Below, piece after piece: positions 1 to 64,000 of a stretch of DNA of 64,000 nt. Position 1 is the first letter of the stretch; each line of letters opens with the position of its first letter. Below the pieces are notes generated by a model. The model was given only the letters and a program-made list of their open reading frames with translations. It was not told the origin of the DNA and searched no databases. The translations under genes and the position numbers were made by a program. This DNA comes from Clostridium sp. K13 (lineage in GTDB: Bacteria; Bacillota; Clostridia; Clostridiales; Clostridiaceae), in contig NZ_JAASHM010000001.1 of assembly GCF_019734195.1 (NCBI RefSeq), positions 124,001-188,000 on the forward strand. The letters run 5' to 3'.

Positions 1-2147
1 ATTTAGCAAGAGAAATTAATAAGCCAACTGTAGCAACTTGCGATGTACATTTCTTAGATCCACATGATGAGGCTTTTAGAAGAATAATTATGGCTGGCCA
101 AGGATTTGGTGATGCAGATAATCAACCTCCGCTGTATTTAAGAACTACAGAGGAAATGCTAAAGGAATTTGCTTATTTAGGAAGTGAAGTTGCTAAGGAA
201 GTAGTTATTAAAAATCCACAAGCAATAGCAAATTCAGTAGAAGAAAACTTAAAACCAATTCCTGATGAAACTTATCCTCCTAAAATTGAGGGAGCAGATG
301 ATGATATTAGAAATATGACAATGAATAAGGTACACTCCATTTATGGTGATCCTCTTCCAGAGGTAGTACAAAAAAGACTAGATAAAGAATTAAACTCTAT
401 TATAAACAATGGATATGCTGTACTTTATCTAATTGCACAAAAGCTAGTTGCAAAATCTTATTCAGATGGATATTTAGTTGGTTCAAGAGGATCTGTTGGA
501 TCATCCTTCGTTGCAACAATGTCAGATATAACAGAGGTTAATGGATTACCACCTCATTATGTTTGTCCTAAGTGCAAAAAGTCTCATTTCTTCTTAGATG
601 GTTCCGTAAGTTCAGGGGCCGATTTAGAAGATAAGGATTGTCCAGATTGTGGAGTACCATATATAAAAGATGGGCATGATATTCCTTTCGAAACTTTCTT
701 AGGCTTTGAAGGAGATAAAGAACCGGATATAGATTTAAACTTCTCTGGAGATAACCAAGGTGATATTCATAAATATACAGAGGTTTTATTCGGGAAAGGA
801 TATGTATTTAAGGCTGGAACAATAGGTACAGTTGCAGAAAAAACTGCTTATGGATTTGTTAAAAAATATTTAGACCAACATGAACAAGTTGTTTCACAAG
901 CAGAAATTGAAAGACTTACTATTGGATGTACAGGTATAAAAAGAACTACTGGTCAGCATCCAGGAGGAATCATGGTTGTGCCTAACTATACTGATGTATA
1001 TAATTTTACACCAATACAAAGACCAGCAGATGATTCAACATCTGATGTTACAACAACACACTTTGATTACCATTCAATTTCAGGTAGATTACTTAAGCTT
1101 GATATTCTGGGGCACGACGATCCGACAGTACTTAGAATGCTTCAAGATATAACAGGTTTAGATCCTAAGACTATACCTCTTAATGATAAAAAAGTACTGT
1201 CTTTATTTACATCACCTGAAGCTTTAGGTGTTACAAAAGAAGAATTAGAATGTGAAGTTGGTTCTTATGGTTTACCAGAGTTTGGAACAAAATTCGTTAG
1301 ACAAATGCTTGTAGATACACAACCAAAAACATTTTCAGACTTAGTAAGAATATCTGGACTTTCACATGGTACAGACGTTTGGCTTAATAATGCTCAATAT
1401 TTTATTAAGGAAGGTTATACTACCTTAAGAGATTGTATTGCAACGAGAGATGATATCATGGTTTATCTTATGTATAAAGGTGTTGCACCTAAAACGGCAT
1501 TTACAATAATGGAAAGCGTAAGAAAAGGTAAAGGGCTAACAGAAGAGTTTGAAAAAACCATGAAAGAAAATAATGTTGAAGATTGGTATATTGAAAGTTG
1601 TAAAAGAATCAAGTACATGTTCCCTAAGGGGCATGCCGTTGCTTATGTTATGATGGCTGTTAGAGTAGCATATTATAAAGTGTATTATCCACTAGCATAT
1701 TATGCAACATACTTTACTGTAAGAGGTGCTGATGATTTTGATGCAGATTTAATTTGTAAGGGTGAAACAGCTATTCATGCAAAGCTTCAAGAATTATATG
1801 CCCTTGGAAACCAAGCATCAGTTAAAGATAAAGGATTAATTACAGTTTTAGAACTTTCATTTGAAATGTTTAAGAGAGGATTTAAAATGCTGAAAGTTGA
1901 TTTATATAAATCAGATGCAACTAAATTCCAAATTGTAGATAATGCATTAAGACCTCCATTAAGCTCACTTCAAGGAGTTGGAGTAAATGCAGCAAAATCT
2001 ATTGCAGAAGCAAGAAAAGATGGAGAGTTTATTTCAAAAGAAGATTTAAGGTTAAGATCTAAGGTGTCAAAAACTGTAATAGAAACATTAAGCAATCATG
2101 GTTGTTTAGAAGGAATGTCAGAAACAAATCAATTATCATTATTCTAA
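1..2147 (+). CDS. polC: DNA polymerase III PolC-type, C-terminal part (5' truncated by window)
   Basis: Replicative DNA polymerase of low-GC Gram-positives, extending DNA at the fork. The frame is open from base 3 to the TAA at 2145-2147. The first ATG (90) is internal, because family-like sequence ([11 protein letters not shown]) precedes it, so the gene starts outside the window. About 715 of the usual roughly 1,430 residues are visible. They include a zinc knuckle with CPKC and CPDC pairs (about 570-655), the acidic palm motif [10 protein letters not shown] (about 725-755), TTGQHPGG (about 947-970) and a helix-hairpin-helix segment [12 protein letters not shown] near the C-terminus. The N-terminal OB and exonuclease domains are not seen. 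A terminator follows directly, so it is not cotranscribed with rimP, its usual partner, which lies 16.7 kb downstream. Identity is certain. Confidence 0.97.
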
Positions 2148-2158
2148 AGTTAATATTT

Positions 2159-2216
2159 AAAAAGAGACTAATTATTTATGTAGAAACATTAAATATTAGT
2201 TTCTTTTTATTTTTGT
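2159..2216 (+). terminator. Intrinsic terminator after polC
   Basis: Arms AAAAGAGACTAAT (about 2160-2172) and ATTAGTTTCTTTT (about 2195-2207) pair with one G-U, and are followed by TATTTTT. It ends the polC transcript just before the AEC gene. Confidence 0.8.
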
Positions 2217-2256
2217 AGTGTATAATTAAAATGATGGTAAAAAGTGGGGTGAATTA

Positions 2257-3168
2257 ATGGATTTAACAGTAATAATAAATGGGGTAATAGCATTGTTTTT
2301 AATAATGCTTATAGGAGTCTATGGAAGCAAAAGAAAAATAATTACACCAACAATAAATAAAGGATTAACTAATATACTATTAGAGATTTCATTACCTTGT
2401 TTAGTAGTTTCATCATTTATATTTGATATGAATGATGATCTTAAGAGTAATATTATAAAATGCTTTATTTATAGTCCAATATCTTTGATAATTACAATGA
2501 TAGTTTCTTATATTGCACTTTATCCAATAAAATCAGATAAAAAAATTATAATGCAATTTGCAAATGTTTTTTCAAATTGTGGATTTGTAGGATTTCCTAT
2601 AATTTATAGTATATTTGGAAATGAAGGTATTATATATGCATCTATATTTAATATGTTTTTTACAATAGCAGTATGGACATATGGAGTTATGTTGTTTAAT
2701 GGGAATATAGATAAAAAAGATTTAAAAAAGGTTTTATTAAATCCATCAATTATAGCTGTTATAATTGGACTTATTATAATGATATTTAAAATTAATATTC
2801 CGGATGTACTATATTCAACTTTAGAATTAGTTGGAGGGTTAACATCTCCATTATCAATGATAATAATAGGAGTAATTTTAGGAAATGCTAATATACTTAA
2901 ATATTTAAAAGATTATACTATTTATTATAGTAGTTTATTAAAGTTAATTTTACTACCTTGTATACTAATTCTAGTATCGAGAATAATAAATGATACTTCT
3001 ATGGTAAGCAAAACATTAATAATTATTACAGCAATGCCAGCAGCTGCAATGACATCAATTTTAGCAGAAAACTTTGATAAAGAAAAAGAGTATTCAGCTG
3101 TTATTGTATTTATTACAACTTTAATTTTTTTAGTAACATTTCCTATGCTACTTAAATTTATTTTATAA
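2257..3168 (+). CDS. AEC (auxin efflux carrier) family transporter
   Basis: Membrane transporter of 303 residues with about ten hydrophobic segments in two halves, the AEC/MdcF layout. The family moves small organic acids such as malate; the substrate here cannot be read from sequence. The central NCGFVGFPIIYSIFG stretch (about residues 107-121) is typical of the family's broken helix. The ATG at 2257 follows GGGGTG about 8 bases upstream. It is an isolated gene between the polC terminator and a methyltransferase. A TATAAT (2221-2226) precedes it but no convincing -35 is seen. Family call is confident, substrate unknown. Confidence 0.88.
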   Translation: MDLTVIINGVIALFLIMLIGVYGSKRKIITPTINKGLTNILLEISLPCLVVSSFIFDMNDDLKSNIIKCFIYSPISLIITMIVSYIALYPIKSDKKIIMQFANVFSNCGFVGFPIIYSIFGNEGIIYASIFNMFFTIAVWTYGVMLFNGNIDKKDLKKVLLNPSIIAVIIGLIIMIFKINIPDVLYSTLELVGGLTSPLSMIIIGVILGNANILKYLKDYTIYYSSLLKLILLPCILILVSRIINDTSMVSKTLIIITAMPAAAMTSILAENFDKEKEYSAVIVFITTLIFLVTFPMLLKFIL

Positions 3169-3243
3169 ATTGAAATAAACAGGCGAACAATTATACTATA
3201 AATAACATAAGATATATCTAAGTAAGTATTAAAGGAGTTTAAT

Positions 3244-4047
3244 GTGAGTTATAATTCAATTTATGATATTATTGGATTTAATAATGAAGTGAATAGACTT
3301 GAAACTCAGGCTAAATTAGGTTGGAAAAAAGAATTTAGAACATTAAAATGGCTAGGGTTAAAGGACGGAATGAGAATATTAGATGTTGGTTGTGGAACAG
3401 GGGTATATACAGAATTGTTATTAGAAAACTTACCACATACTTCAATAACAGCTTTGGAAGTTGATAAAAAATTAATAGATATTTCTAAAAAAAGATTAGA
3501 TGAGTATATAGGTGATAGAGTAGATTTAAAATGTGGATCTATAATGAATAGTGGACTTAAAGAAGATAGCTTTGACTTTATAATTTGTAGGTTTGTATTC
3601 CAACATTTAGATAATCCAATGAATGCTGCTAGGGAAATATATAAATTATTAAAGCCAGGAGGAATAGTTGCAATTATTGATTCTGATAGGGGAATGCATG
3701 GAGTAAGTGATCCTGATATGCTATTTAAAAGTGGAAGAGGCTTTATAAATCAGTTAGAAAAAAAAGCAGGATGGAATAGGGAAATTGGACGTAAGCTTAT
3801 AAAAATATTAAAATATAATGGATTTGAAAAATTAGATTTTGAAGCAGTAACTATTCATAGTGATTTAGTTGGTATAAAAAATATTATTGGAAATAATAAT
3901 GTACCACCAGAAATAATAAAAATGGTTAGTAGAAATAATCCGAGATTAGCTAAAATTATGAAAATTTGTAGTGATAGCTCTGAAAGGGAGAAATGCACAA
4001 TAATATTTTTGAATTTAATAGCAAAGGGGCAAAAGCCTAATAATTAA
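3244..4047 (+). CDS. Class I SAM-dependent methyltransferase
   Basis: Cytosolic methyltransferase of 267 residues. S-adenosylmethionine motif I is ILDVGCGTGVYTE (about residues 44-56). An acidic residue at the end of strand 2 (TALEVDKK) and LLKPGGIVAIIDSD (motif III region) follow, so the Rossmann fold is complete. The C-terminal third is not recognisable and probably sets substrate choice. The start is GTG 3244 behind AAAGGAG (3231-3237); an ATG at 3242 is out of frame. Small-molecule methyltransferases of the UbiE/Methyltransf_11 type look like this. Substrate not inferable; it stands alone and ends in a terminator. Confidence 0.85.
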   Translation: MSYNSIYDIIGFNNEVNRLETQAKLGWKKEFRTLKWLGLKDGMRILDVGCGTGVYTELLLENLPHTSITALEVDKKLIDISKKRLDEYIGDRVDLKCGSIMNSGLKEDSFDFIICRFVFQHLDNPMNAAREIYKLLKPGGIVAIIDSDRGMHGVSDPDMLFKSGRGFINQLEKKAGWNREIGRKLIKILKYNGFEKLDFEAVTIHSDLVGIKNIIGNNNVPPEIIKMVSRNNPRLAKIMKICSDSSEREKCTIIFLNLIAKGQKPNN

Positions 4048-4057
4048 CATATAAAAT

Positions 4058-4087
4058 AAAAAAAGGGCCTTAAGCCCTTTTTTTATT
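4058..4087. terminator. Bidirectional terminator
   Basis: AAAAAAGGGC and GCCCTTTTTTT arms around CTTAA give T-runs on both strands. It serves the + strand methyltransferase and the - strand small gene ending at 4088. Confidence 0.85.
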
Positions 4088-4237
4088 TTAATTATCCCAC
4101 CATCTTATAGATGTTTTCTTTTGTGGAGCTGTTATAGTTGTTGTATTAATATTCTTAATGTTATTTATATATATATCTAAATAACTACTAGATAAAGTAA
4201 TAAATAGTAAAGGAATAATAAATAAATTTTTTTTCAT
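4088..4237 (-). CDS. Small membrane/secreted protein, 49 aa, unknown function
   Basis: Short gene supported by a very strong ribosome binding site (AGGAGGTAAT on the - strand, 4240-4249) six to seven bases from ATG 4237. The product starts MKKNLFIIPLLFITLSSSYL, a basic N-terminus plus a hydrophobic stretch of about 16 residues that could be a signal peptide or membrane anchor. It then has a short polar region ending RWWDN. It lies 83 bases downstream of the zinc-ribbon membrane protein gene on the same strand, and both could share the transcript ending in the bidirectional terminator. I recognise no family. It could be a secreted peptide or a small membrane protein. Confidence 0.6.
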   Translation of the reverse strand: MKKNLFIIPLLFITLSSSYLDIYINNIKNINTTTITAPQKKTSIRWWDN

Positions 4238-4320
4238 TTTTATTACCTCCTATAAATATCAGTAATATGAATATTAATAATATTCCACATAATGAAATAA
4301 TTATTTATGGTGGTTAAATA

Positions 4321-4743
4321 TTAAGTTCTAAAATCAAATTTAGTTGAACACTTTTTACAAGTAACAACTATATTACCTTTACCTCTTGGAAGTCTAAGTT
4401 TTTGTTTACAGTTAGGGCATTTAGTAATTTTATATTTACGATATTCAGTATATTTTAACTTAATATTTTCAAAGATATAAGAAAAATTATTTAAATCATA
4501 TACAGGTAAGTTATAAGGAATAGCTTTACCAAACTTTTTTAAAAATTTATTTGTATATGTATAAAACACATTATATTCATTTTTCCTTTTATATATTTTT
4601 TTTGAAAATGCTCTATATACAGCATAAATTAAAACAATTGTTCCTAAAATTCTAGTATAATCAAAAATATTAAGTATGCAAGAAAATAGAATTAATATTA
4701 ATGATAATAAATCAAATCCATATGTGCCTTTTAAAAAGTTCAC
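4321..4743 (-). CDS. Zinc-ribbon membrane protein, 140 aa
   Basis: Two hydrophobic segments at residues about 10-42 are followed by a basic linker. A C-terminal zinc ribbon has CPNCKQKLRLPRGKG (about 110-124) and CKKC (about 129-132), the four-cysteine pattern of a rubredoxin-like or MJ0042-type ribbon. This is a membrane-anchored protein with a cytosolic metal-binding head. Start is GTG 4743 with GGGGGTGA just upstream; the overlapping ATG 4745 runs into a stop immediately. Function is unknown. Such proteins are common in clostridia and often annotated only as zinc-ribbon domain proteins. The downstream 49-aa gene may be cotranscribed. Confidence 0.8.
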   Translation of the reverse strand: MNFLKGTYGFDLLSLILILFSCILNIFDYTRILGTIVLIYAVYRAFSKKIYKRKNEYNVFYTYTNKFLKKFGKAIPYNLPVYDLNNFSYIFENIKLKYTEYRKYKITKCPNCKQKLRLPRGKGNIVVTCKKCSTKFDFRT

Positions 4744-4864
4744 ATAATCACCCCCGAATTAGTAAAATTAGTCTATTTAGTTTTAGGATAATTATAATAT
4801 AAAATTTATGGTTGTACAATTTATTTTATATTAATAAATATGAATAAAAAATTAATAATTAGGA

Positions 4865-4952
4865 TAACATAGTAGTGTAGTCACCGGGTTACAGAGTAAT
4901 CCGAAAATGATTATGGGGCGTTGCAATAAAAAAATGCAACGTCTTTTGTTTT
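4865..4952 (+). ncRNA. Short structured RNA with its own intrinsic terminator (unassigned)
   Basis: No coding frame. A composite stem is visible: TAGTCA (4878-4883) pairs with TGATTA (about 4908-4913), enclosing CGGGTTAC (4885-4892), loop AGA, and GTAATCCG (4896-4903). G-U pairs keep both helices intact. A terminator hairpin CGTTGCA (4919-4925)/TGCAACG (4935-4941) follows, then TCTTTTGTTTT. The T-run exists only on the + strand, which fixes orientation. The next + strand gene is far away and the next gene is on the opposite strand, so this is more likely a small RNA than a riboswitch. A weak TTGTAC-17-TAAATA promoter (about 4812-4840) precedes it. No Rfam family recognised. Confidence 0.5.
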
Positions 4953-5063
4953 CTTCTAATTATAAAATAATGCATGTATATTACTGTTATAAATGTAACA
5001 AATCCTAAAGTAGATATTATATAAATATTTTTAGATAGAAAAATAGATAATGACTGAAGTTAT

Positions 5064-5327
5064 TTATTGATTAAAAAATAATAATATAACTATTAATTGA
5101 AATACTATAATTATAGGAAATCCTAATGTGAATTTTAAATGTTTGGTTTTATGTCTAAAAGTATATATGCCAATTACTCCACCAATACCACCACCAAAAA
5201 GAGCTAATAAGAATAGTGTTTTTTCGCTTATTCGCCATTTCTTTAATTTTGCCTTTTCTTTATCTATTCCCATAAGAGAAAAAAGTAGTAAATTAATAAA
5301 TACTATATAAATTAATATAAACTTCAT
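5064..5327 (-). CDS. DUF1294 family small membrane protein
   Basis: 87-residue membrane protein with three hydrophobic segments. The DUF1294 signature is GIDKEKAKLKKWRISEKTL followed by a glycine-rich LFGGGIGGVIGIYTFRHKT. Function of the family is not known. The start is ATG 5327, directly behind AGGAGGTT (5331-5337). A longer frame back to 5378 would run through the upstream terminator hairpin and has no ribosome binding site. It lies downstream of plsY but is separated from it by a terminator, so read-through or a promoter inside the hairpin region would be needed. Confidence 0.85.
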   Translation of the reverse strand: MKFILIYIVFINLLLFSLMGIDKEKAKLKKWRISEKTLFLLALFGGGIGGVIGIYTFRHKTKHLKFTLGFPIIIVFQLIVILLFFNQ

Positions 5328-5341
5328 AAAACCTCCTAAAT

Positions 5342-5375
5342 AAAAAACACTGAAGTATAATTTCATCAGTGTTTT
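5342..5375 (-). terminator. Terminator after plsY (- strand)
   Basis: AAAACACTGA (5344-5353) and TCAGTGTTTT (5366-5375) form a perfect 10-bp stem with a 12-base loop. On the - strand it is followed by TTTTTTA. Confidence 0.8.
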
Positions 5376-5383
5376 CATAAAAT

Positions 5384-5974
5384 TTATTTTTCCTCACCCT
5401 TAATTAATCTAATAATGTTACTTTTGTGTCTCCAAAATACTAAAAGACAAGCAAAAAGTGTTGCATAGACATAATATTTGTTATAACCCAATAGAAGAGT
5501 CGATAAAAACAATGTAGCACCAGCTACTAAAGAACGAATTGAAACAATTTTTGTTACTAATTTTAAACCAAAGAAAATTACAGCTGTAATTAAAAAAGGT
5601 ATAGGAATAACTATCATAAATGCTGCAGCAGAAGTAGCAACACCTTTACCACCTTTAAATTTCAAGAATATGGTATAGTTATGTCCTAAAATTGCAGCAA
5701 TAGCAACTAAAGATAGGCTAAGGCTTTCGTTAGCTTGTAGTATATCAGTCCAAATTAAAATACGTGTTAATAATACTGGAATAATAGCTTTTAACATATC
5801 ACAAATTGCAGTTATTTTTGAAAGTTTTTTCCCAGCCACTCTTTTTACATTTGTTGCTCCGATATTTCCGCTTCCGTAATCCCTTACATCTTTATTAAGT
5901 TTCTTTTTTACTAAAATATATCCACTAGGAATTGAACCCATAAGATATGAAAAAATAATCAGTAATGGTAACAT
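5384..5974 (-). CDS. plsY: Glycerol-3-phosphate acyltransferase PlsY
   Basis: Integral membrane enzyme that transfers the acyl group of acyl-phosphate to glycerol-3-phosphate, making lysophosphatidate, the first step of phospholipid synthesis. 196 residues, the usual length. The three conserved cytosolic motifs are visible: SYLMGSIPSGYI and KDVRDYGSGNIGATN near the N-terminus, and GHNYTIFLKFKGGKGVATS in the middle (about residues 98-116). About five membrane segments. Start ATG 5974 sits behind GGAGGTATCC. The promoter at 6007-6035 contains a perfect palindrome in its spacer (separate entry). It is transcribed away from the downstream UgpABCE-type importer, one possible source of glycerol-3-phosphate; that link is inference. 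Confidence 0.96.
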   Translation of the reverse strand: MLPLLIIFSYLMGSIPSGYILVKKKLNKDVRDYGSGNIGATNVKRVAGKKLSKITAICDMLKAIIPVLLTRILIWTDILQANESLSLSLVAIAAILGHNYTIFLKFKGGKGVATSAAAFMIVIPIPFLITAVIFFGLKLVTKIVSIRSLVAGATLFLSTLLLGYNKYYVYATLFACLLVFWRHKSNIIRLIKGEEK

Positions 5975-6006
5975 GGATACCTCCTTATATATATCTTTAC
6001 ATAAAT

Positions 6007-6035
6007 ATAATATTTAACAATGTTAAATTATGCAA
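6007..6035 (-). promoter_or_regulatory. plsY promoter with operator-like palindrome in the spacer
   Basis: On the - strand a -35 TTGCAT (6030-6035) and a -10 TATTAT (6007-6012) are separated by exactly 17 bases. The palindrome ATTTAACA-A-TGTTAAAT (6012-6028, 8-bp perfect arms) fills that spacer. A repressor bound there would block RNA polymerase. Predicted start is about 6000, 26 bases before the plsY ATG. The regulator is unknown; a lipid-synthesis regulator is a reasonable guess. Confidence 0.6.
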
Positions 6036-6111
6036 GGAATATTTATAAATAAAAATGATTAATCAACATAACTTTAATAACAATAATATATAAACACACA
6101 TATAATATATG

Positions 6112-6288
6112 ATGAATAAGGGAAAGGTAAATAGTGATATGGAAAAGTGGGATGAATTTGCTATTATAACTTTTATTACTTGTGATGCTATATTAGAAAA
6201 TATTTATGAGATTAAATATTTTTATAAATATTTTCTGAAAAAAATTAAATTTGATGCTAAAGATATAATTAATAGGCTATTTAGATAA
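6112..6288 (+). CDS. Possible small protein, 58 aa, unknown
   Basis: An open frame from ATG 6112 to TAA 6286-6288 in otherwise non-coding, AT-rich DNA. The product has acidic and tryptophan residues (MEKWDEFAIITFITCDAIL), a central hydrophobic stretch and a basic C-terminal third ending NRLFR. It looks more protein-like than random frames nearby. No ribosome binding site precedes ATG 6112. GGGAAAGG (6120-6127) lies about 11 bases before an in-frame ATG 6139, which would give 49 residues. No family recognised. It could be a real small protein or a decayed remnant. Confidence 0.35.
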   Translation: MNKGKVNSDMEKWDEFAIITFITCDAILENIYEIKYFYKYFLKKIKFDAKDIINRLFR

Positions 6289-6537
6289 CTATTTTTACAG
6301 ATAATAATATATAAAAATAACAATAGAGAAAAAATGGTAAACATAAATTTTTTTAAATTAGGAAAGTATAGATAGTATAAAAGTTTTATTAGAAGCATTA
6401 GTTGGGAAAAGTATGAATAAAATTTAAAAAATAAGTTTATTTAACAAATAAAGCAATAAAAACATGGAAATAATGGAAAAAATTTAATATTATTAATAAA
6501 AAATTAAAATACAAAAAAGGATAGATTGGGAAAAATG
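6289..6537. other. AT-rich intergenic stretch, nothing supported
   Basis: About 250 bases with stops in all frames. A short fragment IDSIKVLLEALVGKSMNKI (about 6369-6426) has no start and may be chance or a gene remnant. No hairpin with a T-run and no repeat is seen. Confidence 0.5.
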
Positions 6538-6567
6538 TTGACAAATATAAAGTAATTGTCGTATTCT
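6538..6567 (+). promoter_or_regulatory. Sigma-A-type promoter of the ABC importer operon
   Basis: Perfect -35 TTGACA (6538-6543), 18-base spacer and -10 TATTCT (6562-6567), about 75 bases before the first gene. No clear catabolite-response site was found in the leader. Confidence 0.7.
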
Positions 6568-6642
6568 GTAATAGCGCGGAAAATTAGCGGTTTTTATATT
6601 TACATAGTAGACGGATTAAAAAAAGCATGAGGTGAATTATCA

Positions 6643-7686
6643 ATGGGAATAAGACTAGAAAAACTAGTTGTAAAATTTGGAGATTTTAAGGCGCTTAATG
6701 AAGTTACGCTACAAATTCCGAAAGGAAAGTTAGTTTCATTATTAGGACCTTCAGGATCAGGGAAATCAACAACATTATTTACTATTTCAGGAATTCATAA
6801 ACCACATAGTGGAAAGATTTACTTCGGAGATAGGGATGTAACTGGATTAGAACCAGAAGAGTTAGGAATAGGATTAGTATTCCAAAACTATGCATTATAC
6901 CCACATATGACAGTTAGAGAAAATATATTATTTCCTTTAAAAAATTTAAAATGGGATAAGGCAGAGGCAGAAAAAAGAGCGGTAGAGGTTGCTAAAATCG
7001 TAAAGATTGAAAGTCAATTAGATAAAAAGCCATCTCAATTATCTGGAGGACAACAACAAAGAGTTGCTATAGCTAGAGCATTAGCTAAAAAGCCAGATAT
7101 TTTACTTCTTGATGAACCTTTATCAAACTTAGATACAAAGTTAAGGGTTGAAACAAGACAAGAAATTAGAAGGATTCAAAAGGAAACAGGTGTTACAGCT
7201 ATATTTGTAACTCATGACCAAGAAGAAGCTATGTCTATTTCAGATGAGATTGTATTAATGAAAGATGGTGCAATTCAACAAATTTCATCACCGAGTGATA
7301 TATATATGAACCCAGTTAATAAATTTGTTGCATCTTTCATAGGAAGTCCAGAAATGAACTTTATAAACTTAGATTGTAAAGATGGAATGTCTGTTGTTGA
7401 TTCATTAACAATAGAAAACTTACCTAAAGACAAATCAAAAGTTGTTTTAGGTGTAAGAGCAGAAGATTTTGAAGTAACAGATAAAGGTTTAAAAACTAAA
7501 GTTGTTACAGTAGAAATATTAGGTAGAGAAAGACTGTTAACATTAGATCATAACGGTGCTATATATAAAATGTTAGTTGATAAAGAGTTCTTTATTGATG
7601 AAGGTGCTGAACTAATGATTAAGCCAAAGACAGGAAAGAGTTATGTGTTTGATGCTGAAAGTGAGGAGTTCATAACAAAATGCTAA
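6643..7686 (+). CDS. ABC importer ATPase, MsmK/UgpC type
   Basis: Cytosolic ATPase powering a carbohydrate or glycerol-3-phosphate importer. 347 residues. The nucleotide-binding domain has Walker A GPSGSGKST (about residues 35-43), Q-loop VFQNYALYPHMTV, signature LSGGQQQR (about 134-141), Walker B ILLLDEPLSNLD and an H-loop FVTHD. The last 110 residues form the TOBE/OB region typical of MalK/UgpC proteins, where regulators can bind. Start ATG 6643 behind GAGGTGA. It overlaps the next gene by 7 bases (ATG 7680), showing translational coupling. Gene order ATPase-permease-permease-binding protein. The substrate is not fixed by the ATPase. Confidence 0.93.
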   Translation: MGIRLEKLVVKFGDFKALNEVTLQIPKGKLVSLLGPSGSGKSTTLFTISGIHKPHSGKIYFGDRDVTGLEPEELGIGLVFQNYALYPHMTVRENILFPLKNLKWDKAEAEKRAVEVAKIVKIESQLDKKPSQLSGGQQQRVAIARALAKKPDILLLDEPLSNLDTKLRVETRQEIRRIQKETGVTAIFVTHDQEEAMSISDEIVLMKDGAIQQISSPSDIYMNPVNKFVASFIGSPEMNFINLDCKDGMSVVDSLTIENLPKDKSKVVLGVRAEDFEVTDKGLKTKVVTVEILGRERLLTLDHNGAIYKMLVDKEFFIDEGAELMIKPKTGKSYVFDAESEEFITKC

Positions 7687-8552
7687 AGAAGAAAAATAAA
7701 TTTAAGGGATATATATATTTACTACCTGCACTTGTAATACTAGGTATTTTTGTGTTTTATCCTATAATTAATACAATAATTTTTAGTTTTGATGAAACTA
7801 AAGCTAGTGGATTTGTTTTTGGATTTGGATCATATAAATATCTATTCCAAGATAAAAGATTTATACAATCTTTAATTAATACTGTAATTTATGCTGCTAT
7901 AGTTCCAGCCTTATCAGTATTTATTTCTTTATTAATTGCTAATGCTTTAGCTAATATAAAAAATGAAAAAGTAAGAGGTGTATTCCAAAGTATTTACTTT
8001 TTACCTTACGTAACTTCATTAGTTGCTATAGGAATAGTATGGTCTTGGTTATTTAATTCTGAATATGGAATTATTAATTTCTTATTAGGAAAAATGGGGA
8101 TAAATCCAATAAACTGGCTTAATGATCCTAAATATGCAATGATAGCATTAATAATATTTGCGGTTTGGAAGAGTTTGGCATTTAATACCTTAATATTAAC
8201 GACAGGTATTGCATCAATAAATCCACAATATTATCAAGCTGCTAAGATTGACCAAGCAACAAGTGGAACTATATTTAGAAAAATAACTGTTAAGTTAGTT
8301 TCTCCTATGATTGCATATACATATGTTATTAGTTTAATAGCTGCTTTTAAAGTTTACACAGAGGTTTATGTTCTATTTGGAGGACGTACACTAGATGGTG
8401 CGGTTTCAACTGTTGTTAGATATATAATTGATAGATTCTACGGGGATCAAGATTTCCCATTAGCATTTGCTGCTTCAGTTGTTCTATTAATTATAATATT
8501 AACTGTTACTTTAGTGCAAAAAACAGTTGCTCGTAATAAGATTCATTACTAA
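7680..8552 (+). CDS. ABC importer permease, UgpA/MalF-like
   Basis: 290-residue inner-membrane permease with six hydrophobic segments. The EAA-type cytosolic loop that contacts the ATPase reads QYYQAAKIDQATSGTIFRKI (about residues 181-200). The N-terminus KGYIYLLPALVILGIFVFYPI is typical of the UgpA/LacF class. Pairs with the following permease to form the channel. Start ATG 7680 lies inside the end of the ATPase gene. Substrate is a sugar or glycerol-3-phosphate; the similarity of the binding protein to UgpB slightly favours the latter. Confidence 0.92.
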   Translation: MLKKKNKFKGYIYLLPALVILGIFVFYPIINTIIFSFDETKASGFVFGFGSYKYLFQDKRFIQSLINTVIYAAIVPALSVFISLLIANALANIKNEKVRGVFQSIYFLPYVTSLVAIGIVWSWLFNSEYGIINFLLGKMGINPINWLNDPKYAMIALIIFAVWKSLAFNTLILTTGIASINPQYYQAAKIDQATSGTIFRKITVKLVSPMIAYTYVISLIAAFKVYTEVYVLFGGRTLDGAVSTVVRYIIDRFYGDQDFPLAFAASVVLLIIILTVTLVQKTVARNKIHY

Positions 8553-8563
8553 GAGGTGTAAAT

Positions 8564-9391
8564 ATGAAAAATAAAAATAATTTTAAAGCATTCATTAAAT
8601 ACTTCTTATTAGTTGTATTTGCTATTGTAACGCTATTCCCATTTTATTGGATGATAGCATCGTCTTTAAAGTCAAGTTTTGAAGTTATTCAAACACCACC
8701 AACAATGGTTCCAGATAAATTTATGTGGAGTAACTTTAGTACTGCATTAGCAATGGCTCCTTTTGGAAGATATTTTATAAATACAATAATAGTTACAGCT
8801 TTAAGTATAATAAGTACAGTTGTAATTTCAATATTATCAGCTTTTGCTTTTTCTCATCTTGAGTTTAAGGGCAGAGATTTAATATTTGCTATTTTCCTAG
8901 CATCAATGATGATACCAGGAGAAGTATTAATAGTAACTAACTTTAAAACAATTTCATCTATGAATTTAATTGATAGTTATTCAGCATTATTTGTACCTTA
9001 CATGGCAAATGTATTGTATATTTATATGCTTAGAGAATTCTTCTTAAAGATTCCAAAACAATTATATTACGCTGCAAAAATTGATGGTGCAAGCGATTGG
9101 AAATTCTTATGGAGAATAGTTGTGCCTATGGCAAAACCATCAATTATTACAATTTGTATATTAGTTGGAATAAATTCATGGAATGCATTCTTATGGCCAT
9201 TACTTGTTACAAATAGTGATAACATGAGATTAGTTGCAAATGGATTAACTGCTTTCCAATCAGATGTAGGAAACCGATATGAATTATTAATGGCTGCTTC
9301 TACAATAATTACAATGCCAATAGTTGTAGTATATATGTTCTTACATAAAAAAATTATGAGTGGAATATCTATTGGTGGAATAAAAGGATAA
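8564..9391 (+). CDS. ABC importer permease, UgpE/MalG-like
   Basis: 275-residue second permease. Six hydrophobic segments, N-terminal FPFYWMIASSLKSSFEVIQTPP motif region typical of the MalG/UgpE class, and EAA loop YYAAKIDGASDWKFLWRIV (about residues 167-185). ATG 8564 behind AAGAGGTG, 11 bases after the previous stop, so same operon. Completes the heterodimeric channel. Confidence 0.92.
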   Translation: MKNKNNFKAFIKYFLLVVFAIVTLFPFYWMIASSLKSSFEVIQTPPTMVPDKFMWSNFSTALAMAPFGRYFINTIIVTALSIISTVVISILSAFAFSHLEFKGRDLIFAIFLASMMIPGEVLIVTNFKTISSMNLIDSYSALFVPYMANVLYIYMLREFFLKIPKQLYYAAKIDGASDWKFLWRIVVPMAKPSIITICILVGINSWNAFLWPLLVTNSDNMRLVANGLTAFQSDVGNRYELLMAASTIITMPIVVVYMFLHKKIMSGISIGGIKG

Positions 9392-9516
9392 TATAAATAA
9401 TTAGATATGTAGGGAAAGTGTGAATTAGAAGTTAAAATATTAATGCTTCAATTATTTATATAGAAGTTGTTATAAATGCTTTAATTATGTATATATAAAA
9501 TTTAATACTTTATCTT

Positions 9517-9545
9517 TTGATCATCTTTTCTTAAATATATATATA
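9517..9545 (+). promoter_or_regulatory. Possible internal promoter before the binding-protein gene
   Basis: TTGATC (9517-9522), 17 bases, TATATA (9540-9545), in a 179-base gap. A separate promoter would explain the need for excess binding protein; the match is moderate and AT-rich. Confidence 0.4.
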
Positions 9546-9570
9546 AAATTAGGTTTTAGAGGTGAAACGA

Positions 9571-10899
9571 ATGAAAAGAAGATTACTAGCATCTTTAATG
9601 ACTGCAGTAGTTGCAGTTACAGCATTAACAGGCTGTTCAAGAAGTGATTCTACAAGCGAAAATATCGTTACAGAATTAAAAGAACCAGTTACAATTGAAA
9701 TGTGGCACTATATGACTGGAAAACAAGCAGAAGTGTTACAAAGTATAGTTGATGACTTTAACAGTTCAAATACTCAAGGAATAACAGTTAAAGCTTCAGC
9801 ACAAGGTAGTATTGTTGACCTAAACAAAAAGGTTATAGCTGCGTCACAATCAAATACTTTACCAGCTATAGTTAATGTTTATCCAGATGCGGCTACAGGT
9901 CTTATTAATGATGATAAGGTTGCGGACTTAACACCATATGTTAATGACAAAACTATAGGAATGGCAGAAGATATTAAAAACGACTTCATTCCAGATTTCA
10001 TTAATGAATTATCACAATGGGGAGAAAATAAAATATATGGTCTTCCAATGACAAAATCTACAGAAGTTTTATATGTAAATAAAACTTTATTAGAGAAATT
10101 AGGATATACTGTTGATGATTTAAAAGATTTAACATTTGAAAAATTAGCAGAAATATCAGAAAAATCTCAAGCTCAATTAGGAATACCTGGATTTGGATTT
10201 GATTCAAGTTCAAACGCATTTATATCTAGTTTAAAAGAAGATGGAAAAGATTTCGTTCAACTAGATGGAAAAATAAATGTTGTTAATGATTGGTCTAAAG
10301 AATTCATGCAATTCTTCAGAAAAGAAACTCAAAGCGGAGCATTTAGAGTTCCTGGTGAAGATAAATTCTTATCAGGTCCATTCTCAAATCAAAAGCTTTT
10401 AGCTTATCAAGGTTCTTCAGCTGGATTCGCGCACATAAATACTAATGGTGCTTTTGAAATAGCTGTAGTAGAAGTTCCTCATTTTGAAGGAAAAGATAAA
10501 GCTGTTATTCAACAAGGTGCTTCTTTATTTATAACTAAAGATGTTACTGCAGAAGCTCAATATGCTGCTTATGAATTTGTTAAATTTGCAACTAACACTG
10601 AAAATACAGCTAAGTTTGCAACAGCTACTGGATATTTACCAGTTAGAAAATCAGCTCAAGATTCAACTATAGTTCAAGAAGTATTAGCTGATACTACTTC
10701 TCTATATGGAAAAATATATGATGTTGCTAAGCAATCTTTAGGATTTGCTTACTTTACTCCTGCAATAAACAATGCTCAATCAGCTAGAACAGTTGCAGAA
10801 GAAAAATATGCATCTTATGTAACAGGAACTTCAGATGATGTTGATGCTATGTTAAAAGAAATGGAATCTCAAGTTGAGACTTCAATAAGCCGTCAATAA
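9571..10899 (+). CDS. Extracellular solute-binding lipoprotein, UgpB/family 1 type
   Basis: Captures the substrate outside the cell and delivers it to the permeases. 442 residues. Lipoprotein signal MKRRLLASLMTAVVAVTALTGC with lipobox LTGC (Cys about 22). The mature part has the family 1 pattern: TIEMWHYMTGKQAEVLQSIV near the start, PAIVNVYPDAATG, and YLPVRKSA near the C-terminus, which resembles UgpB. Start ATG 9571 is preferred because AGAGGTGA (9557-9564) lies at proper spacing. An in-frame GTG at 9562 would sit inside the ribosome binding site. Last gene of the importer operon, followed by a strong terminator. Confidence 0.92.
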   Translation: MKRRLLASLMTAVVAVTALTGCSRSDSTSENIVTELKEPVTIEMWHYMTGKQAEVLQSIVDDFNSSNTQGITVKASAQGSIVDLNKKVIAASQSNTLPAIVNVYPDAATGLINDDKVADLTPYVNDKTIGMAEDIKNDFIPDFINELSQWGENKIYGLPMTKSTEVLYVNKTLLEKLGYTVDDLKDLTFEKLAEISEKSQAQLGIPGFGFDSSSNAFISSLKEDGKDFVQLDGKINVVNDWSKEFMQFFRKETQSGAFRVPGEDKFLSGPFSNQKLLAYQGSSAGFAHINTNGAFEIAVVEVPHFEGKDKAVIQQGASLFITKDVTAEAQYAAYEFVKFATNTENTAKFATATGYLPVRKSAQDSTIVQEVLADTTSLYGKIYDVAKQSLGFAYFTPAINNAQSARTVAEEKYASYVTGTSDDVDAMLKEMESQVETSISRQ

Positions 10900-10927
10900 T
10901 ACATTTAAGAGTATATAAAGATTTATA

Positions 10928-10962
10928 CCCTGCTTAGCATTGCTAAGTAGGGGATTTTTTTA
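10928..10962 (+). terminator. Terminator of the ABC importer operon
   Basis: CCCTGCTTAGC (10928-10938), loop ATT, GCTAAGTAGGG (10942-10952) with one G-U, then GATTTTTTT. Confidence 0.9.
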
Positions 10963-11022
10963 TCAAATATATAATAAAATTAGTTAAAAATAAGTAATTA
11001 ATTTATTTTAGGAGGTATTTAA

Positions 11023-11985
11023 ATGAAAGAAGAATTAATGAAAAGTATAATAAATAAAATTGAAGAGTATGATACTATAGCAATATATCGTCATGTTTTT
11101 CCGGATCCGGATTCTTATAGCTCACAAACAGCTTTAAAAAGCATAATAAAAAATACATATCCTAATAAAAATGTAGTGATATTAGGTGAACATTCTAAAA
11201 ATCTAGAATATATAAATGTTATGGATAAGGAAATAGAAATAAATAAAGATTGTTTAGCAATAATTGTAGATGTTGCTAATAAAGAAAGAGTTGATAATCA
11301 ATCTTTTAATAATGCAGGTTATATAATGAAAATTGATCATCATAAACCTTTTGATGCTCCATTCGAAGATTTAACTTGGGTAGACACAGATTATTCTTCT
11401 TGTAGTGAAATGATTTTAGATTTATATTTAGCAAATGAGGATAAATTAAAAATAGATAAAAAGGGAAGAAAAGCTTTATTTACTGGTATAATTGGAGATA
11501 CAGGAAGATTCTTATATATAGATAATCCAACAAAGTTATTTGAAAAGTTATATAAGATAACATTTGATTTAGAAACAAAAGAAATTTATGCAAATATGTA
11601 TAGAAGAGAAGAAAGTGAATTAAAGTTCTTAGGATATATTTATAGTAATTATGTAACTACTAATAATGGAATGGCTTACTTAAAGGTAAAAAATGAAATT
11701 GCTAAAAAGTATGGATTAGAACCAATAAAAGCTGCTAGAATGGTAAATGCTCTTCAAGATACTGCAGGTATAATTAATTGGCATTTCTTTGTGGAAAAAG
11801 AAGATGGCTCAATTTTCTGTGAGTTTAGATCTAATGGTCCTAGAGTCAATGATATTGCATCTAGCTTTGGTGGCGGTGGTCATATGTTAGCAGCTGGTGC
11901 ATCACTTGGAAATTGGGAAAAGGTTGATGAAATAATAAAAGCTTTTGATGAAAATTGTAAAAAATATAAAGAAAATAATAAATAA
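11023..11985 (+). CDS. DHH/DHHA1 phosphoesterase, NrnA-like (first of two)
   Basis: 320-residue predicted manganese-dependent phosphoesterase that would degrade short RNA fragments or pAp. DHH motif I is variant, RHVFPDPDSYSS (residues about 22-33) against the usual HxxPDGDAxGS. It is followed by IVDVAN, IDHHKP (about 105-110), GIIGDTGRF and the C-terminal DHHA1 glycine-rich GGGGHMLAAGA. Start ATG 11023 behind AGGAGGT. Monocistronic: terminators lie on both sides. A second paralogue sits in the nusA operon (23464-24435). The altered motif I suggests a shifted substrate, which is inference. Confidence 0.87.
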   Translation: MKEELMKSIINKIEEYDTIAIYRHVFPDPDSYSSQTALKSIIKNTYPNKNVVILGEHSKNLEYINVMDKEIEINKDCLAIIVDVANKERVDNQSFNNAGYIMKIDHHKPFDAPFEDLTWVDTDYSSCSEMILDLYLANEDKLKIDKKGRKALFTGIIGDTGRFLYIDNPTKLFEKLYKITFDLETKEIYANMYRREESELKFLGYIYSNYVTTNNGMAYLKVKNEIAKKYGLEPIKAARMVNALQDTAGIINWHFFVEKEDGSIFCEFRSNGPRVNDIASSFGGGGHMLAAGASLGNWEKVDEIIKAFDENCKKYKENNK

Positions 11986-11991
11986 AATGTA

Positions 11992-12047
11992 AAAAAAAGT
12001 ACCTAAGGATTAACTTTTTGTGAAAGTTGTCTTTGGGTACTTTTTTA
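11992..12047 (+). terminator. Terminator after the DHH phosphoesterase
   Basis: AAAAAAGTACCTAA... pairs with ...TTTGGGTACTTTTTT over an inner loop; the T-run ends at 12047. Confidence 0.85.
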
Positions 12048-12082
12048 TTAGTTAAAAATATTTTAATTTAGTAATTTTATGG

Positions 12083-12116
12083 TATAATTAATTTATATTA
12101 CTAATTAAGTAATATA
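12083..12116 (+). promoter_or_regulatory. Extended -10 promoter with operator-like palindrome
   Basis: TGG-TATAAT (12080-12088) forms an extended -10, with no good -35. Directly downstream, at the predicted start of transcription, lies TATATTACT (12094-12102), 5 bases, AGTAATATA (12108-12116), a perfect 9-bp-arm palindrome suited to repressor binding. Confidence 0.5.
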
Positions 12117-12169
12117 TAAACTATGTTTTATAAGGTAGAATTAATTGAGGATTTTGAGGAGGAGAAAAT

Positions 12170-13336
12170 ATGGCAAGATTTACATTACCAAGAGATATTT
12201 ATCATGGTAAGGGTTCATTAGAAGTATTAAAAACACTAAAAGGGAAAAGAGCTGTAGTAGTTGTTGGTGGCGGATCAATGAAAAGATTCGGTTTCTTAGA
12301 TAAAGTAGAAAGTTATTTAAAAGAAGCTGGAATAGAAGTTAAACTAATAGAAGGTGTAGAACCAGATCCATCAGTTGAAACAGTTATGAGTGGAGCAGCT
12401 GTAATGAGAGATTTTGAACCAGATTGGATAGTTGCTATGGGTGGGGGATCACCGATAGATGCAGCAAAAGCAATGTGGATTTTCTATGAATATCCTGATT
12501 TTACTTTTGAACAAGCTGTGGTACCTTTTGGATTACCAGAGTTAAGACAAAAAGCTAAGTTTGTAGCAATACCATCAACTTCAGGAACTGCTACAGAGGT
12601 AACTGCTTTCTCAGTAATTACAGATTATAAAGCTAAGATTAAATATCCTTTAGCAGATTTTAATATAACTCCAGATATTGCAATAGTTGATCCAGAGCTA
12701 GCACAAACAATGCCAGCTAAACTTGTTGCTCATACTGGAATGGATGCATTAACACATGCTATAGAAGCTTATACAGCTTCATTAAGATCGAATTTTTCTG
12801 ATCCATTAGCTTTAAAAGCTATTGATATGGTTAATGAACATTTAGTTAAGTCTTTTGAAGGTGATGTAGAAGCAAGAAACTTAATGCACGAAGCTCAATG
12901 TTTAGCAGGTATGGCATTTAGTAATGCTTTATTAGGAATAGTACATTCAATGGCTCATAAGGTTGGAGCAGTATTCCATATTCCACATGGATGCGCAAAT
13001 GCAATCTTCTTACCATATGTAATTCAATATAATAGAACAGAATGTGAAGGTAGATATGCTGATATAGCAAGAGTATTAAAGTTAGAAGGAAATACAGATG
13101 CTGAATTAACAGATTCATTAATAGCAAAAATAAATGAATTTAATGTAGCATTAAATATTCCATCATCAATGAAAGAATATGGAGTAACTGAAGAAGATTT
13201 CTTAGCTAATGTTAAACATATAGCTCATAATGCAGTTTTAGATGCGTGTACTGGATCTAATCCAAGAACAATTGATGATGAAACAATGGAAAAATTACTT
13301 TCATGCACATTCTATGGAAATAAAGTTAACTTTTAA
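12170..13336 (+). CDS. Iron-containing alcohol dehydrogenase, NADPH-butanol dehydrogenase type
   Basis: Cytosolic oxidoreductase reducing aldehydes such as butanal to alcohols. 388 residues, full length. From the N-terminus: GGGSMKRFG nucleotide-binding region (about 34-42), AMGGGSPIDAAKAMW (about 90-104), AIPSTSGTATEVTAFSVI, the iron-binding signature HTGMDALTHAIEAY (about 186-199), and a later HSMAHKVGAVFHIPHGCANAI supplying further iron ligands. The sequence closely recalls Adh1/NADPH-dependent butanol dehydrogenase of solventogenic clostridia. That family uses NADPH, which the neighbouring NfnAB could supply. Start ATG 12170 behind GAGGAGG. Single-gene transcript with its own promoter and a palindrome at the start site. 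Substrate range is inferred. Confidence 0.93.
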   Translation: MARFTLPRDIYHGKGSLEVLKTLKGKRAVVVVGGGSMKRFGFLDKVESYLKEAGIEVKLIEGVEPDPSVETVMSGAAVMRDFEPDWIVAMGGGSPIDAAKAMWIFYEYPDFTFEQAVVPFGLPELRQKAKFVAIPSTSGTATEVTAFSVITDYKAKIKYPLADFNITPDIAIVDPELAQTMPAKLVAHTGMDALTHAIEAYTASLRSNFSDPLALKAIDMVNEHLVKSFEGDVEARNLMHEAQCLAGMAFSNALLGIVHSMAHKVGAVFHIPHGCANAIFLPYVIQYNRTECEGRYADIARVLKLEGNTDAELTDSLIAKINEFNVALNIPSSMKEYGVTEEDFLANVKHIAHNAVLDACTGSNPRTIDDETMEKLLSCTFYGNKVNF

Positions 13337-13365
13337 TATAAAATAATTGCAATATATTGAGTGAA

Positions 13366-13411
13366 TTAAGAATGCATTTTCAAAGAGATATCTTTAAAAG
13401 TGCATTCTTAA
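13366..13411. repeat. 46-bp near-perfect inverted repeat
   Basis: TTAAGAATGCA (13366-13376) pairs with TGCATTCTTAA (13401-13411). Inside it TTTT/AAAA and AAAGA/TCTTT continue the stem, leaving a 4-base loop and one mismatch. There is no good T-run, so it is a poor intrinsic terminator. It could stabilise the dehydrogenase mRNA or be a small mobile-repeat remnant. A 13-base tandem duplication (AAAATTAATTTAT, 13431-13456) follows. Confidence 0.6.
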
Positions 13412-13494
13412 ACTTATAAGTAAAATTATAAAAATTAATTTATAAAATTAATTTATAAAAATATATAACATAAGAAAATATGGGGGTTATTAAG

Positions 13495-14385
13495 GTGTAT
13501 AAGATAACAAGTAAAAAATTATTAACAGAAAACATATATTTAATGGATATAGAGGCTCCTAGAGTAGCTAAATCAGCTCAACCAGGGCAGTTCATTATTA
13601 TTAAAAATAATGAAAAAGGTGAAAGAATTCCTTTAACTATTGCTGATTATGATAGAGAAAAGGGAACTGTAACAATAGTATTTCAAACAGTTGGATACGG
13701 CACTGAAGAGCTAGCTACTTTTGAAGTTGGAGACTATGTACAAGATTTTGTTGGACCATTAGGGCAACCTAGCGAATTTGTTCATGAAGATTTAAATGAA
13801 CTTAAAAATAAGAAAGTCTTATTTGTAGCTGGAGGAGTTGGTGCTGCACCAGTTTATCCTCAAGTTAAATGGTTCCATGAAAATAATATAGATGTTGATG
13901 TTATTATTGGGGCAAGAAATAAAGAGTTAGTTATATTAGAAGAAGAAATGAAGAAGGTAGCTAAAAACTTATATATATCTACTGATGATGGTTCTTATGG
14001 CTTTAATGGTAGAGTAACAGATTGCTTATTAGATTTAGTAAATAATAAGGCTAAGAAATATGATCATGCTGTTGTTATAGGACCAATGATAATGATGAAA
14101 TTTATGTCTATGCTTACTAAAGATCTTGGAATAAAGACTACTGTAAGTTTAAATCCTATTATGGTTGATGGTACAGGAATGTGTGGTGCTTGTAGAGTTA
14201 CAGTAGGTGATGAAGTTAAGTTTGCATGTGTTGATGGACCAGAATTTGATGGTCATCTTGTAGATTTTGATGAAAGTATGAGAAGACAATCTCTTTATAA
14301 AAGTGAAGAAGGTAGAGCTATGCTTAAATTAGAAGAAGGCGACACACATCATAGAGAAGGTTGCGGATGCGGAGGACATAAATAA
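13495..14385 (+). CDS. nfnA: NfnA, alpha subunit of electron-bifurcating ferredoxin:NADP+ oxidoreductase
   Basis: Small subunit of NADH-dependent reduced ferredoxin:NADP+ oxidoreductase, which interconverts NADH plus reduced ferredoxin with NADPH by flavin bifurcation. 296 residues. An N-terminal flavin-binding barrel has RIPLTIADYD, then a nucleotide-binding domain with LFVAGGVGAAPVYP. A 2Fe-2S site follows with Cys 230, 233 and 245 (VDGTGMCGAC...FAC); the family also uses an Asp ligand. The C-terminus HHREGCGCGGHK is cysteine-rich. Start GTG 13495 is preferred: GGGGGTT (13482-13488) is well spaced to it, and the product then starts MYKITSKK as in relatives. ATG 13480 adds five residues over the ribosome binding site. 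Stop overlaps nfnB ATG (TAATG). Older annotation: GltA-like or PyrK-like subunit. Confidence 0.92.
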   Translation: MYKITSKKLLTENIYLMDIEAPRVAKSAQPGQFIIIKNNEKGERIPLTIADYDREKGTVTIVFQTVGYGTEELATFEVGDYVQDFVGPLGQPSEFVHEDLNELKNKKVLFVAGGVGAAPVYPQVKWFHENNIDVDVIIGARNKELVILEEEMKKVAKNLYISTDDGSYGFNGRVTDCLLDLVNNKAKKYDHAVVIGPMIMMKFMSMLTKDLGIKTTVSLNPIMVDGTGMCGACRVTVGDEVKFACVDGPEFDGHLVDFDESMRRQSLYKSEEGRAMLKLEEGDTHHREGCGCGGHK

Positions 14386-15782
14386 TGAGTAGAGTAGTAG
14401 ATAGAATGAAAAGAATACCTGTAAGAGAACAAGAAGCTAGCGTAAGAGCAAAGAATTTTGAAGAAGTTTGTTTAGGATATGATGAAGAAAGAGCTTTAGA
14501 TGAAGCAAGCAGATGTTTAGGATGTAAAAATCCAAAGTGTGTAAGTGGATGTCCAGTATCAATAGACATACCAGGATTTATATCTCATGTTAAAGAAGGT
14601 AATTTTGAAGGTGCAGCAAAGGAAATTGCAAAGTATAGTGCGTTACCAGCTGTTTGTGGTAGAGTATGTCCTCAGGAATCACAATGTGAAGGTAAGTGTG
14701 TATTAGGAATAAAAGGTGAGCCAGTTGCAATTGGTAAACTAGAAAAATTCACAGCAGATTGGGCTAGAAAACATAACATTGATCTTTCAGATAAGGAAGA
14801 ATCAAAAGGTAAAAATGTAGCTGTAATAGGTTCAGGGCCGGCAGGTCTTACTTGTGCAGGAGATTTAGCTAAAAAAGGATATGATGTTACTATCTTTGAA
14901 GCATTACATGAGGCTGGTGGGGTTTTAGTTTATGGTATACCAGAATTTAGATTACCAAAGGAAGAGGTAGTAAAATCTGAAATTGATAATATTAAAAAAT
15001 TAGGTGTAAAAATTGAAACTAATGTAGTTGTAGGAAGAACTGTTACAATAGATTCACTAATTGAAGATGAAGGCTTTGATGCTGTATTTATTGGATCAGG
15101 AGCTGGACTTCCTAAGTTTATGGGAATACCAGGTGAAAATTCAAATGGAGTATTTTCAGCTAATGAATTCTTAACAAGAGTTAATTTAATGAAAGCATTT
15201 AAAGAAGAATATCATACACCAGTTAAAGTTGGTAAAAAGGTGGCTGTAGTTGGTGGTGGAAATGTTGCTATGGATGCTGCAAGAACAGCGTTAAGACTTG
15301 GTGCAGAAACTCATATTGTATATAGAAGAAGTGAATCAGAGCTTCCAGCAAGACTTGAGGAAGTTCATCATGCAAAAGAAGAAGGGGTAATATTTGATGT
15401 ATTAACTAATCCTACAGAAATTTTAACAGATGAAAATGGATGGGTTACAGGAATGAAGTGTGTTAAAATGGAACTTGGAGAGCCTGATGCTTCTGGTAGA
15501 AGAAGACCAGTTGTTAAGGAAAATTCAGAGTTCGTTATGGATGTAGATACAGTTATAATGTCACTTGGAACTTCACCAAATCCTTTAATTTCTTCAACTA
15601 CTAAAGGTTTAGAAATTAATAAATGGAAATGTATAGTTGCTGATGAAGAAAGTGGACTTACAACTAAAGAAGGAGTTTATGCCGGGGGAGATGCAGTTAC
15701 AGGTGCTGCTACTGTTATATTAGCAATGGGAGCAGGTAAAAAAGCTGCAGCAGCTATTGATGAATATTTAAGTAATAAATAA
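14385..15782 (+). CDS. nfnB: NfnB, beta subunit (glutamate-synthase-like flavoprotein)
   Basis: Large subunit of the Nfn complex, often annotated as NADPH-dependent glutamate synthase GltA. 465 residues. N-terminal cysteine groups CLGCKNPKCVSGC (Cys 44, 47, 52, 56) and CGRVCPQESQCEGKC (Cys 91, 95, 101, 105) hold two 4Fe-4S clusters. FAD site VIGSGPAGLTCAGDLA (about 148-163) and NADPH site VAVVGGGNVAMDAARTALRLG (about 285-305). No glutamate synthase large subunit is nearby, and the adjacent nfnA with translational coupling (one-base overlap) supports the bifurcating role. Followed by a terminator. Confidence 0.93.
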   Translation: MSRVVDRMKRIPVREQEASVRAKNFEEVCLGYDEERALDEASRCLGCKNPKCVSGCPVSIDIPGFISHVKEGNFEGAAKEIAKYSALPAVCGRVCPQESQCEGKCVLGIKGEPVAIGKLEKFTADWARKHNIDLSDKEESKGKNVAVIGSGPAGLTCAGDLAKKGYDVTIFEALHEAGGVLVYGIPEFRLPKEEVVKSEIDNIKKLGVKIETNVVVGRTVTIDSLIEDEGFDAVFIGSGAGLPKFMGIPGENSNGVFSANEFLTRVNLMKAFKEEYHTPVKVGKKVAVVGGGNVAMDAARTALRLGAETHIVYRRSESELPARLEEVHHAKEEGVIFDVLTNPTEILTDENGWVTGMKCVKMELGEPDASGRRRPVVKENSEFVMDVDTVIMSLGTSPNPLISSTTKGLEINKWKCIVADEESGLTTKEGVYAGGDAVTGAATVILAMGAGKKAAAAIDEYLSNK

Positions 15783-15831
15783 CGTGAATTTTAATTGACT
15801 TTTTTACAATAAATTAATAAAATTATTTTAT

Positions 15832-15867
15832 AACTCCAAAGTTATTTTCTTTCTTTGGAGTTTTTCT
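15832..15867 (+). terminator. Terminator of nfnAB
   Basis: AACTCCAAAG (15832-15841) and CTTTGGAGTT (15853-15862), then TTTCTTT. Confidence 0.9.
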
Positions 15868-15931
15868 TTATAAAAAAGGAAACTCCTTCGCCTAAATGTC
15901 AAATGAGTACACAGTGTGTGACTTCAAATGA

Positions 15932-15985
15932 CCAAATTTAAATTTGGAGTTTCAATTAACTTTGATTAACTAAATTTAAATTTAG
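15932..15985. promoter_or_regulatory. Two related 16-bp palindromes upstream of the S24 fusion gene
   Basis: CCAAATTTAAATTTGG (15932-15947) and CTAAATTTAAATTTAG (15970-15985) share the core AAATTTAAATTT. They start 38 bases apart, in the 150-base space before the gene at 16021. Arrangement suits a dimeric repressor or autoregulator. No Firmicute LexA box (GAAC-N4-GTTC) is present. The regulator is unknown. Confidence 0.5.
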
Positions 15986-16020
15986 ACTCTCATTTATGAG
16001 AGGTGACAGTAGGTGTAATT

Positions 16021-17454
16021 ATGAAATTAACAAAGGTTCAAAATAGATTTATAAAAAATAAGAATATGGGCTTTTCATTAATGAAAGGAAAATCATTAAC
16101 AGGAAAGACATTAGCAGCTTTACATAGAGTTATTAATTTAGAAAATAATTATTGCATTTATAATGAGGATAATATTTTATATTTATCTTCAAATTATGAA
16201 GAATTAGAAAAAAGTAAAAATTTATATAGAGAAAAAAGTAAAGTTAGTGAGTTTTATTCACTATTTAGTATGGATAAAGAAAGAGTAGAGTTTAATTTAG
16301 TAAAGACATTAATAAAAACTTTTTCGAAAAAATATATAAGTGAAAATAATTTAAAATTAAAGTTTATTTCTTTTGAAGAAGGATATAAATTTACAGAACA
16401 TAAAGAATTTTATGATGAACTATCATCTTTTTGTAAAAAATCTAAGGTTATTAATAAGATTACAAGTGAAGATCTATATGATGAAATTATGTGGATAAAA
16501 GCATGTAATTTTACAAGAGAAGAATATAACGAAGTTGAAAGAAAAGGTAGAAAATATAGATTAATAAGAAATTCTTATACGAGAAATGCCATATATACAC
16601 TTATGGAAATATATACATCAATATTAAGAGATAATGGATATTATGATTCTTATGATGAAGTATCCTTAGCTATAAAATATGGACAAAATTCTAAAGAAAA
16701 ATATACTCATATAGTTTTAGATAATGTAGAATCTATGACTAAAGGTGAAATAGAGTTTGTAAAAAGTATTTACTGTAATAATTCTTATTCATCATTTATT
16801 TTTATCGTTAATAATGAAGTTTATAATGATAAAATGTGCTGGCTTATAAAAGGTAGAAAGCTTAAAAGTCTTGGAGCAGATTTTAAAGGAAAAACTTTTG
16901 CATTTAAAAAGGAATTTAAAGAAGAAAAAAATATTAATAAAAACTATATGAATACATTCCAATATGTAAATTTAAAATATAAAAACATAGTTGAATTTAA
17001 TATTGATAGTTATTCCTCTAAAAAAGAAATTTATTTAGAGGATAATACTGTATTTAATGAAGAAGAACTAGTTGAAGTTGATGTTTATAACAATATAGCA
17101 GCTGGTAATCCTATTGAAATCAATGATGAGGTAGAAGGAAAGTTTAATTTACCTAAAAGTTGGTTAGAAAGAGGTAAGGACACTTTTATACTACATGTTA
17201 AAGGTGATAGTATGATTGATAAAAATATTGATGATGGAGATTTAGTTGTAATAAAAAGACAAAATACAGCATTAAATAATGATATTGTTGCAGCTAGCTT
17301 AGATGGAGAAGCAACTTTAAAGACTTTAAAGTTAAATGGTAAGGAACCTATGCTAGTTCCAGCAAACTCTAAATATAGTGAAATATATTTAGAAGGAAAA
17401 GAAGTAAATATATTAGGTGTGGCTATTGGGGTAATAAAAAATAAAGTAAATTAA
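16021..17454 (+). CDS. Degenerate UvrD-like domain fused to LexA-type S24 autoprotease
   Basis: 477 residues, two parts. Residues 1 to about 345 resemble a shortened superfamily 1 helicase: KLTKVQNRF start, P-loop GKSLTGKT (23-30), and HIVLDNVESM (Asp 234-Asn 235) where UvrD has VDEFQD. The remaining helicase motifs are not recognisable. Residues about 353-477 are a complete LexA/UmuD-like domain: Ala361-Gly362 cleavage site in NIAAGNPIEI, catalytic Ser397 in GDSMID and Lys434 in EATLKTLKL. The Ser-Lys spacing of 37 equals that of E. coli LexA. There is no helix-turn-helix. Start ATG 16021 behind AGGTG; GTG 16003 touches the upstream GAGAGG. Likely a DNA-damage-responsive or ATP-gated self-cleaving protein. 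The family's function is unknown to me. Confidence 0.85.
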   Translation: MKLTKVQNRFIKNKNMGFSLMKGKSLTGKTLAALHRVINLENNYCIYNEDNILYLSSNYEELEKSKNLYREKSKVSEFYSLFSMDKERVEFNLVKTLIKTFSKKYISENNLKLKFISFEEGYKFTEHKEFYDELSSFCKKSKVINKITSEDLYDEIMWIKACNFTREEYNEVERKGRKYRLIRNSYTRNAIYTLMEIYTSILRDNGYYDSYDEVSLAIKYGQNSKEKYTHIVLDNVESMTKGEIEFVKSIYCNNSYSSFIFIVNNEVYNDKMCWLIKGRKLKSLGADFKGKTFAFKKEFKEEKNINKNYMNTFQYVNLKYKNIVEFNIDSYSSKKEIYLEDNTVFNEEELVEVDVYNNIAAGNPIEINDEVEGKFNLPKSWLERGKDTFILHVKGDSMIDKNIDDGDLVVIKRQNTALNNDIVAASLDGEATLKTLKLNGKEPMLVPANSKYSEIYLEGKEVNILGVAIGVIKNKVN

Positions 17455-17474
17455 GTATTAAGGGGGCTATAAAA

Positions 17475-18662
17475 ATGATTTCAAGTAAAATGAAAGAGAT
17501 GGTTTTAAACAGTTCTACTATTAGAGCTATGTTTGAAGAGGGGAAAAGATTATCAAAGATATATGGAGAAGAGAATGTTTTTGATTTTAGTATAGGTAAC
17601 CCTAATGTAGAACCACCTAACGAAATTAAAGAAGTTATTAATAATATTATAAATGAAGAAAAACCTAACCTTATTCATGGATATATGAATAATTCGGGAT
17701 ATGAAGATGTAAGAGAAGCAATAGCTAATGATTTAATCAAAAAGTATAGTCTTAAATTAAAAAGTAAAAATATAGTTATGACTTGTGGTGCAGCTGGAGG
17801 ATTAAATATAATTTTTAAAAGTATCTTAGATCCAGGAGACGAAGTTATTGTTTTTGCACCTTTCTTTGGGGAGTATATTAATTATGTAAAAAATTTTGAT
17901 GGAGTAGTAACTGTTATATCGGCAGATACAGAAAATTTTCAGTTAAATTTAGAGGAATTGAAAAATAAAATATCAAATAAAACTAAAGCTGTAATTATTA
18001 ATTCTCCTAATAATCCAAGTGGAGTTATATATAATGAAAAAACAATAAAAGAATTATCACAAATATTAAATGAAAAAGAACTAGAGTTTAATAAAGATAT
18101 TTATTTAATTTCAGATGAGCCATATAGAGAAATAATATATGATAATACAACAGTTCCGTGTATATTAAATTATTATAAGAATTCATTTATAGGATATTCA
18201 TATAGTAAATCATTATCTCTTCCAGGTGAAAGAATAGGTTATATTGTAATTAATCCTAAAATAAATACATTTGATGATATAGCATCAGCATTGAATATAG
18301 CAAATAGAATTTTAGGATTTGTTAATGCTCCTTCACTTTTTCAAAGAGTAATAAAAGAAAGTTTAAATTTAGAAGTAGATGTTAATATTTATAAGAAGAA
18401 TAGAGATTTATTATATAATCATTTAACTTCTATAGGATTTGAATGTTTAAAGCCAGATGGAGCCTTTTATCTTTTTCCAAAATCACCAATAGATGATGAT
18501 GTTAAGTTCTGTGAAGATGCTAAAAAGTTTAATATATTAGCTGTTCCCGGAAAAACTTTTGGATGTCCAGGATATTTTAGATTATCTTATTGCATAGCAT
18601 ATGATAAAATTGAAAAATCTTTAGAGGCTTTTGATGAGCTTATAAAATTATATATTGAATAA
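17475..18662 (+). CDS. Class I/II pyridoxal-phosphate aminotransferase
   Basis: Cytosolic fold-type I aminotransferase of 395 residues. Visible: INSPNNPSGVIYNEKTI (about residues 175-191, the substrate carboxylate/PLP Asn), ISDEPYREIIYD with the PLP-pyridine Asp, and SYSKSLSLPGERIGYIV with the Schiff-base Lys (about 238). C-terminal FRLSYC supplies the carboxylate-binding Arg. Resembles aspartate or aromatic aminotransferases of clostridia; the amino donor is not readable. ATG 17475 behind AAGGGGG, 20 bases after the S24 fusion stop, so the two probably share a transcript. Its 3' side runs into the rimP leader. Confidence 0.9.
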   Translation: MISSKMKEMVLNSSTIRAMFEEGKRLSKIYGEENVFDFSIGNPNVEPPNEIKEVINNIINEEKPNLIHGYMNNSGYEDVREAIANDLIKKYSLKLKSKNIVMTCGAAGGLNIIFKSILDPGDEVIVFAPFFGEYINYVKNFDGVVTVISADTENFQLNLEELKNKISNKTKAVIINSPNNPSGVIYNEKTIKELSQILNEKELEFNKDIYLISDEPYREIIYDNTTVPCILNYYKNSFIGYSYSKSLSLPGERIGYIVINPKINTFDDIASALNIANRILGFVNAPSLFQRVIKESLNLEVDVNIYKKNRDLLYNHLTSIGFECLKPDGAFYLFPKSPIDDDVKFCEDAKKFNILAVPGKTFGCPGYFRLSYCIAYDKIEKSLEAFDELIKLYIE

Positions 18663-18689
18663 AAAAATGTAAATTTGGGCAAGTTTTAA

Positions 18690-18846
18690 ATGGGGGAACT
18701 TAAATGTTGCTATAGCCCCTTGTATTTATTAGTAAAGTGTGCTAAGATGAATTAAGAAGTAATTTACTAATAGCTAGAAAATGAAGAGTGGGGCTTGTTC
18801 CCGCTCTTTCTATTTGAACGCAACTACTTTTTTAGTTGCGTTTTTA
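18690..18846 (+). promoter_or_regulatory. Attenuator-like leader of the rimP-nusA-infB operon
   Basis: 157 bases of RNA-like structure before rimP. Segment 1 GGGGG (18692-18696) can pair with CCCC in segment 2 AGCCCC (18714-18719). Segment 2 can instead pair with segment 3 GGGGCT (18790-18795). Segment 3 otherwise joins segment 4 in a terminator-like stem AAGAGTGGG/CCCGCTCTT (18784-18808). TATTAGTAAA/TTTACTAATA (18727-18772) forms a separate stem. A second, strong terminator ACGCAACTA/TAGTTGCGT (18818-18841) plus TTTT lies 57 bases before rimP. It could be a regulated leader or tandem terminators of the aminotransferase transcript. I found no clear promoter inside or beyond it. Confidence 0.55.
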
Positions 18847-18898
18847 CATACTATTTTTTAAATTGCTAAAAAACTGAATATTGCAAAGGAGGATAATT

Positions 18899-19357
18899 AT
18901 GAAAATTGATGCCTTAGTTAATCAAATTTATGAAATGGTTAAACCCATAGCAGATGAACTTAACTATCAAATATATCATATTGAATATGTTAAGGAAAAT
19001 GGAGAATATTATTTAAGAATATATATAGAAAAAGAAGGCGGAATTACTTTAAGTGATTGTGAAGCACTTTCAAGAAGAGTAAGTGATGTTATGGATGAAA
19101 AAGATCCAATAGCTGATCCTTATTTCTTAGAAGTTTCATCACCAGGTTTAAATAGAACTATATTTACTGAAGAACACTATAAGAGATTTATAGGTAGAGA
19201 AGTAATGGTTAGATTTACAAAAGCTATTGATGGAAAGAAAAATGCTAAGGGTATTTTAAAAGAAGTTAATGAAGATAATATAATAGTTGAAGCGGACACT
19301 TTAATAAGCATTCCAAAGGAAAAAATTAAAAGTGCAAATATTGAAGGGGAAATATAG
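18899..19357 (+). CDS. rimP: Ribosome maturation factor RimP
   Basis: Cytosolic factor for maturation of the 30S subunit. 152 residues. N-terminal alpha/beta domain with YHIEYVKENGEYYLRIYIEKEGGITLSDCEALSR, then DPYFLEVSSPGLNRTI (the highly conserved SSPGLNR at about residues 85-91), and a C-terminal Sm-like barrel. ATG 18899 lies behind AAAGGAGG (18885-18892). A TTG-type extension six codons upstream overlaps that site and is rejected. First gene of the conserved operon rimP-nusA-rnpM-ylxQ-infB-rbfA. Confidence 0.97.
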   Translation: MKIDALVNQIYEMVKPIADELNYQIYHIEYVKENGEYYLRIYIEKEGGITLSDCEALSRRVSDVMDEKDPIADPYFLEVSSPGLNRTIFTEEHYKRFIGREVMVRFTKAIDGKKNAKGILKEVNEDNIIVEADTLISIPKEKIKSANIEGEI

Positions 19358-19374
19358 TAAGGAGGATATTTAAG

Positions 19375-20433
19375 ATGAACCAGGAGTTTATAGGTGCTCT
19401 TAAAGAAATCGTAAAAGACAAAGGTATTAGTGAAGATTTATTATTTACAACAATAGAGGATGCATTAGTTGCAGCTTATAAGAAAAATTATGCAGGACCA
19501 ACATCTTCAGCACAAAATGTTAAAGTAACAATTGATAGAGAAAGTGGAGAAATTCATGTTTATTCTCAAAAAATTGTTGTTGAAGAAGTTTTTGATACAG
19601 TTACTGAAATTGGATTAGAAGAGGCTCAAGAAATAAAACCTACATATGATTTAGATGATGTAGTTGATTTTGAAGTTACTCCAAAGAATTTTGGAAGAGT
19701 TGCAGCACAGCTTGCAAAGGGAGTAGTAACTCAAAGAATAAGAGAAGCTGAAAGAAGTATCATATACAATGAATATAAAGAAAAAGAATATGATATTATT
19801 ACTGGAACAGTTTTAAGAGAAGATAAAGGAAATGTTTTTGTTAATATTGGAAAGCTTGAAACAGCAATCGGTCCAAATGAACAAATTCCAAGAGAAAAAT
19901 ATAAGTTTAATGAAAAAATTAAATTATATGTTGTAGAAGTTAAAAATACTTCTAAAGGTGCTCAAATAATTGTATCTAGAACACATCCAGGATTAGTTAA
20001 GAGATTATTTGAATTAGAAGTTCCAGAAATATACGAAGGTGTTGTTGAAATAAAGAGCATTTCAAGAGAAGCTGGATCAAGAAGTAAAATTGCAGTAGTA
20101 TCTCATGATGAAAATGTTGATCCTATGGGAGCTTGTGTTGGTCCTAAGGGAGCAAGAGTTCAAAATATCGTAAATGAACTTAAGGGTGAAAAGATAGATA
20201 TAATTAAATGGAGTAAAAACCCAGAAGAATTTATAGCAAGTTCTTTAAGTCCAGCAAAAGTAGTAAGTGTAACAGTTGATGAAGATTCAAAATCAGCTAA
20301 GGTTATTGTAGATGATAATCAATTATCACTTGCTATTGGAAAAGAAGGTCAAAATGTAAGATTAGCTGCTAAGCTAACTAACTGGAAAATTGATATAAAG
20401 AGTAAGTCACAAGCTGAAGCAATAGAGGAATAA
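19375..20433 (+). CDS. nusA: Transcription termination/antitermination protein NusA
   Basis: Binds RNA polymerase and nascent RNA, controlling pausing, termination and antitermination. 352 residues, the short Gram-positive form without C-terminal acidic repeats. N-terminal polymerase-binding domain (1 to about 125), S1 domain from about 135 (ITGTVLREDKGNVFVNIGKLE), then two KH domains with VDPMGACVGPKGARVQNIVNEL and SLAIGKEGQNVRLAAKLTNWKIDI. ATG 19375 behind AAGGAGG, 17 bases after rimP. NusA may act on its own operon leader. Confidence 0.98.
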   Translation: MNQEFIGALKEIVKDKGISEDLLFTTIEDALVAAYKKNYAGPTSSAQNVKVTIDRESGEIHVYSQKIVVEEVFDTVTEIGLEEAQEIKPTYDLDDVVDFEVTPKNFGRVAAQLAKGVVTQRIREAERSIIYNEYKEKEYDIITGTVLREDKGNVFVNIGKLETAIGPNEQIPREKYKFNEKIKLYVVEVKNTSKGAQIIVSRTHPGLVKRLFELEVPEIYEGVVEIKSISREAGSRSKIAVVSHDENVDPMGACVGPKGARVQNIVNELKGEKIDIIKWSKNPEEFIASSLSPAKVVSVTVDEDSKSAKVIVDDNQLSLAIGKEGQNVRLAAKLTNWKIDIKSKSQAEAIEE

Positions 20434-20446
20434 GGGGGATTTTTTT

Positions 20447-20713
20447 ATGAAAGTAAAGAAAATACCTTTAAGAATGTGCACTGGCTGTATGGAAATGAAA
20501 CCTAAAAAAGAGCTTATTAGAGTTGTAAAAAGTCAAGAGGGTGAAGTTTCTGTTGATTTAACAGGAAAGAAATCAGGTAGAGGTGCTTATATTTGTAAGA
20601 GCATTGAATGTTTAGAAAAGGCATTTAAGGCAAAGAGATTAAGTAGAAACCTTGATGTTGCAATAGATGAACAAATATACAACAGATTAAGGGAAGAGAT
20701 AGTTAATGAATAA
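20447..20713 (+). CDS. rnpM: RnpM/YlxR family RNA-binding protein
   Basis: 88 residues. Family motif RMCTGCMEMKPKKELIRVV (residues about 8-26) and GRGAYICKSIECLEKA. YlxR was recently described as an RNase P modulator in Gram-positives (RnpM); here the role is by family. ATG 20447 follows AAGGGGG, 13 bases after nusA. Its end overlaps the next gene by 8 bases. Confidence 0.92.
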   Translation: MKVKKIPLRMCTGCMEMKPKKELIRVVKSQEGEVSVDLTGKKSGRGAYICKSIECLEKAFKAKRLSRNLDVAIDEQIYNRLREEIVNE

Positions 20714-21020
20714 GTTTTTTAATTTTTTAGGTCTTGCTAAGAGATCAGGAAATTTAATAGAGGGGTATAGCAAATGTGATGAACAGCGAAATAGACGTAG
20801 TTTTTATCTTGTTATACTAAGTGATGATGCTTCTAATAGTACAAAAAAGAAGTTTAGAAATCATTGTGCTGAAAAGAAAATTCCTCTTATAGAAGGCTTT
20901 TCTAAGGAAGAACTAGGCAACCCAATTGGAAGAGAGGAAATAAAAGTTTTAGCTATAATAGATAAAAATATGGCTGAAAAGTTAATATCCTTGTACCAAA
21001 ATGAAGAAGGAAGAAATTAA
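20706..21020 (+). CDS. L7Ae/YlxQ-like ribosomal-associated protein
   Basis: 104 residues. The N-terminus FFNFLGLAKRSGNLIEGYSKC and VILSDDASNSTKKKFRNHCAEKKIPLI match the L7Ae/L30e/S12e/Gadd45 fold of YlxQ, a predicted RNA-binding protein. ATG 20706 lies inside the end of rnpM (8-base overlap), showing coupling. In place of the commoner GxxxxxxAIR segment after SGN it has CDEQRNRRSFYL, so the RNA-contact loop is somewhat divergent. Position between ylxR and infB is canonical. Confidence 0.87.
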   Translation: MNKFFNFLGLAKRSGNLIEGYSKCDEQRNRRSFYLVILSDDASNSTKKKFRNHCAEKKIPLIEGFSKEELGNPIGREEIKVLAIIDKNMAEKLISLYQNEEGRN

Positions 21021-21035
21021 CCGGGGGTGATTTTA

Positions 21036-23099
21036 TTGTCAAAGATTAGAGTATATGAATTGGCAAAGGAGCTTAATGTGAGCTCAAAAGATTTAATAAA
21101 TTTATTAATGGAAGAATTTGGTGTTGAAGTTAAAAATCATATGAGTGTAATAGAAGATGAAGACGCAACACTAATAAAAGAATTATTAGGTGATACAAAC
21201 ACTTCAGAAGAAGGTAAGAAAAGTTTAGTTGATGAATATGAAGACGAACTTGCTGAATCACTTAATAAAGGCGTAAGAAAAAAGAAAAAGACTAAAAAAG
21301 AATTAGAACAAGAAGAAGTTGAAAGAAATGCTGAAGCTGCATGTGGAGTAATTGAAATTGGTGAAACAATAACAGTTAAAGAATTATGCGAAAAGCTAGG
21401 TAAGCCAACAAATGATGTTATTAAGAATTTAATATTCATAGGTGTAATGGCTGGTGTTAACCAAGAGATAGACTTCGCTACAGCTGAAAAACTTTGTGAA
21501 AAGTATGAAGTTTTAGTTGAAAGAAAAGAAGAAGAAACTGAATTAGAAGCATTTGAAGAAGAAACAGATGTTGTTGAAGAAAACTTAGAAAAGAGACCAC
21601 CAATAGTAACAATTATGGGTCACGTTGACCATGGTAAGACTTCACTTTTAGATGCTATAAGACATGCAAAAGTTACAGCAAGTGAAGCAGGTGGAATAAC
21701 TCAACACATTGGTGCTTACACAGTATCATTAAATGGAGAAAAAATTACATTCTTAGATACTCCAGGACACGAAGCTTTCACTGCTATGAGAGCTAGAGGA
21801 GCTCAAGTTACTGATATAGTTATATTAGTTGTTGCAGCTGATGATGGTATAATGCCACAAACTAAAGAAGCTATAAACCACTGTAAGGCAGCAGAGGTTC
21901 CTATGATAGTTGCTATCAACAAAATTGATAGACCAGGAGCTAATATTGATAGAGTTAAACAAGAATTAACTGAGCATGGTTTAGTTTCAGAAGACTGGGG
22001 TGGAGATACTATTTGTGTTCCTGTTTCAGCTAAGACTGGTGAAAACCTAGAAAGCTTATTAGAAATGGTACTATTAACATCTGAAATGCAAGAGTTAAAA
22101 GCAGATCCAAATAGAAAAGCTAAGGGTACTGTAATTGAGGCTAAATTAGATAAGGGTAGAGGAGCTGTTGCATCACTACTTATTCAAAATGGTACTTTAA
22201 ATGTAGGTGATTCTATCTTAGTTGGTTCTACTTACGGTAGAATAAGAGCTATGTTTGATGATAGAGGAAAGAAAATAAAGAGTGCTGGACCATCTATTCC
22301 AGTTGAAATATTAGGGCTTTCTGAAGTGCCAGCTGCTGGTGATAGATTTATAGTTTGTAAAGATGAAAAGACTGCAAGAAATATGGCTGAAGTTAGAAAG
22401 CAAAAGATTAAAGCTGATAGTCATCAGGCTTCTAATAGAGTATCTTTAGAAGATTTATACAGTCAAATTCAAGAAGGAAAAGTTAAAGAATTAGCTATAG
22501 TTGTTAAAGCGGACGTTCAAGGTTCTGTTGAAGCAATAAGACAATCTTTAGAGAAGTTATCTACTGATGACGTTAAGGTTAGAGTAATACATGGTGCTGT
22601 TGGTGCTATAACAGAAACAGACGTTACACTTGCTGCAGCTTCAAATGCTTTAGTTATTGGATTTAACGTAAGACCAGATTCAAATGCAACAGTTCAAGCA
22701 GAAAAAGAAAACATTGAAATAAAAACATATAGAATAATATATGATGCAATTGAAGATGTTAAATCTGCTATGATTGGTATGCTTGAACCAGAATATAAAG
22801 AAGTTATAAATGGTAAAGCAGAAGTAAGAATGACATATAAGATTTCAAATGTAGGAACTATAGCAGGTTGTTATGTTATAGATGGTAAAATTGTAAGAAA
22901 TTCTGAAGTTAGAGTAATTAGAGATGGTATCGTAATATTCGAATCAACATTAGCTTCATTAAAGAGATTCAAAGATGATGCTAAAGAAGTAGCTAAAGGA
23001 TATGAATGTGGTTTAAGTGTTGAAAAGTTCAACGATCTTAAAGAAGGCGATATTATAGAATCATTTACAATGGAAGCTATTAAAAGAAAAGAGCTTTAA
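21036..23099 (+). CDS. infB: Translation initiation factor IF-2
   Basis: GTPase that delivers initiator tRNA to the 30S subunit. 687 residues, short for the family, with a reduced linker. N-terminal IF2N segment [22 protein letters not shown], a lysine/glutamate-rich linker, a second IF2N, then the GTPase with G1 GHVDHGKT (195-202), G3 DTPGH, G4 NKID and G5 SAK. Domains II to IV follow through to MEAIKRKEL. Start is TTG 21036, well placed behind GGGGGTG (21023-21029); the GTG at 21027 lies inside that site. Canonical operon position. Confidence 0.97.
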
Positions 23100-23111
23100 G
23101 AGGTGTTTTAA

Positions 23112-23462
23112 ATGGCTAACTATAGAGGCGGAAGAATAAACGAAGAAGTAAAAAGAGAAATTAGTAATATAATAAGAAATGAAATAAAGGATCCAAGACT
23201 TACTGCCATGGTATCAGTTACTGATGTAAAAGTAACTAAAGATTTAAGATATGCAAAGGTATTTGTAAGTATATTTGGAAAAGATGATGAAGAAAAGAAC
23301 AATACATTTATTGCTCTAAAAAATGCTAGTGGATATATTAGAAAAGAAATAGGTCAAAGAATTAATTTAAGATACAATCCTCAAATAATATTTGAACTTG
23401 ATGATTCAATCAATTATGGAATGCATATTGAAGAATTAATTCAAAAGGTAAAAGAAAAGTAA
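23112..23462 (+). CDS. rbfA: Ribosome-binding factor A
   Basis: 116-residue KH-like protein needed for 16S rRNA 5' end maturation and cold adaptation. Family pattern RINEEVKREISNIIRNEIKDPRL at the start, VSVTDVKVTKDLRYAKVFVSIFG, and IRKEIGQRINLRYNPQIIFELDDSI. ATG 23112 behind AAGAGGTG, 12 bases after infB; one base separates its stop from nrnA. Confidence 0.96.
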   Translation: MANYRGGRINEEVKREISNIIRNEIKDPRLTAMVSVTDVKVTKDLRYAKVFVSIFGKDDEEKNNTFIALKNASGYIRKEIGQRINLRYNPQIIFELDDSINYGMHIEELIQKVKEK

Positions 23463-23463
23463 T

Positions 23464-24435
23464 ATGACATTAAGTCAAATTGCAAAGTTTATATTAGAAA
23501 GTAAAAAAATAGGCATTACCTACCATGTATCACCTGATGGTGATGCAGTAGGTAGTGTTCTTGCACTTTTTAACGCTTTAAAGAGTTTAAACAAGGATTG
23601 TTATATATTATCAAAGGATACATTATCAGATAATTTAAAATTCTTAAAAGGATCTGATGAAGTTACAGGAGAAATTACAGAACCTGACGATGAAACAGAT
23701 ATTGTAGTAGTTCTTGATTGTGGAAATTTAGAGAGAGTAAGTGCAAATTTTAAAAAATTCACTGGCACAATAGTAAATATAGATCATCACCTTTCAAATG
23801 ATAAATATGGTGATATTAATTATATAGATTCAAATGCAGCGGCAACAGCTGAAATAGTATTTGAATTATTAAATTTAATGGGAATAAACTTTGATGAAGC
23901 AAATAGTGTTATTAAGGATATAGGAACTTGTATGTATACTTCAATAGTAACAGATACAGGTGGATACAGACATTCTAATGTAACTGAAAGAACACATAAA
24001 ATATCTGCAACATTAAAGAAAATAGGTGTAGATAATACTTTTATTTATCAAAGTCTTTTTGATAATAAGGATTTTAGTAGAATAAAGCTAATAGGAAAAG
24101 CATTAAGCAATATGCAACTTATTTTAAATGGTAAAGTTGCATTATTAGAATTAGATAAAGCTTTTACAGAAGATTTAGGAATTGATATAGGTGATACATC
24201 AGATATAATATCTTATGGACTTCAAATTAAAGGTGTTGAAGTAACATTATTATTAAAAGAAGTTGAAGATGGTGTTAAAGCTAGCTTAAGAGCTAAGAGT
24301 TATGTTGATGTAAGAAAAATAGCAGAAGTTTTTGGTGGCGGTGGTCATATAAGAGCTTCTGGTATAAAAATTAAAAATATGTCAATGGAAGAAGCTAAAT
24401 ACGAAATATTAAATGAAATACAGAAAGAGTTGTAA
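23464..24435 (+). CDS. nrnA: Bifunctional oligoribonuclease/pAp phosphatase NrnA
   Basis: 323-residue DHH phosphoesterase degrading 2-5 nt RNAs and pAp. Motif I HVSPDGDAVGSVLAL is canonical, then VVLDCGN, NIDHHLSN (DHH), SIVTDTGGYRHSN and C-terminal DHHA1 with FGGGGHIRASGIKIK. Start ATG 23464 follows the rbfA stop directly with only a weak Shine-Dalgarno, suggesting coupling. Position rbfA-nrnA-truB is usual in clostridia. Compare the paralogue at 11023-11985, which has a variant motif I. Confidence 0.95.
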   Translation: MTLSQIAKFILESKKIGITYHVSPDGDAVGSVLALFNALKSLNKDCYILSKDTLSDNLKFLKGSDEVTGEITEPDDETDIVVVLDCGNLERVSANFKKFTGTIVNIDHHLSNDKYGDINYIDSNAAATAEIVFELLNLMGINFDEANSVIKDIGTCMYTSIVTDTGGYRHSNVTERTHKISATLKKIGVDNTFIYQSLFDNKDFSRIKLIGKALSNMQLILNGKVALLELDKAFTEDLGIDIGDTSDIISYGLQIKGVEVTLLLKEVEDGVKASLRAKSYVDVRKIAEVFGGGGHIRASGIKIKNMSMEEAKYEILNEIQKEL

Positions 24436-24438
24436 GAT

Positions 24439-25317
24439 ATGAATGGTATTTTAAATATCTTTAAACCAAAAGGAATGTCATCTTTTGATGTTGTTAGAGT
24501 AGTAAAAAAAGTAGCTAAAACAGGAAAGGTTGGACATACTGGAACATTAGATCCAGAAGCCACAGGAGTATTGCCCGTATGCATTGGGAGAGCAACTAAA
24601 ATAATAGATTATATTATGGATTCAGAAAAGGTATATGAAGTTACTTTTAAGTTAGGAATTAGGACAACTACTTATGATTTAGAAGGAGAAGTTTTAGAAG
24701 AAAAAGATACTTCTCATTTAAGTGATGATAATATATTAGCTGTAATAAAAGAGTTTATAGGGGAATATTCTCAAGTTCCACCTATGTATTCAGCATTAAA
24801 ACAAAATGGTGTTAGACTTTATGAGTTAGCTAGAAAAGGAATAGAAGTAGAAAGAGAAGGAAGATTAATAAATATCTATAATATTGAAGATATTAAAATA
24901 AATAATCCATATGTTTCTATGAAAGTTACATGTTCTAAGGGAACTTATATAAGAAGTCTATGTTATGATATAGGAGAAAAATTAGGTGTTTTTGCAACTA
25001 TGACAGAGTTAAATAGATCAAAAACATCTGTATTTGAACAAAGTAAATCAATTAACATTAATGATTTAACAGAAGAAAATATAGAACACTATATTGTAAC
25101 TATGGAAGATGCGTTAAGTAAATATGAGGCTATTATAGTTCATGGAAAGTATGTAAAACTTCTTATAAATGGAGTAAGAGTTGCTGATAATAGATTTACT
25201 AAAGATAAGATTATTAATAATAGATTATATAGAGTATATGATGAAAATAATAATTTTATAGGCCTAGGTGAAAGAAATAATGCTGGCTTTAAAATAGAGA
25301 AGTTACTAATCACATAG
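24439..25317 (+). CDS. truB: tRNA pseudouridine(55) synthase TruB
   Basis: Makes pseudouridine 55 in the T-loop of tRNAs. 292 residues. GILNIFKPKGMSSFDVV at the start, the catalytic motif KVGHTGTLDPEATGVLPVCIGRATK (Asp about 38), YEVTFKLGIRTTTYDLEGEV, and CSKGTYIRSLCYDIGEKLG. C-terminal PUA-like part is present. Start ATG 24439 three bases after nrnA. Confidence 0.97.
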   Translation: MNGILNIFKPKGMSSFDVVRVVKKVAKTGKVGHTGTLDPEATGVLPVCIGRATKIIDYIMDSEKVYEVTFKLGIRTTTYDLEGEVLEEKDTSHLSDDNILAVIKEFIGEYSQVPPMYSALKQNGVRLYELARKGIEVEREGRLINIYNIEDIKINNPYVSMKVTCSKGTYIRSLCYDIGEKLGVFATMTELNRSKTSVFEQSKSININDLTEENIEHYIVTMEDALSKYEAIIVHGKYVKLLINGVRVADNRFTKDKIINNRLYRVYDENNNFIGLGERNNAGFKIEKLLIT

Positions 25318-25327
25318 GAGAAAAATA

Positions 25328-26266
25328 ATGCTAATATATGATAACAAGGCTTTTGATGAAGAAAGTAGAAATAATTATATAGCTCTTGGTAGCTTTGATG
25401 GATTACATTTAGGACACTTGTCATTAGTGAGAAAAGTTAAAAATTTAGCGGCGAAAAATGGTGGTAAATCAGTTGTTTTTACTTTTAAAAATCATCCTAG
25501 AACATTTATAAATATTAATAACAAAATAGAATTGATTATGACTAATGAAGAAAAGATTGAAGTTTTACAAAAAGAAGGTATAGATATACTGGCATTTAAA
25601 GATTTTGATGAAAAAATAATGAAAATGATGCCAGATGACTTTATTAAATGGTTATGTAAAACTTACAATGTAAAAGGAATTGTCGTAGGATTTAATTTTA
25701 AATTTGGTTATAAAAACTTAGGTGATATTGAACTTTTAAAAAAGTTCGAGGAAAAATATAAGTATGAATTATATGTAATGGAACCTTGTAAAATTCAAGA
25801 TGAAATAGTGAGTTCTACAACAATTAGGAAAGAGTTAATAGAAGGAAATGTAAGAAAAGCATTTAATATGTTATCTAGACCATATATGCTTTCTGGAAAA
25901 GTAATAGATGGTAAAAAACTAGGAAGAACTATAGGTTTTCCAACTGCCAATTTAGAGATTGATAAAGAAAAAGTTATTCCTAAAAAAGGAGTTTACTATA
26001 CTAATGTAAAATTTAATGAAAAAATTTTTAAAGGAATTACTTCTGTAGGGAATAATCCTACTGTAAATGGGCAAGAATTAACTGTAGAAACCTATATCTT
26101 AGATTTTAGTAATGATATATATGGAAAAGAAATTAATATTTATTTTATTGATAGAATTAGAGATGAAATAAAATTTAATAATATTAATGAATTAATTGAA
26201 CAATTAAAAAAAGATAAAAAATTTGCAGAGAAAAGTAGTGAAGTCATAGGTCAAAATAATATATAA
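25328..26266 (+). CDS. ribF: Bifunctional riboflavin kinase/FAD synthetase
   Basis: Converts riboflavin to FMN and then FAD. 312 residues. N-terminal adenylyltransferase domain: ALGSFDGLHLGHLSLV with HxGH-like nucleotide motif, FTFKNHPRTF, SSTTIRKELIEGNV. C-terminal kinase domain: GRTIGFPTANLEID and GVYYTNVKFN...TSVGNNPT. ATG 25328 behind ATAGGAG, 10 bases after truB. Last gene of the operon before the independent rpsO promoter; no FMN riboswitch is seen. Confidence 0.96.
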   Translation: MLIYDNKAFDEESRNNYIALGSFDGLHLGHLSLVRKVKNLAAKNGGKSVVFTFKNHPRTFININNKIELIMTNEEKIEVLQKEGIDILAFKDFDEKIMKMMPDDFIKWLCKTYNVKGIVVGFNFKFGYKNLGDIELLKKFEEKYKYELYVMEPCKIQDEIVSSTTIRKELIEGNVRKAFNMLSRPYMLSGKVIDGKKLGRTIGFPTANLEIDKEKVIPKKGVYYTNVKFNEKIFKGITSVGNNPTVNGQELTVETYILDFSNDIYGKEINIYFIDRIRDEIKFNNINELIEQLKKDKKFAEKSSEVIGQNNI

Positions 26267-26318
26267 TTTTTTATTATTAGATAATAAAATCTAAATAAAT
26301 TTAAAATTATAAATTATG

Positions 26319-26347
26319 TTTACAAGATAGACTTACTTTGCTATAAT
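26319..26347 (+). promoter_or_regulatory. rpsO promoter
   Basis: -35 TTTACA (26319-26324), 17 bases, -10 TATAAT (26342-26347). It leaves a leader of about 75 bases before the S15 start, where S15 feedback sites usually lie. Confidence 0.75.
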
Positions 26348-26431
26348 ATTTCATGAAGAACCTACTTCTAAGATTTGAGGGTGATTTCTCTTTTCCTGGA
26401 AATAGGGGATAAATTAATTGGAGGTGTCATT

Positions 26432-26695
26432 ATGGACGCAATAAGAAAGCAAGAATTAATCAAACAATACGGAAGACACGAAGGAGACACTGGTTCACCA
26501 GAAGTTCAAATCGCTCTTTTAACTGAAAGAATCAACTCATTAACTGGACACTTAAAAGTTCACAAAAAAGACCACCACTCAAGAAGAGGTCTTTTAATGA
26601 TGGTTGGACAAAGAAGAGGTCTTTTAAATTACTTAGCTGAACAAGATATCGAAAGATACAGAGCTATAATAGCACAATTAGGCTTAAGAAGATAG
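26432..26695 (+). CDS. rpsO: 30S ribosomal protein S15
   Basis: 87-residue primary 16S rRNA-binding protein of the small-subunit platform. Motifs [36 protein letters not shown] and [12 protein letters not shown] are diagnostic. Start ATG 26432 behind GGAGGTG; a longer frame to 26375 lies in the untranslated leader and is rejected. Has its own promoter and terminator. Base use is relatively rich in preferred codons, as for a highly expressed gene. Leader feedback control by S15 is known in the family but not demonstrated here. Confidence 0.98.
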
Positions 26696-26701
26696 TCTTT
26701 A

Positions 26702-26731
26702 TAGAGCGGGTTTTATCCGCTCTATTATTTT
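26702..26731 (+). terminator. Terminator after rpsO
   Basis: TAGAGCGG/CCGCTCTA stem, then TTATTTT. Confidence 0.85.
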
Positions 26732-26779
26732 AAAAAAATTAAATTAGTAGAACCGTAAAACCTGAAGGGAGGTTATTAA

Positions 26780-28879
26780 ATGACTAATATACTAGAAAGA
26801 AATATAGCTGGTAGAAATATGAAAGTTGAGTTTGGTAGAGTTGGAATGTTATCAAATGCAGCTATTTTTATGAGCTATGGAGATACAGTAATATTAACAA
26901 ATGTTAATGCTTCAGAAAAACCAAGAGAAGGAATAGATTTCTTCCCATTAAGTGTTGAATATGAAGAAAGATTATACGCAGTTGGTAAAATACCAGGTGG
27001 ATTTATAAAAAGAGAAGGTAGACCTTCAGAAAATGCAATTCTTTTCGGAAGAGCTGTAGATAGACCATTAAGACCATTATTCCCTAAGGGATATAGAAAT
27101 GATGTTCAAGTGGTTTGTACAGTTGTATCTGTAGAACAAGATAACTTACCAGAAATTCTAGCAATTAATGCAGCATCAATGGCATTATCTCTATCAAGTA
27201 TTCCTTTTACAACTCCAGTTGCAGCAGTGCAAGTTGGATTAATCGATGGAAATTTTGTTTTAAACCCTACTTCAAAAGAAAGAGAAGAAAGTATTCTTCA
27301 ATTAACTGTTTGTGCAACTAAAGAAAGAGTTATGATGATTGAAGCTGGTGGAAATGAAATACCAGAAGATACAATGATTAAAGCAATTGAATATGGTTTT
27401 GAAAAGTGTCAGGATATAGTTGCATTCCAAGAAGAAGCAATGGCTAAGTTTGGAAAGGAAAAGGATGAACCTGTTCTTTATAAACCAGATGCAGAACTTA
27501 CAAAGGATATTCAAGAGTTCGCTGGTGAAATGATCAAAGAAGCTATGTGGATTACTGATAAAGATGAAAGAAATGCAGCAATGGATGTAGTAAACGATAA
27601 AATAACTGAAGAATTTGCAGAGAAGTATCCAGATACATTTGCAGATTCTAAAGAAATAGTTTATAACATGCAAAAAGAAGTAGTTAGAGATATGCTTTTA
27701 AACCATTCTAGAAGACCAGATGGAAGAGCTTTTGACGAAATAAGAAAGATTTCATGTGAAGTAGATTTACTTCCAAGAACTCATGGAACAGGTTTATTTA
27801 CAAGAGGATTAACTCAAGTTATGACTGTAGCTACTTTAGGAGCTGTTGGAGACATTCAAATTATAGATGGTATAGGTGAAACAGAATCTAAGAGATATAT
27901 GCATCACTATAACTTCCCTGCTTACTCTGTTGGTGAAGTAAAGCCATTAAGAGGTCCAGGTAGAAGAGAAATAGGTCATGGAGCTTTAGCAGAAAGAGCT
28001 TTAGAACCACTTATTCCTTCAGAAGAAGAATTCCCATATACAATTAGATTAGTTTCAGAAGTATTAAGCTCAAATGGTTCGACTTCTCAAGCTTCTGTTT
28101 GTGGATCTACATTAGCATTATTAGATGCAGGTGTTCCAATTAAGAGACCAGCAGCAGGTATTGCAATGGGGCTTATAACATCAGAAGATTTAAGCGAAGA
28201 AGAAGTTTTAACTGATATACAAGGAATCGAAGATTTCTTTGGAGATATGGACTTTAAAGTAGCTGGTACAACTGAAGGTATAACTTCAATTCAAGTTGAT
28301 ACTAAGATTAAGGGATTAAGCTTTAATGTAATTGAAAAAGCAATTAAAAATGCAAGAAAAGCTAGATTACACATTTTAGATAAAATTAACGAGTGTATAC
28401 CAGCACCAAAATCAGAAGTATCTAAATTTGCACCAAAAACATCAACTATTTCTATCGATCCAGAAAAGATAAGAGATGTTATTGGAGCAGGTGGTAAGGT
28501 TATTAATAAGATAATAGCTGATACAGGTGTTAAGATTGATATTAAAGAAGATGGTACAGTATTTGTTTCTTCACCAGATCATGATGGAGTAAATGAAGCT
28601 ATTAGAATTATTGAAGGATTAACTAAGGAAGTTCAAGCAGGTGAAGTTTACTTAGGAAAGGTAACTAAAATAGCTGCATTTGGTGCATTTATTGAAATCT
28701 TACCTAATAAAGAAGGACTTTGTCATATTTCTAAATTAGATAAGAAGAGAGTAGAAAAGGTTGAGGATGTTGTATCTGTTGGAGATGAAATTTTAGTTAA
28801 AGTAACTGAAATAGACTCTCAAGGAAGAATTAACCTTTCAAGAAAAGATGCTCTTCCACAAGATGAGGTAACTGAATAA
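26780..28879 (+). CDS. pnp: Polyribonucleotide nucleotidyltransferase (PNPase)
   Basis: Phosphorolytic 3' to 5' exoribonuclease of mRNA decay. 699 residues, full length. Two RNase PH-like domains ([31 protein letters not shown] in the first; [16 protein letters not shown] and [21 protein letters not shown] in the second), an alpha-helical linker, then KH ([16 protein letters not shown]) and S1 ([21 protein letters not shown]) domains. ATG 26780 behind GGGAGG. Followed by a strong terminator. Confidence 0.98.
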
Positions 28880-28889
28880 TAAAAATGTT

Positions 28890-28921
28890 AAAAGAGAATT
28901 TAAAATAATTCTCTTTTTTTT
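28890..28921 (+). terminator. Terminator after pnp
   Basis: AAAGAGAATT (28891-28900) and AATTCTCTTT (28907-28916), then a T-run to 28921. Confidence 0.9.
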
Positions 28922-28989
28922 ACTATATAGAATAAATATGATAAGATTAAAATAAACTAAAAGCAAATCGATAAAAAATGGAGGTAAAT

Positions 28990-30294
28990 ATGTTTAATTT
29001 ATATACATTAGATAATGGCTTAAGGGTTGTAACAGAATATATTGAGCATGTTAATTCTATAAGTGTAGGAATAATGGTTCAAAATGGTTCAAGAAATGAA
29101 AGTAAAGATGTTAATGGTATTTCACATTTTATAGAGCATATGTTTTTTAAGGGGACAGATAAAAGAAGTGCAAAGGAAATAGTACAAGAAATAGAAAATA
29201 TAGGTGGACAAATTAATGCTTATACAAGTAAAGAAACTACTTGTTATTATATAAAAGCATTAAATACTCATGTTGATTTATGTCTAGACGTAATTTCTGA
29301 TATGATATTAAATTCAAAATTCGATGAAGAAGAAATTGAAAAAGAAAAAGGTGTAGTTATTGAAGAAATAAATATGAGTCAAGATAATCCAGAAGATGTA
29401 TTAGACGAAATACATTCAGAAGCTATCTTTGGAAATAATTCTTTAGCATATCCTATTTTAGGGACACCTGATAGAATAAAATCTTTTAATAGAAAAAAGA
29501 TTAAGGACTATATTAGAACACATTATACTCCTTATAATTCTGTTCTTAGTATTTGTGGAAAATTTGATGAAAAAGAACTAAAAAAGCTTATTGAAGAGAA
29601 CTTCGGAAAATGGAGTAAGGATGATATATATAATCCAACATATGAAGCTATTTCTTTAAATCATGGAAGTAAATATTCAGAAAAGCAAATAGAACAAGTT
29701 CATATAAATTTAGGGTTAAATGGGTTACCATATGCTGATGATAAGTCATATTCGTTAGTATTATTAAATAATATATTTGGTGGTGGAGCATCATCAATAC
29801 TTTTCCAAAAAGTTAGAGAAGAATTAGGTTTATGCTATAGCGTTTATTCTTATATGCAACCATATTTAGGAGTTGGAACATTAAATATATATACAGGATT
29901 AAGCAATAAATATTGTGATAAAGCAATAAGTGTTATTAATAAGCATTTATATGATTTTGCTGATAAAGGTATAAGTAAAGAGTTATTAGAGATTAATAAA
30001 GAAAAGATTAAAGCAAGTTATATTTTAGGCTTAGAAAGTACTTCGTCTAGAATGTTTGCTAATGCAAAGTGCTTCTTGTTACAAAATAAAATAAAGACTC
30101 AAGAAGACGTTATTAATAGAATTAACAAAATAGATAATGATGACATAAACTATGTATTGGAGAGATGTTTTAAGCCAGGAATAGTTAGTAGTGCTTTTGT
30201 AGGGCAAGGAGTAGAAGCTGATAAATTAAATTCAATTATCAATGATTCTAAAGTTGCATATAAGAGTTGTACTGATGAAAAATTCCTATTGTAA
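28990..30294 (+). CDS. M16 family zinc peptidase (YmxG/MlpA-like)
   Basis: 434-residue predicted processing peptidase. Inverted zinc motif HFIEH (residues 46-50) with the downstream glutamate in GVVIEEINM; the second, inactive half carries the R-Y-like signature region FQKVREELGLCYSVYSY. The pair of M16 domains is complete. Start ATG 28990 behind GGAGG (28980-28984); ATG 28978 would lie on the Shine-Dalgarno. The order pnp, M16 peptidase, ymxH, aspartokinase matches the Bacillus pnp-mlpA-ymxH-dapG neighbourhood. Substrate unknown. Confidence 0.92.
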   Translation: MFNLYTLDNGLRVVTEYIEHVNSISVGIMVQNGSRNESKDVNGISHFIEHMFFKGTDKRSAKEIVQEIENIGGQINAYTSKETTCYYIKALNTHVDLCLDVISDMILNSKFDEEEIEKEKGVVIEEINMSQDNPEDVLDEIHSEAIFGNNSLAYPILGTPDRIKSFNRKKIKDYIRTHYTPYNSVLSICGKFDEKELKKLIEENFGKWSKDDIYNPTYEAISLNHGSKYSEKQIEQVHINLGLNGLPYADDKSYSLVLLNNIFGGGASSILFQKVREELGLCYSVYSYMQPYLGVGTLNIYTGLSNKYCDKAISVINKHLYDFADKGISKELLEINKEKIKASYILGLESTSSRMFANAKCFLLQNKIKTQEDVINRINKIDNDDINYVLERCFKPGIVSSAFVGQGVEADKLNSIINDSKVAYKSCTDEKFLL

Positions 30295-30419
30295 GTTTTG
30301 CTTATAGTTGATATATTATTTAAGGAGAGTAAAGTGCTAACTGGGTTTTAAGATTATATGTAAAGTAATATATTACCTATTGAATGCATAATATTATGTA
30401 TAACAAGGAGGTAAGTATT

Positions 30420-30725
30420 ATGAAGGATTTTGAATATTACGAAAAAAAGCCAGAAAGTCAACTTAGAGACTTAAGTGAGTTAGAAAGATATGAAATTTTT
30501 AACTTAGAAAGTGCAGAAAAGTATGACAGCGCTCAAAATATTGATTTTATAATTGACGAAGAAGGATATCTTAAATTCCTGGTTGTTGGTATTAGTACAA
30601 GTAAGTTTAGCTTCTTTGGTAGTAAGGAATATGTTGAAATACCATGGGAATGTGTAACAAAGGTTGGAACTAATGTCATAGTAATCTCTGCCGAGGAAGG
30701 AAAGATAAAAAGAGCGAGAGCTTAA
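30420..30725 (+). CDS. YlmC/YmxH family sporulation protein
   Basis: 101-residue PRC-barrel-like protein. Conserved ESAEKYDSAQNIDFIIDEEGYLKFLVV and EIPWECVTKVGTNVIVI; the family is linked to sporulation by position and expression, with no known biochemical role. Start ATG 30420 behind AAGGAGGT; the longer frame to 30384 has no ribosome binding site. Immediately precedes dapG (21 bases). Confidence 0.87.
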   Translation: MKDFEYYEKKPESQLRDLSELERYEIFNLESAEKYDSAQNIDFIIDEEGYLKFLVVGISTSKFSFFGSKEYVEIPWECVTKVGTNVIVISAEEGKIKRARA

Positions 30726-30746
30726 AAAACTTAAGGGGGAGATTCC

Positions 30747-31949
30747 TTGAATATCATAGTGCAAAAGTTCGGAGGAACATCTGTATCTACAGAGGAAAGA
30801 AGAAAACAAGTAATAAAAAAAATAGGGAAGGCAATTGAAAATGGATTTAAGCCAGTAGTAGTAGTATCTGCTATGGGAAGAATGGGAGAACCATATGCTA
30901 CGGACACCCTATTATCACTTGTAGATAGTAATTTTAAAAATAATAATAAAAGTGCTCAAGATTTATTAATGTGTTGTGGAGAAATAATAAGTTCAGTAGT
31001 TTTATGTAATGATTTATATAAGCATGGAATAACTGCAGTACCATTAACTGGAGGGCAAGCAGGAATTATAACAAATGAAGTTCATACTGATGCACAAGCT
31101 ATTGATGTAGATACTCATAATATAATAAAGATTCTAGAAGCTGGAAAGGTACCAGTAGTAACAGGATTCCAAGGAGTTACTAGAAATGGATTCTTCACAA
31201 CTTTAGGAAGAGGTGGAAGTGATACCTCAGCATGTATATTAGGAGTTGCATTAAAGGCTAAAGAGATAGATATATATACTGATGTTGATGGTATAATGAC
31301 AGCAGATCCAAGAATGGTAGAAGATGCATCTCTTATAAATGAAATGACATATAATGAAGTGTTCCAATTAGCTGATCAAGGTGCAAAGGTTATTCATCCA
31401 AAAGCTGTTGCTTTAGCTAAAAAGGGTAATGTACCATTAGTTATTAAGAATACTATGAATGATTCAAAGGGTACTGTAATTAAGAGTAATGTTTCAGAAG
31501 AGGAAAAAAGATTAATTTCTGGAATAACTCATTTAAATAATAGAATACAAGTAAGAGTAAGATTATCAGAAAATAAAGGTAAAAGCTCTTACAGAAGTCT
31601 TTTAGAATTATTAGCTAAAAATCATATTAGTTTAGACTTAATAAACATTTTCCCAGAACATCAAATGTTTACTATTGATTCAAGTGAAAAAGACAAACTT
31701 TCAGAAATTATGAGTAAGGCGGATATTAAGTATACTACTATTGAAGAATGTAGTACTATAGCTGTTGTTGGAGCTGGAATGAATGGAGTACCAGGAGTTA
31801 TGGCAAGAATAATAAATACTTTAACAAGTAATGAAATTGAAATATTACAAACAACAGATTCAAATATGACTATTTGGTGTTTAATTTATACTAAAAAAGT
31901 TCCTGACGCAATAAGATTACTTCATAAAGAGTTTGGTTTAGGTAAATAG
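30747..31949 (+). CDS. dapG: Aspartate kinase, DapG-like
   Basis: Phosphorylates aspartate, opening the lysine, diaminopimelate and threonine pathways. 400 residues. N-terminal kinase domain with VQKFGGTSVSTEERR (4-18), TGGQAGIITN, TTLGRGGSDTSA and DVDGIMTADPR. Two C-terminal ACT domains (GVPGVMARIINTLTSNEIEILQTTDS) allow feedback control. Start is TTG 30747 behind GGGGGAG. In Bacillus the neighbouring genes make dipicolinate (spoVF) and asd; those are absent here, but the link with ymxH is kept, suggesting supply of diaminopimelate during sporulation. Ends in a long terminator. No lysine riboswitch is present. Confidence 0.94.
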   Translation: MNIIVQKFGGTSVSTEERRKQVIKKIGKAIENGFKPVVVVSAMGRMGEPYATDTLLSLVDSNFKNNNKSAQDLLMCCGEIISSVVLCNDLYKHGITAVPLTGGQAGIITNEVHTDAQAIDVDTHNIIKILEAGKVPVVTGFQGVTRNGFFTTLGRGGSDTSACILGVALKAKEIDIYTDVDGIMTADPRMVEDASLINEMTYNEVFQLADQGAKVIHPKAVALAKKGNVPLVIKNTMNDSKGTVIKSNVSEEEKRLISGITHLNNRIQVRVRLSENKGKSSYRSLLELLAKNHISLDLINIFPEHQMFTIDSSEKDKLSEIMSKADIKYTTIEECSTIAVVGAGMNGVPGVMARIINTLTSNEIEILQTTDSNMTIWCLIYTKKVPDAIRLLHKEFGLGK

Positions 31950-31954
31950 TTAAT

Positions 31955-32007
31955 AAAAAGGTTCTTTAGTAAAGTTTAATATATTTTACTAAAGAACCTT
32001 TTTGTTT
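31955..32007 (+). terminator. Long terminator after dapG
   Basis: About 18-bp arms (AAAAAGGTTCTTTAGTAAA and TTTACTAAAGAACCTTTTT), then TGTTTT. Confidence 0.95.
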
Positions 32008-32105
32008 TATTTTATATAATAAATAATTATTAAGTGTATTTTAATATATAAGAATTTTATATATAATATATATATATATTATTTACGTAAGAAGGAGTAA
32101 GAGTT

Positions 32106-32381
32106 ATGGAAATAAATTTTAATGAAAAAGCAAAAGAAGCCTTAGAAAATTTAGTAAGAGAAAGTTCAGAAGAATATGTAAGAATAAAAGTCTTCTATGG
32201 ATGTGGAAGACCTGGATATGAATTATATTGTGATTTTAAGAGCGATGATGACGTTGAAGAAGTAATAGAGGGAATTAAGTTTGTTGTAAATAAAAAAGAT
32301 GTTAGAGCTTGTAATAAGCTTGAAATTAGATATGATAAAGAAGTTTATAATAAGGGATTTTATATTAAAGATTTAGATTAG
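32106..32381 (+). CDS. HesB/IscA-like small protein
   Basis: 91 residues with the overall layout of the HesB/IscA fold: MEINFNEKAKEALENLV start, a central strand region and a C-terminal half. The cysteines are atypical: GCGRPGYELYCD (about 34-45) and RACNKLE near residue 76, not the CGCG tail of A-type iron-sulfur carriers. It may belong to the HesB-related proteins of anaerobes that include selenoprotein forms. ATG 32106 behind GAAGGAG. Monocistronic between two terminators. Family call is moderate and function uncertain. Confidence 0.6.
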   Translation: MEINFNEKAKEALENLVRESSEEYVRIKVFYGCGRPGYELYCDFKSDDDVEEVIEGIKFVVNKKDVRACNKLEIRYDKEVYNKGFYIKDLD

Positions 32382-32387
32382 TATAGA

Positions 32388-32420
32388 GGCTATGCAATTT
32401 TTTTGCATAGCTTTTAATTT
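32388..32420 (+). terminator. Terminator after HesB-like gene
   Basis: GCTATGCA (32389-32396), loop ATTTTTT, TGCATAGC (32404-32411), then TTTTAATTTT. Confidence 0.9.
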
Positions 32421-32479
32421 TATAAATATTATTAAAAAAATTTGGGAAAAATAATGTAAAAAGGTTAGAGGTGAAAAAT

Positions 32480-32929
32480 ATGAGCGATAAAACAATTAAA
32501 GAATTAAATAAATTTCTAACAGGAATTCATATGGGAGGGGCTACTTTTAAAGATTATTTAGATAAAGCACAAAATTTAGAATTTAAAAGTACTTTAAAAA
32601 AAATTATAGAATCATTTAAAGTACATGAAGCAGCTATAACTCATAGAATAGAAGCATTAGGAGGAAATGCAAGTGATTCATTGGGGATAAGGGGAAATAT
32701 AGTAGAAGCATTTGAAAAGATAAAACTTATACCTGTTGATACAGATGCTGAAGTTTGTGAACATGCAATAAAGGCTATTAATATGGGAATAAAAAATGCA
32801 AATAAATTTATGGAAGAAAATAAAAATATGGAACAAAATGTAATGAATGATATAAAAGGTGTAATAAAAGATTATGATGATCATTTAGCTGTTTTAAACA
32901 ATTTAAAAACTAAATTATGCAAATATTAG
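32480..32929 (+). CDS. DUF2383/PA2169-type four-helix-bundle protein
   Basis: 149 residues, strongly helical and ferritin-like: NKFLTGIHMGGATFKDYLDKAQN, FKSTLKKIIESFKVHEAAITHRIEALGG, and a C-terminal KDYDDHLAVLNNLK. The spaced E/H residues (HEAAITHRIE, DYDDH) could bind metal, but iron binding is not shown for the family. Start ATG 32480 behind GAGGTG; GTG 32471 lies in the ribosome binding site. Sits in a run of small stand-alone stress-type genes. Confidence 0.72.
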   Translation: MSDKTIKELNKFLTGIHMGGATFKDYLDKAQNLEFKSTLKKIIESFKVHEAAITHRIEALGGNASDSLGIRGNIVEAFEKIKLIPVDTDAEVCEHAIKAINMGIKNANKFMEENKNMEQNVMNDIKGVIKDYDDHLAVLNNLKTKLCKY

Positions 32930-32991
32930 TGAAATTTTTGAGGTTATGGTATATACTTATTAAGAGAAATTATAGATTGTGAGGAATTTTT

Positions 32992-33783
32992 ATGAAAAAA
33001 TTATTAAAAACATCTGGAATATTAGGAATTTTGACTATTTTTGTTTTAATTTGTTTTGGATGCAGTAAGAATGTCGAAATGGTAAGACCAGCTACAGCAG
33101 AAGAAGCAATGGATTTATTTAATAAGTATAACTTAGAAAATAATGTAGAAGAAATGGTTAAATTATATTCAAATGAATATATAGATTATCTTGGATATGA
33201 TGCAAACCAAATAATAAAGGTAATGAAGAAAAATAGAAAAGAGCTTAATATAAAATCATCAACAACAAAAAGTATAGAAGATATAAATGAAAATTTAAAA
33301 AAAGCAGTAGTAACTATTTCAGCAGTAGTAGATGGTAATGATACGACTGAGGATTATGTATATGCAATAATTAAAGAAGATAATGGATGGGCAGTTTCAC
33401 CAGATGGTATTACTGAATGCATAGATTTTGATGTTCCAATGGATAAGGAAAAAGAATTTAATTTAAACTTAGTTAAAGAAGCTGTTCAATTTGATGGTGC
33501 ACTTATAAGAGTTAATTTATATAATGGTACTAGTAATTCTTATGTTTTTGGAACTGCAGATGAGAAAACAGAAATTGTAGTTGAAACAACAGAAGGAACA
33601 TTTAAAAGTGTAGTAGAAGAACCACAAAAAATAGATAAAAAAGCAAGAAGTTACTTTATAGCAAAAATTCAAGATTTAAAAGGTGACATAACAAAAGTTA
33701 CAGTAACTTCATTATTTGAGCTTGATAAAGATGGAAATCCAATTGTAGATACTAAACAAGATATAACAGCTTATAGTAAATAA
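32992..33783 (+). CDS. Lipoprotein with SnoaL/NTF2-like domain, unknown function
   Basis: 263 residues. Signal MKKLLKTSGILGILTIFVLICFGC with lipobox ICFGC (Cys about 24), so a membrane-anchored extracellular protein. Residues about 35-130 (ATAEEAMDLFNKYNLENNVEEMVKLYS...VVTISAVVDGND...DNGWAVSP) read like an NTF2/SnoaL-type fold, and the C-terminal 120 residues like a beta-rich domain. No known function. ATG 32992 with GAGGAA. Converges on the DUF5685 gene across a shared terminator. Confidence 0.75.
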   Translation: MKKLLKTSGILGILTIFVLICFGCSKNVEMVRPATAEEAMDLFNKYNLENNVEEMVKLYSNEYIDYLGYDANQIIKVMKKNRKELNIKSSTTKSIEDINENLKKAVVTISAVVDGNDTTEDYVYAIIKEDNGWAVSPDGITECIDFDVPMDKEKEFNLNLVKEAVQFDGALIRVNLYNGTSNSYVFGTADEKTEIVVETTEGTFKSVVEEPQKIDKKARSYFIAKIQDLKGDITKVTVTSLFELDKDGNPIVDTKQDITAYSK

Positions 33784-33828
33784 AATAAATACCAGTAGCT
33801 TTTTAGCTACTGGTATTTATTTTATTAT
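33782..33828. terminator. Bidirectional terminator between converging genes
   Basis: AAATAAATACCAGTAGCT and AGCTACTGGTATTTATTT around a TTTT loop, with T-rich tails on both strands. The DUF5685 stop codon lies at the loop edge. Confidence 0.9.
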
Positions 33829-34711
33829 TTTCTATAGCAGGTATTTTATTTACAATTTCATAGTATTTATTTATCATTCCTAAATTTATTACATTTTCAA
33901 TAATACTATAATGTTTTTTGAAAGGAATACCTTTAAGAAAATCACTACAATTTACAAGACAATTTGAAATATAAAAGTCAATCTCATTAATACAAGATAA
34001 AATTAATTCATCAAAGCTTAATGAATTTGAGTTAAATAATACATTATATGGATTGAAATTATTAGTATTAAGATCATCTTTCAAATCATCAAGAGCATCT
34101 ATTAAATAAATCCATTTTCCTATAAAATATCCAAGGTTATATAGATTTTCTCGTAGAGTATTTGAGTCATCTTCAAATTCATATGGATAATCACTCAAAA
34201 TACTTCCCATTACATCACTAAAAGGATGAGTTATTTCATCTAAGGAAGAAAAATTTTTTTCTCTTTCAAGATAAGATAATAGTTCTATATTTTTTGAAAT
34301 TTTATTAGAAATATTGTCTAATTCAAGTAAGCTTTTTTTTGACGATGAAGAAAGGAGAAGTTTAAAAAGTTTACTTTTTACACTTTTATCATCCTTTATG
34401 TTATCTTTTAGTTTGTAATCAAAAAGGAGTATACTTAAATTAGCACAATAATTTAAAGCATTTGTTTTTTTTGTTATTATAATGTTTTTACTTGGGTGTC
34501 TTAAACATTTAATTGAATCAAAATTTAGAGGAGTACCATAAAGTCCATCTAATAAAAATCCTATAAAGGTTAAGTCGTAATTTAAACAGAATCTTGGAAT
34601 ATTTCCGTATTCTCTTTTAATTTCATTACATAAACCACAATAATAGCTTCTAAAGTATTCAAATTCTTTAAACTTTAGTTCGCTTTTAAGAGGTGTAACA
34701 TAGCCAAACAT
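33803..34711 (-). CDS. DUF5685 family protein
   Basis: 302 residues, mostly helical. The family N-terminus MFGYVTPLKSELKFKEFEYF and Cys25-x2-Cys28 (YYCGLCNEIKREYG) are clear, with a further conserved-looking CLRHP (about residues 68-72). The C-terminal part has a helix WIYLIDALDDLKDDLNTN (about 217-234) followed by NNFNPYN. To my eye this resembles the second aspartate-rich motif of trans-prenyl synthases such as phytoene synthase; that fold link is inference. Start ATG 34711 behind GGAGAAG. Third gene of the - strand locus with the J-like and cysteine-string proteins; 42 bases separate it from the J-like gene. Confidence 0.85.
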   Translation of the reverse strand: MFGYVTPLKSELKFKEFEYFRSYYCGLCNEIKREYGNIPRFCLNYDLTFIGFLLDGLYGTPLNFDSIKCLRHPSKNIIITKKTNALNYCANLSILLFDYKLKDNIKDDKSVKSKLFKLLLSSSSKKSLLELDNISNKISKNIELLSYLEREKNFSSLDEITHPFSDVMGSILSDYPYEFEDDSNTLRENLYNLGYFIGKWIYLIDALDDLKDDLNTNNFNPYNVLFNSNSLSFDELILSCINEIDFYISNCLVNCSDFLKGIPFKKHYSIIENVINLGMINKYYEIVNKIPAIENNKINTSS

Positions 34712-34753
34712 TAAACTTCTCCTTTATTAAGGTAAAATATATTTAAATAAGAA

Positions 34754-35575
34754 CTAGCACATTCCACCGCCGCCTGAATTTCCACACATATTCATTCCGT
34801 TTCCGCCACCCATTAAGCTTTGCATAAGCATATTTTGCATAGGATTACTACCTCCACCCATGCCACCCATCATGTTAGCTATATTACCCATAGGATTAGC
34901 ATTGTTAGCAGCATTATTCATTCCATTAGCAGGATTAGAGTTATTCATAGGATTAGCGCCACCAGCAGGATTAGCTCCGCCCATTGGACTACCAGCAGAA
35001 TTATTCATAAACATATTTAAAATATTAGGATCTATTCCGCCTCCACCACCGGAGCCACCGCACATATTGTTTGTTTGACCGCCGCCACCACACATATTAT
35101 TGTTATTATTATTAGCACTGTTATATTGCATTGCTCTAGCATAATTTGCTTTCATTTGTCTAACTTTTTTTACAAGAATCATTAAAGCTTGTTGATATTC
35201 TTCATTATTAGGATTTAATTCAGCTGCTGTTTTTAAATGATTTACACCAGCTTGAAACCATCCTTTCTTTAATAAAACAAATCCTTGTAGATAATTCCAT
35301 TCTGGGGAAGTCTTATCAGCTATTAGATTAAGCTCTGTTTCAGCTGATAAAAATTGCTGATTTTCGATTAAGCTTCTTATATCTTTATATTTTAGGTTAT
35401 TAGTCAATAAAGTATAAGCCTGATTTATCTCCTCGAGTTTATCCTCTGCAAGGGGTTCTTCAATGGAATCATTAAAATTATTTACACTATAGGTATTAGC
35501 TAATGATTCGTAAGCATCTTTAATTTCGTTTAATGAAGCATTTGGTCTTATGCCAAGCACTTTATAAGGGTTCAT
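34754..35575 (-). CDS. J-domain-like protein lacking HPD, with Gly/Asn/Met/Cys-rich tail
   Basis: 273 residues. N-terminus MNPYKVLGIRPNASLNEIKDAYESL matches DnaJ helices I-II, but where HPD should follow it reads ANTYSVNN, so Hsp70 stimulation is unlikely. EEINQAYTLLTN matches helix III-IV. Residues about 80-130 (PEWNYLQGFVLLKKGWFQAGVNHLKTAAELNPNN) look like a TPR pair. The last 120 residues are low complexity: Asn, Gly and Met runs with several MCGG units and GGGGMC at the very end. ATG 35575 behind AAGGAGA. Related in its TPR part to the next upstream gene. Confidence 0.8.
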   Translation of the reverse strand: MNPYKVLGIRPNASLNEIKDAYESLANTYSVNNFNDSIEEPLAEDKLEEINQAYTLLTNNLKYKDIRSLIENQQFLSAETELNLIADKTSPEWNYLQGFVLLKKGWFQAGVNHLKTAAELNPNNEEYQQALMILVKKVRQMKANYARAMQYNSANNNNNNMCGGGGQTNNMCGGSGGGGGIDPNILNMFMNNSAGSPMGGANPAGGANPMNNSNPANGMNNAANNANPMGNIANMMGGMGGGSNPMQNMLMQSLMGGGNGMNMCGNSGGGGMC

Positions 35576-35667
35576 ATATAAATCTCCTTAGAAAAGATTA
35601 CTGAATTATTATAATATATTCAGAGTAATCTAAATAAGTGCTTCATATAAATTCTTAGAATTAAAGA

Positions 35668-36105
35668 TTAAATACAATCAATTAAATCTCCACCCATACA
35701 TTCACAACATTGATCTAAGCATATTAAATCGCAGCAACTAAAATTACCACAGTCACAACAATCACAACAGTCATCGCAACAGCAGCAAGAACAGCCACGA
35801 TTACGACGTCTATAGCCATTGTTATAATAATCATCAGAGTAATGTCTATGCCTACTCATTAAGCTAATAAGATGATTTTTATATAGTGTATTATTAGGAG
35901 AAAGAGAAACAGCTGTTTTTATATGACTTAAAGCTTCATCAAACCAAGCTTTTTTTTCTAATAATAAACTATAAAGATAATGATAATCAGCATTTTCGTT
36001 AGAATATGAATATAATAAGCTTTCAGCTGATAAAAAATCTCTTTTATTAATTAGATTAATAATTTTGATAAATGAATTATTGTTAATAGAATATGAACTA
36101 TTCAT
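35668..36105 (-). CDS. TPR-like protein with cysteine-string tail
   Basis: 145 residues. The N-terminal 95 match the TPR part of the J-like neighbour: FLSAESLLYS against FLSAETELNL, and ADYHYLYSLLLEKKAWFDEALSHIKTAVSLSPNN against PEWNYLQGFVLLKKGWFQAGVNHLKTAAELNPNN. A basic patch RRRNRG follows, then a 42-residue tail with 17 cysteines (GCSCCCCDDCCDCCDC and on). Such a tail could bind metal, form disulfides or be lipid-modified. The arrangement recalls eukaryotic cysteine-string proteins, a resemblance and not homology. Start ATG 36105 behind AAGGAG; GTG 36114 overlaps the ribosome binding site. First gene of the - strand locus. Confidence 0.8.
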   Translation of the reverse strand: MNSSYSINNNSFIKIINLINKRDFLSAESLLYSYSNENADYHYLYSLLLEKKAWFDEALSHIKTAVSLSPNNTLYKNHLISLMSRHRHYSDDYYNNGYRRRNRGCSCCCCDDCCDCCDCGNFSCCDLICLDQCCECMGGDLIDCI

Positions 36106-36291
36106 AATAATCACTCCTTAAGATATAGTATATAAGTATTAATTAGTTAAAAGTAATATTGTATTTATTATATACAATATTAAGAAATAAATCATTATTT
36201 AGAAAAAACAAAAGAAAAATTTAAAGATAATATTTACTATTATATAATAATTATGTTAGAATTATAAAAAATAATTTAAAAGGAGATAATT

Positions 36292-36645
36292 ATGGAAAAG
36301 TTATTTTTACAATATCCAAAATGTACTACTTGTAGGAAAGCTAAAAAGTTTTTAATAGAAAACAATGTAAGTTTTAATGATAGAGATATTACTATAGATA
36401 ATCCAACAGTAGAAGAATTAGAAAGATGGATAGAGTTAAGTGGATTAGAAGTTAAGAAATTCTTTAATACTTCAGGTGTATTATATAGAGAGATGAATTT
36501 AAAAGACAAAATAAAAGAAATGTCAAAAGATGAAATGATAAAGCTTCTTGCAACTGATGGAAAGCTTCTTAAAAGACCACTTTTAATATGTGAAGATAAA
36601 GTATTAGTTGGTTTTAAGGAAGAACAATATAAAGAAATATTATAA
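36292..36645 (+). CDS. ArsC/Spx-family thioredoxin-fold protein
   Basis: 117 residues of the ArsC/Spx/YffB superfamily. N-terminal KCTTCRKAKKFL gives a C-x2-C redox pair (Cys 10, Cys 13), then RDITIDNPTVEEL, KKFFNTSGVLYREMNL and the cis-Pro region LLKRPLLI. True Spx has a polymerase-binding surface, and arsenate reductases a single Cys with three Arg; this pattern best fits the uncharacterised arsenate reductase family/YffB-like members. ATG 36292 behind AAAAGGAG. Single-gene transcript. Confidence 0.85.
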   Translation: MEKLFLQYPKCTTCRKAKKFLIENNVSFNDRDITIDNPTVEELERWIELSGLEVKKFFNTSGVLYREMNLKDKIKEMSKDEMIKLLATDGKLLKRPLLICEDKVLVGFKEEQYKEIL

Positions 36646-36667
36646 AGTTAAAGAAAGTATATATAAA

Positions 36668-36713
36668 AATAATCTATTGGGTAATATTAATTCAATAGAT
36701 TATTTTTTATTTT
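36668..36713 (+). terminator. Terminator after ArsC/Spx-like gene
   Basis: AATAATCTATTG (36668-36679) and CAATAGATTATT (36693-36704), then TTTT. Confidence 0.9.
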
Positions 36714-36839
36714 AAGAAGTCTATGTTATTGTGGTAAAATATTTATTAGTGGTTTTTTATTGATAATTTTATCTATATAAAAAGCATTAATAAGTATTTA
36801 TATAATAAATACAAAGTTTATTTAATGAGGTGGAAGAAG

Positions 36840-39800
36840 TTGGACATAACACAATTAAATACTTTAATATTAAAAAAAGATACGAACAATCGTCTACATA
36901 AAGGGATGAGATGTTATAAGGAAGGATTAGTATTGGATGTTAAGTCTATGGCAGATAAAGATTATGGCTCTTTAGATATTTATGGAAAAGTAATGTCAAC
37001 TACTGATATTAATGTTTATAATACTAACTTATCTTTTGATATAAAGAAGAACGATTTAATTTATACAGAATGTAATTGTATTGATTTTGAAAATAACTGT
37101 GATTTTAATTCTACATATATATGCAGGCATATTGGAGCCACATTTTACAAGTTTATTGAAGCTGTGGAAGAAAAGAAAAGGTTAAAAAATAAATCAGATA
37201 TTGTTACAAATGAGAGAAAAAAATTAGATTATGCTGAAATTATTTTAAAGGAAATTGATAGAATTATTAGACATAAAAAAGAAAAGGTAAACTTAAAAAT
37301 AAATATTAGTAAAAAAAGCTTAAGTAAATATGATTTTTATTATGAGTTAGATTTAAAGATAGGAACTAAAAAATATTATGTGGTAAAAAATATAGCTGAT
37401 TTAATTAATGCTAGAAAAAATAATATAAGAATATCATATGGAAAAGAATTTAAATATGATCCTGTAATTCATTATTTTTCAGAGGATGATGAGAGAATTT
37501 TAAATTTTATTGAAGAATATGTATCATTAAGGCAACCTTTTGAAAAAGAGTATTCTGTGCAAAGGATAACTAATAATGTTTTTGGAAGTAATAAAACTTT
37601 ATTTATTCCACAAAGTGCTTTAAGAAGATTTTTAAATAATATTAAAAGTGAAAGTATTTCAATTACTAATGAAAATCAGACTATTGAAGACATTGAGGTT
37701 GTTAAGAGTGATTTACCTATAAAGTTTAATATAAAAGAAGAGGAAAGTGAAATAAAATTATCATCTACTTCAGAGTTACCAAGATCTATGACTTATAAGG
37801 GCGATGTTTATTTATATAATAATAAATTATATTTACCATCATTAAAGCAAATAAAATATTATAAATCTATAAATAATATTTTAAATAAAGAAAGTGTTAT
37901 TTCCTTTAAAAATAAAAATAAGCAAGAAGTAATTAATAAGGTAATACCATTATTAGAAATTATAAGTGATGATATATATATCGAGGATAGTTTAAGTAAA
38001 AATATAATTAAAGAAGATTTAAAAGTTGAAGTTTATTTTGATAGAGAAAGAAACAAAACTTGGGCTGAAGTTAAAGCTATTTATGGTGATTCGAACTTTA
38101 ATATATTAAAGGGGCCTAAGGATAATGAGTATATAATCAGAAATATAAATGAAGAAGAAAAATTAGAAAAAGAATTAAATGATTTATCATTCTATAGAAA
38201 TAATGAAAAATTTATTTTTAATGGAAGTGATGAAAAGCTTTTTGATTTACTTTCAGGAGATTTAAGAAGTCTTAAGGAAAAAGCTACAATTTTTTACTCT
38301 GATAGATTTAGAGAAAGAAAAATTTATGGTTCTACATCAATTAATGCAAAAATTTCAGAAGGAAGTGGGAACTATTTAGATTTTACATTTAGTATTGAAA
38401 ATGTAAATGAAGATGAGTATAAGAAGATACTTCAAGCTTTTAAGGAAAATAGAAAGTTCTTTAAGTTAAAAGATGAAAGTTTTATTGATTTCAGAGATGA
38501 AGAAGTTAGAAAATTATTTAATCTTGTTGATAGTTTAAGTGATGATGTAAATATAAAGTCTAATGAGATAAAGGTTCATAAAAGTAAATCAATATTTTTA
38601 AATGAGTGTATAAAGGATAATAATTTATTATTTGTTGAAGGAAAGGATATTGTAAAGCATATTGCAAATAAAGTAGAAAACCTAGAGGAAATAGATTATA
38701 AAATTCCACAAGAATTAAAAGCAACTTTAAGAGATTATCAATTAACAGGGTTTAAATGGTTTAAAACATTAAGTCATTATGAGTTTGGTGGAATACTAGC
38801 TGATGAAATGGGATTAGGGAAAACAATACAAACTATTGCATTTTTATTATCAGAAAAAAATAAAAAAAGTATTATAATTACACCAACATCATTAATATAT
38901 AATTGGAGAAGTGAATTCGAAAAGTTTGCACCTACAATGAAGATAAAAGTTGTTCATGGTAATAAAGAAGATAGAATATTTACAAAAGAAGAAATAGAAG
39001 AATTTGATGTATTATTAACTACCTATGGAACTTTACGAAATGATTACGATTTATATGAAAATATAAAATTTGATTTTTGTATAATAGATGAAGGGCAAAA
39101 TATTAAAAATCCTTTATCACAAAGTAGTGAGGTAGTAAAGGAGTTAAATGCAAAAGTGAAATTTGCATTAACAGGTACTCCTATAGAAAATAATTTAATT
39201 GAGTTATGGTCATTATTTGATTATATTTTACCAGGATATCTTTATTCAAAAAGAAAGTTCCAAGATAAGTTTATTAAAGCAGAGAAGGGTTCAGAAGAGC
39301 TTAAAAAACTTATTAAGCCATTTATATTAAGAAGATTAAAAAGTGATGTAATGAGTGAACTACCAGATAAAATTGAAAAGAGATTTTTAATAGAAATGAC
39401 AGAAGAACAAAAGAAGGTATATAAGGCTTATGTAGATGATGTTAAGATAAAAATGAAAGAGAAAGATTTTACTAAAGATAAAATAACAATTTTCTCTTAT
39501 TTAACTAAGCTAAGACAGCTTACATTAGATCCTTCAATATTAATAGATGGATACACTGGTGGTAGTGGTAAGATAGATGTTACTGTAGAACTTGTAGAAA
39601 ACTTTATAAAAGAAAATCATAAAATACTTCTATTTTCACAATTTACATCCGTACTTGATAGCATAAAAAATATATTGGAAGCTGAGGGAATAGAGTGTTT
39701 CTATTTAGATGGATCAACAAAGGCTTCAGAAAGAGTACAGTTAGTTAATGAATTTAATGCTTCAGATAAGGTAAAGATATTCTTAATTTCATTAAAGGCT

Positions 39801-40085
39801 GGAGGAACAGGGCTTAATTTAACATCAGCAGATGTAGTAATTCATTTTGATCCATGGTGGAATCCAGCAATTGAAGATCAAGCAACAGATAGAGCTCATA
39901 GATTTGGGCAAAAGAATGTTGTAGAAGTAATTAAGCTTATCTCAAAGGGGAGTATAGAAGAGAAAATAATAAAGCTTCAGGAAAGTAAAAAAGAAATAAT
40001 AAATGAGATAATGAGTGGAAATTATACTAATGGAGGATTCCTTAGTAGCTTAAGTTCTGATGAAATAAAAGAGCTTTTTAATTAA
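36840..40085 (+). CDS. SWIM zinc-finger SNF2-family helicase
   Basis: 1,081 residues. N-terminal SWIM zinc motif C78-x-C80-x14-C95-x-H97. A bacterial SNF2-associated region follows to about 610, then the two RecA-like domains: ADEMGLGKT (654-662), DEGQ (750-753; DEAH-box equivalent), LTGTPIENN, and C-terminal LISLKAGGTGLNLTSADVVI and DRAHRFGQ. Such Rad54/HepA-like ATPases move along double-stranded DNA and remodel protein-DNA complexes; exact task unknown. TTG 36840 is favoured as start, six bases behind GAGGTGG; ATG 36825 overlaps that site. Stand-alone gene, no methylase or nuclease partner, so not an obvious defence operon. Confidence 0.92.
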   Translation: MDITQLNTLILKKDTNNRLHKGMRCYKEGLVLDVKSMADKDYGSLDIYGKVMSTTDINVYNTNLSFDIKKNDLIYTECNCIDFENNCDFNSTYICRHIGATFYKFIEAVEEKKRLKNKSDIVTNERKKLDYAEIILKEIDRIIRHKKEKVNLKINISKKSLSKYDFYYELDLKIGTKKYYVVKNIADLINARKNNIRISYGKEFKYDPVIHYFSEDDERILNFIEEYVSLRQPFEKEYSVQRITNNVFGSNKTLFIPQSALRRFLNNIKSESISITNENQTIEDIEVVKSDLPIKFNIKEEESEIKLSSTSELPRSMTYKGDVYLYNNKLYLPSLKQIKYYKSINNILNKESVISFKNKNKQEVINKVIPLLEIISDDIYIEDSLSKNIIKEDLKVEVYFDRERNKTWAEVKAIYGDSNFNILKGPKDNEYIIRNINEEEKLEKELNDLSFYRNNEKFIFNGSDEKLFDLLSGDLRSLKEKATIFYSDRFRERKIYGSTSINAKISEGSGNYLDFTFSIENVNEDEYKKILQAFKENRKFFKLKDESFIDFRDEEVRKLFNLVDSLSDDVNIKSNEIKVHKSKSIFLNECIKDNNLLFVEGKDIVKHIANKVENLEEIDYKIPQELKATLRDYQLTGFKWFKTLSHYEFGGILADEMGLGKTIQTIAFLLSEKNKKSIIITPTSLIYNWRSEFEKFAPTMKIKVVHGNKEDRIFTKEEIEEFDVLLTTYGTLRNDYDLYENIKFDFCIIDEGQNIKNPLSQSSEVVKELNAKVKFALTGTPIENNLIELWSLFDYILPGYLYSKRKFQDKFIKAEKGSEELKKLIKPFILRRLKSDVMSELPDKIEKRFLIEMTEEQKKVYKAYVDDVKIKMKEKDFTKDKITIFSYLTKLRQLTLDPSILIDGYTGGSGKIDVTVELVENFIKENHKILLFSQFTSVLDSIKNILEAEGIECFYLDGSTKASERVQLVNEFNASDKVKIFLISLKAGGTGLNLTSADVVIHFDPWWNPAIEDQATDRAHRFGQKNVVEVIKLISKGSIEEKIIKLQESKKEIINEIMSGNYTNGGFLSSLSSDEIKELFN

Positions 40086-40088
40086 TAT

Positions 40089-40126
40089 AAAAGAGCACTG
40101 AAAATATTAATTCAGTGCTCTTTTCA
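40089..40126. terminator. Bidirectional terminator
   Basis: AAAAGAGCACTGAA (40089-40102) and TTCAGTGCTCTTTT (40111-40124); serves the SNF2 gene and, on the - strand, the glmS transcript. Confidence 0.88.
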
Positions 40127-40138
40127 TATTATATTAAA

Positions 40139-40306
40139 TTAATTAGATTCTTTTAATAAATTTTCAAGGTCAGAAATAATAACTTTAACTAAATCCAACT
40201 TTCCTTTTGCATAATCAGGATCATTTAACCAATCTATGCCCATTGATAAACATTTTTCAGTTTCTTTATATTCACTTAATAATTTTAATATTATATCATT
40301 ATTCAT
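40139..40306 (-). CDS. Small protein, 55 aa, downstream of glmS
   Basis: Open frame ATG 40306 to TAA 40139-40141, beginning MNNDIILKLLSEYKETEKCL and ending LENLLKESN. The charge distribution is protein-like: two predicted amphipathic helices around DWLNDPDYAKGKLDL. GAGGGG lies about 11 bases upstream of the ATG, a usable but long spacing. It follows glmS on the same strand by 35 bases with no terminator between, so it would be cotranscribed and cut by the same ribozyme. No family recognised. Confidence 0.55.
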   Translation of the reverse strand: MNNDIILKLLSEYKETEKCLSMGIDWLNDPDYAKGKLDLVKVIISDLENLLKESN

Positions 40307-40341
40307 ATAATTTCAGCCCCTCTTCATACTATAAAATTTAA

Positions 40342-42165
40342 CTACTCAACAGTTACTGATTTTGCTAAGTTTCTTGGCTTATCAACATCGCAACCTTTTT
40401 GTTTTGCAATATAGTAAGAAATTAATTGAAGAGGAACAACACTTACAAGTGGAGTTAGTATATCAATAGTTTTTGGAATATAAACTATTGAATCAACAAC
40501 TTCTTTAGAAGTAGTATCACCTTCATTTACAACAGCAAAGATATTTCCACCTCTTGTAGAAACTTCTCTTACATTACTAATCATCTTGTCTTTTAAAGCT
40601 TCTTGAGTTAAAAGTGTAATTACAGAAGTATTTTTTTCTATTAAAGCAATAGGACCATGTTTTAATTCTCCACCAGCATAAGCATCACAATGGATATAAG
40701 ATATTTCTTTAAGTTTTAAAGAACCTTCCATAGCTACAGCATAATCAAGACCTCTTCCTAAGAAGTACATATCTTTGTGATTATAGTGAGAAGAAGCAAA
40801 TTTTTGAAGTTCATCCTTCATACCTAAAGCTTTTTCAATTTTGTTTGGTATTTCTAATAATTCAGATTTAATTTCTTCGATTTCACCTTTTGACATAGTG
40901 TCTTTTAATGAAGCAAAGTATAATCCTAAAATATAAAATGCTGCTAATTGAGTAACATATGCTTTTGTTGAAGCAACTGCTATTTCAGGGCCTGCTAAAG
41001 TATAGAATACATCATCAGCTTCTCTTGAAACAGAAGAACCAACAACGTTAGTAATAGCTAAGACTCTAGCACCTTGTTTTTTAGCATCTCTAAGAACAGC
41101 TAAAGTATCAGCAGTTTCACCAGATTGAGATACAACTATTAATAATGTTTTATTTGTTATCATAGGATCTCTATATCTAAATTCAGATGCAATATCAATT
41201 TCAACTGGAATTTTAGCGAATTTTTCTATTACTGTCTTACCAACAACTCCAGCATGATAAGCAGTACCACAAGCTACTACATAGATTTTATCAAAGTTTT
41301 CTAACTGTTCTTTAGTAAATGTAATATTATCAAGTGTTATTTCTTTACCTAAAGCTATTTTACCAGCTAGAGTATCTTTAACAGCTTTTGGTTGTTCGTG
41401 AATTTCTTTTAACATGAAATCTTCAAAACCACCTTTTTCAGCTGCATCTATATTCCAAGTAACGTGATAAATTTCCTTTTCTATTTTTTCGCCTTCTTCA
41501 TTTTTAAGTTCAATACCTTTTTCTGTAAGAATTGCAAATTCTTTATCTTCTAAAAGGTAAACTTCCCTAGTATGGTTTAAAACTGCAGGAATATCTGAAG
41601 CAATGAAGCTTTCATCAGTACCAAGCCCAACTATAAGAGGACTATCTTTTCTAACAGCAATTATTTTATCAGGTTCATTTTTAGCAATAACACCAATAGC
41701 AAAACTTCCTTCAAGTTTAGAAGTTGCTTTAACTACAGCTTCAAATAAATCACCTTCATAATAGTAATCAACTAAGTTTGGTATAACTTCAGTATCTGTT
41801 TCAGAGAAGAAAGTATAACCTTTTGAAGTTAACCATTCTCTTAATTTCATATAGTTTTCTATTATACCATTGTGAACAACACTAATTGTAGCATTCTCTG
41901 TAGTATGAGGGTGAGAGTTAACATCAGATGGCTCACCGTGAGTAGCCCATCTTGTGTGTCCAATTCCTATATGACCTTCAATAGGATTTTCAATTAAGCT
42001 AGTAGCTAAATTATTTAAACGACCTTTAAATTTTCTAACATTAATTCCGTTATTAAGAATTGCAACTCCAGCAGAGTCATAACCTCTATATTCTAATTTT
42101 GATAAACCTTCTACTAATAAAGTAGATGCTTGTCTCTTTCCAACATAACCAACTATTCCGCACAT
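40342..42165 (-). CDS. glmS: Glutamine-fructose-6-phosphate aminotransferase (isomerizing)
   Basis: Makes glucosamine-6-phosphate from fructose-6-phosphate and glutamine, the entry step to peptidoglycan and other amino sugars. 607 residues. N-terminal glutaminase domain with catalytic Cys immediately after Met (MCGIVGYVGKRQ), GHTRWATHGEPSDVNSHPH and SFAIGVI. C-terminal two SIS domains: ACGTAYHAG, VSQSGETADT, ASTKAYVTQ and final KPRNLAKSVTVE. ATG 42165 behind GGAAGGAA. A GlmS ribozyme lies in its leader (42270-42551), so expression falls when product accumulates. A 55-aa frame follows. Confidence 0.98.
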   Translation of the reverse strand: MCGIVGYVGKRQASTLLVEGLSKLEYRGYDSAGVAILNNGINVRKFKGRLNNLATSLIENPIEGHIGIGHTRWATHGEPSDVNSHPHTTENATISVVHNGIIENYMKLREWLTSKGYTFFSETDTEVIPNLVDYYYEGDLFEAVVKATSKLEGSFAIGVIAKNEPDKIIAVRKDSPLIVGLGTDESFIASDIPAVLNHTREVYLLEDKEFAILTEKGIELKNEEGEKIEKEIYHVTWNIDAAEKGGFEDFMLKEIHEQPKAVKDTLAGKIALGKEITLDNITFTKEQLENFDKIYVVACGTAYHAGVVGKTVIEKFAKIPVEIDIASEFRYRDPMITNKTLLIVVSQSGETADTLAVLRDAKKQGARVLAITNVVGSSVSREADDVFYTLAGPEIAVASTKAYVTQLAAFYILGLYFASLKDTMSKGEIEEIKSELLEIPNKIEKALGMKDELQKFASSHYNHKDMYFLGRGLDYAVAMEGSLKLKEISYIHCDAYAGGELKHGPIALIEKNTSVITLLTQEALKDKMISNVREVSTRGGNIFAVVNEGDTTSKEVVDSIVYIPKTIDILTPLVSVVPLQLISYYIAKQKGCDVDKPRNLAKSVTVE

Positions 42166-42269
42166 AAATAAATCTTCCTTCCAAATTTTAAATTATTTTT
42201 TATGATTTTATTGTGAGAAGATATTCTAGTATTTAAAAAAGGGTATACTAATACTAGGACATCAAAAAA

Positions 42270-42551
42270 CACAATGAAGGTTTTAACACCAGACTAGGAT
42301 TGTCCTACAAATCACTTCATAGTTTTACTAGTCGCTAACGGTAGTGCGATACCGTGGGGCACCCGCCGAAGAATTCGATTCTCCCCATCCTCGTCAACTT
42401 AAGTGAGCCTCTAAATCTTCGATTTAGTCAGGCGAACTTACTCAGCGGAAGCTGAGTTTCCTTAGGGTTAGGCAAATTTATTTTTAATTACTAAAATTAT
42501 AATTATATTTTGCCCAATTAAGGATTATAAATTCACTTAAGTTCTGGCGCT
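42270..42551 (-). ncRNA. glmS ribozyme: GlmS self-cleaving ribozyme/riboswitch
   Basis: Reading the - strand, the cleavage motif A|GCGCCAGAAC (plus bases 42541-42551) is followed by P1 AACTTAAGTGA, a long insertion, and TCACTTAAGTT closing P1. The core then reads TTGACGAGGATGGGGA, ATCGA, TTCGGCGGGTGCCCCA, the P3 hairpin CGGTATCGCACTACCG, and GACTAG...CTAGTC (P4) ending near 42292. These match the known core (GACGAGGNUGGGG, UUCGGCGG). The class is activated by glucosamine-6-phosphate, cutting the mRNA and lowering GlmS. The P1 arm here is extended to about 140 bases with two inner hairpins (CTCAGC/GCTGAG, CTAAATC/GATTTAG). Confidence 0.95.
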
Positions 42552-42625
42552 TTTATGAAATTATTTTCTGGCATTTTACTATAATAATCACTTCCTTTAT
42601 CAATTATTTAGTATACCACCACATC

Positions 42626-42653
42626 ATTTTACCATAAAAATAAAATTTGTCTA
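42626..42653 (-). promoter_or_regulatory. glmS promoter
   Basis: - strand -35 TAGACA (42648-42653), 16 bases, extended -10 TGG-TAAAAT (42626-42631), about 65 bases before the ribozyme cut site. The rest of 42660-42982 is AT-rich; I see no firm promoter for the L25/Ctc gene there (weak TTGAAA-18-TAAAGA at 42875-42904). Confidence 0.6.
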
Positions 42654-42982
42654 CAGTGAAACTAAAAAATGGGATACAATCCTTAAATTGTAACAATATG
42701 CAATATTAATATATGCAAAAAAGAAAATAAAGTAGATAAAAATAATAAAATCAGGAAAAATGAAAAAGTTTTTTTGAGTAAATGTTTTCTATAATATATA
42801 GAAAGTAAAGTTAAAAGAATAATTTTATTAATAGTAAATTTAAAATTATTAATATTTAATTATATAAGAAGTTTTTGAAAAAATAATATTTTTATGGATA
42901 AAGAGTAAATGTAATGTATAAATTCAATAATATTTGTCAACAATACATAAGAGAATTTTAAAAACATTGGAGGTAATGTGAA

Positions 42983-43588
42983 GTGTCAAATTTAGAAATG
43001 AATAAAAGACCTATAGATGTTCCCAATAGTGCAAAGAAAGCAAGAAGAAATGGGAAGGTTCCAGGTGTATTATACGGTAAGAAGATTAATAACTTATTGT
43101 TTGAAGTTGGAGAATTAGAATTATGCCATGAAATAGGTGTTAATGGAGAACATGGTGTATTAGAATTTAACTTAGATGGAGAAACTCATAAGGGATTAAT
43201 AAAGGAAGTACAAAGAGATCCAGTTACTAATAAAATAATTCACTTAGACTTAGAAGAGTTAAAAGGTAAGAATAAAATAGTTTCAGCAGTTCCTATTCAT
43301 TATATAGGAGAAGAATATTTAAATAAAAAAGGAATTGTATTACAAAAAGAAAAAGATAGTGTAAAGGTAGAATGTTCAATAGAATCATTGCCTAAATATA
43401 TTGATTTTAATATCGGAACTGGAAATGTTGGATCAGTTTATAAATTTGGTGATTTAGAAGTTGCATCAGAAATATCTGTTTTAGATGATTTAAATTCAGT
43501 TATTGCTTCAGTAAGTTATGAACGTAAAACTGTTCAAGAAGATATGGAATTAGCACAAGAACAGGATACAAAAGGTATAGCAGAATAG
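42983..43588 (+). CDS. rplY: 50S ribosomal protein L25/general stress protein Ctc
   Basis: 201-residue two-domain form (TL5/Ctc). N-terminal 5S rRNA-binding domain has SAKKARRNGKVPGVLYGKKI and LIKEVQRDPVTNKIIHLDL; the C-terminal beta domain has KKGIVLQKEKDSVKVECSIESLPKYIDFNI. In Bacillus the homologue is stress-induced. Start GTG 42983 lies nine bases behind GGAGG; nearby ATG 42976 is out of frame. Stand-alone gene with its own terminator. Confidence 0.94.
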   Translation: MSNLEMNKRPIDVPNSAKKARRNGKVPGVLYGKKINNLLFEVGELELCHEIGVNGEHGVLEFNLDGETHKGLIKEVQRDPVTNKIIHLDLEELKGKNKIVSAVPIHYIGEEYLNKKGIVLQKEKDSVKVECSIESLPKYIDFNIGTGNVGSVYKFGDLEVASEISVLDDLNSVIASVSYERKTVQEDMELAQEQDTKGIAE

Positions 43589-43601
43589 AAAAAAATAAAC
43601 T

Positions 43602-43650
43602 AAAAATAATAGATATAGATAATTTTCTCTGTATCTATTATTTTTTTATT
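43602..43650 (+). terminator. Terminator after L25/Ctc
   Basis: AATAATAGATA pairs with TATCTATTATT (about 43632-43642), then TTTTTATTT. Confidence 0.85.
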
Positions 43651-43717
43651 TAAATTTTTTAAAGTTTGGTATATAATAACTAAAGTATGGATAGTGAAAA
43701 TGTTTAGGAGGGATAAT

Positions 43718-45445
43718 ATGGATTACAAAGAGAGATATAATGAGTGGTTAAACTCAAAGGTAATATCAGAAGCAATAAAAGATGAGTTAAGAAACATTAG
43801 TGATGAAAAGGAAATTGAGGATAGATTCTATAAAGAATTAGATTTTGGTACTGGTGGATTAAGAGGTGTAATTGGAGCTGGAACTAACAGAATGAATGTA
43901 TATACAGTTTCAAAGGCGACACAAGGATTTGCAAACTATTTAAATAAATCTTTTGAATCACCAAAGGTAGCTATTGCATATGATTCAAGAAATATGTCAA
44001 AGGAATTTGCAGAAGCGGCTGCATTAACTCTTTGTGCAAATAATATAAAGGTATTTTTATATGAAAGTTTAAGACCAACTCCAGTACTTTCATTTGCAGC
44101 AAGACATTTAAAGTGCCAAGGTGGAATAGTAATAACTGCTTCACACAATCCAAAGATATACAATGGATATAAGGTTTATGATGAATTTGGTGGTCAAGTT
44201 ACAGATGAAAAAGCAGGTATAATAATTGGAGAAGTTAATAGCATAGTAAATTATGAAGATATAAAATCTATTTCTGTTGAAGATGCTTTAAAGGATAATC
44301 TTTTAGAGTATATTGGAGAAGAAGTAGACAAAGCATATATTGAAGAAGTTAAAGGACTTACAATAAGAACCGAATTAGTAAAAGAAAAAGCTGAAGACTT
44401 AAAAGTTATATATACTCCAATACATGGTAGTGGTAATATGCCAGTAAGAAGAGTATTAGCTGAATTAGGATACACAAATGTAGAAGTTGTTAAGGAACAA
44501 GAAATGCCAGATGGTAACTTCCCAACAGCATCTTATCCAAATCCAGAAAATCCACAAGTTTTTGAGTTAGCTTTAGAAATGGCTAAAACAAGCAATCCAG
44601 ATATAATTTTTGGAACAGACCCAGACTGTGATAGAATTGGTGTTGTAGTAAAAGAAAACAGTGGAGAATATAAAGTTTTAACTGGTAACCAAACAGGACT
44701 TTTATTAACAGATTATATGTTATCAGCACTTAAAGAAGAAGGTAAATTACCTTCAAATGGAGTTGTAATCAAAACTATAGTTACAACTGAAGGTGCAAGA
44801 GCTATAGCTAACTACTATGGTGTTGAAATAATGGATGTTTTAACTGGATTCAAGTACATTGGAGAAAAGATAAGACAATTCCAAGAAGCTGGAGATAAAA
44901 AGTATTTATTCGGTTTCGAAGAAAGTTATGGATACTTAGCTGGAGAATTCGTAAGAGATAAAGATGCTGTAATAGCATCAATGTTAATAGCTGAAATGAC
45001 TCTTTACTACAAAGAACAAGGAAAGAGCTTATATGAAGCATTAATAGATCTTTACAATAGAATTGGATTCTTTAAAGAAGACTTAATTTCAATTGAGTTA
45101 CAAGGTAAAGAAGGACAAGAAAAGATTGGTAAGTGCTTAGAATCATTAAGAAGTACAGCATTAACAGAAGTTGATGGAGTTAAGGTTGCTACTAAGCTTG
45201 ACTATAAGTTAAGTAAAGAAGAAAACTTAATTAATAATACTGAAAGTGTTATCAATTTACCTACATCAAATGTATTAAAATATATATTAGAAGATGGTTC
45301 TTCATTTGTTGTTAGACCTTCAGGTACTGAACCAAAAATGAAGATCTACTCAGCAGTTAAAGGTGAAAGCTTAGTAAATGCTGAAGAAAAGCTAGCAAGA
45401 TTTAATGAAAAAGTTATGGAAATAATAAACGAAAAGTTAGCATAA
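43718..45445 (+). CDS. pgcA: Phosphoglucomutase/phosphomannomutase
   Basis: Interconverts hexose 1- and 6-phosphates (glucose or mannose), feeding nucleotide-sugar synthesis. 575 residues, the PgcA-type length. N-terminal DFGTGGLRGVIGAGTNRMN, phosphoserine loop ITASHNPKIYNGYKVYD (Ser about 143), metal loop GTDPDCDRIGVVV, sugar-binding GFEESYGYL and phosphate-binding RPSGTEPKMKIY. Start ATG 43718 behind TAGGAGGG; GTG 43694 lies upstream without a site. Its neighbours (polysaccharide cluster) would use UDP-glucose derived from its product. Confidence 0.94.
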   Translation: MDYKERYNEWLNSKVISEAIKDELRNISDEKEIEDRFYKELDFGTGGLRGVIGAGTNRMNVYTVSKATQGFANYLNKSFESPKVAIAYDSRNMSKEFAEAAALTLCANNIKVFLYESLRPTPVLSFAARHLKCQGGIVITASHNPKIYNGYKVYDEFGGQVTDEKAGIIIGEVNSIVNYEDIKSISVEDALKDNLLEYIGEEVDKAYIEEVKGLTIRTELVKEKAEDLKVIYTPIHGSGNMPVRRVLAELGYTNVEVVKEQEMPDGNFPTASYPNPENPQVFELALEMAKTSNPDIIFGTDPDCDRIGVVVKENSGEYKVLTGNQTGLLLTDYMLSALKEEGKLPSNGVVIKTIVTTEGARAIANYYGVEIMDVLTGFKYIGEKIRQFQEAGDKKYLFGFEESYGYLAGEFVRDKDAVIASMLIAEMTLYYKEQGKSLYEALIDLYNRIGFFKEDLISIELQGKEGQEKIGKCLESLRSTALTEVDGVKVATKLDYKLSKEENLINNTESVINLPTSNVLKYILEDGSSFVVRPSGTEPKMKIYSAVKGESLVNAEEKLARFNEKVMEIINEKLA

Positions 45446-45451
45446 TATAAG

Positions 45452-45490
45452 AAAAAGCTATCGGGATGCCGATAGCTTTTATTATTTTAG
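45452..45490 (+). terminator. Terminator after pgcA
   Basis: AAAAGCTATCGG (45453-45464), GATG loop, CCGATAGCTTTT (45469-45480), then ATTATTTT. Confidence 0.95.
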
Positions 45491-45562
45491 TATTTAAATT
45501 GAAAGTTTTATGTTAATACTGTATTATGAATAATGAAATAATTTACTAAAGGAGTGTAACTT

Positions 45563-46654
45563 ATGGATTATAAGGTAAAAATTAAAGAAAGATTAGGTAA
45601 GTTATTATTTTTAGAAATGAATAAGGATGGGTTTAAAGAAAATATAGGAATACCATCATATGTAGCTTTTAAAAATAAAGATTTATATTTACCAATTAGT
45701 TCCGAATATATTAGTTCTAATATAAATGATGAAATAAAAATCAAGAATCTTCCAATATATTATTTTATAGAAGGTATGTTCATTGTAATTGGAAGTGATG
45801 AAAATTTAAGATTTAATGATGACTATGAGCTTATATTAGATTACATTAAGGATACTGAAACTTGTATAAAATCTTTAATAAGCAAAAGAATAGAAGAAAA
45901 GAGATATTTAGATGCATATCTTCTATTAAAAGGTTATTATACATATTCTAAAGATTTAGAAGTTATGAAAAAAATATTACTTGTAGGGGAGACTATTAAG
46001 GAGGAAGAAGCAAGTTTTAAAGATATATTACTTGAAGATATAGACTATTGTATATCAAATAAGTTAAAAATTGCTGATCCATATTTATATAAGGCTATAC
46101 TTTTAAAAGATGATGGTGATTTTAAAGGAGCTAAGGTTGCAATAAATGAGTACTTCAATAATGGTGGAAAGGTAACACCAGAGATTGAAATAATAAATAA
46201 TGATATAAATAATATATCAGATTATGAAAAGGCAATAGAACTATTAGCAGAAGAGCCAGCTAAAAGTATAGAAATATTACTTAGATTAGGTGAAGAGTTT
46301 GAAGAAAACCCACTTATTTTCTATTATTTAGGAATAGCTTTTAGAAAATTAGAAAATTATCATAAAGCTATTTATTACTTAAAGGAAAGTATAAAGAGAG
46401 AAAGTGGAATTCTTGAAGTTATAGTTGAATTAGGATTAAATTATGCATGTATTGGTGAATTTGAAGAGGCTATTAAATATTTTAAGAAGGCCTTTGAAGC
46501 TTCAAGAGATGTTGAAATATGTACTAATATTATTATGTGCTACTTAAATCTTAATGATATAGAAAATGCTAAATTACATTTAGATATAGCAAAAAAATTA
46601 GATCCTGAAGATGAAATAGTTAAACAATTAGAAGCTATGATAAATAAGGGATAA
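45563..46654 (+). CDS. Tetratricopeptide-repeat protein
   Basis: 363 residues. N-terminal 110 residues of unknown fold; from about residue 110 helical repeats follow, with clear TPR units near the end (NPLIFYYLGIAFRKLENYHKAIYYLKESIKRE, GILEVIVELGLNYACIGEFEEAIKYFKKAFEA, VEICTNIIMCYLNLNDIENAKLHLDIAKKLDP). No signal peptide, so cytosolic scaffold. ATG 45563 behind AAAGGAG. 16 bases before the tagA-like gene, hence likely first gene of the polysaccharide operon; direct role in it not known. Confidence 0.85.
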   Translation: MDYKVKIKERLGKLLFLEMNKDGFKENIGIPSYVAFKNKDLYLPISSEYISSNINDEIKIKNLPIYYFIEGMFIVIGSDENLRFNDDYELILDYIKDTETCIKSLISKRIEEKRYLDAYLLLKGYYTYSKDLEVMKKILLVGETIKEEEASFKDILLEDIDYCISNKLKIADPYLYKAILLKDDGDFKGAKVAINEYFNNGGKVTPEIEIINNDINNISDYEKAIELLAEEPAKSIEILLRLGEEFEENPLIFYYLGIAFRKLENYHKAIYYLKESIKRESGILEVIVELGLNYACIGEFEEAIKYFKKAFEASRDVEICTNIIMCYLNLNDIENAKLHLDIAKKLDPEDEIVKQLEAMINKG

Positions 46655-46670
46655 TAAAGGATGAGTTTAT

Positions 46671-47417
46671 ATGGGGAAAAAAGAAAAGTTCAAAACTATA
46701 AATATATTAGGTTATAATATATTTTCAGAGAATATAGAAAAATGTGTAAAAACTATATTTTCTTATGATAAGGTGCATGTTGTATCTGGAAATCCTGAGG
46801 TTTTATATACAGGATTAAATAATAAGGAATTATATGATAACTTTACAGCAAAGTCATCTTTAATAATACCAGATGGTGTAGGAACACAAATTAGTGGTAA
46901 AATTTTAAAAACACCTGTTGAAGAAAAGATTGCTGGAATTGAACTTATGAAAAGAATAATAAATGAATGTGAAAAAAGTGGTGAAGGAATTTATTTATTA
47001 GGAGCAAGTGAAGAAAATTTAAAAGTTTGTGCAGCTAATATATTAAGAGATTATCCTAAGATTAATATTGCTGGATATCATAATGGTTTTTTTGATTTAG
47101 AAAATCCAAAAGAAATATTAGAAGAGATAAAAAGTAAAAAGCCACTTGCTTTATTTGTTGCAATGGGATGTCCAAGGCAAGAAAGATTTATAGCAAAATA
47201 TATGAATGAGCTTCCATGTAAAATATTTATGGGAGTTGGTGGAAGTTTTGACGTAATTGCTGAAAAAGTAAATAGAGCTCCAAGATGGATGATCAATATA
47301 GGTATGGAATGGGCTTATAGGGTAGCTAAAGAACCATGGAGAATTAAAAGACTTGGAAGTATTCCTAAGTTTATATGGATTGTTATAAAAAGTAGGGGAA
47401 AGAATAAAAAGAAGTAA
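46671..47417 (+). CDS. WecG/TagA/CpsF-family glycosyltransferase
   Basis: 248 residues, GT26. Transfers an N-acetylmannosamine-type sugar to undecaprenyl-diphosphate-GlcNAc in teichoic acid or related polymers. Motifs: VSGNPEVLYTGLNN, IIPDGVGTQI with catalytic Asp, YLLGASEENLKVCA, FVAMGCPRQERFIAKY, GVGGSFDVIAEKVNRAPRW and C-terminal EWAYRVAKEPWRIKRLG, which anchors to the membrane. ATG 46671 behind AAAGGA. The exact sugar cannot be read. Confidence 0.92.
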   Translation: MGKKEKFKTINILGYNIFSENIEKCVKTIFSYDKVHVVSGNPEVLYTGLNNKELYDNFTAKSSLIIPDGVGTQISGKILKTPVEEKIAGIELMKRIINECEKSGEGIYLLGASEENLKVCAANILRDYPKINIAGYHNGFFDLENPKEILEEIKSKKPLALFVAMGCPRQERFIAKYMNELPCKIFMGVGGSFDVIAEKVNRAPRWMINIGMEWAYRVAKEPWRIKRLGSIPKFIWIVIKSRGKNKKK

Positions 47418-47552
47418 AGATTTAATTGTTGTTTTAGGCAATAATTATATCAATTTAAAGTATATTGATAAAAGTTTAGTTATAAACAATAGAGCTTATA
47501 TAAATGTATACATTGTATATTTTAATATAAGCGTATAGAAGGGATGATGAGA

Positions 47553-48662
47553 GTGGAAAAAGTAAGTATAATCATACCTGTATATAATGTAGAAAAATAT
47601 TTAAAAAAATGTTTAGACTCAATAACAAATCAAAGTTATAAAAACTTAGAAATAATAATAATAGATGATGGATCTACAGATAATAGTTTAGAAATCGCAA
47701 AAGGGTTTGAAAAAAATGATAGTAGGATAAAATTATTAACACAAAAGAACTCTGGTGTAAGTGAAGCTAGAAATGTAGGAATAAAAACTGCTACAGGAAA
47801 ATACATAACTTTTGTTGATAGTGATGATTGGTTAGAGCTAGATATGTATGAAAAGTTAATGGAGAGAATTGAAAATCCATATAAGTATTTAAAACCTGAT
47901 ATTATGTTAGAGGGTAAAGATGAATGTGATTATAGTAGCAATGAAATTGATTCTATAATTTATAGTTTCACAAGAGAATATAAGGATAGAAGTGAAGCAG
48001 AGGTAATTCCTTTTGACAAGAATGTAATTTTAGTAGATGAAGAAATATATAGTAAGTGGATTCTAAATTTAATATCAGGCGAAGATGAGAGAGAAAGCTA
48101 TATAATGGCTAGTATTTGGAGATGTATTTATAGAAAGGATATAATTGATAGGTATAATATTTTATTTGATAAAGAATTATCTTATGCTGAAGATTTAGTA
48201 TTCAATTTAAAGTATTTCATTAACTCAAAAAAAATATATATATACAATGAAGCTTTATATCATTATAGATTTAACACAAATTCTGCAGTAACTAAATATG
48301 ATAATGAACTTTGGAAGAAGAATTTAAAAGTAAATGAAGTTATTGATGATATTTTCAATAAAAATGAAGATAGAGCTAATAATGATATTAAAATTAATAA
48401 TGATTTAAAAGAAAGAATTAATAGTAGGTTAATTTCTGTATGTGTTGGATCATTAGTTAATATATTTCATGAAGATAATAAAGAATCGTTAAATATTAAG
48501 TATAAAAAGGTGAAAGATATACTAAATGATAAAAAACTGGTAGATGTTAAGAAAAACTATAATATTAAAAATAAAAAATATAAGCTTTTAACTAGTAATA
48601 TTCCAATTATACCAATAGCCATTATTAATTTGAATAAGATAAAAAAGAGCTTAATAAAATAA
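47553..48662 (+). CDS. Family 2 glycosyltransferase
   Basis: About 369 residues. GT-A fold with KVSIIIPVYNVEKYLKKCLDSI, IIIIDDGSTDNSLEIA, SGVSEARNVGIKTATGKYITFVDSDDWLE (DxD equivalent, about residues 90-93), and AEDLVFNLKYF. Soluble, transfers sugars during surface polymer assembly. Start uncertain: GTG 47553 has AAGGG nine bases upstream and gives MEKVSIIIP, while ATG 47544 or 47547 sit against that site. A 126-base gap precedes it without a clear promoter. Confidence 0.92.
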   Translation: MEKVSIIIPVYNVEKYLKKCLDSITNQSYKNLEIIIIDDGSTDNSLEIAKGFEKNDSRIKLLTQKNSGVSEARNVGIKTATGKYITFVDSDDWLELDMYEKLMERIENPYKYLKPDIMLEGKDECDYSSNEIDSIIYSFTREYKDRSEAEVIPFDKNVILVDEEIYSKWILNLISGEDERESYIMASIWRCIYRKDIIDRYNILFDKELSYAEDLVFNLKYFINSKKIYIYNEALYHYRFNTNSAVTKYDNELWKKNLKVNEVIDDIFNKNEDRANNDIKINNDLKERINSRLISVCVGSLVNIFHEDNKESLNIKYKKVKDILNDKKLVDVKKNYNIKNKKYKLLTSNIPIIPIAIINLNKIKKSLIK

Positions 48663-48708
48663 AAAGTCATTTGTAAGTATTTTTAAGTTAAATATAAAAG
48701 GAGAAAAA

Positions 48709-50211
48709 ATGAGAACTAAAAAGGCATTAATTAATTCAAGCACAAATATATTATGTTTTATTATTGCGTTTATACCTAGCTTAGTTATTAGAAAGATTTT
48801 TTTAGATACATTAGGAAATGATATTTTGGGATTAAACTCTTTATTTACTAATATAATAGGGTGGCTTTCTATAGTAGAGTTAGGCGTTGGAACTGCAATT
48901 GTCTATTCGCTTTATAAGCCTTTTGCAGATAATGATAGAAGTCAGATAAGAGCGTATATAAGGTTCTATGGAAAGTTCTATAGAAGTATAGGTTTTGTTA
49001 TATTAATAATAGGATTAATAATTACACCTTTTTTAAAGTATTTTATAAAGGGTGATATTGATTTAACTTTAGTAAGTGTAAGTTTTATATTATTCTTAAT
49101 TAATAGCTTTATATCATATATGTTTTCACATAGGTTATGTATATTAAATGTTGCACAAGAAGAATATAAGGTTACAATTGGAACTACAATTTCAAAGCTT
49201 ATAATAACATTAATTCAATATCTTATGCTTAAGGTATATCCAAATTTCTTGATATTTATAGTAGTACAGATAGTAGTAAATCTTGTATACTTCATAATTA
49301 TAAATATGTATATAACTAAGAAATATCCTTGGTTAAATGAAAAAAAAGAAAACTTAGATGAAAAAACAAGCAAGAGCCTATTAAAAAATGTTAGAGCTAT
49401 GTTTATGCATAAAATAGGGGATTTGGTTGTTAATAGCACTGATAATATAGTAATTTCAAAGTTCGTTGGACTTGGAGCTTTAGCTAATTATGCAAATTAT
49501 CAAATGGTAATTGTAGCATTTCAAACTGTGGTAAGTAGAGGATTAATTGGACTTACTGCAAGCATTGGGAATATGTTATCTACAGAAGATAAAGAAAAAG
49601 CTTATAATGTACATAAAAAAGTGTTTTTCTTAAACTTTTGGGCTGTATCTTTTATTGTAATATCCTTATATAATACATTAAATCAATTTATAGGAATGGT
49701 TTTTGGTGAGAAGTATTTATTAGATGCATTAACATTTGCAATAATATTAATGAATGTTTACTTTGCATCAATGAGAGGATCTGTTGAGCAATTCCAAAGT
49801 GGAAGTGGTAATTTCTATCAAGATAGATATGCGCCGATAGTGGAATCAATAATAAATATAGTAGCATCAATTGTTTTAGTAAGATATATAGGTATTGCAG
49901 GTGTATTTATTGGAACATTAATATCTAATTTTACAGTAGTTTTTTGGACTAAGCCTTATGTTGTGTATAAATATGTTTTTAACAAGAAACTTATAGATTA
50001 CTTTAAGATGTATTTTAAATATTTAGTTATAGCATTAATTCCATTGATAATTACTGGATTTGCTACAGCGCCATTTAAAAATGATTATAGTATAATAAGC
50101 TTTATTATAAATTGTATAATTAATGTAATAATAATTAATTTATTTTATTTAGTGGTATTCTTTAAAAGTGAAGAATTTAAATATTACTTATCAATATTTA
50201 AAAGAAGATAA
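48709..50211 (+). CDS. Polysaccharide flippase (Wzx/MATE-like)
   Basis: 500 residues with 12-14 hydrophobic segments, of the MVF/oligosaccharide flippase superfamily. Start RTKKALINSSTNILCFIIAFIPSLVIRKIF, then NSTDNIVISKFVGLGALANYANYQMV, a region conserved in Wzx-type exporters. Would move lipid-linked sugar units across the membrane. ATG 48709 behind AAAGGAG. Lies between glycosyltransferase genes on the same strand, so same pathway. Confidence 0.9.
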   Translation: MRTKKALINSSTNILCFIIAFIPSLVIRKIFLDTLGNDILGLNSLFTNIIGWLSIVELGVGTAIVYSLYKPFADNDRSQIRAYIRFYGKFYRSIGFVILIIGLIITPFLKYFIKGDIDLTLVSVSFILFLINSFISYMFSHRLCILNVAQEEYKVTIGTTISKLIITLIQYLMLKVYPNFLIFIVVQIVVNLVYFIIINMYITKKYPWLNEKKENLDEKTSKSLLKNVRAMFMHKIGDLVVNSTDNIVISKFVGLGALANYANYQMVIVAFQTVVSRGLIGLTASIGNMLSTEDKEKAYNVHKKVFFLNFWAVSFIVISLYNTLNQFIGMVFGEKYLLDALTFAIILMNVYFASMRGSVEQFQSGSGNFYQDRYAPIVESIINIVASIVLVRYIGIAGVFIGTLISNFTVVFWTKPYVVYKYVFNKKLIDYFKMYFKYLVIALIPLIITGFATAPFKNDYSIISFIINCIINVIIINLFYLVVFFKSEEFKYYLSIFKRR

Positions 50212-50263
50212 AATACTAATAGAAGTAAATAGATAATAAAAAAGGGATGCATAGGAGGATAAT

Positions 50264-51544
50264 ATGAAGATACTGTTTATAGCTTGTTATTCACCATTAA
50301 TAAATAATTCAGCATCTATTGAAACTTTACAATACTTAAATAATTTAGCTAAAATTGAAGGAAATGAAGTTCATCTTTTAACTGTAAATTTCCCGGAAAA
50401 TTCAATTTATTATGATAAATATATTTTAAGTATGTTAGATAAAAGAGTTAAGATGCACGTTGTTTCAGGTGGAAAGATATTTGAAAAAATAATGCCAAAG
50501 AAATCTAATAATGTTGAAAATAATAGTAGTAGTTCAAATAAAAAGAGTGTAGTTAAAACTATTTTAAAAAAAGGAAAATCTTTAGTTGCTATTCCTGATA
50601 TGTACTTTAATTGGGCAAGGAGAGCATCAAAATATGGAATAGAACTAACTAAGAAGGAAAAATTTGATGTTATATTTTCAATGCATGAACCACCATCAAG
50701 CCATATTTGTGCATTAAAAATTAAAGAAGAATTTAAGGATATTCCATGGGTAACCTATTGGAGTGATCCATGGCTTAAAGATTCTACTAGAGAGCATATT
50801 AGTGCAGCTAGAAGGAGATTTGAAGGTAATTATGAAAAGAAAATTGTAGAGCTTAGTGATAGATTTATTTTTGTAACGAAAGCTAACAGAGATGATTATA
50901 TAAATAGTTATAAAATTCCTGTAGAAAAAACTTTTGTAGTAACAAGAGGATATGATGAAAAACAATATGAAGAAATAAAGCTTAAGGCTAATCCAACTAA
51001 AATTTTAAAGAATAAAATTAATTTTGTTTATGCAGGAGAAATTTTTGCAAAGCTTAGAGATGTAAGACCTTTTATAGAAGCGTTAAATAATATAAAAGGC
51101 AGAGATATAGAATTATTCAATAAATTAAATGTTTTATTCTTTGGAAATATAGATGATGAAGAAATAAAAAATCAACTTATGAATGTTGATAATATAACTG
51201 TATCATCTAGAATTCCATACGATGAAGCTTTAGGTTATATGTTGAGTAGTGAAGTTTTACTTCTGTTTGGTAATAAAAACTCAAAACAAATACCAGCTAA
51301 AATTTATGATTATTTTGGAGCTAATGGACTTATATTTGTAATCCTTGGAGATGAAAATGATCCTATAAAAGATGTTGTTTTAGACAAGAAAAAATGTATA
51401 GTAGTAAATAATAATTCTAAAGAAATAGAAGATGGAATTGAAAAAATGGTTAATATTTTAAATAGCAATGAGAACTATGGTCCCATTGAAGAATATAAGT
51501 GGCAATATATTTCTAAAAAGCTTAATGATATTTTAAAGGGGTAA
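50264..51544 (+). CDS. GT-B glycosyltransferase
   Basis: 426 residues. GT-B fold features: N-terminal KILFIACYSPLINNSASIETLQYL, PWVTYWSDPWLKDSTREH, NFVYAGEIFAKLRDVRPF and KQIPAKIYDYFGANGLIFVILG, where the usual E-x7-E motif region (here KIYDYFGAN) sits. Related to family 4-type transferases but divergent. ATG 50264 behind ATAGGAGG. Five bases before the next transferase. Confidence 0.85.
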   Translation: MKILFIACYSPLINNSASIETLQYLNNLAKIEGNEVHLLTVNFPENSIYYDKYILSMLDKRVKMHVVSGGKIFEKIMPKKSNNVENNSSSSNKKSVVKTILKKGKSLVAIPDMYFNWARRASKYGIELTKKEKFDVIFSMHEPPSSHICALKIKEEFKDIPWVTYWSDPWLKDSTREHISAARRRFEGNYEKKIVELSDRFIFVTKANRDDYINSYKIPVEKTFVVTRGYDEKQYEEIKLKANPTKILKNKINFVYAGEIFAKLRDVRPFIEALNNIKGRDIELFNKLNVLFFGNIDDEEIKNQLMNVDNITVSSRIPYDEALGYMLSSEVLLLFGNKNSKQIPAKIYDYFGANGLIFVILGDENDPIKDVVLDKKKCIVVNNNSKEIEDGIEKMVNILNSNENYGPIEEYKWQYISKKLNDILKG

Positions 51545-51549
51545 TTATT

Positions 51550-52695
51550 ATGCATATAATGTTTATACCTTCTTGGTATGATAATGATAGAAATAAGGTA
51601 CATGGTAGTTTCTTTAGAGAACAAGCAACTAAGCTTCAAGAAAGTGGGGTAAAGGTTACTGTTGCATATAATGAGATTTGGCCATTGACATTAATGGGAA
51701 AAGTTAAAGAAAAAAGCGGATTATCTTTCAAAGTTGAAAAGGGATTAAGAACTTATAGATATAAGAATTATAACTTTATACCTAAGCATCCTTTAATGTT
51801 TAATATTTTTGATAAAAGAATGGAAAAACTATATAAGGAAGTTGTTGAGAAAGAAGGAAAGGTAGATATTATACATGCACAGTCATCATTGTGGGGTGGA
51901 ATTAGTGCAGCTTATGTTGCTAAAAAGTATAATATTCCTTTAGTTATTACTGAACATTCTTCTGTAAAAAGAGGTGCCTATGTTAGAGAAAGTTATTATA
52001 AAAGAATAATTGATTCTTACAAAAGCGCAGATAAAATAATAGCTGTTGGAAATGGGCTTAAAAAAGAAATAGAAGAATTAAGTGAAAGAAAAGATATAAA
52101 GGTTATAGGAAATTTAGTTGATTTATCACTATTTGACATAAGAAATATTAATAAGGAAACTAATGAATTTACATTCTTTAGTATTGCCTTTTTAGAAGGT
52201 GAAAAAGGCTTTGATACTTTAATTAAAGCTTTTGCAAAGGAATTTAGAAATAAAAAAGTAAGATTAGTCATTGGTGGAGATGGAAGTCAGAAGGAATGGC
52301 TAAAGGAAATAACTAAAAATGAGGGTGTAGAAAATCAAGTAATCTTTACTGGTGCATTAGCTAGAGAAGAAGTAGCTCAATGGATGAATAAGTGTGATAC
52401 ATTTGTATTACCCTCTAGATACGAAACTTTTGGGGTAGTTTATATAGAAGCTTTAGCAAGTGGAAAGCCTGTTATTGGGGCTTTTAATGGTGGAGCTGAA
52501 GATATAGTAAATAAAGATGTTGGAATACTTGTTGAAAAAGATAATATAGAACAATTAAGTGAAGCTATGAATTATATTAAAACAAATATTAACAAGTATA
52601 ATCCAAGTCAAATAAGAAGATATTGTACTGATAAGTTTAGTGCAAAAGTAATAATAAATAAGATAATTAGCACTTATGAAGAGGTACTTAAATAA
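51550..52695 (+). CDS. Family 4 glycosyltransferase
   Basis: 381 residues. Classic GT4: IMFIPSWYDNDRNKVHGSFFREQA, IIHAQSSLWGGISAAYVAKKYNIPLVITEHSS, RLVIGGDGSQKEWL, and FVLPSRYETFGVVYIEALASGKPVIGAFNGGAEDIV, which holds the E-x7-E motif. Retaining transferase for surface polymer synthesis. ATG 51550 behind AAGGGG, 5 bases after the previous gene. End of the polysaccharide cluster. Confidence 0.95.
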   Translation: MHIMFIPSWYDNDRNKVHGSFFREQATKLQESGVKVTVAYNEIWPLTLMGKVKEKSGLSFKVEKGLRTYRYKNYNFIPKHPLMFNIFDKRMEKLYKEVVEKEGKVDIIHAQSSLWGGISAAYVAKKYNIPLVITEHSSVKRGAYVRESYYKRIIDSYKSADKIIAVGNGLKKEIEELSERKDIKVIGNLVDLSLFDIRNINKETNEFTFFSIAFLEGEKGFDTLIKAFAKEFRNKKVRLVIGGDGSQKEWLKEITKNEGVENQVIFTGALAREEVAQWMNKCDTFVLPSRYETFGVVYIEALASGKPVIGAFNGGAEDIVNKDVGILVEKDNIEQLSEAMNYIKTNINKYNPSQIRRYCTDKFSAKVIINKIISTYEEVLK

Positions 52696-52706
52696 GGGGG
52701 ATAATT

Positions 52707-53339
52707 ATGGATTTTAAAGAATATTCAATTGATAAATTTTTATATGAGTTAAAAACAGATTTGCCATCTCCGGGTGGTGGTAGTACGGCAGCATTAGTTT
52801 CAGCTCTTGCTGGTGCTTTAAATTCAATGGTATATTCATTTACAGTTGATAAAAAAGTTTTCGAAAAATTAGATGATGATAAAAAAGAAAAGATGAGAAA
52901 TTTAAAGAATGAATGTGAAAACTTCATAAATAAAAGTATGTTTTTTATGGAAGAGGATAGAAATACATTTACGGCTTTAATGGATTGTTTTAAGTTACCT
53001 AAGGAAACAGAAGAAGAAAAGTCTTATAGAAGTAAAACAATAAGAAAAAAAACAATAGAAGCTATGGAAGCCCCATTAAACTTAGCAAAAACTGCTTTAG
53101 GATTTTATGAAAATATAGAGTTTGCAGTTGAGTATGGAAATAAAAACTTAACTTCAGATGCAATTGTATCTGCAATACTTTTACATAGTGCAATAGAAAG
53201 TGCAGTAGTAAATGTATTTGTAAATTATAATTCTTTAGGAAATAAAGAAGGATATGAAAATATACCTAATGAATGCAGAGAAATAATGTCAGAATCGTTA
53301 AATAAAAAAACAGAAATAGTAAAAGATTTTGGAATATAA
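52707..53339 (+). CDS. fchA: Formiminotetrahydrofolate cyclodeaminase-type protein FchA
   Basis: 210 residues, all-helical cyclodeaminase/cyclohydrolase family. LPSPGGGSTAALVSALAGALNSMV (about residues 21-44) is the diagnostic folate-binding loop; AVEYGNKNLTSDAIVSAILLHSAIESAVVNV is the second conserved region. In purine-degrading clostridia FchA acts in one-carbon folate chemistry (methenyl-THF cyclohydrolase or formimino-THF cyclodeaminase); which activity is unclear. ATG 52707 behind AAGGGGG, 11 bases after the GT4 gene, so read from the same transcript despite the unrelated pathway. Confidence 0.9.
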   Translation: MDFKEYSIDKFLYELKTDLPSPGGGSTAALVSALAGALNSMVYSFTVDKKVFEKLDDDKKEKMRNLKNECENFINKSMFFMEEDRNTFTALMDCFKLPKETEEEKSYRSKTIRKKTIEAMEAPLNLAKTALGFYENIEFAVEYGNKNLTSDAIVSAILLHSAIESAVVNVFVNYNSLGNKEGYENIPNECREIMSESLNKKTEIVKDFGI

Positions 53340-53343
53340 AATT

Positions 53344-53392
53344 AAAAGTCATAATAAATAAGTTTACTTCTTATTTATTATGACTTTTTTGT
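53344..53392. terminator. Terminator after fchA, possibly bidirectional
   Basis: 19-bp arms AAAAGTCATAATAAATAAG and CTTATTTATTATGACTTTT, T-run on +. The - strand tail is weaker and would serve pdaA. Confidence 0.92.
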
Positions 53393-53425
53393 TGAAATAC
53401 TTAGGTTAATTATACGTTAAATATG

Positions 53426-54226
53426 TTATTGATAGTCAGGAAGTTCATTAAGTGATTTAAACTCATAACCATCAGCTTTAATTTGCTCAAGTACTGTTTT
53501 TAGAACAGCAGTATTTGTTTTAGAAACAGCATGTATAAGCATTATACATCCAGGGTGCACACCGTTAGTAATTTTTTTAATTGCTTCTTCTTCGCTAGGT
53601 TGATTATCTATAATCCAATCTTTGTAAGCAAAACTCCAAAAGATAGTTTTATAACCAAGATCTTTAGTTTTCTTTAAAGAATTAATTGAATATTTCCCCA
53701 TAGGTGGTCTAAAGAATTTTGGCATATCAGTACCAACAATTTCTTTGTAAGCTTCTTCTACATCGGTAAATTCTGCTTTGAATTTTTCAAGGTCTGTAAT
53801 AGTTGCCATTGATGGATGATGGTTAGAATGGTTACATACTAAGTGACCTTCATCAGCCATTCTTTTTATAATTTCAGGATTTTGAGTTATATAAGGCTTA
53901 ACAACGAAGAAGGCTGCTGGCACATTTTCTTCTTTCAAAACATCTAATATCTTTGGTGTATAACCATTTTCATATCCTTCATCAAAAGTTAAATAAATAA
54001 CCTTTTCGTTAGTATCACCTAAATAGTAAGCATCATATTTAGATAAAAGTCCTGTAGCCTCTTTAGGGCATTCGGGTAATGTATCTTTACCTCTATTTAC
54101 AAAATACCAATTTAATTCAGTGTCATCTGATGACTGTGTATTAGAATGGCTAAAAGCAATTGTAGATAAGCAGCTTATTGATAAAATAAAAGCTAGCATG
54201 AAAATAAATAACTTATTTTTTCTCAT
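53426..54226 (-). CDS. pdaA: Delta-lactam polysaccharide deacetylase PdaA
   Basis: Secreted enzyme removing acetyl groups from muramic acid so that spore cortex muramic delta-lactam can form. 266 residues. Signal peptide MRKNKLFIFMLAFILSISCL, then ELNWYFVNRGKDTLPECP typical of PdaA. The deacetylase motifs are TFDEGYENG (variant of TFDDG), HSNHHPS (metal His), RPPMGKYS and a C-terminal LIHAVSKTN. Start ATG 54226 behind AGGGAGG. A forespore-type promoter precedes it (54255-54284). Confidence 0.95.
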   Translation of the reverse strand: MRKNKLFIFMLAFILSISCLSTIAFSHSNTQSSDDTELNWYFVNRGKDTLPECPKEATGLLSKYDAYYLGDTNEKVIYLTFDEGYENGYTPKILDVLKEENVPAAFFVVKPYITQNPEIIKRMADEGHLVCNHSNHHPSMATITDLEKFKAEFTDVEEAYKEIVGTDMPKFFRPPMGKYSINSLKKTKDLGYKTIFWSFAYKDWIIDNQPSEEEAIKKITNGVHPGCIMLIHAVSKTNTAVLKTVLEQIKADGYEFKSLNELPDYQ

Positions 54227-54254
54227 TCTAAATCCTCCCTTTCATAAGTTATAT

Positions 54255-54284
54255 TAGTATGTTTTGTATATGACGAGATAATAC
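54255..54284 (-). promoter_or_regulatory. Sigma-G/F-type forespore promoter of pdaA
   Basis: On the - strand -35 GTATT (54280-54284), exactly 18 bases, and -10 CATACTA (54255-54261). The Bacillus sigma-G consensus is GHATR-N18-CATWHTA; one base of the -35 differs. pdaA belongs to the sigma-G regulon in B. subtilis. Confidence 0.7.
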
Positions 54285-54340
54285 ACGTGGGAAAAAGAGG
54301 TGAAGCTATAAAAATAATGGAAAAAAATAAAAAGAAAATA

Positions 54341-54369
54341 TTGACAGGTGGTAAAAATAGGAATATACT
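54341..54369 (+). promoter_or_regulatory. Promoter of the ABC exporter leader
   Basis: Consensus -35 TTGACA (54341-54346), 17 bases, -10 TATACT (54364-54369). Predicted start is about 54376, some 340 bases before the first exporter gene. Confidence 0.85.
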
Positions 54370-54402
54370 TGTAAAAGAATAAATTATTTAGGAGGTAGGA
54401 AT

Positions 54403-54483
54403 ATGTTAAATATTAGATTTAGAAATTATAAAGAAAATAAAATAATTGAAAATAACCCTATCTCTATGTTTTTATATAACTAA
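54403..54483 (+). CDS. Leader peptide, 26 aa (BmrB-like role)
   Basis: ATG 54403 lies behind a near-perfect AGGAGG (54390-54395) and directly after the promoter at 54341-54369. It encodes MLNIRFRNYKENKIIENN followed by PISMFLYN and TAA. The length, the strong translation signal and the downstream terminator/antiterminator make it a leader peptide. Slow or stalled ribosomes here would change folding of the RNA. B. subtilis bmrB, in front of the heterodimeric exporter genes bmrCD, works this way; sequence similarity to BmrB is not claimed. Confidence 0.65.
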   Translation: MLNIRFRNYKENKIIENNPISMFLYN

Positions 54484-54544
54484 AAATAGTTTATATAAAA
54501 TTTATTTTTAATTTTACTTAGTAAATAGAGGTGGTGGTTATTAA

Positions 54545-54630
54545 CCATGGCCTTTTTGTATATTTTTATAAAAAGTATATTCTATCATATTATGATAATG
54601 AAAAGCCGTGGTATAGCCATGGCTTTTTTT
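54545..54630 (+). promoter_or_regulatory. Attenuator: antiterminator/terminator of the exporter operon
   Basis: Segment A CCATGGCCTTTT (54545-54556) and segment C CCATGGCTTTTTTT (54617-54630) are near copies. Both can pair with segment B AAAAGCCGTGG (54601-54611). B:C is an intrinsic terminator with loop TATAG and T-run; A:B would prevent it. The two states exclude each other, the classic attenuation layout. Confidence 0.7.
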
Positions 54631-54650
54631 ATTCTAAAGGAGGAGAGGTT

Positions 54651-54680
54651 ATGGAAAATGGAGATCTAAAAGATGGATGA
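54651..54680 (+). other. Nine-codon mini-ORF with strong ribosome binding site
   Basis: AAAGGAGGAGAGG (54636-54648) precedes ATG 54651, encoding MENGDLKDG then TGA, 34 bases before the exporter gene start. Could couple translation or be a remnant; weakly supported. Confidence 0.35.
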
Positions 54681-54713
54681 CCATTAAATTTTAAACTAAA
54701 GGGGGAGTCAATA

Positions 54714-56444
54714 ATGACTAAAGTATTTAAGTACGTATTAAAGTATAAGGGAACATTGATTTTTGGAACTATATCTATGCTTATTGTTATTGGTGTTGAT
54801 TTATTAATTCCATATATGCAACAAATATTTATAGATGATGGAATTATTGCAGGAAATGAGAAAAGCATATTTTTTGTTCTAGGGGCTATATTGGCGATTT
54901 CAGTAATTAAAGCAATATTTGGGTATAATAAAGAATTTAAATATGATTTATTGAGTACATGGGTTCACCAAGATATTAAAAATGATCTTTTTACTCATAT
55001 TCAAAAATTAGAATTTAAGTATTTTGATGAAATGAATACTGGAGAGTTAATGTCAAGAATTGGAGAGGATGCAGAGAATATATGGCAGACTATAGGTTTT
55101 GGACTAAGACTTTTCGTTGAAAATATAATTTATTTCGTTATATCAACAATAATTTTATTTTATTTAAATTGGAAATTAGCTTTAGCATGTTTTGTTGTTA
55201 TGATTCCAATAGGATTTATTGCGGTACAGCTTGAAAAGAAGTTTGGTAAATGCTATGGAGAAATAAGTGATAAAACAGCAGAAATAAATACTACAGCTCA
55301 AGAGGATATAGCAGGAATTAGACTTGTTAAAGCCTTTTCAAGAGAAAAATATGAAATAAGCAGATTTTTAAAATTAAATAGATCTTATTATGATTTAAAT
55401 ATGAATCAGGCAAAAGTAATAGGTAATTATTTTCCTAAAATAGAGTTCTTAACTAATATTTCATTAGTGATAATGATAGTTTTAGGTGGATATTTAGTTA
55501 TGAATGAGGAAATGTCAATTGGAGTTTTAGTAGCTTTTAGTGGGTATATATGGAATCTTATATGGCCAATGAGAATGCTAGGAGAACTTACAGATTTAAT
55601 TTCAAGAAATTTAGCTTCTGCAAAAAAAATATTTGCAATTATTGAAAGAGAACCTGAAATAAAAAGTGGTTTATTAAATGATACAAATATTAAAGGGGAT
55701 ATTAAATTTGAAGATGTTAGTTTTAGCTATAATGATGAATTAGTATTAAAAAATATTAATTTAGATATTAAAGCAGGAAGTACTGTAGCTATAATGGGCA
55801 CTACAGGTTCAGGAAAATCAACTTTATTAAACCTTATAGGAAGATATTATGATGTAAAAGAAGGTTGTATAAAAGTTGATGATGTTGATGTTAAAAACTA
55901 TGATTTAGAAGTTTTAAGAAGTAGTATGGCAATTGTGCCACAGGATACTTTCTTATTTTCTGATTCTATATTAAACAATATAAAGTTTAGTAATGAAAAT
56001 GCAGATATAGGTGAAGCAAAGAAATATTCTAAATTAGCATGTTCTTTAGATTTTATAGAAGATTTAGAACAAGGATTTAATACTGAAATAGGAGAAAGAG
56101 GAATAGGACTTTCAGGAGGTCAAAAGCAAAGAATATCTATTTCTAGAGCATTAATAAGGAATTCTTCAATTTTGATTTTAGATGATTCAACTTCAGCTTT
56201 AGATATGGAAACAGAACAAGAGCTATTAAGAAATTTATCACAAATGGAAAAGCAAAGTACAACCTTTATAGTTGCACATAGGATTTCAGCAGTTAAAAAT
56301 GCAGACTTAATAGTTTATTTAGAAAATGGTGAAATAAAAGAAAAAGGAACTCATGAGGAACTATTAAAATTAAAAGGTGCTTACTATGATATTTATTGTG
56401 AGCAGTTTAAGGATTTTAATCTTTTAGAAGAGGAGGTTATATAA
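54714..56444 (+). CDS. ABC exporter half-transporter, degenerate-site ATPase (BmrC-like)
   Basis: 576 residues: six-helix type I exporter domain (1 to about 320) then an ATPase with Walker A GTTGSGKST (about 362-370), LSGGQKQR and Walker B ILILDDSTSALD. The catalytic Glu after Walker B is Asp, which marks the non-hydrolysing site of heterodimeric exporters such as BmrCD or TM287/288. Pairs with the next gene, whose ATG is two bases after this stop. Likely exports drugs or peptides; induction through the leader suggests translation-inhibiting antibiotics. ATG 54714 behind GGGGGAG. Substrate inferred. Confidence 0.93.
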   Translation: MTKVFKYVLKYKGTLIFGTISMLIVIGVDLLIPYMQQIFIDDGIIAGNEKSIFFVLGAILAISVIKAIFGYNKEFKYDLLSTWVHQDIKNDLFTHIQKLEFKYFDEMNTGELMSRIGEDAENIWQTIGFGLRLFVENIIYFVISTIILFYLNWKLALACFVVMIPIGFIAVQLEKKFGKCYGEISDKTAEINTTAQEDIAGIRLVKAFSREKYEISRFLKLNRSYYDLNMNQAKVIGNYFPKIEFLTNISLVIMIVLGGYLVMNEEMSIGVLVAFSGYIWNLIWPMRMLGELTDLISRNLASAKKIFAIIEREPEIKSGLLNDTNIKGDIKFEDVSFSYNDELVLKNINLDIKAGSTVAIMGTTGSGKSTLLNLIGRYYDVKEGCIKVDDVDVKNYDLEVLRSSMAIVPQDTFLFSDSILNNIKFSNENADIGEAKKYSKLACSLDFIEDLEQGFNTEIGERGIGLSGGQKQRISISRALIRNSSILILDDSTSALDMETEQELLRNLSQMEKQSTTFIVAHRISAVKNADLIVYLENGEIKEKGTHEELLKLKGAYYDIYCEQFKDFNLLEEEVI

Positions 56445-56445
56445 T

Positions 56446-58230
56446 ATGCAAAACAATATAAATAAAGATGAAGAAGTTATGAGACGTAGCAAAAGTGAAA
56501 TAACTATGAAGTTATTAGCGTACCTTAAGCCATATAAAATTAAGTCATTTTTAGTAGTTTTATTGATGATATTTGTAATGGTATGTGAAATAGTAAATCC
56601 CTTATTATTAAAAATAGCTATAGATGATTATATAAGTAATAAAAATGTTAATGGACTAATATTAATAGGCGTTTCATTAGTATCATTAAATTTAGTTGCT
56701 TGGGGATTGTCAAAAATAAGATGGAAAGTAATAACTAGCATAACTAATAATATTTTAGTAAATATAAGACATGAGCTATATAGCCATATTCAGTATTTAT
56801 CCTTTGATTTTTTTGATAGCAGACCAGTAGGAAAAATACTTGCAAGGGTTGTTGGCGATGTTAATGCATTAAAAAATTTGTTTTCTCAAGCAATACAGTC
56901 ATTTATTCCACAAATAATTAATTTGTTTTGTGTTGCAATAATAATGTTTATGCTTAATGTTAAATTAGCTTTAGCATCAATAATATTATTACCTTTATTA
57001 GGATTTGCAATGTTTTGGATAGAGATTTATTCAAGAAGAAGATGGGAAACTTATAGAAATAAGCGTTCAAATTTAAATGGATTTACCCACGAAGATTTTT
57101 CAGGAATAAAAGTTGTACAAGGATTTGCTAAAGAAAAAGGAACGGAAAATAACTTTAAAAATATGGTGGGAGAATTAAGTGATTCTTTTGTAAGTGCTGT
57201 AAGATTAAATGATTGCTTCTGGCCATTAGTAGAATTATCTTGGGGAGTAGGAACTCTTGTAGTTTTTGCTGTAGGATACTTTTTAATAAAAAATGGTGAA
57301 ATAGAAATAGGTACTTTAATAGCATTTTCAATGTATGTTGGTATGTTCTGGAGACCTATTATGAATCTTTCAAGTTTTTATAATACTCTAATTACAAACT
57401 TTTCTGCAGCAGACAGAATTTTTGACATATTAGATGTAGAGCCTGTTATAAAAAATTCTTTAAATGCTAGACCAATTGGAAAAATTCAAGGTAATGTAGA
57501 GTTCAAAAATGTTACTTTTTCTTATGATGATGAAAATGAAGTGTTGAAAAATGTAAGCTTTAAAGTTTCGAAGGGGGAAAAGATTGCTTTAGTAGGAGCT
57601 ACAGGTGCTGGTAAAAGTACAATAGTTTCATTATTAAGTAGATTTTATGATCCAACTGAAGGAAAGATTTTAGTGGATGGAAAAGATATAAAAAATGTTG
57701 ATTTAGAAAGTTTAAGAAGCCAAATGGGAATTATGCTACAGGATACATTCTTATTTTCAGATTCTATTATGGAAAATATCAGATATGGAAGACTTGATGC
57801 TACTGATGAAGAAGTTATTAATGCAGCTAAGGCTGTAAATGCTCATAAGTTTATTACGGAATTAGAAAAGGGATATGATACTGAAGTTAATGAAAGAGGA
57901 TCAAGATTATCTTTAGGTCAAAGGCAGCTTATATCTTTTGCAAGAGCACTTCTTGCAAATCCAAGAATATTAATTTTAGATGAGGCAACTTCTAATATTG
58001 ATACTCAGACAGAAAAGCTAGTTCAGGAAGGTATAGAAAGGATTCTTCATGGAAGAACTTCATTTGTAGTTGCTCATAGACTTTCGACCATTAGAGATTG
58101 TGATAAGATTATGGTTATAAATGATGGCGAAATTGAAGAGGTTGGGAATCATGAAGAACTTCTAAAGAAAAAAGGAAGTTATTATGAGCTTTATATGGCA
58201 CAATATAACTTCTTAAGTGAAGGAGCTTAG
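56446..58230 (+). CDS. ABC exporter half-transporter, catalytic partner (BmrD-like)
   Basis: 594 residues, six-helix domain plus ATPase with Walker A GATGAGKST (about 379-387), Walker B ILILDEATSNID with the normal catalytic Glu, and H-loop VAHRLST. The signature is LSLGQRQ instead of LSGGQ. Together with the Asp in its partner this gives one degenerate and one consensus ATP site, as in known heterodimers. The start codon ATG 56446 overlaps the region of the partner's stop with GAGGAGG upstream. Terminator-like hairpin follows (58265-58309). Confidence 0.94.
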   Translation: MQNNINKDEEVMRRSKSEITMKLLAYLKPYKIKSFLVVLLMIFVMVCEIVNPLLLKIAIDDYISNKNVNGLILIGVSLVSLNLVAWGLSKIRWKVITSITNNILVNIRHELYSHIQYLSFDFFDSRPVGKILARVVGDVNALKNLFSQAIQSFIPQIINLFCVAIIMFMLNVKLALASIILLPLLGFAMFWIEIYSRRRWETYRNKRSNLNGFTHEDFSGIKVVQGFAKEKGTENNFKNMVGELSDSFVSAVRLNDCFWPLVELSWGVGTLVVFAVGYFLIKNGEIEIGTLIAFSMYVGMFWRPIMNLSSFYNTLITNFSAADRIFDILDVEPVIKNSLNARPIGKIQGNVEFKNVTFSYDDENEVLKNVSFKVSKGEKIALVGATGAGKSTIVSLLSRFYDPTEGKILVDGKDIKNVDLESLRSQMGIMLQDTFLFSDSIMENIRYGRLDATDEEVINAAKAVNAHKFITELEKGYDTEVNERGSRLSLGQRQLISFARALLANPRILILDEATSNIDTQTEKLVQEGIERILHGRTSFVVAHRLSTIRDCDKIMVINDGEIEEVGNHEELLKKKGSYYELYMAQYNFLSEGA

Positions 58231-58264
58231 GCTAGTTAGAAGTTAATAATTAGTTTTAGATAGT

Positions 58265-58309
58265 GAAAAGTTAAGAGTGTTTTTTAAAAAATAGCACTCT
58301 TAGCTTTTC
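58265..58309 (+). terminator. Hairpin after the exporter operon
   Basis: GAAAAGTTAAGAGTG and CACTCTTAGCTTTTC pair with one G-U; short T-run, so a moderate terminator. Confidence 0.65.
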
Positions 58310-58441
58310 AAATAAATTAAAATGAAGCTAAATAATAAGCAGGGATTATAAGGTTTGGAAGAAGATAAGATACTATATGCTTTTAGATGAATTATTTTAG
58401 ATAGGTTTCAAGTAGATTATTAATAGGAGAGTGTGAAGTAA

Positions 58442-58909
58442 ATGAATTTAGAATATAAAATAATGAAAGAAGAAGATTTTGAAAGTTGTGCATATGAGCT
58501 TATAGAGGCATTTAAGGAAGAACCTTGGAATGAAGAGTGGACATTTGAACAAGCATTTACAAGAATTGATGAAATTATGTCTGCAAGAGTATCAAGAGGA
58601 TATGTTATTTATGATGGAGATACAGTAGCAGCAATGGCGTGCGGAAGAATTATGACTTATATAGATTTTAAAGAATTATGGATTGATGAACTAAGTGTAA
58701 ATCCTTTGTATCAAGGAAAAGGTGTTGGTAGTAAACTTATGGAATTTATAAGAAGTGAACTAAAAAAGGAAAAAAGTAAAATTTCTTATTTGGCTTTAAA
58801 TACAGAAAGAGATTATCCTTGCATTAAATTTTATGAAAATAATGGATTTAAGGCTTCAGAGACAAATGTTGTAATGTTTGCTAATGTAGATTATAAAGGA
58901 AACAGTTAA
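58442..58909 (+). CDS. GNAT acetyltransferase (first of three)
   Basis: 155 residues. Acetyl-CoA motif A LWIDELSVNPLYQGKGVGSKLMEFI (about 81-105, Q-x-x-G-x-G), N-terminal EEPWNEEWTFEQAFTRIDEI and C-terminal FYENNGFKASETNVVM. Resembles aminoglycoside 6'-N-acetyltransferase-like GNATs in its N-terminal layout, but substrate cannot be assigned. ATG 58442 with AGGAGAGTG upstream. Confidence 0.88.
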   Translation: MNLEYKIMKEEDFESCAYELIEAFKEEPWNEEWTFEQAFTRIDEIMSARVSRGYVIYDGDTVAAMACGRIMTYIDFKELWIDELSVNPLYQGKGVGSKLMEFIRSELKKEKSKISYLALNTERDYPCIKFYENNGFKASETNVVMFANVDYKGNS

Positions 58910-58972
58910 GAATAAAATATTTATATTATTCTTGGAATAATGAAAGCAATAATATAGGGGGACATAATAAAA

Positions 58973-59434
58973 ATGAATATAAATTTTAGAGAAATAGATA
59001 AAACAAATTATAATACATGCTTCATGCTGACGGTGGGGGATCATCAGAAAGATTATGTAGCTAGTAATGCTTTTTCGTTGGTACAAGCTGCTTATGAAGA
59101 AGGATTATATCCATTAGGGATATATGATGGTAATGAAATGATAGGATTTTTACTATATGATTATGATGAAGAGTTAGAGGGATGGTCATTTTCAAGATTT
59201 ATGATAGATATTAATCAGCAAAATAAGGGTTATGGAACTATAGCGTTAAGAAAATTTTTAGAGTTTTTTCATGATAAGTTTCCTAATGAAAAAATATACA
59301 CAAGTGTAGAAATAGATAATGAAATAGCTATTAAACTATATGAAGGTTTTGGATTTGTAAAAGTTAATTCATTTGAATACAAAATAGAAGAAAAAGTATA
59401 TAGAGAATTTAGAATGATTAAGGAAAAGTGGTAA
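58973..59434 (+). CDS. GNAT acetyltransferase (second, spermidine acetyltransferase-like)
   Basis: 153 residues. Start NFREIDKTNYNTCFMLTVGDHQKDYVASNAFSLVQAAYE resembles diamine or spermidine N-acetyltransferases of the BltD/PaiA kind. Motif A FMIDINQQNKGYGTIALRKFL and YTSVEIDNEIAIKLYEGFGF are intact. ATG 58973 behind GGGGGA. Probably detoxifies polyamines or related amines; inference from the family. In Bacillus BltD neighbours an efflux pump, and here an exporter operon lies just upstream. Confidence 0.86.
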   Translation: MNINFREIDKTNYNTCFMLTVGDHQKDYVASNAFSLVQAAYEEGLYPLGIYDGNEMIGFLLYDYDEELEGWSFSRFMIDINQQNKGYGTIALRKFLEFFHDKFPNEKIYTSVEIDNEIAIKLYEGFGFVKVNSFEYKIEEKVYREFRMIKEKW

Positions 59435-59466
59435 ATTTAAAAAGTTTATAAATTAAGGAGATAGAT

Positions 59467-59994
59467 ATGGAGTTTATAAATATTGAGGCGGATAATATAA
59501 AAGCAGAATTGTTTTCAAAGTTTAAAAGATATCAAAAGATAACAAAATGCTGGAGAAAGATTGAAGGGCAATGGGTTATAAAAGATATTGCTTTTACAGA
59601 AGAGTGGGGAATTGAGGAGTATAAGATATTATCATCATGCTTAAAAAATACAGTAGAAACAGGTGGAATGGTAATGGGAGCTTTTTCGGATGGAATTTTA
59701 AAGGGATTTGTATCTGTTGAAGCAAGTTTATTTGGAAAGAATAAAGAGTACTTAGATTTGTCTAGTATACATGTTTCTCAAGAGATAAGAGGAAATGGCG
59801 TTGGGAAAGAACTTTTTACATTTGCAAAAAAATGGGCAAAAGAACATGGGGCGAAGAAATTATATATATCTGCACATTCATCAGTAGAGAGTCAAGCCTT
59901 TTATAAAGCAATGGGCTGTGTTGAAGCAGAGGAATATAGTATAAAGCATGTAGAAAAAGAACCTTGTGATTGTCAATTAGAATGTAAAGTTTAA
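59467..59994 (+). CDS. GNAT acetyltransferase (third)
   Basis: 175 residues. Motif A LDLSSIHVSQEIRGNGVGKELFTFAKKWAKEHGAKKLYISAHSSVESQAFYKAMG (about 97-151) is well conserved; the C-terminus ends KEPCDCQLECKV. ATG 59467 behind AAGGAG, 32 bases after the second GNAT. Substrate unknown. Past the stop, an overlapping frame stays open to a TAG near 60103 (see findings). Confidence 0.87.
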   Translation: MEFINIEADNIKAELFSKFKRYQKITKCWRKIEGQWVIKDIAFTEEWGIEEYKILSSCLKNTVETGGMVMGAFSDGILKGFVSVEASLFGKNKEYLDLSSIHVSQEIRGNGVGKELFTFAKKWAKEHGAKKLYISAHSSVESQAFYKAMGCVEAEEYSIKHVEKEPCDCQLECKV

Positions 59995-60157
59995 CGAGAA
60001 TGAAATAATATATAAGGATTATAAAGAAATATGTTTGAAGATTTCGAGTAAAATTGAAAAGTATGGAGAAGAAAAGAATATTTTATCGTTGAAATTAAAT
60101 TAGTTCTAGAGTATAATCTTAGAAGTATTAGTAACGGATGAAAGGAATGTTATATAG

Positions 60158-61255
60158 ATGAGATTAGGGATTGTAGGACTACCAAACGTAGGAAAGAGTA
60201 CATTATTTAATGCTATAACAAAGGCTGGAGCAGAATCAGCAAACTACCCATTCTGTACAATAGAACCAAACGTAGGAGTTGTTAGTGTACCAGATAAGAG
60301 ATTAGACGTATTAGAAAAAATGTATGGTACAAAGAGAAAAATATATACTGCTGTAGAATTCTATGATATAGCTGGATTAGTTAAAGGAGCTTCAAAGGGT
60401 GAAGGTTTAGGAAATAAATTCTTATCACACATAAGAGAAGTAGAAGCTATAGTACATGCTGTTAGATGTTTCGAAGATGAAAATGTAGTTCACGTTGAAG
60501 GTTCAGTAGATCCAATTAGAGATATAGAAACTATAAACTTAGAACTTATATTTGCAGATTTAGAAGTTTTAGAAAGAAGAATGGAAAAAGGAGTAAAACT
60601 TGCTAGATCAGGCGATAAAAAAGCTAAAGCAGAATATGAAATAATGGAAAAGGTTAAAGCTCACTTAGAAGCTAATAAGCCAATAAGAACTTTAGAATTA
60701 AATGAAGACGAAGAAATTTTTGTTAAGAGTCTATTTATGATTACTTCTAAACCAGTATTATATTCTTGTAATATATCAGAAGATGATATGATGGCTGGAA
60801 ACTTAGATAATAAGTATGTAAAAATGGTTAGAGAATATGCAGAAAATGAAAACTCAGGAGTAGTTGTTGTATGTGCTAAGCTTGAAGAAGAATTATCTGG
60901 ATTAGATGAAGAAGAAAAGGCTGAAATGCTAGAAGAGTACGGAATAGAAGAATCAGGATTAGATAAGTTAATAAGAGAATCTTATAAATTATTAGGATTA
61001 ATAAGTTATTTAACAGCTGGTGTTCAAGAAGTTAGAGCTTGGACAATTAAAGAAGGAACAAAAGCTCCAGCAGCAGCAGGTAAAATTCACTCTGATATCG
61101 AAAGAGGATTCATCAGAGCAGAAGTTGTTTCTTATGATGCTTTAGTTGAATGTGGTTCAGAAGCAGCTGCTAAAGAAAAAGGATTATATAGACTTGAAGG
61201 AAAAGAATACGTAATGAAAGATGGAGATGTAGTAAACTTCAGATTTAACGTATAA
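60158..61255 (+). CDS. ychF: Redox-regulated ATPase/GTPase YchF (OLA1 family)
   Basis: 365 residues. G1 [15 protein letters not shown] (6-20), switch region [16 protein letters not shown]3 [20 protein letters not shown], an altered G4 (NISE-like) that favours ATP in this family, a coiled-coil insert (about 125-190) and C-terminal TGS domain ending [10 protein letters not shown]. Ribosome-associated translation and stress factor. ATG 60158; the GAAAGGA Shine-Dalgarno is about 11 bases away. Ends in a terminator. Confidence 0.97.
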
Positions 61256-61267
61256 TAAATATAGAAA

Positions 61268-61297
61268 AGGAACTGTAAAAACAGTTCCTATTTTTAT
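61268..61297 (+). terminator. Terminator after ychF
   Basis: AGGAACTGT, AAAA loop, ACAGTTCCT, then ATTTTTA. Confidence 0.88.
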
Positions 61298-61463
61298 GAA
61301 AAAATATATAACAAATAAAAAGAAAAAAAGACTAATATCGTCAAATATTTACAATAAAAGGAAATAAAAAAAGCATAGAATTATTCCAATTAAAAAATAG
61401 ATGAAAGTGTTGATTTATCGGTATTTACAAAAAGAAAAAAATACTATTTTAAGTAAATATATC

Positions 61464-61530
61464 TTGAAGGAAAGCGAATATTTTTATAGAATATATATAT
61501 AGTGGTGTAAAGTGGTTAAAAGTGGATTAG
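61464..61530 (+). promoter_or_regulatory. mraZ promoter and MraZ boxes
   Basis: -35 TTGAAG (61464-61469), 17 bases, -10 TAGAAT (61487-61492). Just downstream three decamers AGTGGTGTAA, AGTGGTTAAA and AGTGGATTAG (61501-61530) repeat AGTGG at exact 10-base spacing, the layout of MraZ binding repeats described in other bacteria. MraZ would bind here and repress its own operon. Confidence 0.75.
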
Positions 61531-61552
61531 TATGACTTAATGGGGGTGCAAA

Positions 61553-61981
61553 ATGTTTATTGGAGAGTATTCACATAGTTTGGATAGCAAAAATAGAATT
61601 ATTGTACCTGCAAAATTAAGAGATGAACTAGGAAATAAGTTTTTTATTACTAAGGGACTTGATGGATGTCTTTACGCTTACCCGGAAAATGAATGGAAAA
61701 TACTTGAGGAAAAACTTAAGAAGTTACCACTCACTAATAAAGATGCAAGGGCATTTGTAAGATTTTTCTTTTCAGGTGCTTGTGAAGTGGAAATGGATAA
61801 ACAAGGAAGAGGATTAATTCCATTAAACCTAAAAGAATATGCAGGCATAGAAAAGGATATAGTAAGTATAGGCGCCTTAACCAGAGTAGAGATATGGAGT
61901 AAGGAAAAGTGGCAAGAGTATAATGAATTAAATATAGATTTTAATTCAATTGCTGAAAAAATGGGCGATTTAGGAATATAA
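61553..61981 (+). CDS. mraZ: Transcriptional regulator MraZ
   Basis: 142 residues with two SpoVT/AbrB-like repeats: [23 protein letters not shown] (4-26) and [22 protein letters not shown] (about 75-96); the DxKxR and DxQGR cores are intact. Forms an octameric ring that represses the division cluster in other bacteria. ATG 61553 behind GGGGGTG. First gene of mraZ-rsmH-ftsL-PBP, with boxes at its promoter. Confidence 0.97.
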
Positions 61982-61994
61982 GGAGTTAGAAAAA

Positions 61995-62927
61995 ATGGAG
62001 TTTAATCACGTATCAGTTTTACTGAATGAATGTTTAGAAGCACTTAATATTAAAGAAAATGGTATTTATGTTGACGGTACATTAGGAGGAGCAGGTCATT
62101 CTTCTGAAATTCTTAAAAGATTATCAAATGAAGGAAGACTTATAGGTATAGATCAAGATAAAGATGCATTAAGAGCAGCGGGCAAAAGGTTACAGAATTA
62201 TTCAAATGTTACTTTTGTACATAACAATTTTCATAATATAGGGGCAATCTTAGAAGAGCTTGAAATTGAAAAAGTAGATGGGATTCTAATGGATTTAGGA
62301 GTTTCTTCTTATCAATTAGATGAAGGTGAAAGAGGCTTTAGTTATATGAAGGATGCACCTTTAGATATGAGAATGAATAGAGAAAATAATTTTTCTGCAT
62401 ATGAAGTTGTTAACGAATATAGCGAAGAAGAATTATATAGAATCATAAGAGATTATGGTGAAGAGAAATTTGCTAAAAGAATAGCTAATTTTATTGTAAC
62501 TAGAAGAAGTGAAAAAAATATAGAAACTACATTAGAGCTAGTTGAAATAATAAAAGATGCAATTCCTGCAAAGGCGAGAAGAGAAGGACCTCATCCAGCG
62601 AAAAGAACTTTCCAAGCTATTAGAATTGAAGTAAATAGTGAACTTTCAATTTTAAATAAGGCTATAGAAGACGGGGTTAATAAGCTAAATAAAGGTGGAA
62701 GAATGGCTATAATAACTTTCCACTCTCTAGAAGATAGAATAGTAAAAAATAAGTTTAGAGATTTAGCTGTATCTTGTAGATGTCCAAAAGAATTTCCAAT
62801 TTGTGTTTGTGGAGAAAAAGCAAAAGTAAAAGTTATAACAAGAAAGGCAATAGACCCTTCAAAGGAAGAGGTTGAAATAAATCCAAGAAGTAGAAGTGCA
62901 AAATTAAGAGTAGTAGAAAAAATATAA
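61995..62927 (+). CDS. rsmH: 16S rRNA (cytosine1402-N4)-methyltransferase RsmH
   Basis: 310 residues. [20 protein letters not shown] motif [66 protein letters not shown] and [13 protein letters not shown] are all hallmarks. Methylates C1402 in the ribosomal P-site. ATG 61995 behind AAGGAG, 14 bases after mraZ. Old name MraW. Confidence 0.98.
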
Positions 62928-62967
62928 ACATATAAATATTATGAAAATTGGCAGGGATGTGAATAAA

Positions 62968-63444
62968 ATGGGAGTTAGGGAATATGATTATATAAGAGGA
63001 AATACAGCTTTAGCACCAGAGAGAAAAGTTAAGGAAATAGATAAAAAAAGAGAGATACAAAGAAAAGAGAGAGAAAAAAAGGCTTATCAAAAAAGAAAAA
63101 GTTTTTTAGTTAGTGGCTTAACAATTGGTGCCATTATGTTTGCATTAGGAGCTACAACTTTATATTTAGATGGAAAAATACATGATCTTCAAAAACAATT
63201 ATTAATTTTAGAAGGTAATATGAAGGAAGAAGAAGATGTGAATGCAGCAATTAATGTAGATATGCTAAAATTTGCGTCCTTTGATAAAATAAAAAGCACT
63301 GCAGAAAATGAATTGGGAATGGTTTATCCAAGTTCAGAAAGTACTATAAGTATTGATATGTCAAAAGAATACTTTGCACATTTAAATAATGAGGAAAGTA
63401 AGAAAAGTGGTTTACTACAAAAAATTATAGCGGCGTTTAATTAA
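62968..63444 (+). CDS. ftsL: Cell division protein FtsL-like
   Basis: 158 residues: charged, basic N-terminal cytoplasmic tail (KKREIQRKEREKKAYQKRK), one membrane helix (FLVSGLTIGAIMFALGATTLYL, about 48-69), then a coiled coil GKIHDLQKQLLILEGNM, the FtsL/DivIC layout. Sequence is poorly conserved; identity rests on position between rsmH and the PBP. Start ATG 62968 lies behind AGGGATGTG; ATG 62941 has no ribosome binding site. Confidence 0.85.
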   Translation: MGVREYDYIRGNTALAPERKVKEIDKKREIQRKEREKKAYQKRKSFLVSGLTIGAIMFALGATTLYLDGKIHDLQKQLLILEGNMKEEEDVNAAINVDMLKFASFDKIKSTAENELGMVYPSSESTISIDMSKEYFAHLNNEESKKSGLLQKIIAAFN

Positions 63445-63542
63445 TGGATAGTTTATAGAGGTGTAGACACAAGGTATATCGTAGCAGTAGTATTTTAAAC
63501 TTTTATTATTCATTAATTAAATGTTTCTTGGAGGAATTTAAT

Positions 63543-64000
63543 ATGAATAAGAAAGGGTTTAAAGATAGAGCAGTCATGCGTAAAAGAATGGTATTAGCTC
63601 TATGGTTTATTACTGCTGTGTTTGCCTTGTTAATTATTAGGTTATCCTATATTATGATTGTTAAAAGAGACGACTATTCTAGTAGAGCTGAAGATCAATG
63701 GACAAGTGAAGTTAGAATAGATGCAAGAAGAGGTAGAATTTTAGATAGAAATGGAAATGAGTTAGCTGTTTCAGCTAATGTTTACAGAATAGACTTTGAT
63801 TTAAATTCTATTAGGCAATATTTGAAGAAAAATGAAAAAAGTACTGATGATATTGCACCATTAATTGCAGAAGCTGTAGATATGAATACAGCTACCGTTA
63901 AGGATAAGTTAGAAACTAAGCTTGCAAATGGTAATGATGCTGGTTCAGCGATTTTAGTAAGAAGAATCGAAAAGGACTTAGCAGATAAAGTTAAGGAATT
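63543..64000 (+). CDS. Class B penicillin-binding protein (FtsI/SpoVD type), N-terminal part
   Basis: Open to the window edge, at least 152 residues. Basic N-terminus, membrane helix LALWFITAVFALLIIRLSYIMIV (about 18-40), then EVRIDARRGRILDRNGNELAVS, the PBP-dimer domain signature. Peptidoglycan transpeptidase of septum (FtsI) or spore cortex (SpoVD); the transpeptidase and PASTA domains that would decide lie outside. ATG 63543 behind TTGGAGG. Confidence 0.93.
   Translation, partial: MNKKGFKDRAVMRKRMVLALWFITAVFALLIIRLSYIMIVKRDDYSSRAEDQWTSEVRIDARRGRILDRNGNELAVSANVYRIDFDLNSIRQYLKKNEKSTDDIAPLIAEAVDMNTATVKDKLETKLANGNDAGSAILVRRIEKDLADKVKE

Follow-up and report, generated by a model that had tools for sequence, protein, structure and literature searches.

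A predicted UvrD-type pseudo-helicase fused to an S24/LexA-type autoprotease in Clostridium sp. K13, a reduced relative of helicase-nuclease-S24 proteins

Gene, upstream region and neighbourhood

The gene at positions 16021–17454 of the window, the 64,000-nt stretch of Clostridium sp. K13 DNA that was analysed, encoded a product of 477 residues (translated from 16021 to 17451, with the stop codon ending at 17454). The mechanical start of the open reading frame was a GTG at 16003, six codons upstream, and the ATG at 16021 was the alignment start of six close orthologues. The predicted protein was composed of an N-terminal domain of UvrD type, a linker and a C-terminal S24/LexA-type autoprotease (Table 1). 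Its relatives, obtained from whole-genome searches with the window protein in two overlapping samples of 68 and 194 genomes, were of two lengths. The SHORT proteins, with 466–541 residues in the alignment, matched the window protein along their length. The LONG proteins, with 810–822 residues in the alignment and ORFs of up to 869 residues, matched it at residues 1–305 and 310–475, with about 330 residues inserted between. Conservation was counted over 58 SHORT and 20 LONG aligned rows, one SHORT row ending at a contig edge, which left 57 for the Walker A motif.

Table 1. Features of the gene, its upstream region and neighbours of LONG genes. Coordinates are window positions unless a locus is named.
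Feature	Coordinates	Strand	Remarks
Promoter-like TTGACT-17-TAAAAT	15795–15823	+	the two hexamers align without change across the window and six close orthologues
Hairpin AACTCCAAAG/CTTTGGAGTT, then T-rich tail	15832–15862	+	conserved in the window and six close orthologues
Whole gene, SHORT form	16021–17454	+	UvrD-type 1A/1B pseudo-helicase (predicted), linker and S24/LexA autoprotease, 477 aa
N-terminal domain, residues 1–305	16021–16935	+	homologue of the LONG family's 1A/1B half; dN/dS 0.19–0.25 (10 orthologue pairs)
Q-motif glutamine Q7	16039–16041	+	kept in 54/57 SHORT and 20/20 LONG
Walker A P-loop GKSLTGKT, residues 23–30	16087–16110	+	G23, G28, K29 and Ser/Thr30 in 57/57 SHORT covering the region
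Motif II remnant YTHIVLDNVESM, residues 228–239	16702–16737	+	Asp retained, Asn in place of the catalytic Glu
Linker, residues 306–348	16936–17064	+	domain 2A and nuclease here in LONG members (about 330 additional aa)
S24/LexA-type autoprotease, residues 349–477	17065–17451	+	dN/dS 0.03–0.07 (10 orthologue pairs)
Predicted scissile bond Ala361-Gly362 in IAAG	17101–17106	+	58/58 SHORT
Catalytic Ser397	17209–17211	+	58/58 SHORT, 20/20 LONG
Catalytic Lys434	17320–17322	+	58/58 SHORT, 20/20 LONG
NERD+HRDC neighbours of LONG genes	L051:678–1751, L054:4408–5520, L055:4050–5180, L088:3–944, L087:4417–5871

In a full-length scan of the window protein, no Pfam or NCBIfam match at E ≤ 10 lay inside residues 1–265, and residues 266–376 gave just implausible weak matches. 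Pfam UvrD_C was absent, and no PADLOC model, those of GajB included, was matched at E ≤ 0.001. No helix-turn-helix model was found among the Pfam and NCBIfam matches at E ≤ 10, a list from which the filters remove most very weak matches; this agrees with the original prediction, made from the letters of the DNA, that such a motif is absent. The AlphaFold2 model, built from an alignment of seven sequences, had a mean pLDDT of 36.8 and a pTM of 0.32, too low for a fold to be read from it.

A promoter-like site and a hairpin preceded the gene. Additional bases separated the two in the orthologous loci L007 and L008, and in L004 the hairpin was located by alignment, a fold at the window's offset not showing it. 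Such promoter-like sites numbered 16 in this stretch against 24.5 in shuffles, which is no enrichment. The hairpin would be either a terminator of the upstream genes or a leader attenuator. Positions 15921–15996 were occupied by a tandem duplication of 38 nt, within which lay two AT-rich palindromes of 16 bp. The palindromes, at 15932–15985, were rejected as an operator; they look like the product of the duplication, of which L004 has one imperfect copy and L006–L008 have none.

The genome of the window contained both recA and lexA, with a LexA box 47 nt before the lexA ORF and about 31 nt before the recA ATG. The clostridial box is given as GAACnnnnGTTT/C in PMC4234289. When 84 upstream regions of the family (83 of 300 nt and one of 1 nt) were searched for the exact box (GAACNNNNGTTY or RAACNNNNGTTC), it was found in one, that of L079 and not that of the window gene, and in 0.7% of shuffles. 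With one mismatch allowed, it was found before 14 of the 84 family genes versus 21% of shuffles. The window gene had none and therefore lay outside the LexA regulon by the box test, with no transcriptional link to the SOS response. Any link to DNA damage would probably be post-translational. Exact LexA-box-like sites occurred elsewhere in the window at 4632 (−), 34670 (−) and 18078 (+), the last inside the aminotransferase gene. At another locus (L227, G000:C11:53714–54010), a 102-residue ORF matched the C-terminal part of RecA only, and an intact recA was present elsewhere in the same genome.

The gene was flanked by what we take, from reading of the ORFs, to be nfnAB-like genes upstream and an aminotransferase gene and rimP-nusA-infB downstream. 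This order was common to all six close loci and was found as a block in none of 20 more distant loci, where single window-type genes recurred (L210, L212, L216 and L222) and L219 and L220 had rimP-nusA at a distance of five genes on the downstream side. A gene for a DnaQ-like DEDDh exonuclease directly adjoined the SHORT gene in five of the 20 distant loci (L211–L214 and L216, with the Pfam scan on L211 only). A glmS ribozyme (RF00234, 100 bits) was present on the minus strand of the window at 42281–42562.

The N-terminal domain and its LONG relatives

When the N-terminal domain of 20 near orthologues was compared with the 20 LONG proteins by hhalign, the probability was 100% with an E-value of 2.6e-63 over 296 columns, and two control segments gave 0.3–0.4%. 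This profile comparison identifies the domain as a homologue of the 1A/1B half in UvrD-type proteins. The UvrD-like assignment that had been proposed for this region was therefore upheld by HMM-HMM comparison, the LONG members themselves matching PF00580, PF13361 and PcrA.

The LONG proteins (about 815–860 residues) were composed of a UvrD-type helicase, a PD-(D/E)XK-type nuclease and a LexA-type protease like that of SHORT. Three of them were scanned with Pfam, and each contained PF00580 (UvrD-helicase), PF13361 (UvrD_C), PF13588 (HSDR_N_2), which we take to be a PD-(D/E)XK nuclease family, and Peptidase_S24. In twelve aligned LONG proteins, motifs I (GxAGxGKTT), II (DExQD), III (AQxIY), V (H-S-x-KG-x-E) and VI (YVGMTR) were present, as in the SF1A helicases UvrD, PcrA and Rep, together with a nuclease-like D...E-x-K...Q pattern, the E of which was nearly invariant. 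The LONG profile matched PcrA at E 7e-37. In the PADLOC defence library, the nearest matches of the three LONG proteins were C3a187 (NERD+UvrD; E 3e-40 to 1e-44) and GajB of Gabija (down to 3e-39), models that are named for their UvrD parts and not for S24; the best match, C3a187, corresponded to the UvrD part of the LONG proteins.

The SHORT proteins retained only a part of this motor. The P-loop GKSLTGKT was present in the window protein as originally described, and the Walker A motif was kept in every SHORT protein that covered it. The Asp of motif II was retained in 56 of 58 SHORT proteins, Asp209 before motif II in 58 and Asp212 in 56. With Asp209, Asp212 and Gln7 kept, the claim that no other motifs remain is too strong. 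The catalytic glutamate was lost in 52 of 58, an Asp-Glu pair being found in 6/58 SHORT versus 20/20 LONG. At the position after the motif II Asp, the 58 SHORT proteins had Asn (26), Asp (23), Glu (6), Ser (2) or Gly (1). The predicted replacement of Asp-Glu by Asp-Asn, within VLDNVESM (residues 232–239), was true of this gene; however, it was no feature of the family, as Asp-Glu is found in two close orthologues, L004 (83% identical) and L005 (82%). Intact motif III, AQ[SN]IY, was found in no SHORT protein (0/58) whereas all 20 LONG proteins had it, and its Gln alone survived in three members of the clade SHORT-2 (L072, L074 and L078). With these three and the six Asp-Glu proteins, the loss of catalytic residues was not uniform.

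Profiles of domain 2A and of the nuclease had zero matches in the 58 SHORT proteins. Without the second motor domain, the nuclease and, in this species, the catalytic glutamate, the protein should be unable to unwind DNA. Motif Ia, which is part of the ssDNA track, was degenerate in SHORT, which is an argument against the sensing of ssDNA in the canonical way. The SHORT profile also matched HelD chains weakly, at residues 3–58 and 3–84 only (E 3.9e-6 and 2.2e-4). The dN/dS values of the N-terminal and S24 domains (Table 1) indicate that both halves of the protein have been under purifying selection.

Among ten hand-picked neighbours of LONG genes, seven were of kinds that we link to defence or DNA attack (ResIII helicase, JetD, AAA_13, GmrSD, reverse transcriptase, NERD-HRDC and AAA_5 ATPase), and the other three were a carrier, a peroxiredoxin and a phosphatase. 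The 96 ORFs beside 30 LONG loci matched 111 PADLOC families at E ≤ 1e-15, foremost type IV restriction enzymes (five ORFs), and the 112 ORFs beside 19 SHORT loci matched 30, including the Orf5 and SspE models (two ORFs each); since these counts are of families and not of genes, with much overlap among the models and flanks of unequal length, they represent a trend and not a test. A NERD+HRDC protein adjoined the LONG gene in five of 30 loci, directly upstream in four and downstream in one (Table 1), and is a possible partner of LONG. From its domains and its frequent location near restriction, Wadjet-type, reverse transcriptase or GmrSD genes (L051–L065, L086–L090 and L186–L196), the LONG protein is a candidate defence protein.

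Several relatives had other compositions. The proteins of L066–L069, L070 and L075 had helicase parts without S24, and of the two that were scanned, L069 had the nuclease-like domain and L075 did not. Intermediates of 614–623 residues (L203:3261–5102 and L204:3253–5121) were composed of a degenerate helicase half, a 2A remnant and S24, with no match to the nuclease profile. A 352-residue frame (L199:2821–3876) had an S24 domain of the family type and an N-terminal half matched by no family profile. The frames of the family members L197, L198, L200 and L202 were interrupted.

The autoprotease domain and the origin of the SHORT form

The S24 domain of the window protein was matched by PF00717 at a Pfam E-value of 2e-30. 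Residues Ala361-Gly362, Ser397, Lys434 and the Omega residue Asn449 occupied LexA-like positions, with spacings of 37 from Ser to Lys and 36 from Ala to Ser. The complete set of LexA/UmuD protease elements originally proposed, including the spacing of 37, was thus present. The IAAG site, the Ser, the Lys, the Omega asparagine and their spacing were unchanged across all 58 SHORT proteins, in which the dyad was always 37 residues apart; loss of Ser397 or Lys434 in orthologues, which would have refuted the original reading, was not found. In the 20 LONG proteins, the dyad spacing was 37 or 38 and the cleavage motif was looser (IAAG in 17, IASG in two and ISAD in one), and the LONG protein of Ilyobacter has the Ser and the Lys with VSGD as cleavage motif. 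The S24 domain was the best conserved part of the protein by dN/dS. The invariance of IAAG and the dyad despite the decay of the motor would be expected if self-cleavage has been maintained by selection, and this is the strongest argument for genuine cutting.

Self-cleavage triggered by RecA is established for the repressors LexA and CI and for UmuD, and RecA stimulates the cleavage of LexA and UmuD. The window protein shared with the LexA repressor the C-terminal domain of self-cleaving type, the Ala-Gly site, the Ser-Lys dyad and the Omega Asn. However, the N-terminal winged helix-turn-helix with which LexA binds SOS boxes was exchanged here for the UvrD-type 1A/1B half, and the gene had no LexA box upstream, whereas a LexA repressor has one in its own promoter. 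The LexA model TIGR00498 gave 114.6 bits over residues 348–474 only, just above its cut-off of 110.95; because the equivalog cut-off is passed, automatic naming can label such proteins LexA. UmuD of DNA polymerase V, which has a short N-terminal tail before the cut and UmuC as its partner, is likewise an S24 protein that is not a repressor. Its model NF007621 gave 85.3 bits, below the cut-off of 110, and 361 residues precede the cut in the window protein. By its sequence features, the window protein belongs with the S24 autoproteases and is not a LexA repressor, nor would it be expected to work as a UvrD helicase.

All 20 PDB sequences matched by the window protein were LexA or UmuD, including 8gms, 8gmt and 8trg, which are listed as complexes with RecA filaments in PMC12984324, where the LexA motifs RVSGMS, TVKR and PENSE are also tabulated. 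IrvR of Streptococcus mutans, as described in PMC7101444, is a LexA-like protein that self-cleaves independently of RecA and lies outside the SOS repressor role; unlike the window protein, it is a transcription regulator. Among the matches listed in the open-access literature, no title or abstract opening described a UvrD-S24 fusion, which is no proof of novelty since subscription papers lie largely outside that literature. The original view of a design not yet characterised accordingly stood as far as these sources go, but the protein is not a lone invention. It is a reduced relative of the helicase-nuclease-S24 proteins, and the reduction has occurred at least twice.

In the samples, SHORT was confined to the window's own family, Clostridiaceae, and LONG was scattered across the phylum sample. 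This sample contained 396 genomes outside the family and was searched for fused S24 domains with a cut at E ≤ 5e-44, the next listed matches starting from 2e-41 in frames of 135–366 residues. A fused S24 domain was found in 14 of the 396 genomes, in frames of 815–869 residues in 13 and in a broken frame in one, with none of SHORT length. All four domains were present in the 11 of the 13 full-frame proteins that were checked. In the order sample, 112 of 194 genomes had a fused S24 match. Classed by frame length only, 95 had a SHORT-length gene, 22 a LONG-length gene and 14 both, and 81 of the 95, the window's genome included, had no LONG-length gene. The order-sample members outside the family (G616 and G617) were broken or cut LONG copies. 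A LONG copy annotated as 'S24 family peptidase' was present on plasmid pILYOP01 of the fusobacterium Ilyobacter polytropus, and this was the one match among the 5000 plasmid records listed that covered at least 80% of the query. Among 50,697 phage records, 59 matched and none did so across 80% of the query. In IMG/VR, 36 loci matched residues 318–474 at most, which is the S24 part, and the LONG alignment matched none, both being pattern-based scans.

Trees of the N-terminal and S24 domains were calculated from 55 rows (26 of 59 SHORT and 29 of 33 LONG), with L203, L204 and the 191-residue piece L205 omitted. In these trees, L200 was only 38% filled (N-terminal tree), the branches of L084 (N-terminal) and of L091 and L194 (S24) were long, and L186 and L188 had an odd composition. 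Each of the two trees needed two changes between LONG and SHORT, forced by the starred branches. The clade SHORT-1, which holds the window protein, had support of 99/99 in the N-terminal tree and 98/97 in the S24 tree, and SHORT-2 had 100/100 and 97/86, respectively. A single SHORT clade was rejected by the N-terminal domain (p-AU 0.009), and S24 alone fell short of rejection (p-AU 0.054). On these trees, the reduction to SHORT arose at least twice. Since the trees are unrooted, the direction from LONG to SHORT rests on the distribution. The intermediates L203 and L204 were placed by FastTree within SHORT-1 by the N-terminal domain (0.63) and beside LONG and SHORT-2 by S24 (0.70). If they truly belong to SHORT-1, that clade has lost domain 2A on more than one occasion.

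Proposed switch and alternative explanations

The reading that we favour, at a probability of roughly 45%, is that the window protein is a regulated, nucleotide-binding pseudo-helicase that cuts itself on the RecA filament and is switched off by the cut. In this mechanism, the 1A/1B half with its nucleotide-binding loop would most likely bind a nucleotide and a partner, which may be a protein or a nucleic acid. Two copies would be paired by the C-terminal domain of LexA type, with the Ser397-Lys434 dyad facing its own Ala361-Gly362 bond. On DNA damage, a RecA filament would stimulate self-cutting and the pseudo-helicase would be freed from the dimer. An end of the -Ile-Ala-Ala type marks the LexA fragment for ClpXP. 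The freed fragment would have the same end and may be degraded by ClpXP, by which the protein would be switched off. RecA is the weakest link of the mechanism because one LexA-like protein, IrvR, works without it according to PMC7101444.

The trigger could instead be the nucleotide state or the partner of the pseudo-helicase, or a stress other than SOS, with self-cutting independent of RecA. This explanation, which was regarded as somewhat unlikely, is favoured by the precedent of IrvR, by the absence of an upstream LexA box, and by the P-loop, which was kept in 57/57 SHORT proteins without a complete motor, as a sensor of the nucleotide state would have it. The S24 domain itself argues for RecA, however, as its solved relatives are LexA and UmuD, which are generally known to be stimulated by RecA, and its score lies above the LexA equivalog cut-off. 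An improbable explanation is that SHORT is an inhibitor or decoy, which pairs through S24 with LONG, or mimics a motor partner such as PcrA or HelD, and keeps the target inactive until damage. Both domains retained in SHORT are common to SHORT and LONG, the reduction evolved twice, and the weak HelD matches would be consistent with mimicry. The co-occurrence of both lengths in 14 of 194 order-sample genomes also fits, but about 10.8 such genomes are expected if the two are independent (95 × 22 / 194), and the 81 SHORT genomes without a LONG-length gene, the window's among them, count against it.

It was considered very improbable that S24 is a mere dimerisation or maturation module that is cut constitutively. 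S24 proteins can cleave themselves spontaneously at high pH; however, this domain is the best conserved, its site is invariant in 58/58, and constitutive cutting would part two domains that the family has held together. Least credible, with only a slight chance of being correct, was a decaying or misnamed gene, either a helicase remnant or a second LexA repressor. Domain 2A and motifs III–VI are gone and the LexA cut-off is passed, as would be expected of each. The repressor and pseudogene readings were rejected, as no DNA-binding domain was recognised, both domains were under purifying selection, and the protease residues were intact in 58 SHORT homologues.

A wider interpretation of the RecA-triggered switch is tentative and, on balance, doubtful. 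A LexA-type switch on a helicase-nuclease near defence genes may give the RecA signal a second output that needs no transcription, in which filaments on damaged or invading DNA would cut the switch and change the activity of the effector. In the family of the window protein, the effector would then have been pared down on two occasions to a pseudo-helicase that has a dead motor, binds a nucleotide, keeps the switch and acts as a cleavable regulator in the everyday life of the chromosome. If this is true, a damage signal could reach DNA-processing enzymes directly, with no transcriptional step between, and RecA sensing would be linked to defence. Motor and nuclease were lost repeatedly while the P-loop and the switch were kept, which amounts to a natural experiment on the purpose of the switch.
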